NCBI GenBank assembly: GCA_019745775.1
Contig: JAIESR010000117.1
Coordinates: 1-32,127 of the forward strand
Direction of reading: 5' to 3'
Source: Xanthobacteraceae bacterium
GTDB taxonomy: Bacteria; Pseudomonadota; Alphaproteobacteria; Rhizobiales; Xanthobacteraceae
DNA: 32,127 nucleotides
Shown here piece by piece: positions 1 through 32,127 of the stretch; position 1 is the first letter of the stretch, and every line of letters begins with the position of its first letter. A program made the translations under genes and the position numbers. Under the pieces are notes generated by a model. The model was not told the DNA's origin. It searched no databases and worked only from the letters and a program-made list of their open reading frames with translations.

Positions 1-1
1 A

Positions 2-892
2 GCTCCGGCGGCGCCCGCCGCCGCGACGGCGCGGCGGCGCGCCGTTGCCATCGCCGCGCTGGTGCTGCTGCCGGTCGGCGCCATGGCGCTTTATCTTGCG
101 GTCGGCTCGCCCCTGCTGCCCGGACAGCCGCTGGCGGAGCGCGGTCCGGCGGAGCGGCAGACGATCGAACAGATGGTGGCGCAGGTCGAGGCGCATCTCG
201 CCAAGAACCCGGACGAGGCCCGTGGCTGGGAGGTGGTCGCGCCGATCTATCTGCGCATGGGACGCTTCGAGGACGCGGTGAAGGCGCGCCGCCGCGTGCT
301 TGAGCTCAACGGTCCGAGCGCCGACCGCCACGCCGGGCTCGGCGAGGCGCTGGCCGCGGCGGCAAACGGCGTCGTCACCGCGGAAGCGCTGGCGGCGTTC
401 AAGGCCGCCGTCGCGCTCGACGGCGAGCATGTCATGGCGCAGTTCTTCCTCGGCCTCGCCGCCGAGCAGGACGGGCGCGTCAACGACGCCATTGCGATCT
501 GGCGCGCGGTGCTCGCGGGCGCGCCGGCGGATTCGCGGCTGGCGCAATTCATCCGCGGCGAACTGATCCGCGTTGGTGGCGCTCCCAGCGGCGGACCGGG
601 TGGCGCTCCCGAGCGCGGACCGAGCGAGGAGCAGGTCGCGGCGGCCCAGGATCTGCCGCCCGAGCAGCGCGTCGCCATGATCAAGGGCATGGTCGCGCAG
701 CTGGCCGAGCGGCTCGGCAAGGACGGTTCCGACGTCGAAGGGTGGCTGCGGCTGGTGCGCTCCTATATGGTACTGGGCGAGCGCGAGCGGGCGCTCGCGG
801 CCGCCGGCGACGCCCGCCGCGCGCTCGCGGGCGAGCCCGACAAGCTCAAGCGGATCGACGAGCTGGTCAAAGGACTTGGTCTCGACGGTTGA
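2..892 (+). CDS. ccmI: Cytochrome c maturation protein CcmI (CycH), 3' part
   Basis: The reading frame is open from the first bases of the window, so the start codon lies upstream and this is a partial gene. The visible part opens with an Arg-rich turn followed by a hydrophobic segment (about codons 15-33, AIAALVLLPVGAMALYLAV), matching the second membrane span of CcmI. A periplasmic tetratricopeptide region follows, with repeats around AHLAKNPDEARGWEVVAPIY, AFKAAVALDGEHVMAQFFLG and MVAQLAERLGKDGSDVEGWL. CcmI presents apocytochrome c to the haem ligation machinery (CcmF/CcmH). The immediate neighbours ccmE, ccmF and ccmH, in the order known as cycHJKL in rhizobia, make the call secure. A Gly/Pro-rich linker (GGAPSGGPGGAPERGPSEEQ) separates the TPR blocks. 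The stop is 37 bases before ccmE, consistent with one operon. Confidence 0.93.
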   Translation, partial: APAAPAAATARRRAVAIAALVLLPVGAMALYLAVGSPLLPGQPLAERGPAERQTIEQMVAQVEAHLAKNPDEARGWEVVAPIYLRMGRFEDAVKARRRVLELNGPSADRHAGLGEALAAAANGVVTAEALAAFKAAVALDGEHVMAQFFLGLAAEQDGRVNDAIAIWRAVLAGAPADSRLAQFIRGELIRVGGAPSGGPGGAPERGPSEEQVAAAQDLPPEQRVAMIKGMVAQLAERLGKDGSDVEGWLRLVRSYMVLGERERALAAAGDARRALAGEPDKLKRIDELVKGLGLDG

Positions 893-929
893 CCCCGACA
901 CTTAAAGAAAGACGACGCCGGAACACGCC

Positions 930-1406
930 ATGACCCGCAAGCAACGACGCCTTGTCCTGATCGGCTCGTCCCTGGCGGTGCTGGTGCTCGCGGTCGGTCT
1001 GATGCTCACCGCGTTCAGGGACTCGATCGTCTTCTTCAACTCGCCGACCGACGTGGTCGAGAAGCAGATCGCGCCCGGCGCGCGCATCCGCCTTGGCGGG
1101 CTGGTGAAGGAAGGCAGCATCAGGCGCAGCGACAACCTGCAGGTCCGCTTCGAAGTGACCGACGGCCGCAACACGATCCCGGTGGCGTATCAGGGCCTGC
1201 TGCCCGATCTGTTCCGGGAAGGGCAGGGCGTGGTGACCGAAGGCGCGCTCGATCAGGCCGGCCTGTTCAAGGCCGACAGCGTGCTCGCCAAGCACGACGA
1301 GAACTACATGCCGCGCGAGGTCGCCGACCGGCTCAAGCAGCAGGGCCACTGGAAGGACGATGCCGGCAAGAAGACCGGCACCGCCGGCAAAGGGGTGGTG
1401 CAGTGA
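930..1406 (+). CDS. ccmE: Cytochrome c-type biogenesis haem chaperone CcmE (CycJ)
   Basis: This 158-residue protein has the usual length for CcmE. It has one N-terminal membrane anchor (about residues 7-27) after a short basic cytoplasmic stretch. The periplasmic beta-barrel domain begins at [10 protein letters not shown]. The haem-binding motif is intact: KHDENYMP at 121-128, with His122 as the covalent haem ligand and Tyr126 as the axial ligand. The Lys/Gly-rich tail after residue 140 is typically disordered. CcmE receives haem from CcmC/CcmD and passes it to CcmF. It follows ccmI at 37 bases, but the normal close linkage to ccmF is broken by a 558-base insert carrying a DUF559 gene and palindromic repeats. 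Confidence 0.97.
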
Positions 1407-1446
1407 CACTGGAAGTGGATGTCTTGGTGGTGCCGCGCGCTCGGTG

Positions 1447-1505
1447 CCACCCTCTCCCCTTGAGGGAGAGGGTGGTCCTCGCGCAGCGAGGACCGGGTGA
1501 GGGGT
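1447..1505. repeat. REP-like double hairpin, left copy flanking the DUF559 gene
   Basis: Two adjacent hairpins are visible. The first is a perfect 12-bp stem, CCACCCTCTCCC at 1447-1458 pairing with 1464-1475 across a 5-base loop. The second is a 9-bp stem at 1474-1482 pairing with 1486-1494 across three bases. The unit ends in CCGGGTGAGGGGT (1493-1505). An inverted copy with the same plan lies at 1823-1941, on the other side of the DUF559 gene. I recall palindromes with CCCTCTCCC and GGTGAGGGG cores as dispersed intergenic repeats in Bradyrhizobium relatives, but copy number here cannot be measured. Confidence 0.85.
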
Positions 1506-1506
1506 G

Positions 1507-1968
1507 ATGATCGCTCCGAACGTCAAGCGGCTACGAACCAATATGACGGACGCCGAGCAGAAGCTCTGGCGTGCGCGGCGGTCGCGCGGTACCGGCGCCA
1601 AGTTCGGGCGGCAAGTACCGCTTGGTCCTTTCATCGTTGATTTTGTCTGTTTTGAAGCGAAGCTTATCATTGAGGTCGATGGTGGGCAGCACGCGGACAG
1701 TCAGCGCGATGCCAAGCGTGACCGCTATTTCGTGGATCGCGGCTATCGCGTGCTGCGCTTCTGGAACAACGATGTCTTGAAGAATTTGGAAGGTGTGCTT
1801 ATTCGCATCACCGAGTTTGCGGACCCCTCACCCGGCGCGCTGCGCGCGCCACCCTCTCCCAGTCGAAGTCGGATGTTTCCGACTTCGACCACTCTAATAA
1901 GTGCTGAACTCGGGTATACCCGAGTTCGGGTGGGAGAGGGTCAGACCGAGCCCGGTGCACGATCATGA
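1507..1968 (+). CDS. DUF559 (VSR-like PD-(D/E)XK fold) endonuclease-domain protein
   Basis: The protein matches the DUF559 family, which is related in fold to very-short-patch repair endonucleases. The N-terminus has the typical NVKRLRTNMTDAEQKLWRARR segment start. Acidic candidate catalytic residues sit in IVDFVCF and IIEVDGGQH, and RFWNNDVLKN closes the domain. By about residue 108 the conserved domain is over and the remaining frame (DPSPGALRAPPSPSRS and on) is only translation of the right-hand palindromic repeat, so the C-terminus is repeat-derived. The ATG at 1507 directly follows the GAGGGG of the left repeat, and a GTG at 1504 is an alternative. The TGA overlaps the ATG of ccmF (ATGA, 1965-1968), suggesting translational coupling. 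Biological role unknown; the gene sits inside the ccm operon between inverted repeats. Confidence 0.85.
   Translation: MIAPNVKRLRTNMTDAEQKLWRARRSRGTGAKFGRQVPLGPFIVDFVCFEAKLIIEVDGGQHADSQRDAKRDRYFVDRGYRVLRFWNNDVLKNLEGVLIRITEFADPSPGALRAPPSPSRSRMFPTSTTLISAELGYTRVRVGEGQTEPGARS
1823..1941. repeat. REP-like repeat, right inverted copy, expanded by two nested palindromes
   Basis: Reading from 1823, ACCCCTCACCCGG is the exact inverse of the left copy's 1493-1505. A 7-bp stem follows (1834-1840 with 1844-1850, loop TGC), then CCACCCTCTCCC (1849-1860). Its partner GGGAGAGGGT is displaced to 1932-1941. The 71 bases between hold two further perfect hairpins: 1862-1873 with 1878-1889, and an uninterrupted palindrome at 1906-1927 centred on TATA. 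The repeat is translated as the C-terminus of the DUF559 protein and runs to within 24 bases of the ccmF start. Confidence 0.85.
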
Positions 1969-3947
1969 CTCCGGAAATCGGCCACTACGCGCTGGTGCTC
2001 GCCTTCGCGCTCGGCATTTTCCAGGGTTGCGTGCCGCTCTATGGCGCGCAGCGCAACGATCCGGTGCTGATGGCGACGGCCGTGCCGACCGCCGTGGCGC
2101 AGTTCGTGTTTATCGGCATCGCGTTCGCGGCGCTCACGCTCGCCTATGTCGGCTCCGACTTCTCCGTCGTCAACGTGTTCGAGAATTCGCATTCGCTGAA
2201 GCCCTTGATCTACAAGATCAGCGGCGTGTGGGGAAACCACGAAGGCTCGATGCTGTTGTGGGTGCTAATCCTCGCGCTGTTCGGCGCGCTGGTCGCGATC
2301 TTCGGCGGCAACCTGCCGCTGACGCTCAAGGCCAATGTGCTGTCGGTGCAGTCGTGGATCGCCGTCGCCTTTATCCTGTTCATCCTCGCGACCTCGAATC
2401 CGTTCCTGCGGCTCGTTCCCACGCCCGCGGAAGGCCGCGACCTCAATCCGCTGCTGCAGGACCCCGGCCTCGCGATCCATCCGCCGCTCCTGTACGTCGG
2501 CTATGTCGGGCTCTCGATCTCGTTCTCGTTCGCGATCGCGGCGCTGATCGAAGGACGCATCGACGCCGCCTGGGCGCGCTGGGTGCGGCCTTGGACGCTG
2601 CTCGCCTGGATCTTCCTGACGCTCGGGATCGCGATGGGCTCGTACTGGGCCTACTACACGCTCGGCTGGGGCGGCTGGTGGTTCTGGGACCCGGTCGAGA
2701 ACGCCTCCTTCATGCCGTGGCTGATCGCGACCGCGCTGTTGCACTCCGCCGTCGTGATGGAGAAGCGCAACGCGCTCAAGATCTGGACCATCCTGCTCGC
2801 GATCCTGGCGTTCTCGCTGTCGCTGATCGGCACCTTCCTGGTGCGCTCCGGCGTTCTCACCTCGGTGCATGCCTTCGCCACCGATCCGACCCGCGGCGTC
2901 TTCATCCTGGCGCTGCTGATTGTCTTCATCGGCGGCGCGCTGGCGCTGTTCGCCTGGCGGGCGCCGCTGCTCAAGCAGGGTGGGCTGTTCGCGCCGGTGT
3001 CGCGCGAAGGCGCGCTGGTGCTCAACAACCTGTTCCTGGTCACCGCCTGCCTGACGGTGTTCGTCGGCACGCTCTATCCGTTGGCGCTCGAGGCGCTCAC
3101 CGGCGAGAAGATCTCGGTCGGCGCACCGTTCTTCAACGCGACCTTCGGCCCGCTGTTCCTGATGCTGCTCTTGGCGGTGCCGTTCGGCCCGCTGCTGGCC
3201 TGGAAGCGCGGCGACCTGCCGGGCGTGGCGCAGCGGCTGATGGCCGCGGCCGGTGTCGCGCTGGTGGTGATGGTCGCGACCTATGCGATCGCCTGGGGCG
3301 GGCCGGTGCTCGCGCCTGTCATGATCGGCATCGCGGTGTTCGTGATCGCGGGCGCGCTCACCGATTTCGCCGAGCGTGCCGGCGTCGGCAGGGTGCCGCT
3401 TGGCACGTCCGTCCGGCGAGCCGCCGGCCTGCCGCGCTCGGCCTGGGGCACCATGCTTGCGCATCTCGGGCTCGGCCTGACGCTGATCGGCATCGTCGGC
3501 GAAACGCAATTCGGCTCCGAGCGCATCGCCGAGATGAAGCCCGGGCAGACGATGGCGATCGCCGGCTACGATTTCCACTTCGACGGCATCGCCGTTCGGC
3601 CCGGCCCGAACTATCGCGACCAGGTCGCGACCTTCACGGTCCGTCGCGGCGGCGACGTCATCGGCGTGATGGCGCCGTCGAAGCGCACATTCCCGGCGCG
3701 TTCGACCACACGCACCGAGGCGGCGCTGATGGCGCGCGGCTTCAGCCAGCTCTACCTCTCGCTCGGCGACGTTTCGGCGTCGGGCACGCTGGCCGTGCGC
3801 GTCTATCACAAGCCGCTGGTGCTGCTGATCTGGCTCGGCACCATCGTGATGGTGATCGGCGGGACGCTATCGCTGACCGACCGGCGGCTGCGCGTCGGCG
3901 CGCCGAAGCCGGCGCGGGGCAAGGCGGCGATGCAGCCGGCGGAGTAG
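1965..3947 (+). CDS. ccmF: Haem lyase subunit CcmF (CycK)
   Basis: At 660 residues this is a full-length CcmF, a polytopic inner-membrane protein that ligates haem to apocytochrome c together with CcmH and CcmI. The conserved WGNHEGS motif is at residues 89-95. The tryptophan-rich WWD signature WGGWWFWDPVEN begins at residue 235. Many hydrophobic segments run throughout, and a large periplasmic region lies before the last membrane span near residue 615-635 (LVLLIWLGTIVMVIGGTLSL). The ATG at 1965 overlaps the stop of the upstream DUF559 gene, so translation may depend on that gene. ccmH starts 5 bases after the stop. Confidence 0.97.
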   Translation: MTPEIGHYALVLAFALGIFQGCVPLYGAQRNDPVLMATAVPTAVAQFVFIGIAFAALTLAYVGSDFSVVNVFENSHSLKPLIYKISGVWGNHEGSMLLWVLILALFGALVAIFGGNLPLTLKANVLSVQSWIAVAFILFILATSNPFLRLVPTPAEGRDLNPLLQDPGLAIHPPLLYVGYVGLSISFSFAIAALIEGRIDAAWARWVRPWTLLAWIFLTLGIAMGSYWAYYTLGWGGWWFWDPVENASFMPWLIATALLHSAVVMEKRNALKIWTILLAILAFSLSLIGTFLVRSGVLTSVHAFATDPTRGVFILALLIVFIGGALALFAWRAPLLKQGGLFAPVSREGALVLNNLFLVTACLTVFVGTLYPLALEALTGEKISVGAPFFNATFGPLFLMLLLAVPFGPLLAWKRGDLPGVAQRLMAAAGVALVVMVATYAIAWGGPVLAPVMIGIAVFVIAGALTDFAERAGVGRVPLGTSVRRAAGLPRSAWGTMLAHLGLGLTLIGIVGETQFGSERIAEMKPGQTMAIAGYDFHFDGIAVRPGPNYRDQVATFTVRRGGDVIGVMAPSKRTFPARSTTRTEAALMARGFSQLYLSLGDVSASGTLAVRVYHKPLVLLIWLGTIVMVIGGTLSLTDRRLRVGAPKPARGKAAMQPAE

Positions 3948-3952
3948 GGCTC

Positions 3953-4441
3953 ATGCGTTGGTTGCGGCTCGTTGCAATTCTGCTCGTGCTCGGCCCGGCG
4001 TCGCAGGCGCCGGCGGTGCAGCCCGACGAGATTCTGAAGGACCCGGCGCAGGAGGCGCGCGCCCGCGAGCTGTCGAAGCAGCTGCGCTGCATGGTGTGTC
4101 AGAATCAATCGATCGACGATTCCGACGCGCCGCTCGCCCGTGATTTGCGAATTCTCGTGCGAGAGAGATTGCAGGCCGGCGACAGCAACAGCCAGGTGCT
4201 CGACTTCCTGGTGCAGCGCTACGGCGAGTTCGTGCTGCTGCGCCCACGCCTGCATTGGCGTACCGCGCTGCTGTGGCTGGCGCCGCCGGTGCTGCTGATC
4301 GGCGGGGGGCTCATTCTGTTGATGCTGGCGCGCCGCCGCCGCGGGGCAGGCCCCGTCGACGCAGCATTGCCCCAGGGGGGTGCGCTGACGCCGGACGAGG
4401 AACGGCGCCTGGCCGGGCTGATGAAGCCCGAGGATCGCTGA
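3953..4441 (+). CDS. ccmH: Cytochrome c-type biogenesis protein CcmH (CycL)
   Basis: The 162-residue product begins with a signal-like hydrophobic stretch (WLRLVAILLVLGPASQAPA). The defining LRCxxCQ motif is present as LRCMVCQNQSI, with Cys46 and Cys49. This pair reduces apocytochrome haem-binding cysteines before haem attachment. A C-terminal membrane span (about 103-123, LLWLAPPVLLIGGGLILLML) is followed by an Arg-rich cytoplasmic turn and a short tail. The start at 3953 is five bases after the ccmF stop; the same frame is open far upstream, but only inside ccmF. It ends the ccm operon here; the thioredoxin-like ccmG is not in the window. Confidence 0.96.
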   Translation: MRWLRLVAILLVLGPASQAPAVQPDEILKDPAQEARARELSKQLRCMVCQNQSIDDSDAPLARDLRILVRERLQAGDSNSQVLDFLVQRYGEFVLLRPRLHWRTALLWLAPPVLLIGGGLILLMLARRRRGAGPVDAALPQGGALTPDEERRLAGLMKPEDR

Positions 4442-4628
4442 AAATCCTGAATTGTCGGCTCCAAATCGTTGATCTGGATCGATAATCAAGAAAGACGCGA
4501 CCTTACCAAGTTTTAATCCCACCGACAGGCCCCTGTAAGGGTCGCCCCCCCATCTTCGCGTCCGGACGACACAACAAAACGAGCTCGGCCCGGGCGGGAC
4601 GAGCGTCCGACAGATGGAGATCAACCTC

Positions 4629-6215
4629 ATGACAGATAATCTCACCAGCAAGCCGCGCGGCATACTCTCTGCCCGCCGGTTTGCGCTTCTCGCTACCGCG
4701 GTCGCCGGGCTCGGCGCCACCGCCGTGTTCTTTGCGCCGGACGTTTCGGTGCGTTCGAATTTCCCGCCGGCCGCGCAGGCCCAGAACTTGTCGCAGCAGG
4801 CGCAAACCGCGCAGCGCCCGGTCGGCTTCGCCGATATCGTGGAGCGCGTGAAGCCCGCCGTGATTTCGGTTCGCGTGCGCGTCGACGCGCCGCGCCTGAG
4901 CATGCAGAGCGCGCCGTTCCAGCAAGGCTCGCCGATGGATCGCTTCTTCCGCCGCTTCGGCGAGGGCGACGAGTTCGGTATGTCCCCGGACGGACGCGCC
5001 CAGCCGGACGGTCGTGCGCAGCCCGAACAACGCGGCCAGCGCGCCGTGCCGGTTCCTCCCGGCGGACGTAACACCACCGGCCAGGGCTCGGGATTCTTCA
5101 TCAGCGCGGATGGTTATGCCGTGACCAATAATCACGTCGTCGATCGCGCGAACAACGTCCAGGTGATCGCCGACGACGGCAAGGTCTACGACGCCCGGGT
5201 GATCGGCACCGACCCGCGCACCGACCTCGCGCTCGTCAAGGTCGACGGGCGCACCGACTTCCCGTTCGTCACGCTCGCGGAAGCCCCGCCGCGCGTCGGC
5301 GACTGGGTCCTCGCCGTCGGCAATCCGTTCGGCCTCGGCGGAACGGTGACCGCTGGCATCGTCTCGGCCAACGGCCGAGACATCGGCGCTGGCCCTTATG
5401 ACGACTTCATCCAGATCGACGCACCGGTCAACCGCGGCAACTCCGGCGGTCCGACCTTCGACGTCAACGGCAACGTCATCGGTGTGAACACCGCGATCTT
5501 CTCGCCGTCGGGCGGCAATGTCGGCATCGCCTTCGCCATTCCGGCGAGCACGGTCCGCTCGGTCGTCGCGCAGCTGCGCGACCGTGGCTCCGTGACACGC
5601 GGATGGATCGGCGTGCAGATCCAGCCGGTCACGGCCGAAATCGCCGACAGCCTGAACCTGAAGTCCACACAGGGCGCACTCGTCTCCGAGCCGCAGGCCG
5701 GCAGCCCGGCGGTGACCGCCGGCATCCGTGCCGGCGACATCATCACCCACGTCAACGGCACTCCGGTCCGGGATGCCCGCGAGCTGGCGCGCACCATCGG
5801 CGCGATGCCGCCGAATACCAGCGTGCGTCTGACGGTGCTGCGTAACGGCGCCGAGCAGCAGATGACGCTTACCCTCGGCGAACTGCCGAACCAGCGCGAA
5901 GCCCGCGCCACGCCTGAGCCCCGCAAGGAGAATCAGGGAACCGAAGTTCCGCGTCTCGGGCTGACGCTGGCGCCGGCGGACGGCGGCGGTGAAGGCGTCG
6001 CGGTCACCAATGTCGAGCAGGGCAGCATCGCCGCCGAGCACGGTTTCCGGCAGGGCGACGTGATCCTGAGCATTGCCAACAAGCCGGTCAAATCGCCGGC
6101 GGAAGTCCGCGACATGTTTGCCGATGCACAGAAAGGCGGCGCGCGTAACGTCTTGGTGCGGGTCAAGAGCGGCGACAGCATCCGGTTCGTCGCGGTGCGT
6201 CTCAGCCGCGCCTAG
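4629..6215 (+). CDS. degP: Do-like periplasmic serine protease DegP/HtrA
   Basis: Two in-frame ATGs exist. The one at 4629 has GGAGA eight bases upstream and is preferred over 4614; it gives 528 residues. A basic N-terminus and hydrophobic stretch (FALLATAVAGLGATAVFF) form a signal or anchor. The trypsin-like domain has an intact triad: His169 in TNNHVV, Asp199 in RTDLAL and Ser272 in RGNSGGP. Two PDZ domains follow, at about 325-418 and 442-525. A Gly/Gln/Arg-rich insertion around DGRAQPDGRAQPEQRGQ replaces the usual Q-linker. DegP degrades or refolds misfolded envelope proteins. The adjacent two-component pair may belong to the same envelope-stress response, but this is inferred from position only. 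Confidence 0.95.
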   Translation: MTDNLTSKPRGILSARRFALLATAVAGLGATAVFFAPDVSVRSNFPPAAQAQNLSQQAQTAQRPVGFADIVERVKPAVISVRVRVDAPRLSMQSAPFQQGSPMDRFFRRFGEGDEFGMSPDGRAQPDGRAQPEQRGQRAVPVPPGGRNTTGQGSGFFISADGYAVTNNHVVDRANNVQVIADDGKVYDARVIGTDPRTDLALVKVDGRTDFPFVTLAEAPPRVGDWVLAVGNPFGLGGTVTAGIVSANGRDIGAGPYDDFIQIDAPVNRGNSGGPTFDVNGNVIGVNTAIFSPSGGNVGIAFAIPASTVRSVVAQLRDRGSVTRGWIGVQIQPVTAEIADSLNLKSTQGALVSEPQAGSPAVTAGIRAGDIITHVNGTPVRDARELARTIGAMPPNTSVRLTVLRNGAEQQMTLTLGELPNQREARATPEPRKENQGTEVPRLGLTLAPADGGGEGVAVTNVEQGSIAAEHGFRQGDVILSIANKPVKSPAEVRDMFADAQKGGARNVLVRVKSGDSIRFVAVRLSRA

Positions 6216-6269
6216 TTCGAATGGGACGTTCCGCCGGCATCCGTCGCCCCCGCCGGTGGCACGAACCAG

Positions 6270-6298
6270 GGGGACGGGCGCGTCAGTTGCCCGTCCCC
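6270..6298 (+). terminator. Hairpin after degP, possible terminator
   Basis: A perfect 10-bp stem, GGGGACGGGC (6270-6279) with GCCCGTCCCC (6289-6298), has a 9-base loop and lies 54 bases after the degP stop. There is no clear T-run, which is common for high-GC alphaproteobacteria, so termination is likely but not certain. Confidence 0.55.
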
Positions 6299-6352
6299 AG
6301 CTCTAGCCAATTTCGGTCAGGTTTCCGTCGCCCCCACCGGGCCGGAATTGGT

Positions 6353-6385
6353 CGAGGGGCGGTGGGTTCATCCCGCCGCCCCTCG
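6353..6385 (+). terminator. Second strong hairpin upstream of the response regulator
   Basis: A 14-bp stem with one G-T wobble pairs 6353-6366 with 6372-6385 around a 5-base loop (TTCAT). It is followed by CTCTC rather than a T-run. Another imperfect pair, CCAATTTCGG (6307-6316) with CCGGAATTGG (6342-6351), lies just before it. It may terminate degP transcripts or structure the leader of the two-component operon. Confidence 0.45.
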
Positions 6386-6516
6386 CTCTCAACAGGACGC
6401 AGGAACTTGCAACGGGGCACTATTTAGGTACGGTCGCCATGACGATTGCAATGCAGAGTGTTCGCGCGCCCAAGCGGCATGAGCCGCATGAGAAGGGCCA
6501 GGACAGAGAAGCTCCG

Positions 6517-7191
6517 ATGCGCCTCCTGATCATCGAAGACGACCGCGACGCGGCCGACTACCTGGTCAAGGCCTTTCGCGAGGTCGGCCATGTCGCCGAG
6601 CTCGCGACCGATGGCGAGGAAGGTCTCGCGCATGCGCTCGACGGCCAGTACGACGTGCTCATCGTCGACCGCATGCTGCCCAAGCTCGACGGCTTGAGCG
6701 TAATTGGAACACTGCGTGCCAAAGGCAACGACACGCCGGCGCTGATCCTGTCGGCGCTCGCGCAGGTCGACGACCGCGTGAAGGGCCTGCGCGCCGGCGG
6801 CGACGACTACCTGCCGAAGCCTTATTCGTTCTCCGAGCTTTTGGCGCGCATCGAAGTGCTGGCGCGCCGCCGCGGCGGCCGCGAGGAGATGATCTACCGG
6901 GTCGCCGACCTCGAACTCGACCGGCTGTCGCACCAGGTCAAGCGCGCCAACGAAGAGATCATCCTGCAGCCGCGCGAATTCCGCCTGCTCGAATACCTCA
7001 TGAAGCACGCGGGGCAGGTGGTGACGCGCACCATGCTGCTCGAGAACGTTTGGGACTATCACTTCGATCCGCAGACCAACGTGATCGACGTTCACATTTC
7101 GCGGCTGCGCTCAAAGATCGATAAAGGCTTTTCGCAGCAATTGCTGCACACGGTGCGCGGTGCGGGCTATATGATCCGCGACGGCAGGTAA
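6517..7191 (+). CDS. OmpR/PhoB-family response regulator
   Basis: From the ATG at 6517 the protein starts directly with the receiver domain (MRLLIIEDDRDAADY), giving 224 residues. The frame is open back to an ATG at 6439, which would add 26 unconserved residues. Acidic pocket residues are Glu7, Asp8 and Asp9. The phosphoacceptor is Asp51 (VLIVDRMLP) and the conserved lysine is Lys101 (LPKPYSF). The C-terminal half is a winged-helix DNA-binding domain (LQPREFRLLEYLMKHAGQ, TNVIDVHISRLRSKID, TVRGAGYMI). The cognate kinase gene starts 54 bases downstream. The regulated genes cannot be read from the sequence; position next to degP suggests envelope stress. Confidence 0.94.
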   Translation: MRLLIIEDDRDAADYLVKAFREVGHVAELATDGEEGLAHALDGQYDVLIVDRMLPKLDGLSVIGTLRAKGNDTPALILSALAQVDDRVKGLRAGGDDYLPKPYSFSELLARIEVLARRRGGREEMIYRVADLELDRLSHQVKRANEEIILQPREFRLLEYLMKHAGQVVTRTMLLENVWDYHFDPQTNVIDVHISRLRSKIDKGFSQQLLHTVRGAGYMIRDGR

Positions 7192-7245
7192 CTCACGCGC
7201 GGGCGCGCGAATCTGCCATTCTGCCGTCGTGTCGAAGGTTAACGC

Positions 7246-8730
7246 ATGACGGCGCTGGGCAAGCTCTTCCGGACGACCACCTTCAAGTTGACGCTCGTCT
7301 ACTTGACGGTGTTCGCGGTGTTTGCGGCCTTCCTGCTCGCCTATTTCGCCTGGAACACGCGCCGGCTGGTGACCCAGCAGATCGTCGCCACCGTCGACGC
7401 CGAGATCGCAGGCCTCTCCGACCTCTATCAGCAGGGCGGCATCCGCCGGCTGATCTTCGCGATCGACGATCGCGGCGGCCGGCCGGGCTCGAGCCTTTAT
7501 CTCCTCACCACCGCCGCGGGCGAGGGCGTCACCGGCAATATCGGTTCGCTCACCACCGGCGTGCTCGACAAGTCAGGCTGGACCGAGACCGCCTATCGCC
7601 GCATCGACGATTCCGACACCGCCGCCGAGCACCAGGCGCTGGTGCGGGTGCTGCAGCTCCCCGGCGGATTCCGCCTGCTGGTCGGGCGCGACCTGCAGGA
7701 GCGGGAACGGCTGCGCGACATCATCATCAGCGCCGGGCGCTGGTCGATCGCGCTCGTCGTCGTGCTCGGCATCGCCGGCGGGTTGTTCGTCACGCGCCGC
7801 GTGCTCAAGCGCGTCGACGCCATGACCGGCACCACGCAACGGATCATGAGCGGCGACCTGTCGGGGCGGCTGCCGATCGCAGGCAGTAATGACGAGCTCG
7901 ACCGGCTCGCCGGCAACCTCAACGCCATGCTCGAGCGCATCGAGGCGCTGATGCACGGCCTCAAGGAGGTCACCGACAATATCGCGCACGATCTTAAGAC
8001 GCCGCTGACGCGGCTGCGCAACCGCGCCGAGGAGGCGCTGCGCACCGCCGAGGACGAATCGCAGTACCGCGCCGCGCTCGAACGCACCATCGACGAGTCG
8101 GACGCGCTGATCCGGACGTTCAACGCGCTGTTGATGATCGCGCGGGCGGAGTCCGGCCAGGCGCGCGACGGCATGACGACGTTCGACGCCTCCGAGATCG
8201 CCCACGGCATCGGCGATCTCTACGAGCCGCTCGCCGACGACAGGGGGCTCACCTTGCGGGTGGAGGCGCCGGACGCGGCGCCGATGCACGGCAACCGCGA
8301 GCTGATCAGCCAGGCGCTCGCCAACCTGGTCGACAACGCCATCAAATACGCCGCGCCCACCCACGCGACGCTGGCGCCGGAATCGCCGGGCGTGAACGGC
8401 GCGCAACCCGAGATCGTGGTGACGGCGGTCGCCGGCGATGGCGACCGCATTCTGCTGACCGTCGCCGACACCGGCCCGGGCATTCCCGCCGACGACCGCG
8501 CGCGCGCGGTCGAACGCTTCGTGCGGCTGGAGCAGAGCCGCTCGCAGCCCGGCTCGGGCCTGGGGCTCAGCCTCGCCAACGCGGTGGCGAGGTTGCATGG
8601 CGGCGAGTTGCGCCTCGAGGACAATGGGCCCGGCCTGCGCACGGTGCTGGCGCTGCCGCGCGGCGTCGCTGCGGTTCCGGCGCCGCAACAGCCGACGGGC
8701 CGCGAGGGGGTTCCGGCGGCCTCTTCCTGA
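7246..8730 (+). CDS. HAMP-domain sensor histidine kinase, partner of the upstream regulator
   Basis: This 494-residue inner-membrane kinase has a first membrane span at about 14-35 and a periplasmic sensor of roughly 125 residues. The second span is near 163-183 (SIALVVVLGIAGGLFV), followed by HAMP to about 235. The dimerisation/phosphotransfer helix contains the H-box IAHDLKTPLTRLR with His248. ATPase motifs are present: N-box NLVDNAIKYA, G1 DTGPGIP and G2 GSGLGLSLA. It is 54 bases downstream of the response regulator on the same strand, forming a typical pair. The C-terminal 25 residues after the ATPase fold are Pro/Ala-rich. The signal sensed is unknown. Confidence 0.94.
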   Translation: MTALGKLFRTTTFKLTLVYLTVFAVFAAFLLAYFAWNTRRLVTQQIVATVDAEIAGLSDLYQQGGIRRLIFAIDDRGGRPGSSLYLLTTAAGEGVTGNIGSLTTGVLDKSGWTETAYRRIDDSDTAAEHQALVRVLQLPGGFRLLVGRDLQERERLRDIIISAGRWSIALVVVLGIAGGLFVTRRVLKRVDAMTGTTQRIMSGDLSGRLPIAGSNDELDRLAGNLNAMLERIEALMHGLKEVTDNIAHDLKTPLTRLRNRAEEALRTAEDESQYRAALERTIDESDALIRTFNALLMIARAESGQARDGMTTFDASEIAHGIGDLYEPLADDRGLTLRVEAPDAAPMHGNRELISQALANLVDNAIKYAAPTHATLAPESPGVNGAQPEIVVTAVAGDGDRILLTVADTGPGIPADDRARAVERFVRLEQSRSQPGSGLGLSLANAVARLHGGELRLEDNGPGLRTVLALPRGVAAVPAPQQPTGREGVPAASS

Positions 8731-8769
8731 AGCTTGCGGTTTCGGCCTCGCGGTGACTAACTCGCGGAG

Positions 8770-11739
8770 ATGGCGGCATTTGAAAAGACAACGGATGAAC
8801 CCGGCGCGCTCGCGGCGCGCGTCGCAGGCGCGCCGCAGCTTTCCGCACCGGATACCGCGCAGCAACGTGTTGATCGCTGGCTGGGCGAACTGGGTAACGA
8901 TCCTGCGGTTGCCACGCTGCAACGCCTGTTCGCCGCGCATCCGCCGGCGCGGGCGCTGATCCTCGGGCTCGCCGACGGCTCGCCGCATCTGTGGGACCTC
9001 GCCGCTGCCGATCCGGCGCGGCTGGTGCGGGTGCTCGAGACCGATCCCGACACGCGCTTCGACACCATCATCGCCGACGCCGTTGCGGCCATCGCCGCGT
9101 CCCGCGACGAAGCCACCGTGATGGCGCGCCTGCGCCGCATGAAGGCGGAAGCGTCGCTCACAATTGCGCTCGCCGACATCGGCGGCGTCTGGCCGGTGAC
9201 GCGCGTCGTCGCTGCGCTCACGGAACTCGCCGATGCCGCGGTCGGCGCGGCCGTGCATCATCTGCTCGGCCAGGCGACGCGCGAAGGGAAGCTGCGCCCG
9301 GCAAACCCCGCCGAGCCCGAGGCCGGCAGCGGCTACATCGTGCTGGCCATGGGCAAGATGGGGGCGGGCGAGCTCAACTATTCGAGCGACATCGACCTGA
9401 TCGTCTTCTACGACGCCCGCGCGGGCGCGCTGGCGCCCGGCTCCGAACCGGCGCCGTTCTACGTGCGCATCACCCGCGGCCTGGTGAAACTCCTCCAGGA
9501 GCGCACCGCCGACGGCTACGTATTCCGCACGGACCTGCGGCTGCGCCCTGATCCGGGCTCGACCCAGATTGCGGTGTCGACCGCGGCGGCGCTCGACTAC
9601 TACGAGAGCATCGGCCGTAATTGGGAGCGCGCCGCCATGATCAAGGCGCGCGCCTGCGCCGGCGATATCGCCGCCGGCGAGAACCTCCTGCGGGACCTCT
9701 CGCCATTCATCTGGCGGAAGTATCTCGACTTCGCGGCGGTGGCCGACATCCACAGCATGAAACGGCAGATCCACGCTTATCGCGGTCACGGAGAAATTGC
9801 CGTCGAAGGACACAACGTAAAGCTCGGACGCGGCGGCATCCGCGAGATCGAGTTCTTCGTGCAGACCCAGCAGCTCATCGCCGGCGGGCGCCATCCGGAG
9901 CTGCGCGGCCGCGAGACGCTCAAGATGCTCGACGTGCTGGCCGAAGGCGAATGGATCAGCACCGATGCGCGCGACGAGCTCGGCGCCGCCTATCGCTTCC
10001 TGCGCGCGCTCGAACACCGGCTGCAGATGGTCGCCGACGAGCAGACGCATACATTGCCGGGGGACCGCGAGGGCCTCGAACGCTTCGCCCGTTTCTTCGG
10101 CTTTGCCGACCGCGACGGTTTCGCCGAGACGCTGCTCGGCCATCTGCGCAACGTGCAGCGGCAATACGCGACGTTGTTCGAAAGCGCGCCGGCAGCGGAG
10201 GCGAGGGCGCGCGCGCTGGCGTTCCCGGCCGATGCCGACGATCGCGAGACGCTGGATAAGCTCACCGGCATGGGCTTCAAGCAGCCGCTCGAAGCCTCGG
10301 CGCGGGTGCGGCAATGGCTTTCCGGCGCCTATCGCTCGCTGCGCGGCGAGCATTCACGGGAGCAGCTCGCCGAGTTGGTGCCGCTGCTGCTCACGCATTT
10401 TGCACGGTCTTCAAATCCGGACGCGGCGCTGCTCGCGTTCGACCGTTTCCTGGCGGGGCTGCACGGCGCCGGGCGGCTGTTCTCGCTGCTGCGGCAGAAC
10501 CCCGACCTGATCGCCCTGATCGCGATGGTGCTCGGCACGGCGCCGCGGCTCGCCGACAGCCTCGCGCAGTTCCCCGACGTCATCGACGCGGTGGTTGACC
10601 CGAGCTTCTTCGGCGCGCTGCCGGAGGAGGCCGAGCTCACGGCGGCGCTCAAGCGTTCGGTAAGCCAATCAGGCAGCTACGAGGACTTCCTCGATCGCAT
10701 CCGCATCTTCGCGCAGGAGCAGATGTTCCTGATCGGCACGCGCATCCTCTCCGGCACCGTGTCGGCGGAGCAGGCGGGCGAGGCGTTCGCGCGGCTCGCC
10801 GACATGCTGGTCCGTTCGCTGCATCGCGCGGTCGAGGACGAGTTCACCAAGCTGCACGGCCGCATCGCCGCCCAGGAGGTCGCGATCCTCGCGCTCGGCA
10901 AGCTCGGCGGCCGCGAGATGACGGCGACCTCCGACCTCGACCTGATCGTGATCTACGATTTCGACACCGAGCACCCGGAATCCGACGGCCCGCGCCCGCT
11001 CTACGGCGCGCAGTATTTCACCCGGCTGGTGCAGCGGCTGATCAGCGCGCTCACCGCGCCGACCAATTATGGCGTGCTCTACCAGGTCGACATGCGGCTG
11101 CGGCCGTCGGGTCGCGCCGGGCCGGTGGCGACGCGCATCGACAGCTTCGCGGGCTACCAGGAGACCGAAGCCTGGACCTGGGAGCACATGGCGCTGACGC
11201 GCGCCCGCGTGGTGTCGGCGTCGCCCGCGTTCCGCGCCCGGATCGAGGCGGCGATCGCCTCGGTGCTTGGCACCGCGCGCAATGCCGAACTGATCGCCGG
11301 CGACGTCACCGAGATGCGGCAGGCGATCGCGCGCGAGAAGGGCGAGGACGACCGCTGGAACCTCAAGCACGCCGCCGGCGGCCTGGTCGACATCGAGTTC
11401 ATCGCCCAATACCTTCAGCTCGTGCATGGCGCCGCCACGCCGGAGCTCCTCGACACCTCGACCATCCGCGTGCTGGACAAGGCGTGGCGGCTCGGCCTCT
11501 TGCCGACCGAGCACGCCGAGGTGCTGCGGCCGGCGGTGCGGCTCTATCACAACCTGACGCAGATCCTGCGGCTCTGCCTGCCCGGCGACTTCGACGCCAA
11601 GACCGCGGCGCCGGGGCTTTCCGCCCTCTTGGCACGCGCGGCCGACGTCCCCGATTTCGCCACGCTCGAAGCCTTCATCGCAGAGACGGAAACCAAGGTG
11701 CGCAGGAGCTTCGAGCGCATCCTTGAGGCGTCGGTTTGA
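8770..11739 (+). CDS. glnE: Bifunctional glutamine synthetase adenylyltransferase/deadenylyltransferase
   Basis: At 989 residues this is a full-length GlnE. Two nucleotidyltransferase domains are visible. The N-terminal one has LNYSSDIDLIVFYD (Asp207 and Asp209), for deadenylylation. The C-terminal one has MTATSDLDLIVIYDFD (Asp722 and Asp724), for adenylylation of glutamine synthetase. Each is preceded by the conserved Gly-Lys segment (AMGKMGAGEL, ALGKLGGREM). The regulatory region between them and the C-terminal LKHAAGGLVDIEFIAQYLQL motif are intact. GlnE responds to PII and glutamine status to tune nitrogen assimilation. It begins 39 bases after the kinase gene and could be co-transcribed. 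Confidence 0.97.
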   Translation: MAAFEKTTDEPGALAARVAGAPQLSAPDTAQQRVDRWLGELGNDPAVATLQRLFAAHPPARALILGLADGSPHLWDLAAADPARLVRVLETDPDTRFDTIIADAVAAIAASRDEATVMARLRRMKAEASLTIALADIGGVWPVTRVVAALTELADAAVGAAVHHLLGQATREGKLRPANPAEPEAGSGYIVLAMGKMGAGELNYSSDIDLIVFYDARAGALAPGSEPAPFYVRITRGLVKLLQERTADGYVFRTDLRLRPDPGSTQIAVSTAAALDYYESIGRNWERAAMIKARACAGDIAAGENLLRDLSPFIWRKYLDFAAVADIHSMKRQIHAYRGHGEIAVEGHNVKLGRGGIREIEFFVQTQQLIAGGRHPELRGRETLKMLDVLAEGEWISTDARDELGAAYRFLRALEHRLQMVADEQTHTLPGDREGLERFARFFGFADRDGFAETLLGHLRNVQRQYATLFESAPAAEARARALAFPADADDRETLDKLTGMGFKQPLEASARVRQWLSGAYRSLRGEHSREQLAELVPLLLTHFARSSNPDAALLAFDRFLAGLHGAGRLFSLLRQNPDLIALIAMVLGTAPRLADSLAQFPDVIDAVVDPSFFGALPEEAELTAALKRSVSQSGSYEDFLDRIRIFAQEQMFLIGTRILSGTVSAEQAGEAFARLADMLVRSLHRAVEDEFTKLHGRIAAQEVAILALGKLGGREMTATSDLDLIVIYDFDTEHPESDGPRPLYGAQYFTRLVQRLISALTAPTNYGVLYQVDMRLRPSGRAGPVATRIDSFAGYQETEAWTWEHMALTRARVVSASPAFRARIEAAIASVLGTARNAELIAGDVTEMRQAIAREKGEDDRWNLKHAAGGLVDIEFIAQYLQLVHGAATPELLDTSTIRVLDKAWRLGLLPTEHAEVLRPAVRLYHNLTQILRLCLPGDFDAKTAAPGLSALLARAADVPDFATLEAFIAETETKVRRSFERILEASV

Positions 11740-11751
11740 GCCGTTGGTGAC

Positions 11752-12012
11752 TTACTTCAGCTCAAATTCCACCAGGTTGATGGCGGTCGTGCCACTGTTG
11801 CGGATCGCGCGTGTCGCGCCGGGCTCCTGCCAGTAGAAATCGCCGGAGCGCAGCGCCAGCGGACGGTCCATCTCGCCCGCGATGAGAGTGCGCCCGCCCC
11901 GGAGCTTGCGCAAGCATGCGGCGCTACGACCCGGCGGCGGCCGTACCAATAGCAATCGCGAATAAGATACTTTCACCGTCAGCCCGGCTGTTGCGACACC
12001 GGGGCCGTGCAT
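11752..12012 (-). pseudogene. Probable 3' remnant of a small cupin-like protein
   Basis: The last 40 or so codons read LRSGDFYWQEPGATRAIRN...INLVEFELK, the recognisable end of short cupin-fold proteins (GDV-x-W-x-EPG followed by NTG-x-TP-x-x-x-VEFELK). The upstream half lacks the first cupin motif, and the frame begins inside or beside the palindromic repeat at 12010-12086. I read it as a 5'-truncated, decaying gene. The 385 bases between glnE and the next gene contain only this remnant and the repeat. Confidence 0.4.
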
Positions 12013-12086
12013 CCTTGGAGGCCCTCGCGGAGTTTATCGTCGGGCCGCGCTTCGCGCGGACCCGGCGGCGAGGGCACCCCAGGATG
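12010..12086. repeat. Palindromic intergenic repeat of a second type
   Basis: Nested inverted repeats form a three-level cruciform. Outer CATCCT (12010-12015) pairs with AGGATG (12081-12086). GCCCTCGC (12021-12028) pairs with GCGAGGGC (12068-12075). An inner CCGCGC (12045-12050) pairs with GCGCGG (12054-12059). I recall the outer CATCCT...AGGATGACG motif as a frequent intergenic repeat in Bradyrhizobium-type genomes. It differs from the repeat at 1447-1941. Confidence 0.75.
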
Positions 12087-12124
12087 ACGGGGTGATGTTA
12101 GTGCTCGGATCAAAAGGTACATCC

Positions 12125-13105
12125 ATGCGCCTTGTCCGCCGCCAGTTCCTGCAGGCCGCCGCCGGTGCGGCGTTGTCGGCGCCGTTCGCCGCTGCGGCGT
12201 CGGCACAGGCCTATCCCAGCCGCCCGGTGCGCATGATCGTGCCGGTCGGCGCCGGCGGAGCGAACGACACCGCGACGCGGCTCGTGGCGCAGAAGCTGTC
12301 AGAGAGCCTGAGGCAACCGTTCTACGTGGAGAACATCGTCGGCGCCGGCGGCAATATCGGCATGGCGCAGGCGATGAAGGCCGCGCCCGACGGCTACACG
12401 ATGCTCTCGGTCGCGCCGAGCTTCGTGATCAACCCGACACTCAATCCGAAGACGCCGTTCGATCCGCTCAAGGATTTCGCGCCGGTGACGCTGATGGGTG
12501 CGACGCCGACGGTGGTCGTCGCCCACGAGTCGGTCGGCGCGCGCACGATCAAGGAGCTGATCGCGCTGCTCAAGGCCAATCCCGGCAAGTTGAGCTATTC
12601 CTCGGCCGGCACCGGCACGCCGGCGCATCTCGCCGGCGAGCTGTTCAAGGCCGCCTACGGCGTCGACATCATCCACGTGCCGTTCACCGGCGGCGGGCCG
12701 GCGATGAATTCCACCGTCGGCGGCCATACGCCGATCAGTTTCCCGGCGCTGTCCACCGCGGCGCCGAGCATCCTCGGCGGCAAGGTGCGCGGGCTCGCGG
12801 TGATGAGCCCGAAGCGCTCGTCGACGCTGCCGGACGTTCCGACCATGGTCGAATCCGGCCTCGGCGATCAGCAGGCCGACGTGTTCGTCGGCATCCTCAT
12901 GCCCGCAGGGGCGCCGCGCCCGGTGATCGACCTGATCCACGAGGAGATCGTGAAGGCGCTGGCGCTACCCGACGTGAAAGAGAAGCTCGCGACGCTCGGC
13001 TTCGATCCGATCGGCAATTCCCCCGACGCGTTCGGCGCCTGGATCAAGGCGGAAGTCGCCAAGTGGGCGAAGGTCATGCGCGACGCCAACATCAAGCTGC
13101 CGTAG
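12125..13105 (+). CDS. Bug-family (TctC-like) periplasmic substrate-binding protein, Tat-type signal
   Basis: The 326-residue product begins MRLVRRQFLQAAAG; the twin arginine and following hydrophobic region ending AASAQA indicate Tat export. The mature part starts with the Bug-family signature YPSRPVRMIVPVGAGGANDT. Later family motifs include NPGKLSYSSAGTGTPAHLAGE, IIHVPFTGGGPAMN, LPDVPTMVESG and GILMPAGAP. Such proteins bind carboxylates or other small anionic compounds for tripartite tricarboxylate transporters, or act as orphan sensors. No TctA or TctB membrane gene is nearby. An ATG further upstream (12095) exists, but the twin-arginine start at 12125 gives the sensible signal peptide. 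Confidence 0.92.
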   Translation: MRLVRRQFLQAAAGAALSAPFAAAASAQAYPSRPVRMIVPVGAGGANDTATRLVAQKLSESLRQPFYVENIVGAGGNIGMAQAMKAAPDGYTMLSVAPSFVINPTLNPKTPFDPLKDFAPVTLMGATPTVVVAHESVGARTIKELIALLKANPGKLSYSSAGTGTPAHLAGELFKAAYGVDIIHVPFTGGGPAMNSTVGGHTPISFPALSTAAPSILGGKVRGLAVMSPKRSSTLPDVPTMVESGLGDQQADVFVGILMPAGAPRPVIDLIHEEIVKALALPDVKEKLATLGFDPIGNSPDAFGAWIKAEVAKWAKVMRDANIKLP

Positions 13106-13138
13106 CGCGCCCCGCCCACCCGCTGATCGCGATTATGC

Positions 13139-13330
13139 TCATTGATAGGCCGCAACCGGGCGCAACGGCCGCGTGATGCCGTTGGCGTCGGAGTTGATGC
13201 TGGCGGCCTCCGCCGCGGCCATTTCCAGCATATAGGCGGCCATATCGAGGCCGTGCTCGTGGGCGATTTGGGCAAGCTCGGCGGACAGGTCCGCGACGTA
13301 GCTGGCGACCGCCTGGCGTTCTCGACTCAT
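13139..13330 (-). CDS. Small conserved-looking protein, 63 residues, function unknown
   Basis: A strong GGGAGGG ribosome-binding site lies eight bases before the ATG at 13330, supporting a real gene. The protein is mostly helical and acidic (MSRERQAVASYVADL SAELAQIAHEHGLD), with a second amphipathic helix MAAYMLEMAAAEAAS. I recall short proteins beginning SRERQ...YVADLS-x-ELA-x-IA in Rhizobiales genomes, but no function is known to me. It lies downstream of the PleC-like kinase gene on the same strand, separated from it by a hairpin at 13387-13412. Confidence 0.7.
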   Translation of the reverse strand: MSRERQAVASYVADLSAELAQIAHEHGLDMAAYMLEMAAAEAASINSDANGITRPLRPVAAYQ

Positions 13331-13386
13331 GACAATCCCTCCCGAGGATGTGGCGACGGGATCACGATAGAATCGGCTCGAGAGGC

Positions 13387-13412
13387 GCCTGTGTGAGCTA
13401 CTTCACACAGGC
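13387..13412 (-). terminator. Terminator-like hairpin after the PAS histidine kinase
   Basis: A perfect 10-bp stem (GCCTGTGTGA at 13387-13396 with TCACACAGGC at 13403-13412) with a 6-base loop lies 6 bases past the kinase stop codon on the minus strand. No T-run follows, so its strength is uncertain. Confidence 0.6.
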
Positions 13413-13418
13413 AGAAAT

Positions 13419-15830
<2,412 letters not shown>

Positions 15831-15938
15831 GCGTGGCCCCCGTTCGATCCATCCAGATCAACTTTTTCGGAAGGATGTGCCGCATCTCCCCGAATCACTT
15901 TGCATTGGAGTCGAGATGCAAGAATTTGTCGAGAGTCA

Positions 15939-15953
15939 TTAATGAATTTTTAA
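15939..15953 (-). promoter_or_regulatory. Candidate CtrA-binding box upstream of the PleC-like kinase
   Basis: TTAA, seven bases, TTAA (15939-15942 and 15950-15953) exactly matches the spacing of the CtrA recognition sequence TTAA-N7-TTAA. It lies in an AT-rich island about 110 bases before the kinase start codon in otherwise GC-rich DNA. One exact match can occur by chance in AT-rich DNA. Confidence 0.4.
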
Positions 15954-16055
15954 GAACCCACACTTTTTTCGCAAGCGTCTGAGACTCAAGGCTGATTCCG
16001 CGAATCGATAAGGCGGCCGTGCCCGTGCGTCCGGCCTAAGTCCTAGGAAAAACAA

Positions 16056-18707
16056 TCAGTTGTCGGCCAGCGCCCGCGTGACGATGTCGCCGACGTCGCG
16101 CGACAGCGAGGGCTGCGCGGCGACCTTGCGCAACGCCTTCTCCGCGTGCGCACGCCGCCCGCTTTCGAGCACGCGCCAGCTCTTCATCGCGGTCAGCAGG
16201 CGCGCGGCGACCTGCGGGTTCTTTTTGTCGAGCGCGAGCACGGTGTCGGTGAGGAGGTCGTAGCCGAGGCCGTCGGCGCGGTTGAGCTGCGTCTGGTTCG
16301 ACATCGCGAACGCGCCGAACAGCGCACGCACCCGGTTGGGGTTACTCATCGAGAACGCCGGGTGCGCCGTCAGCGCCATCACGCGCGCCGGCGTCGCCGG
16401 CTCCGGAATCGACGCCTGGAGCGCCAGCCACTTGTCGACCACCAGCGCGTTGTCCTCGTGGCGCTCGTAGAGATCGTCGAGCGCCTCGGTGCGCTCTGGG
16501 ACGTCGCGCTGCGACAACGCGGTGAGCGCGGCCATCCGATCGGTCATGTTGTCGGCGTCGCGGTATTGCTTGGCGGCCAGCGCGATCGCACCGCGGGCTC
16601 GCGCGGCCACCATCAGGTCGAGGCAGGTGTTGCGCAACGCGCGGCGCCCGGCGCCGATCGAATCCGGCCGGTAGGGGCTGGTGTCGGTGAGGGTGCGATA
16701 ATTGTCGTGCAGCGCCGTGGCGAGGTGCTGGCCTACGGCGTCGCGCAACGCGCTGCGCGCGGTAAAGATCGCGTCGGGATCGACGTCGTGGGCAATTTCG
16801 CGCGCAATGTCGGCCTCGCTCGGCAACGTCAGGGCGAGCGAGACAAAGGCGGGCTCGAGCGAACGATCGGCGAGGATCGTTGCCAGCGCCTCGAGCAATC
16901 CGTCGTCGCCGCGGGTGGCGCCGCCGGAACGGATCGCGGCGACGTTGTCGACCAGGAGGCGCGTCGCCAGCGACTGCACCGCCTGCCAGCGATTGAACGG
17001 ATCGCTGTCGCGCGCCGCGAGGAAGCGCAGATCGTCGCCGGACTGGTTGGCGACGATGCGCACCGGCGCCGAGAAATTGCGGTTGAGCGACATCACCGGC
17101 GGCTCCGCGATGTCCTCGAAAACAAAAACCTCCGAGGATTTCCGCAGCGGAAGGATACCGCGCTCGACGCGTTCGCCGTCGGCGCGCTTGAGCGTCAGGC
17201 CGCCGCCGTCGCGGTCGAGCAGACCGACGGCGAGCGGAATCAGCATCGGCTCCTTGGTAGGCTGGCCGGGTGTGGGCGGCACCCGCTGCGCGACTTCCAT
17301 CCGGAACGTCTTGGTACGCGCATCGTGGCTGCCGGACACCACCACCTCGGGCGTGCCGGCCTGCGCGTACCACAGCATAAGCTGCGAGAGGTCGACGGCG
17401 TTGGCGTCGGCGAAGCACTGCACGAACTGCTCGACGGTCGCCGCCTCGCCGTCGTGGCGTTCGAAATAGAGGTCCATGCCCTTGCGGAAGCCTTGCACGC
17501 CGAGCAAGGTCTGGATCATGCGCACGACCTCGGCGCCCTTCTCGTAGACCGTCGCCGTGTAGAAGTTGTTGATCTCGCGATAGACGCTCGGCCGCACCGG
17601 GTGGGCGAGGGGGCCGGCGTCCTCGACGAACTGCATGGCACGCAGGCCGCGTACATTGCGGATGCGCTCGACCACGCGCGAATTCTGGTCGGCGCGGAAT
17701 TCCTGATCGCGGAAAACGGTGAGGCCTTCCTTCAAGCAAAGCTGGAACCAGTCGCGGCAAGTGATGCGATTGCCGGTCCAATTATGGAAGTATTCATGCG
17801 CGATCACCGCCTCGATGCCCATGTAGTCGGAATCCGTCGCGGTGTCGGTCGAGGCCAGGACGTATTTGTCGTTGAAGACGTTGAGGCCTTTGTTCTCCAT
17901 CGCGCCCATGTTGAAGGTCGAGACCGCGACGATCATGAAGATGTCGAGATCGTATTCGCGGCCGAAGCGCTCCTCGTCCCAGCGCATCGAGCGCTTGAGC
18001 GCGCCCATGGCGTAGGCGCTGCGCGCCTCGTTGCCGGGCTCGACATAGATGCGCAGCACCACGTCGCGTCCCGACATGGTGCGGAACGTGTCCTCGATAT
18101 GCGCGAGATCGCCGCCGACCAGCGCGAACAGATAGGCGGGCTTCGGGAACGGATCGTGCCACACCGCGAAATGCCGCTTGCCGCCCGCGACGTCGCCCGA
18201 TGCCGTGAGATTGCCGTTGCCGAGCAGCACCGGGCACTCGGCCTTGTCGGCCTCGATGCGGGTGGTGAACACCGCCATCACATCGGGACGATCGGGGTAA
18301 TAAGTGATGCGGCGGAAGCCGTCGGCTTCGCATTGCGTGCAATAGGTGGTGCCCGAGCGATAGAGACCCATGAGTTGGGTGTTGGCGGACGGATCGACGA
18401 CGGTCTCGATCTCGAGCGTGAACGGCTGCCGCGGCGGCTGTGCGATCGTGAGGCTGTCGGGCGCGACGGCAAAGCTGCCGGCCGGGAGCGCCCGGCCGTC
18501 GAGTTTCAACGAGACGAGCTTGAGACCGTCGCCGTCGAGCACCAGCGGGGCCGCTGCCGTGGCCTTGGGATTCGGCTTGAGCCGCAGCGCCGCGCGCACC
18601 CGCGTTGCCGTGGGTTGAAGCGACACATCGAGATCGACAGTCTCCACCAGCCAGTCGGGCGGGCGATAATCTTCAAGCCGGATCGGAACGGACTGCTCGG
18701 TGCGCAT
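16056..18707 (-). CDS. pepN: Aminopeptidase N, M1 zinc metallopeptidase
   Basis: The product has 883 residues, the usual size for the bacterial PepN group. The substrate N-terminus-binding motif GAMEN is at 268-272. The zinc site HEYFH (His304, Glu305, His308) is followed by the third ligand Glu327 in LKEGLTVFRDQEF. The N-terminal beta domain (VDLDVSLQPTATRVRAAL) and the long helical C-terminal domain are complete. It removes N-terminal residues from peptides in the cytoplasm. It is read in the same direction as the PleC-like kinase downstream, with a 225-base gap that probably holds a separate promoter. Confidence 0.97.
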   Translation of the reverse strand: MRTEQSVPIRLEDYRPPDWLVETVDLDVSLQPTATRVRAALRLKPNPKATAAAPLVLDGDGLKLVSLKLDGRALPAGSFAVAPDSLTIAQPPRQPFTLEIETVVDPSANTQLMGLYRSGTTYCTQCEADGFRRITYYPDRPDVMAVFTTRIEADKAECPVLLGNGNLTASGDVAGGKRHFAVWHDPFPKPAYLFALVGGDLAHIEDTFRTMSGRDVVLRIYVEPGNEARSAYAMGALKRSMRWDEERFGREYDLDIFMIVAVSTFNMGAMENKGLNVFNDKYVLASTDTATDSDYMGIEAVIAHEYFHNWTGNRITCRDWFQLCLKEGLTVFRDQEFRADQNSRVVERIRNVRGLRAMQFVEDAGPLAHPVRPSVYREINNFYTATVYEKGAEVVRMIQTLLGVQGFRKGMDLYFERHDGEAATVEQFVQCFADANAVDLSQLMLWYAQAGTPEVVVSGSHDARTKTFRMEVAQRVPPTPGQPTKEPMLIPLAVGLLDRDGGGLTLKRADGERVERGILPLRKSSEVFVFEDIAEPPVMSLNRNFSAPVRIVANQSGDDLRFLAARDSDPFNRWQAVQSLATRLLVDNVAAIRSGGATRGDDGLLEALATILADRSLEPAFVSLALTLPSEADIAREIAHDVDPDAIFTARSALRDAVGQHLATALHDNYRTLTDTSPYRPDSIGAGRRALRNTCLDLMVAARARGAIALAAKQYRDADNMTDRMAALTALSQRDVPERTEALDDLYERHEDNALVVDKWLALQASIPEPATPARVMALTAHPAFSMSNPNRVRALFGAFAMSNQTQLNRADGLGYDLLTDTVLALDKKNPQVAARLLTAMKSWRVLESGRRAHAEKALRKVAAQPSLSRDVGDIVTRALADN

Positions 18708-18709
18708 CG

Positions 18710-18745
18710 CTTTGGAGGGTTCTCAGAGCTTTGGAGGGTTCTCAG
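18710..18745. repeat. 17-base tandem direct repeat at the pepN 5' end
   Basis: CTTTGGAGGGTTCTCAG occurs at 18710-18726 and again at 18729-18745, a 19-base period, immediately before the pepN start codon. It occupies the pepN leader where a ribosome-binding site would be expected; none is obvious on the minus strand. Confidence 0.85.
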
Positions 18746-18957
18746 TCGGGAGGTAAAGCGGAAGACGGATGTCCTCTTTAACACATCCGGCGAGGACCGC
18801 TCCGCACCTGGATGGGGCGTGGCGCGCTTCTGTGCGGAAACGCCGCCCGCCCACGGCCTGCCAAGTGCCCGGTCAAATGCGGCAATTCGGTGTGTTCCCA
18901 CGCCCGGTTCGATGCTCTAGTCTCGCGCGCATTCAAAGTGCTTCCTGGAGGACGACT

Positions 18958-19917
18958 ATGATCAGCACCCGTGCCATCGGACTGGGCCTCGCGGCCCTGT
19001 TGGCTGCGAGCGGCCACGCGTTCGCACAAAGCTACCCCAGCCAGACGGTGCGGATTGTGGTGCCGTTCTCCGCCGGCAGCATCACCGACGGGCTGGCGCG
19101 CATGCTGGCCGACAAGCTTTCCACCATGTGGAAGCAGCAGGTGATCGTTGAAAACCGTCCCGGTCTGCCGGGTACCGCCACCGTGGCGACCAGCAAGCCG
19201 GACGGCCATACCTTGATGCTGACCTCGAACGGGCACACCATCGCGCGCGCAATCAACAAGACGGTGCCGTTCGATCCGGTGAAGGATTTCGCCGGTATCA
19301 CCGTGGTCGCGTCGGCTCCGCTTGCGATCATTGTGCCACCCGACTCGCCGGCCAAGACGCTCAAGGAGTTGCTCGCACAGGCGGCGCAGAACCCCGGCAA
19401 GCTCAATTTCGGTTCGGCCGGCGTTGCCAGCACCACCTTCCTGGCCACCGAGGTGATGCGCCAGGAAGCAAAGCTCGACATGGTGCATGTCCCGTTCAAG
19501 GGCGTGCCGGAGGCGGTCACCGCGGTGCTGCGCGGCGACGTTCAGATGTATTTTTCGCCGATCCCTTCGGCGGTGTCGCTCGGCAGCGTGGGCAAGCTGC
19601 GTGTGCTCGCCGTCAATACCGCCAAGCGCGTTTCGCAGCTGCCGGACGTGCCGACAGTCGCGGAGGCGGCGCTGCCGAATTATCGCTACGAAGCCTGGTT
19701 CGGCGTGATGGCTCCTGCCGGGACGCCAGCGGCCATTCGCGACAAGGTCGCGCAGGACATCGCGGCGGTGCTGAAGATGCCAGAGGTGATCGACCAGATG
19801 CAAAAGGTCGGCAACATCCCCATGCCCACTACGCCCGCGGAATTCGATAAGATCATCAGCGACGACACCGCCCGGTACGGCAAGGTGATGGCGGACGCCG
19901 GCATCGCGCCACAATAG
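18958..19917 (+). CDS. Bug-family (TctC-like) periplasmic substrate-binding protein, tandem copy 1
   Basis: The ATG at 18958 follows CTGGAGGA at good spacing and opens a clear Sec signal peptide ending AFAQ before SYPSQTVRIVVPFSAGS; 319 residues. Family signatures are present: VENRPGLPGTATVA, NPGKLNFGSAGVAS, MVHVPFKGVPEA, LPDVPTVAEAALP and WFGVMAPAGTP. It is a close paralogue of the next gene, with blocks such as MWKQQVIVENRPG and PFDPVKDFAG shared, so the pair arose by tandem duplication. The ligand is unknown and no transporter membrane genes are adjacent. Confidence 0.93.
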   Translation: MISTRAIGLGLAALLAASGHAFAQSYPSQTVRIVVPFSAGSITDGLARMLADKLSTMWKQQVIVENRPGLPGTATVATSKPDGHTLMLTSNGHTIARAINKTVPFDPVKDFAGITVVASAPLAIIVPPDSPAKTLKELLAQAAQNPGKLNFGSAGVASTTFLATEVMRQEAKLDMVHVPFKGVPEAVTAVLRGDVQMYFSPIPSAVSLGSVGKLRVLAVNTAKRVSQLPDVPTVAEAALPNYRYEAWFGVMAPAGTPAAIRDKVAQDIAAVLKMPEVIDQMQKVGNIPMPTTPAEFDKIISDDTARYGKVMADAGIAPQ

Positions 19918-19940
19918 TCAAGACAACAGGAGGTCGCGTG

Positions 19941-20897
19941 ATGAACCTTCGCATCGCATGCGCCGCGGTGGCGCTGGCTGCAATGGCACAGCCGGCCTCG
20001 GCGCAGCAGTATCCGTCGCAGCAGGTCAGAATCGTGGTGCCGTTCTCGGCCGGCAGCAACACCGATGCGCAGGCGCGGATCCTCGCGGACAAGCTTTCGC
20101 AGATGTGGAAGCAGCAGGTCATCGTCGAGAACCGGCCTGGCATCGCGGGCACTGCGAGCGTCGCGAAGTCGCCTGCTGACGGCTACACCCTGATGCTCAC
20201 GTCGAGCGGCCACCCGGTCGCCAATGTCATCAGCCCGGCGGCGCCGTTCGATCCGGTCAAGGACTTCGCCGGGGTGACGCAGGTTTCGGTGGTGTCGGCG
20301 TCGTTCATGGTGCCGCCCGAGTTGCCGGCGAACAATCTCAAGGAGTTCATCGCGCTGGCGCAGAAGTCGCCGGGCAAGATGAACTTCGGCTCGGCGGGCA
20401 CGGCGAGCACGTCCTATCTCGCGGGCGAGATCTTCAAGCAGGTGGCGAAGGTCAACCTCGTGCACGTTCCCTACAAGGGCGCGCCGGAGGCGATGAACAG
20501 CATCCTGCGGAACGACACGCAGGTCTATTTTGCCAGCACGACCTATTCGCCCGACCTTGTCACCTCCAAGAAGATCAAGGTGCTGGCGGTGTCGAGCGCA
20601 AAGCGCGCGCCGAATTTCCCCGACGTCCCGACCGCGGCCGAGTCCGGGCTTCCCGAGTATGTCTACGACTCCTGGTTCGGCGTGATGGCGCCGGCCGGAA
20701 CGCCGCCCGCGATTCTCAACAAGGTCGCGGCCGACATCGCGGCGGTGCTGAAGCTGCCGGACGTCAAGAAGGCGATCGACAATCAGGGGCTGGTGGCGAC
20801 GACGCAGACGCCCGCCGAGTTCGACAAGCTGATTGCGTCCGAGGCGGCCCGTTACGGCAAGATCTTGCGCGAGGCCGGCGTCGGCACGGCCAAATAG
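19941..20897 (+). CDS. Bug-family (TctC-like) periplasmic substrate-binding protein, tandem copy 2
   Basis: AGGAGG at 19928-19933 stands seven bases before the ATG at 19941; a GTG at 19938 is too close to it. The product has 318 residues with a Sec signal ending PASAQ before QYPSQQVRIVVPFSAGS. It shares the Bug motifs with its upstream neighbour. Divergence is strongest in NTDAQARILADKL, the ligand-loop region and the C-terminal third, suggesting different ligands. Only 23 bases separate it from copy 1, so the two are probably co-transcribed. Confidence 0.93.
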   Translation: MNLRIACAAVALAAMAQPASAQQYPSQQVRIVVPFSAGSNTDAQARILADKLSQMWKQQVIVENRPGIAGTASVAKSPADGYTLMLTSSGHPVANVISPAAPFDPVKDFAGVTQVSVVSASFMVPPELPANNLKEFIALAQKSPGKMNFGSAGTASTSYLAGEIFKQVAKVNLVHVPYKGAPEAMNSILRNDTQVYFASTTYSPDLVTSKKIKVLAVSSAKRAPNFPDVPTAAESGLPEYVYDSWFGVMAPAGTPPAILNKVAADIAAVLKLPDVKKAIDNQGLVATTQTPAEFDKLIASEAARYGKILREAGVGTAK

Positions 20898-20973
20898 ATT
20901 CCGGTTGTACGGCCGGCGAAGTCTCGGTATTGGCGTACTTATGGAGGCTGAATGAAGCCGCCTGAGGACGCTT

Positions 20974-22077
20974 ATGGACGCCTCCGAGGCCCGGGTACTT
21001 GAGATCGGCGATCTCAGTTACATCAAGGAAGCCTTCCCCGACCGGACGACGCTGTTGTGGACCGGCCGCAGGCCGCCCTGGTACTGGGTCAACCGCACGC
21101 CGTCAGTCCTGATCGACCGCGCAGATTATTCCGATTGCACGCCGGCCAATTTCGTGCGCGGCCTGCGCGACGCGGCGGCCGGACGATACGACGTCATTGT
21201 CGCCTATCTGCCGCTCTATTCGCCCTGGCATCCGCGCAACGGGCTGCGCTCGCTGGCCGGCGACCCCCTGCATCCCTGGTCGTCGCTGACGCGTGTGCTG
21301 GGTATTGCCTGGCTGCGGCTGATCAAGCCGCCGGTCCCGCTCGTCGTCGTGGACCTCAACGACTATCTCGGCATCCGGCGCCCGAGCATCTTCCTGCTCG
21401 ACAAGGCCGACGTCGTCTTCAAGCGTGAACTGCCGGCCGATCGCTGGCAGGTGCTTGCCGGTACCGCCCATCCGGCGCTGCCGACGCTGCGCATCCGTTC
21501 GGACCGGCGCTGGCAGCGCCGGCTCGAAAAGATGCGTCCGATTTCGTTGCCGGCGCCGCGCGTCGATATCCCGTCGCTGGCGGGCGGATCGTTCCCGGAA
21601 AAGACCGCCGACATCTTTTTCAGCGGCAACACCACCACGAATTCATGGGTGCGGCGCACCGGCATCGTGGCGTTGAAGGAACTCGCCGCGCGCGGGATCA
21701 AGGTCGACATCCCGGACCGGACTCTCCCGCGCAATGACTTCTACCGGCGCATGTCGCAGGCCTGGCTGGCATGGTCGCCAGCGGGTTTCGGATGGGATTG
21801 CTACCGCACCGGCGAGGCGGCGCAGTGCCTCACCGTGCCGGTTGTGAACCACCCGACGGTCGAGCGTCACCGCCCGCTGCTGCAGGGGCAGCATCTGATT
21901 CAGTACGACGTCGAAGGCGACGGGCTCGCGCGTGCGGTTCAATCCGCGCTGGCGGACAAGGAACGTCTCAAGCAGATGGCCTTCGCCGCGCGCGACCACG
22001 TCAATGAGCATCTCACACTACGCGCGATGGCGCGGCACATCATCGAGACCGGGCTGTCGTTCCGAAAATCCAAATGA
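20974..22077 (+). CDS. Glycosyltransferase-like protein (exostosin/CgeB-like C-terminus)
   Basis: GAGGA six bases before the ATG at 20974 supports the start; 367 residues, no signal peptide. The C-terminal half has the look of family-1-like glycosyltransferases: ADIFFSGNTTTNSWVRRTGIV, then AWLAWSPAGFGWDCYRTGEAA, where the conserved Gly and Glu would contact the nucleotide sugar, then LTVPVVNHPTVERHRPL and a terminal helical segment DHVNEHLTLRAMARHI. The N-terminal half (PDRTTLLWTGRRPPWYWVN, YDVIVAYLPLYSPWHPRN) is less conserved. Substrate is unknown. It follows the Bug pair by 76 bases and could share its transcript, though no functional link is evident. Confidence 0.6.
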   Translation: MDASEARVLEIGDLSYIKEAFPDRTTLLWTGRRPPWYWVNRTPSVLIDRADYSDCTPANFVRGLRDAAAGRYDVIVAYLPLYSPWHPRNGLRSLAGDPLHPWSSLTRVLGIAWLRLIKPPVPLVVVDLNDYLGIRRPSIFLLDKADVVFKRELPADRWQVLAGTAHPALPTLRIRSDRRWQRRLEKMRPISLPAPRVDIPSLAGGSFPEKTADIFFSGNTTTNSWVRRTGIVALKELAARGIKVDIPDRTLPRNDFYRRMSQAWLAWSPAGFGWDCYRTGEAAQCLTVPVVNHPTVERHRPLLQGQHLIQYDVEGDGLARAVQSALADKERLKQMAFAARDHVNEHLTLRAMARHIIETGLSFRKSK

Positions 22078-23466
22078 TCAGCGTGGCTCGGCGTGGCCGA
22101 TCACGCGCTTGAGCGACGGGAAGCGGAGCTTGAGCGCGCGCTCGACATCGTCGACCTTGTCGTGGACGTCGGTGACGGTCAGCCCCGGATCGACATAGCA
22201 GTGGAAATTGACGATCTCGCCGTCGGAGGTCTCGCGCACCCGCACGTCATGCACGTCGCGCACGGCGCCGGCCTCGGAAGCGATCGCCACGAGCGCCTCC
22301 GTGATCTGCGCCGCCCGTTCGGTCGGCGCGTCGCGGCCGGCAAGGCCGCGGGTTTGCAGCGGTTCGATATGTGTTTCAACCTCGACCTTGGGGCCTAGCT
22401 CGTCGCGCAGCGCAGCTTCCAGCCCATCGGCGATGGCGTGTGCGCGCGCAAGCGACAGGTTGCCGTCGACCTCGAGATCGAGCGACACAGATAGTTGCCC
22501 GCCGATGGCGTGCACGGTGACATGGTGGACGGCGAGCGCGCGGTTTCGCGCGATCACCATCACGCGTTCGAGGATGGTCTCGCTGTCGAGCGCGCGTGGC
22601 ACGATGTTGACGGTGGTGTCGGAACGCGTGAAGTCCTTGCGCACCGCCGCTTCAACCTGCTCCTTGATCCGCACCACCCGGTCGAGCGGAATGGTGCGGC
22701 TGACTGCGATGTCGAGATCGACAAACAGCACGTCGCCGGCCGGGCGCACGCGTACGCGGTCGATCGCGACCACGCCGGAAATGCGGGTCGCGATCGCGCG
22801 CACCTTCTCGGCCACGCCGGTGGGCGCCGTGTCGGTGAGGGTGTCGATGGTGCGGCGGCCGAGCCGCCAGCCGGCGACGCAGATGAACACCGCGACGACG
22901 ACGGCGGCGGCGGAATCCGCCCAGGGATAGCCGAGCCACACCGCGCCAAGCCCGATCAGCACCGCGATCGACGACCACATATCGGAGCCGAAATGCAGCG
23001 CGTCGGCTTCCAGCGCCTCGCTCGAGGTCTCGGCGGCGACGCGGTACAAGAGCCGCGCACGGAAATAGTCGACCGCGATCGACACCGCGATCACGCCGAA
23101 CGCCCACACCGTCGCCTCGACAGCATGGGGGGCGCTACCGAGGAGGCGGTGCGCCGCCTCCCAGATCACGATTCCGGAAAGCAGGAAGAGCAGCGCCGTC
23201 TCCGCCAGCGCGGTGACGCTCTCGACCTTGCCGTGGCCGTAGTGATGCTCTTCGTCGGCCGGCCTGCCGGACACGCGCACCGCGAAATAGGTCATGACGG
23301 TGGCGGCGAGATCGAGCAGCGAATGCGCCGCTTCCGACAGCACCGCGAGCGATCCGGTGGCGATGCCGACCGCGCCCTTGGCGATGGTGAGCCCGCCGGA
23401 CGCCAGAATCGAGGTGAGGGCGACGCGCTGCTTGATGTGCTGTTTTTGTTGGATGGTCTGCTGCAT
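22078..23466 (-). CDS. Cation diffusion facilitator family transporter
   Basis: The ATG at 23466 has GAGG seven bases upstream; the frame is open to a TTG at 23517, a weaker start. The product has 462 residues. Six membrane spans occupy the first half. The transport-site pairs are both HxxxD: HSLLD at 48-52 and HFGSD at 158-162. A His-rich cytoplasmic entry (EEHHYGHGK, 72-80) follows span 2. The C-terminal half is unusually long for a CDF protein, with two apparent ferredoxin-like regulatory segments (VRVRPAGDVLFVDLDIAV and DVRVRETSDGEIVNFHCYV). It exports a divalent metal such as Zn, Fe or Mn; the sequence alone does not decide which. Its 3' end abuts the glycosyltransferase-like gene tail to tail. 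Confidence 0.93.
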   Translation of the reverse strand: MQQTIQQKQHIKQRVALTSILASGGLTIAKGAVGIATGSLAVLSEAAHSLLDLAATVMTYFAVRVSGRPADEEHHYGHGKVESVTALAETALLFLLSGIVIWEAAHRLLGSAPHAVEATVWAFGVIAVSIAVDYFRARLLYRVAAETSSEALEADALHFGSDMWSSIAVLIGLGAVWLGYPWADSAAAVVVAVFICVAGWRLGRRTIDTLTDTAPTGVAEKVRAIATRISGVVAIDRVRVRPAGDVLFVDLDIAVSRTIPLDRVVRIKEQVEAAVRKDFTRSDTTVNIVPRALDSETILERVMVIARNRALAVHHVTVHAIGGQLSVSLDLEVDGNLSLARAHAIADGLEAALRDELGPKVEVETHIEPLQTRGLAGRDAPTERAAQITEALVAIASEAGAVRDVHDVRVRETSDGEIVNFHCYVDPGLTVTDVHDKVDDVERALKLRFPSLKRVIGHAEPR

Positions 23467-23573
23467 CGACGGCCTCGGGACGAGAGCGGTAGCGACCGCG
23501 GGCGCACCCGTCAACAAAAACGGACTGTCGGTTCCCCTTGTTTCAACCCTTATTCTCGGTCATGAGAACGCCA

Positions 23574-23669
23574 ATGACTGGCAACCTATCGACCGCCGAG
23601 GCCGCGCGCCGGTTCTCCGTCGCGCCGATGATGGATTGGACAGAGAGTTGCGTGAAAGCAAATAGTTAG
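23574..23669 (+). pseudogene. dusA: tRNA-dihydrouridine synthase A, 5' fragment cut by integration
   Basis: The first 23 codons read MTGNLSTAEAARRFSVAPMMDWT, the unmistakable DusA N-terminus in which RFSVAPMMDWTDRHC leads into the flavin-binding barrel. After DWT the sequence changes to ESCVKANS and stops, whereas DusA needs about 330 residues. An ATG at 23562 in the same frame is an alternative start. DusA reduces uridine in tRNA D-loops. The break falls where genomic islands and prophages are known to integrate; the rest of dusA is expected at the far end of the element, outside this window. Confidence 0.85.
23622..23646. other. Probable attachment site (attL) within dusA
   Basis: The bases encoding APMMDWTE are the last that match dusA, so the crossover core lies here or just before. 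The exact core can only be set by comparing with the right end or an empty site. Confidence 0.6.
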
Positions 23670-23999
23670 TAAGGGGTCGTGTGCAATTTCTGTGCACGCG
23701 TGTTCTACGATTTTTTCCTATTCGTTCTCACGATGTTGTTCTCAAACGCCGTCTCTCACTCGCATCCGCGCGCTGAAGTAACTTCCTCTGCGCCGATCGC
23801 GACTATCCGTGCGCGTGGGAACGCTGAAGCGCGATTGTAGCTGTTTCCTTACTTGCTGAGCGTGGGACAGGTTGACTCCTCGATCGTTGATCTGCACTTC
23901 GATAAATCTCACGACGATGAAGCGCTTGACGGTATCAAGCTCTCTTTGATGAATTCGCCATTGCCGTCGACCAGATGAAGGCGCCGTCACCGATGGCCT

Positions 24000-24330
24000 T
24001 TTTCGATCTTGTGCCTTGATTTGCCGGCAGCTTGCAGGTGGCTGATCCGATCGCTCATCGTGATGCTCCAACTCAATTCCAAACTCGTTGGTGAGGTTTC
24101 TTAAATCGTACCGCCGCTTCGAAAAGCGCTCCCAGGCCCGTCGGGCGACGCGCACTGTCGAACCAACGGCATGACGGGTCGGAAAGCCATACTTCTGTGC
24201 CCACGCAGAGCGCCGCGCGCGTGGTGAACGACAACGCGGTTTGCAGCGCCGCCGCGACAACTGGCAACGCTTCACGCATGGTCGGCTTCCCGGCGACGTC
24301 CTCCGGACGGACACCGTGGATGCGCCGGAA
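24000..24330 (-). pseudogene. Frameshifted remnant of a DnaQ-like (DEDDh) 3'-5' exonuclease
   Basis: Pieces of one exonuclease protein can be read by switching frames along the minus strand. They are HGVRPEDVAGKPTMREALP, then NRVVVHH, then AQKYGFPT, then CRWFDS, then VRVARRAWERFSKRRYDL and NEFGIELEHHDERSD. These match the family pattern IHGI-x-PEDV ... H-x-x-FD ... KYG ... DSVRVARRAW ... FGIE-x-HHDA-x-x-DA. The N-terminal DxE motif is absent and several frameshifts separate the blocks, so no active protein is possible. The rest of 23670-24555 shows no other gene I can support; the longer antisense frames there simply run across this wreck. Confidence 0.55.
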
Positions 24331-24555
24331 AGGGCCACGGCACTCGGCATGCCTGATCTTGCCGACGCTTGAGCCGGCCGGTCTGCTCCTCCCGGAGACT
24401 TTTTGCCTTTCTTGCGATTCCACGTTCTAAGAAAAGCCTTTGCTACAGCCGTTTGCATAAAGAGGGTTGAGCGGTATTCTTGTGGCCATTAGAAGTTGTT
24501 GTCCGCTGTCCCGCGGAAAAACGCCGGCGCGCTTAGAGCGCACGGGGAGATCAAT

Positions 24556-25344
24556 TTGATTACGCCACTCAGAAAGCGGACCCTGGAGGGGACGCTGTAC
24601 AAGCGGGACGCCAAGGTCGAGGCGCTCTTGGTGAAACTGGAGGTGCTGCCGCGCGCGGAACTGGTTGCGCGGTGCCAAATCACCGATCGGAACGACCCCA
24701 GCTACGTGTCGAGCGAATGCCTGATATATTTTGTCCGCGCGACGCGCCAGGACAACTCGGATGAGCACTTCGAGCGGCTCTACAAGATACTGCTCTCGCG
24801 AGTGATGCGAGCCCTGCCTAACGCCGAAACGAATGAAGGTGAGGTCGTCTGCATCTCCCAGACCAAGAGCCGCATCCGCGAGGTCGCGTTCGACCGTTTC
24901 ACAGAGGCCCTTGCCACCGACCGCCAAGCCTATTCCGAGAAGCTGGATTATTTCGAGGTCCGGTTCGACGGCGCGGTCGCCAATTTGCGCCGGGACGCCC
25001 AGGACACGGCTTGGCGGGAGGAGAACCGCTCAACCACCATCGAATACGACCAGGAAACGAACGAGCCTTCTGCCGAGGTCGAAGAAGCCGCTGGCAGCTT
25101 TAATCCCTTCGAAAATTTGGAGGAGAGCGATTACCGGTCCCGGCTGGATGCAGCGATTGATACCCTGCCACCAGAACAAATCAGGATCATCCAAATGCTG
25201 CGAGAAGGCTTTCCCATCGACTCGAGGGACCCGGACGCCGTTACCATCGCCAAAACACTGAAGAAGTCGGAGAAGACGATAAGGCTGCATCGTGACCGGG
25301 CCCTCAAGGTCTTGCGGGCTGCCTTGCACGGGGAGTCCGAATAA
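24556..25344 (+). CDS. Sigma-70-like transcription regulator, first gene of the ImmA-UvrD operon
   Basis: GGGGAGA at 24544-24550 sits correctly before a TTG start at 24556 (262 residues); the frame extends to another TTG at 24496. The C-terminal region LDAAIDTLPPEQIRIIQML ... AVTIAKTLKKSEKTIRLHRDRALKVLRAAL is a clear sigma region-4 helix-turn-helix. The middle (YVSSECLIYFVRATRQ, FERLYKILLSRVMRAL) resembles a degenerate region 2. An acidic linker (EYDQETNEPSAEVEEAAG) separates them. It may act as an alternative sigma factor or only as a DNA-binding regulator, as region 2 is poorly conserved. Its TAA overlaps the ATG of the next gene by one base, implying translational coupling. Confidence 0.75.
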   Translation: MITPLRKRTLEGTLYKRDAKVEALLVKLEVLPRAELVARCQITDRNDPSYVSSECLIYFVRATRQDNSDEHFERLYKILLSRVMRALPNAETNEGEVVCISQTKSRIREVAFDRFTEALATDRQAYSEKLDYFEVRFDGAVANLRRDAQDTAWREENRSTTIEYDQETNEPSAEVEEAAGSFNPFENLEESDYRSRLDAAIDTLPPEQIRIIQMLREGFPIDSRDPDAVTIAKTLKKSEKTIRLHRDRALKVLRAALHGESE

Positions 25345-25928
25345 TGGCCACCCCAACCCAAACCCCATCGCTTGAAGATGTGCTCGGTGCTTTTTCGGTC
25401 GAGGCCAACCCGGATCGCGGGACACTAGAGCTCTATATCCAGCGTTACCCGCAGTTTGCGGAAGAGTTGATTGACCTCTCGCTTGAGCTGCATCGCACGT
25501 TACCGGGTGCGGCCGCCCGCCTTGCAGTCGAGGATGAGGCCAGGATCGATGCCGCCTGGCGGCGACATGTCGAGGCCCTGAGCCCACAAGCGCAAGCCGA
25601 CCTATTCGCGGCGCTTTCAACGCAAGAGCTTCGTGATCTTTCGAAAGCGCTGGACCTTCCCCGACAGGTCATTACGGCGTTCCGCGATCGGCGCGTGATT
25701 TTGGATTCCGTGCCGCGGCGCTTCCTTGGGCGTCTGGCTACATTGGTCCATCAACCGCTGGAGCGCTTGGCTGCCAGTATTACGCCCGCCGCTCAGCCCG
25801 CTCTGACGCGCAGCTACAAATCGGACGCCAAGCCGACAGCGGGCGAACCAGTCACGTTCGAGCGCCTCCTGATCGACGCCGGCGTGCCCGACGACAAGCG
25901 CGCACAGCTCCTCGCCGACGCCGACTGA
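25344..25928 (+). CDS. Unknown protein with an HTH-like segment, possible partner of the ImmA/IrrE peptidase
   Basis: This 194-residue protein is not one I recognise by name. Residues about 91-143 (LSTQELRDLSKALDLPRQVI ... VPRRFLGRLATLVHQPLERL) resemble an XRE/Cro-type helix-turn-helix, although the recognition helix is atypical. The N-terminal part (ELYIQRYPQFAEELIDLSLE) is helical and acidic. The C-terminus (TFERLLIDAGVPDDKRAQLL) looks like a short helical peptide that could bind a partner. Its ATG overlaps the stop of the sigma-like gene, and the helicase ATG follows its stop by one base. ImmA/IrrE peptidases normally inactivate an adjacent HTH repressor, so a substrate role is a reasonable inference. 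An anti-sigma role is the alternative. Confidence 0.6.
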   Translation: MATPTQTPSLEDVLGAFSVEANPDRGTLELYIQRYPQFAEELIDLSLELHRTLPGAAARLAVEDEARIDAAWRRHVEALSPQAQADLFAALSTQELRDLSKALDLPRQVITAFRDRRVILDSVPRRFLGRLATLVHQPLERLAASITPAAQPALTRSYKSDAKPTAGEPVTFERLLIDAGVPDDKRAQLLADAD

Positions 25929-25929
25929 C

Positions 25930-28791
25930 ATGGATGCGGTCGAACTCGCCCGACAAGCCGCTGCCCGACTGCATACGCAGGCGGTCGAAAAGGGGCACGA
26001 TCCCTGGAGGCCTTATGCGTTCGCAAAGGCCGAAGCGGAGCGCCGGGGCCTAGATGTCGAAGTTGCGGCAAAGGGCGCTGCCGTGCTCGACGGCGGGCGC
26101 GCGGTGTTCGTCGCCCGTGACGATCTCATCCTTCACGAAGATGCGGGCACACCATTCGAACGGGCATTTCTCGTCGCCCATGAAATCGGTCACGCCGAAC
26201 TCGGCGACGACGGCGACCCGACGCCGTCGCGTGAGATTGACCCCGCCCGACCGGCCGAAGCTTCGCCGGTCGGACTCGACCGGGTCGTCGATTATGGCCG
26301 TAAGCAGCGGCGGGAGGTCCAAATGGACCTCTTCGCGCGCGAGTTCTTGCTTCCGCGATCCGTCGCTCGGCGCCTTCATGTGGAGGAGGGGCTTTCCGCG
26401 ACGGCGATCGCCGAGCGCCTCGGGGCGCCGTTCGCCATGGTCGCTCAGCAGCTGTTCGACGCGCTGCTTCTGCCCGTGATCGAATTGCCGGCGGCGGAAG
26501 AGAACGCCGCCCGCGACCTCAATCCCGAACAGATCGTCGCCGCGGCGCATCGGGGCCGCGCCTATCTACTTGAGGCGGGGCCGGGGACCGGCAAGACGCA
26601 AACCTTGGCCGCCCGCATCGAAGGCCTTCTCGCCGACGTGGTCAATCCGCGGCGCATCCTCGTTCTCACCTTTTCCAATAAGGCCGCGCGCGAAATGGCC
26701 GAGCGCATCGCCGCCAAGAACAAGGATGCCGCCGTAGCAATGTGGATCGGCACCTTCCATGCGTTCGGCCTCGATCTCATCCGCCGCTTCCACCAGGAAC
26801 TCGGCTTGCCCAAAGATCCACGCTTGATGGACAGGACGGAAGCCGTCGACCGTTTGGAGGACGTGTTTCCGGGACTTGGTCTCGTCCACTACCAGAATCT
26901 TTCCGATCCGACGCAAATCATAGCTGACATGCTCGCGGCGATCTCGCGCGCCAAGGATGAGGTGGTTGACGCGAAGCGGTATGCCGAGCTCGCGGAGGAC
27001 ATGCGCGTAGCGGGCGCAGGAGAGGCAGCCGAACGCGCCGCGGAAGTCGCTCTGGTCTACGACCGCTACGAAAAGCTCAAGCACGAAGCACATTGCGTCG
27101 ATTTCGGCGATCTCGTTTCGCTGCCTGTGCGGCTTCTCGAAACCCACGAAGCCATCCGCGCGCACCTGCAAGCCGAGTACGACCATGTTCTGGTGGACGA
27201 GTATCAGGACGTAAACCGCAGCAGCGTGCGCCTCCTGGCGGCGTTGCGGCCAGACGGCCAGAACCTCTGGGCGGTCGGTGACGCCAAGCAGTCCATCTAT
27301 CGGTTTCGTGGCGCTTCCTCGTTCAACATGGCGCGCTTCGGAACAGACGATTTTCCGGGCGGAGAGCGCGGGCGCCTCACGCGAAACTATCGATCAGTTC
27401 CCGAGATCGTAGATGCGTTTTCCGCCTTTGCCGCCAAAATGAAAGCAGGCGGGGGTGGCGGGGGCCTCGTAGCGGAGCGTGGCCGGGGCGGGCATCCGCC
27501 GGAACATCGCGCCGTTGCAACGCCTGCCCAGCAAACCGTGGCGCTTGCGGACGCGATCGAGGAGATGCGCGCTGGCGGCGTGCGCTATCGCGATCAAGCC
27601 GTGCTGTGCACCGGCAACGAAAAGCTCTCCACGCTCGGCCACGAGCTGGAGCGCCTTGGCATTCCCGTGCTTTTCCTCGGAAGCCTCTTCGAGCGCGACG
27701 AGGTCAAAGATCTGCTAGCTTTTCTTTCGATCCTCGTCGACCGCCGCGCCATGGGGCTCACCCGCGTCGCCTGCAGCCCCGAATTCCCAATGTCCCTTGG
27801 TGACGTCGGCGCGGTTCTCGACCACCTGCGCGGCAATGAGACCACCCCGCTTGCCTGGCTGAATGCCATCGATCGTATCGCGGAGCTTTCGGCCGACGGC
27901 GCCGCAGCGCTTCGCCGCCTATCGACTGCGCTGGCCGGATTCGATGCCGGTGCGTCACCTTGGACGGTGCTCGCGACGTTGCTTCTCGATCGGACGCGGA
28001 TCGCAGCGCGGCTTTCGGTCTCGGCCGATGTCATCGACCGCGGGCGTTGCATCGCACTCTGGCAACTCCTGAATTTTGTGCGCGCCCAGCCATCGGGGCG
28101 CGGTCAGCCGGTCGTGCGTCTGCTCGACGGGGTGCGTCGGCTGGTCCGCCTCGGCGACGAACGTGATCTCCGGCAATTGCCCGCGGCTGCGCAAGGCATC
28201 GATGCCGTCCGGCTGATGACGATCCACGGGGCCAAGGGCCTGGAGTTTCCGGTCGTTCATCTGCCCGGCATGAACGCCGATACTTTACCGGGCAACCCAC
28301 GCGCGCCGGCGTGCCCGCCGCCTAACGGCCTCGTCGAGGGTGCCACCGGTAGCTCACTTGACGTAGTGCGCGTGGGGCAAGCCGAGGAGCAGGAATGCCT
28401 CTTCTACGTGGCGCAGTCCCGCGCGCGCGACCGCTTGTTCCTCTATTGCCCGACGCAAAAGTCCAACGGCACCAACCGCCCGGAATCCCCGTTTCTCGCC
28501 CGGATGGGGTCAGGGCTCGCGCGTAAATCGGTCACGCCGTCGCGACCGCTCCCGGAGGCGCCGGAAGACCGTGCGATCGCCTGGACCTACGAAGGCAAGC
28601 TCAGCTTCACCGGACCGCAGATGGCCCTTTACGAGTGCGTGCGAAGCGCACCGCCGTATCGCAGGCATTCGCGAGGCCCTGCGCCATGGTGTCGGGCTCT
28701 CGCGCCGCATACTCAAGATTGCTCTTCACTTCGACGACCGCGCCGGCAACCCGAACACGGCTATTGGCGAAATCGGAGATCGCACCAATGA
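25930..28791 (+). CDS. ImmA/IrrE metallopeptidase-UvrD helicase fusion, C-terminally truncated
   Basis: Residues 1-190 form an ImmA/IrrE (DUF955) domain with the zinc motif HEIGH at 84-88 and the downstream segment EVQMDLFAREFLLP carrying the likely third ligand. A superfamily 1 helicase follows: Walker A GPGTGKT at 217-223, TFSNKAAREM, GTFHAFGLDLI, motif II DEYQD at 423-427, GDAKQSIYRFRGA, LTRNYRS, LMTIHGAKGLEFPVV and YVAQSRARDRLFLY. Near residue 900 the text reaches FTGPQMALYE, where relatives continue into a Cys-containing RecB-type nuclease region. From about 28631 the frame instead runs antisense through jetA to a chance stop at 28791. The peptidase and motor are intact but the nuclease part is lost. 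The gene starts one base after the preceding stop. Confidence 0.85.
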   Translation: MDAVELARQAAARLHTQAVEKGHDPWRPYAFAKAEAERRGLDVEVAAKGAAVLDGGRAVFVARDDLILHEDAGTPFERAFLVAHEIGHAELGDDGDPTPSREIDPARPAEASPVGLDRVVDYGRKQRREVQMDLFAREFLLPRSVARRLHVEEGLSATAIAERLGAPFAMVAQQLFDALLLPVIELPAAEENAARDLNPEQIVAAAHRGRAYLLEAGPGTGKTQTLAARIEGLLADVVNPRRILVLTFSNKAAREMAERIAAKNKDAAVAMWIGTFHAFGLDLIRRFHQELGLPKDPRLMDRTEAVDRLEDVFPGLGLVHYQNLSDPTQIIADMLAAISRAKDEVVDAKRYAELAEDMRVAGAGEAAERAAEVALVYDRYEKLKHEAHCVDFGDLVSLPVRLLETHEAIRAHLQAEYDHVLVDEYQDVNRSSVRLLAALRPDGQNLWAVGDAKQSIYRFRGASSFNMARFGTDDFPGGERGRLTRNYRSVPEIVDAFSAFAAKMKAGGGGGGLVAERGRGGHPPEHRAVATPAQQTVALADAIEEMRAGGVRYRDQAVLCTGNEKLSTLGHELERLGIPVLFLGSLFERDEVKDLLAFLSILVDRRAMGLTRVACSPEFPMSLGDVGAVLDHLRGNETTPLAWLNAIDRIAELSADGAAALRRLSTALAGFDAGASPWTVLATLLLDRTRIAARLSVSADVIDRGRCIALWQLLNFVRAQPSGRGQPVVRLLDGVRRLVRLGDERDLRQLPAAAQGIDAVRLMTIHGAKGLEFPVVHLPGMNADTLPGNPRAPACPPPNGLVEGATGSSLDVVRVGQAEEQECLFYVAQSRARDRLFLYCPTQKSNGTNRPESPFLARMGSGLARKSVTPSRPLPEAPEDRAIAWTYEGKLSFTGPQMALYECVRSAPPYRRHSRGPAPWCRALAPHTQDCSSLRRPRRQPEHGYWRNRRSHQ

Positions 28792-29134
28792 CCATGAAGG
28801 CGTCGGGATGCATGTCGACGAGCACGTCCCACTTGTCCTGCTCCTCGACGAGCCACCCCGTGCTCTTGAGGCGATTGTAAGCGACATAGTGAGCGTGCGG
28901 ACTGGGTTCGGATTCGAGCCCATCTTCCTCCAGTTGGTCGGAGTTCGACACGCCGGCTTCCGCCAGGACGTTGGCAATATGTCGAAGGATTTCGTCTTTC
29001 GATGGGGTCTCGAGCACCCGCGCGGCAAAGACCCGCTCGTAGAGACGAAGGAGCAATCGGGCGTAGACGTGTTTCTTTGGACCGGCCAGCGGTTGAAAAA
29101 GCGTGTCCGGCAGATAGCCAAAGAGCTTCGTCAT
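28607..29134 (-). pseudogene. jetA: Wadjet subunit JetA (kleisin, MksF/MukF-like), N-terminal fragment
   Basis: The start is convincing: GGAGG four bases before ATG at 29134. The protein opens MTKLFGYLPDTLFQPLAGPK and continues through YARLLLRLYERVF, LKSTGWLVEEQDKWDVLVDM and SNLEYAAREPDTMAQGLANA, matching JetA of the Wadjet anti-plasmid system (JetABCD, an SMC-like condensin with a nuclease). Family members have roughly 450-500 residues; only about 167 are native here before the sequence passes at 28631-28640 into antisense helicase codons and stops at 28607. jetB, jetC and jetD are absent, so the system is dead. JetA is the winged-helix/kleisin part linking the SMC heads. Confidence 0.75.
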
Positions 29135-29315
29135 CGCCTCCGCCTGCAGGTAAAAGCGCGCGCGTAGCGTAATTCAAATGCCCGGTAGGGTAGACGCGGG
29201 GAAGCGCGAGAACAATAGGGGAACGCCCTTTGTCCCAGCAATCCCACGGTGATTGTTCTTTACCTTTGAATAGCCCTTTGGAGGCAAAAATAGAATACAA
29301 ACCAATCCAAATGGC

Positions 29316-29344
29316 TTGCCTGGGGCCAGGCGAATGAGTAATAT
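29316..29344 (+). promoter_or_regulatory. Candidate promoter with overlapping palindrome for the abiE operon
   Basis: TTGCCT (29316-29321) and TAATAT (29339-29344) are separated by 17 bases, a fair -35/-10 pair. A perfect palindrome GCCTGGGGCCAGGC (29318-29331) covers the -35 edge and spacer. AbiEi antitoxins are known to repress their own operon by binding inverted repeats, so this is a plausible operator, though it does not look like published AbiE operator sequences I can recall. Confidence 0.45.
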
Positions 29345-29379
29345 ATAAGTATTATTTGCCCTGAGAGGGTTACCCAGTC

Positions 29380-30249
29380 ATGGAATCTACTCTTCGGACG
29401 TTAGGACCAGCGGAAGCCCGCGTCGTTCTGTCCTTCCGGGAGCAAGGACGGGATGTCGTCGAGGCCAGCGACATTATTACCTTGCTCCATTCTGAGCAGA
29501 CGGGGCGCAAGGTGATCCGCAACTTGCTCCGCAAGGGCTGGCTGACCCGTCTCACAGGCGGACGATACATGCTGTTGCCGCCTGAGCGCGGCGCGGAGAG
29601 CATGGGTGAGAATAATCCGCTCGCGCTCGCTGCTGCCGTCGTTGAAAATTCCTATGTTGGATGGTGGTCCGCTGCTGCATTTCATGGTTTCACAACGCAG
29701 ATGCCGGCGACGGTCTTTGTTGCTGTCACCAAGCAAACTAAAGCGCGCACGGTCGAGGACACCGAAATCAGATTTGTGACGGTTCCTGCTCGCAAGTTTT
29801 TCGGTGCAAAGCGCTACACCGTCTATGGACGCAGTGTGAACCTCTCTGACCCCGAAAAGACCTTGGTCGACTGCATCGACCGGCCCGAGCTTGCCGGCGG
29901 GCCCGCTGAATTGACGCGCATCGCCCACGCCGCCATGGCGGAGGTCGACCATGGCAAGCTCGTCGACGTCGCAATTCAGATGAAATCCACCTCCTTGCTG
30001 CAACGCCTCGGCTTCCTGACGGATATTGTCGAAAGACCCCTGGATAATAAACTGCGCACGCGGCTGCGGGACGCGATCCCCAAAAGCACGCGCTCGACCT
30101 TCGGCAGGCAGGCGCGCAGGGACGGCGACATCGGCTATGTTGCTGCCTGGGGACTGTTCGTCCACGCGCGACGAAATGATCTGCTTTCCGAAGTCCCGCG
30201 CATCAGAAAGACGGATCAGACCCGTGCTGACGATCGAGCAAATCCGTAG
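29380..30249 (+). CDS. abiEi: Type IV toxin-antitoxin system AbiEi-family antitoxin
   Basis: The 289-residue product has an N-terminal winged-helix domain (AEARVVLSFREQGRDVVEA, IRNLLRKGWLTRLTGGRYML). It is followed by the AbiEi antitoxin core: ALAAAVVENSYVGWWSAAAF, TVEDTEIRFVTVPARKFFG and LSDPEKTLVDCIDRPELAGG. The family represses its own promoter and counteracts the AbiEii toxin without binding it directly. The ATG at 29380 lies 36 bases after the AT-rich -10 region, with GAGAGGG nearby. The toxin gene overlaps its 3' end by 26 bases. Confidence 0.9.
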   Translation: MESTLRTLGPAEARVVLSFREQGRDVVEASDIITLLHSEQTGRKVIRNLLRKGWLTRLTGGRYMLLPPERGAESMGENNPLALAAAVVENSYVGWWSAAAFHGFTTQMPATVFVAVTKQTKARTVEDTEIRFVTVPARKFFGAKRYTVYGRSVNLSDPEKTLVDCIDRPELAGGPAELTRIAHAAMAEVDHGKLVDVAIQMKSTSLLQRLGFLTDIVERPLDNKLRTRLRDAIPKSTRSTFGRQARRDGDIGYVAAWGLFVHARRNDLLSEVPRIRKTDQTRADDRANP

Positions 30250-31129
30250 AATCGCACAGCAATCAGGCGCGAGAGATATCAGTAAGGTCGAGACCGACAT
30301 CATTCTCACCTTCCTGCTTCAGCTCTTTCACGAGAAAGGGATCACGGCGCACATCGCCTTCAAAGGTGGCACAATGCTGCGCAAGATGATCTTTGGTCCG
30401 CGCGGACGCTATTCGACCGACCTTGACTTTACCCGCCGTACCGAGATCACCGACGAAGGCATCATGGAGCTCATGCTCGACGCGCTGAGTCAGCCCTATC
30501 ACGGTCTTTCTTTCCGGTTCGACCGGGACAAAGACTGGTATTTCACCGACAGGAGCTTGGCCGCGAACCCGGTGTGCGTCCATGCAGGCAACGATAAGGG
30601 CGTCAAGATCAAGCTCGAGGTCAGCCTGCGTGAAAAGCCGGTTCTCCCGGTCCGCACGCTGCCGCAGTTGGCCCAGGACTATTTCAAGCTGCTGCCGTTT
30701 AAGCCCGCGGACATACCATCCCTCGTTTATGAGGAGGTCGTCTCCGAGAAGGTGAGAGCGGCTTCACAGCGCTCAAAAATTCGCGACCTTCATGACCTAT
30801 CAGAGGCCGCCGGAAGGGACTGCAACCGTGACCTTCTGCGCTCCCTTGCCGTGATCAAGCTGTGGGAGAGCGATCAGGCTAATCTCGATTACCCAAAGTT
30901 CGTCGCCCAGGTTGAGAATGGAAAGGACTATGACCTCAACGACCTGACGAACCTGTTGCGCAAGGATCAGCGGCCCAACCTCCAAGATATGATCCGACGC
31001 GCCAAAGACGGCTTTCGCTTTCTTGATCAAGTGACCGACTTGGAGCGCAAGATCACGCAAGATGGCGGGCGACGCTGCAAGGACGAGGTCGAGCAGCTCA
31101 AGGCCGACGCGGTAAAGCACGCGGGGTAG
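30224..31129 (+). CDS. abiEii: AbiEii-family nucleotidyltransferase toxin
   Basis: Reading from a GTG at 30224, the product (301 residues) begins MLTIEQIRRIAQQSG, the typical AbiEii N-terminus. The nucleotidyltransferase signature is intact: AFKGGTMLRKM (Gly48, Gly49) followed by STDLDFTRR with Asp66 and Asp68. The later EEVVSEKVRAASQRSKIRDLHDL segment matches the conserved Lys and RD-x-HDL residues of the family. AbiEii-type enzymes arrest growth by nucleotide transfer; tRNA is the target known for relatives. The 26-base overlap with the antitoxin gene suggests coupled translation. An open frame extends 66 codons upstream but only within abiEi. Confidence 0.9.
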   Translation: MLTIEQIRRIAQQSGARDISKVETDIILTFLLQLFHEKGITAHIAFKGGTMLRKMIFGPRGRYSTDLDFTRRTEITDEGIMELMLDALSQPYHGLSFRFDRDKDWYFTDRSLAANPVCVHAGNDKGVKIKLEVSLREKPVLPVRTLPQLAQDYFKLLPFKPADIPSLVYEEVVSEKVRAASQRSKIRDLHDLSEAAGRDCNRDLLRSLAVIKLWESDQANLDYPKFVAQVENGKDYDLNDLTNLLRKDQRPNLQDMIRRAKDGFRFLDQVTDLERKITQDGGRRCKDEVEQLKADAVKHAG

Positions 31130-31157
31130 AGGTCTCAAGCAGGCACGGGGATGGTAC

Positions 31158-31271
31158 GTGACCGAAGACGTTGATGAGCTGAAAGCGAAGCGGATGTGCT
31201 TCGTTTGTGGTGGCGGACCAATATTTGACGTCGAGATCTCGCGCGCTTCTCCGAGATCACTCGGCGCGTGA
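31158..31271 (+). pseudogene. Short remnant resembling the N-terminus of a HEPN/RES-type protein
   Basis: A GTG at 31158 opens a 37-codon frame, with VDELKAKRMCFVCGG then FDVEISRASPRS. This resembles the start of proteins with a HEPN/RES N-terminal zinc-knuckle segment (LKARR-x-CFVC-x-G ... EIK-x), after which a second CxxC is expected. The frame ends before that point. The match is short, so this is tentative; it could also be a small unrelated peptide gene. Confidence 0.25.
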
Positions 31272-31359
31272 CGGTGTTTCGGACGAAAGCGTATCGCTCC
31301 AAGTCAATCTAGCGGGCATCGACGAGTATTCGCGCATCCCCCGTGTTGGAGAGGTTTGC

Positions 31360-31959
31360 ATGAGATGGGGAGATAATGCTCGCGACTTTGATACCGCCCT
31401 CGCGGTATGGCCGAACTATCGTCCGCTATTTGATAATTGGTTGATGCAGGAACTGGTGGAACAGGCTGATAAGGCTCCGATCTGGCGCGACCGCAGAGTG
31501 CAAACCGAGGATGGACACGTGCGCGGCGACGTCTATCCGGATCGCGCCGCCGCAAAGTCGGCGGCTGCCGCTCTCAATCAGACTCTCTACGACGCGCTTG
31601 CAACGCGGGAGATGGATCCCGTAAAGAAGCATTCGCTTCAGCTCAAAGTCGCGAAGAACCTGCAATCCAAAGAACGTCTTCAGGACGAAGAAGAGCTTAT
31701 GCTAGCCGAGGCACGGCGCCGGCATGCGAACGATCCGCGGCCGGATCCGTCAGCAATCCTTCTCTCGACGGAATCGGAGCCCTTCCGCCTAGAATTGAGC
31801 GAACAACTTTCGGATATGCCTTATCTCGGGGTCGTGATGGTCGGGGAAGCCCGGCTGCGCCGGGCCTTCACCCTCCGGGCTTCCATCCCTGACGCGGACG
31901 GCGAGGCCTCTGCCGCGCATCGTTCAAGCTCGCGGCTGGCCCGCAGGCTGCCGACATAG
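31360..31959 (+). CDS. Hypothetical protein of unknown function
   Basis: GGAGAGG at 31348-31354 precedes the ATG at 31360, giving 199 residues; the frame is open to a GTG at 31207. I recognise no family. The first 145 residues are hydrophilic and mostly helical, with FDTALAVWPNYRPLFDNWLM and a charged helix VAKNLQSKERLQDEEELMLA. The last 40 codons or so run through a hairpin-rich stretch (31845-31884) that looks like the untranslated leader of the next gene, so the true C-terminus may have been lost and replaced by read-through. It may therefore be a damaged gene. Confidence 0.45.
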   Translation: MRWGDNARDFDTALAVWPNYRPLFDNWLMQELVEQADKAPIWRDRRVQTEDGHVRGDVYPDRAAAKSAAAALNQTLYDALATREMDPVKKHSLQLKVAKNLQSKERLQDEEELMLAEARRRHANDPRPDPSAILLSTESEPFRLELSEQLSDMPYLGVVMVGEARLRRAFTLRASIPDADGEASAAHRSSSRLARRLPT

Positions 31960-32025
31960 AGTGAGAGGGCGGACCGGCTTTCCGTGACGGGTTGAGGGCT
32001 GGGAGAGAGGCTCCCGGCGCCCGTC
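31845..32025 (+). promoter_or_regulatory. Structured leader of the DUF932 gene with alternative hairpins
   Basis: GGAAGCCCGG (31845-31854) pairs perfectly with CCGGGCTTCC (31875-31884), but CCCGG inside its left arm (31850-31854) can instead pair with CCGGG at 31860-31864. Closer to the gene a two-part stem forms: GACGGG (31986-31991) with CCCGTC (32020-32025), enclosing GCTGGGAG (31998-32005) with CTCCCGGC (32011-32018). I recall very similar leaders before DUF932 and other plasmid-type genes in rhizobial mobile elements. Function unknown. Confidence 0.5.
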
Positions 32026-32038
32026 ATGGAGACGACCC

Positions 32039-32127
32039 ATGACCCAAGTAAATATTTTGGACGCCGCTCGCGCTGAGCGCGGGGGCTACAGGGTGGATGT
32101 GAGCCGTGGTGAGCGGATCGGCCGCGT
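32039..32127 (+). CDS. DUF932-family plasmid/ICE protein, 5' end only
   Basis: The ATG at 32039 opens a frame that runs off the window: MTQVNILDAARAERGGYRVD and then VSRGERIGRV. GGYRVDVSRGERIGRVS is the start I associate with DUF932 (phage/plasmid-like, LGT_TIGR03299-type) proteins of rhizobial mobile elements. These are commonly about 400 residues long, and their role is unknown. GGAGAC at 32028-32033 provides the ribosome-binding site. Only 29 codons are visible, so the assignment rests on the N-terminus and the characteristic leader. Confidence 0.6.
   Translation, partial: MTQVNILDAARAERGGYRVDVSRGERIGR

Follow-up and report, generated by a model that had tools for sequence, protein, structure and literature searches.

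The window analysed here, a stretch of 32,127 nucleotides from a Xanthobacteraceae bacterium, encodes on its forward strand three coupled genes, named P1, P2 and P3, with a promoter-like element inside the first and a truncated neighbour beyond the last. The features are as follows (coordinates, strand, description):

24556..25344, +, P1, sigma-like factor of 262 aa, starting with TTG
25131..25158, +, bipartite promoter-like element TTACCGG-N16-CGATT, within P1 and upstream of P2-P3
25344..25928, +, P2, 194 aa, a proposed brake that the protease would cleave (helical N-terminal part, then an XRE-like HTH, a conserved linker and helices at the C-terminus)
25593..25793, +, XRE/Cro-like HTH of P2 (residues 84-150)
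25797..25847, +, P2 linker, candidate cleavage segment (residues 152-168, RSYKxDxKP; low-confidence but conserved)
25930..28641, +, P3, fusion of an M78 metallopeptidase with a UvrD helicase (truncated; C-terminal PD-(D/E)XK-like four-Cys domain absent)
26035..26454, +, Peptidase_M78 domain of P3 (HEIGH motif)
26518..28449, +, UvrD-type helicase domains of P3 (residues 197 to about 840)
28607..29134, -, N-terminal fragment of JetA (Wadjet), covering model positions 2-163 out of 465, a neighbour outside the module
28634..28641, no strand, P3/jetA junction, where the 3'-truncated P3 (+) meets the 3'-truncated jetA (-)

The original prediction proposed that these three genes form one coupled unit, and the trio is a real, conserved operon. 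Indeed, a GTDB scan for co-occurrence, in which the best 80 of 87 relatives form the locus set, showed no loss of co-conservation across phyla: P1 adjoins P2 in 80/80 loci, the junction between them overlaps or abuts at the usual -3 or 0 in 72 of the 80, and P3 was scored in 78/80, with one locus (L071) scored wrongly; P3 is missing in locus L094. For residue-level comparisons, the window proteins were aligned with 44 relatives (P2) and 42 relatives (P1), near-duplicates and split genes being excluded.

In relatives, the trio usually precedes a ubiquitin-like conjugation operon (Multi_ubiq, a ThiF E1 and DUF6527), and the Prok-E2_E and Prok-JAB families are also found downstream. Among the best 80 of 87 relatives, matches to Ub, E1 and DUF6527 follow the trio in 58 loci and a Ub-type match only in 12 further loci, giving any Ub match in 70/80. 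Hosts of the trio and this operon belong to the Pseudomonadota, Acidobacteria and Verrucomicrobia and include a planctomycete; a cyanobacterial plasmid also carries them. The first reading of the sequence had missed this downstream operon.

P1 had been described as a sigma-70-like regulator, a description that its sigma-like domains and a strongly conserved promoter-like element uphold. Its predicted model resembles two-domain sigma factors over an alignment from about residue 45 to residue 262, which takes in the region 2 and region 4 domains, and a bipartite promoter-like element, which P1 may read, lies upstream of its presumed targets. P1 misses the curated sigma-70 cut-offs (Sigma70_r4, 18.4 bits versus 24.1; NCBIfam sigma70-ECF, 30.1 versus 42.9) and is therefore called sigma-like here. 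Automatic annotation often labels it a DNA-binding response regulator. Both the scores and the label would fit a conventional activator that recruits the housekeeping holoenzyme to the element, with P2 and P3 still regulating P1. However, the alignment with sigma factors across regions 2 and 4 and the architecture of the element, two conserved boxes at nearly fixed spacing, like -35 and -10, argue against such an activator, which we consider unlikely.

No exact copy of the element other than that in the window occurs in the host assembly. In relatives, the element occurs twice per locus, once within the P1 gene and once after P3, about 4.2 kb apart and flanking P2-P3. Within P1 (search region of 330 nt) it scores at least 10/12 in 91/92 loci, always with a 16-nt spacer, and after P3 it scores at least 11/12 in 77/83 loci, whereas control windows of 120 nt within P3 reach 10/12 in 11 of 1720 cases. 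Three of the six loci with a lower score after P3 (L024, L051, L058, L064, L066 and L075), namely L024, L064 and L075, do contain the exact element, but in them P3 was called as a split or an overlong reading frame. Furthermore, 5 of the top 6 among 260 P1 columns ranked by third-base excess agreement fall in the motif, which indicates synonymous-site conservation. The flanking of P2-P3 by the two elements and the lack of P3 in L094 could also be explained if the elements were recombination or insertion sites rather than promoters. This explanation is extremely improbable and was set aside because conservation lies mainly in the two boxes rather than in a common core between them; moreover, L094 keeps the second element ahead of its ubiquitin-like gene despite the loss of P3.

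In 32 trio genomes, 57 of the 69 exact sites are trio sites and 12 are off-locus, and 51 background exact sites were counted in 199 genomes of the order, where the trio was recognised solely through pairs of element sites; on these off-locus and background counts, a wide sigma regulon was set aside. Reversed-pattern controls gave 3 sites in the 32 trio genomes and 24 in the 199 genomes. One genome (G174), which drew attention solely through a pair of sites separated by 4,153 nt, proved to carry P1-P2-P3-Ub. In the b-type loci, the element after P3 reaches only 8-10/12, and no shared 5+5 words within P1b and after P3b were common to L017 and L018. Over the 620 nt that follow P3, locus L138 shows two 10/12 matches; the one 10/12 match within the P1 of L140 lies early in the gene rather than at the usual place and has a 15-nt spacer.

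The HTH-like segment of P2 has an XRE-type fold similarity, albeit modest, so that the lack of such similarity, which would have counted against the original prediction, did not appear. Foldseek alone gave a best E of 1.5 for P2, and the PDB sequence search with P2 returned unrelated chains only. The linker that follows the HTH combines a pLDDT below 50 at residues 152-158 of the predicted model with strong conservation (K163 in 44/45 and P164 in 45/45 aligned sequences), and residues 152-168 are a candidate site of cleavage. Since M78 proteases cut XRE-like repressors, according to the available portions of PMC10904395 and PMC13373217, P2 could itself bind DNA and repress both sites, in the role that CapH has beside CapP, and be cleaved by P3, with P1 as a lesser partner. 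We regard this as quite unlikely: the element is not a two-half-site palindrome, and a single locus, L137 (Robbsia), which retains P3 and a P2 scoring 102 bits with the P2 profile, gives no match to P1 in its first gene and shows the motif at neither of the usual places, its one 10/12 match lying within P3. On the evidence of this one locus, P2 was set aside as the reader of the element.

P3 has a clear Peptidase_M78 match (52.4 bits versus a cut-off of 22), and its motifs are intact throughout, HExxH being present, and Walker A and the DExQ-type motif II intact, in 71/71 relatives. The C-terminus of P3 in relatives gives a PDDEXK_1 match and has four invariant cysteines (71/71), which may be AddB/Cas4-like, and D1019 is kept in 70/71 relatives. 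In ten rows read by eye, however, the expected D/E-x-K stretch reads R-x-R-T-G or similar, so that the PD-(D/E)XK domain seems, judging from the alignment, to have lost D/E-x-K and to be nuclease-dead. A PDB sequence search with this C-terminus returned no nuclease to anchor the D/E-x-K reading; its only matches were D-alanyl-D-alanine carboxypeptidases (E 0.004-0.007), which were treated as chance. P3 resembles AddAB/Cas4-type helicase-nucleases and GajB in its UvrD helicase match and its C-terminal PDDEXK_1 match with four conserved cysteines, but differs from them in the replaced catalytic D/E-x-K of the rows read and in an added N-terminal protease domain.

With its intact helicase motifs and with the helicase proteins of DRT and Gabija as its best PADLOC matches, P3 might be a DNA-attacking effector of the Gabija or AddAB kind, with P1-P2 merely setting its level. 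This is improbable in view of the replaced D/E-x-K and of the separate, exchangeable operon that has a copy of the promoter-like element of its own in front, and P3 as an effector nuclease was set aside given the apparent loss of D/E-x-K. A further alternative, that the M78 domain acts not on P2 but on the ubiquitin-like protein, as a protease for its maturation or deconjugation, would suit the position of the trio beside ubiquitin-like genes in 70/80 loci. It is very unlikely, however, as some downstream operons bring their own Prok-JAB match, and as locus L086 has the trio and both elements with no ubiquitin-like gene detected and an SbcD/SbcC-like pair instead.

Comparisons at the sequence level support the conservation of the operon, the sigma-like fold of P1, the HTH of P2, the intact motifs of P3, the apparent loss of D/E-x-K and the tie between P1 and the paired elements. 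We infer in addition that P1 acts as a sigma factor at the elements, that P2 inhibits it, that P3 cleaves P2 and that DNA is the trigger. On balance, we favour the trio being a transferable transcription switch in which P3 senses DNA and cleaves P2, after which the released P1 fires both promoters. In brief: (i) P1 would be a dedicated alternative sigma factor; (ii) P2, whose gene overlaps that of P1 and whose XRE-like HTH is of the kind cut by M78/ImmA proteases, would be a brake on P1; (iii) P3 would be a sensor-protease, whose UvrD helicase and apparently nuclease-dead four-Cys PD-(D/E)XK domain engage DNA that is abnormal or invading; (iv) this engagement would switch on the M78 protease, which would cut P2, probably in its conserved disordered linker; and (v) freed P1 would direct RNA polymerase to the two TTACCGG-N16-CGATT promoters, of which the one within the P1 gene would raise P2-P3 as a feedback and the one just after P3 would turn on the downstream effector operon, usually the ubiquitin-like conjugation system.

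Gong 2025 and Ye 2026 reportedly define the gene content of Bub operons, and a toxin-antitoxin paper is said to name PF14452. The original prediction knew of no described system with this trio; indeed, no relevant description of the gene combination was found among the literature matches listed, in a search outside which the defining Bub papers lie, but the logic of the model resembles that of the published CapP/CapH and CalpL/T/S systems, and it is therefore less isolated than first thought. In PprI(IrrE)/DdrO and CapP/CapH, as far as the accessible parts of PMC10904395 and PMC13373217 go, a metallopeptidase activated by single-stranded DNA acts on an HTH repressor: PprI is an ssDNA-activated M78 protease (PMC10904395), CapP acts on CapH in front of immune operons that include Bub (PMC13373217), and CapP aligns with PprI/IrrE in structure (both sources). 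The trio, likened to CapP/CapH by description rather than by sequence, differs in that its protease forms one protein with a UvrD helicase and a four-Cys PD-(D/E)XK domain, its HTH gene overlaps a sigma-like gene, and its output looks like sigma activation instead of loss of repression.

The type III CRISPR system CalpL/CalpT/CalpS likewise has a protease, an anti-sigma and an ECF sigma as three partners, the protease CalpL cutting the anti-sigma once infection is sensed (PMC11417357, in the portion available). CalpL, also likened by description rather than by sequence, is a Lon protease with a SAVED sensor of cA4, whereas the trio joins an M78 protease to a helicase. The Pfam and NCBIfam matches listed for the window P3 and for the full-length P3 of the intact relative L007 (Cereibacter azotoformans, 8153-12967) include Peptidase_M78 and UvrD but no Lon or SAVED family. 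CapK/CapS, in a role like that proposed for the trio, controls Bub and other immune operons in response to DNA damage from a position upstream of them, and some of its parts resemble sigma regulators; it consists of a kinase and a STAS-wHTH repressor, and the sections of PMC13373217 at hand name no protease, helicase or sigma factor as a part. Bub, Bil and the E1/E2/JAB/Ub clusters (Iyer et al. 2006) are to be likened to the downstream operons, as presumed controlled effectors, and not to the trio; a term search of the main text of PMC1779556 gave 0 occurrences each of 'helicase' and 'sigma factor'.

A switch has been assigned to only part of the bacterial ubiquitin-like operons; in the same excerpts of PMC13373217, 219 of 544 Bub operons are credited with CapW or CapH+CapP, and 59 with CapK+CapS. 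There is about an even chance that a self-contained, mobile, DNA-damage-triggered sigma switch, present in several phyla, controls ubiquitin-like tagging, its helicase-protease destroying a brake so that the sigma fires two promoters, one in the sigma gene and one before an interchangeable effector operon. If so, DNA-activated M78 proteolysis and a protease-released sigma would be joined in a single module of three genes, transferable from one effector to another. If the operons found here are of the Bub kind, the trio would be a further controller, and one that lends itself readily to assay: it offers a promoter-like sequence, candidates for the sigma and for the brake, and a protease whose active site is easy to mutate.

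In the window, P3 ends at about 28,640 against the JetA (Wadjet) fragment, an unrelated tail in its open frame running on to 28791, and the P3 C-terminal domain, the second promoter-like element and the tagging operon are lacking. This copy was cut short by a deletion and, because the second promoter and the tagging operon are missing, it is probably a dead remnant. A Multi_ubiq search of the host genome gave no match, a weak negative as 14 control genomes gave none either; a JetA search found the window fragment in the host genome and none in control genomes. The loss of the P3 C-terminus and the missing operon and promoter had gone unnoticed in the first reading of the window.

The three genes under study encode P1 (a sigma-like factor), P2 (194 residues with an XRE-like helix-turn-helix, the proposed brake) and P3 (an M78-UvrD fusion, the proposed sensor-protease):

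24556-25344, +, P1; sigma-70 matches weak
25344-25928, +, P2; no family match above cut-off
25930 onwards, +, P3; Peptidase_M78 domain, then UvrD helicase

The tight coupling and the protease-helicase fusion of the original prediction were both borne out, P1 and P2 overlapping by one base and P2 and P3 being separated by one base. A tblastn search of 72,556 plasmid records recovered P2 in 75 and P1 in 77 records (E limit 1e-3); with the M78 part of P3 as query, 87 matched (E limit 1e-8). An alignment of P2, run against GTDB genomes, returned 87 relatives, the best 80 loci of which were kept and their genes called from matches above 25 bits. P1 and P2 are both present in all 80, and the order P1-P2-P3-Ub-E1-DUF6527, ending in a ubiquitin-like conjugation operon (Multi_ubiq, ThiF, DUF6527), was found in 58, P1-P2-P3-Ub in 11, P1-P2-P3 in 9, P1-P2-Ub in one and P1-P2 alone in one. 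The predicted co-occurrence of the trio thus holds, P3 being scored in 78 of the 80 loci, including one (L071) where the counted gene is a different upstream helicase. Five shorter loci (L032, L052, L060, L071 and L089) stop at contig ends. In 72/80 loci the P2 start lies at the usual -3 or 0 relative to the P1 stop; the distance between P3 and Ub is 81-101 nt in 55/69, and the others include split, overlong or disrupted reading frames. Record titles in the scan name Alpha-, Beta- and Gammaproteobacteria, Acidobacteria, Verrucomicrobiales, Akkermansiaceae and the planctomycete Stieleria; a cyanobacterial Leptolyngbya plasmid has the identical gene order.

Reading of the gap after P3 revealed a bipartite promoter-like element, TTACCGG-N16-CGATT, just past the P3 stop, and a whole-locus scan located a second copy within the P1 gene, about 216 nt upstream of its stop. 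Scored out of 12, and with closely related loci counted, the P1-internal element reaches at least 10 in 91/92 loci with a 16-nt spacer in all (the sole miss, L058, has a shortened P1), and the post-P3 element reaches at least 11 in 77/83 (spacer 16 in 70, 15 in 7); of the six misses, three carry an exact element but a disturbed P3 frame. As a control, 120-nt windows taken inside P3 reached at least 10 in 11/1720 cases, the P1 search region being longer (330 nt). Third-base agreement beyond codon usage was computed, ignoring kinship, over 260 P1 columns from 81 distinct proteins; the six strongest columns are residues 200, 194, 210, 192, 193 and 195, and residue 200 is GCG in 78/80 sequences. 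Of these six, only 210 lies outside the element, a pattern that points to selection on the P1 DNA, not only on the protein. Codon 210 (25183-25185 in the window), mostly AGG/CGG, shows strong synonymous conservation of its own. Two loci (L094, L097) keep P1, P2 and both elements, with P3 absent or only a fragment.

In 32 trio genomes, 57 of 69 exact sites lie inside trio loci and 12 elsewhere (reversed-pattern control, 3); across 199 genomes of the order, 5 of 56 sites do (control, 24). One genome (G174), flagged solely by two sites 4,153 nt apart, proved to carry P1, P2, P3 and a Ub gene. A Robbsia locus (L137) retains P2 (102 bits) and P3 (1381 bits), and its Ub operon lies in the reverse orientation; the first gene of the locus has no match to the P1 profile, and the element is absent both inside that gene and after P3. 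There, a protein without P1 similarity (3812-4480) occupies the sigma-like gene position before P2-P3, and may be another type of regulator that has a promoter of its own. The divergent b-type loci have a related element after P3 (TTTCCGG-N16-CGATC, 10/12, in L017 and L140; more divergent in L138, L139 and L018) and none at the usual P1-internal place; L140 has one 10/12 match early in P1 with a different spacer.

The downstream operons include (i) Multi_ubiq, DUF6791-ThiF and DUF6527 genes, (ii) Multi_ubiq and Prok-E2_E in one protein, Prok-JAB and ThiF in another, plus DUF6527, and (iii) genes of JAB and ThiF type alongside other small proteins. In L086 (14020-18333), the post-P3 element is followed by an SbcD/SbcC-like pair in place of the ubiquitin-like operon. 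The b family (L017, L018 and plasmids L138-L140) retains the trio order, with JAB/ThiF-type genes downstream, and the host genome has a second, b-type trio with such genes, apparently split over contigs C71 (L016) and C16 (L129). Given these varied operons, the trio appears to be a controller cassette whose effectors can be exchanged. SbcCD-like genes also lie close upstream of the trio in L016, L017, L138, L051 and L058.

Published reports describe the M78-type proteases PprI and CapP as ssDNA-activated and cutting HTH repressors (PMC10904395, PMC13373217), and CalpL/T/S as a system in which a protease cuts an anti-sigma factor and frees the sigma factor (PMC11417357). Joining these precedents with the trio anatomy suggests that the helicase part of P3 would sense DNA, P2 would then be cut, and P1, thereby freed, would fire both promoters; the P1-internal one would increase P2 and P3 and so provide feedback and reset. 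The components are of known kinds; the gene combination and paired promoters look new, and a literature search, whose reach did not extend to the Bub-defining papers, gave no description of the combination among the matches listed.

The window copy of P3 matches only residues 1-911 of a 1,135-residue relative (L007), up to base 28641, and is followed by:

28607-29134, -, N-terminal fragment of JetA (Wadjet), tail-to-tail with truncated P3
29380-31129, +, AbiEi/AbiEii pair (type IV toxin-antitoxin), adjoining the trio remnant

The jetA fragment spans 28634-29128 in the match itself, and no other JetA match was found in the host assembly. The simplest reading is that one deletion took the P3 end, its downstream region and the rest of the convergent jetA operon; an assembly error could also lie behind the P3/jetA junction. 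The window trio is truncated and probably inactive. In L012 and L013 a DUF6088/AbiEii pair likewise stands immediately before the trio.
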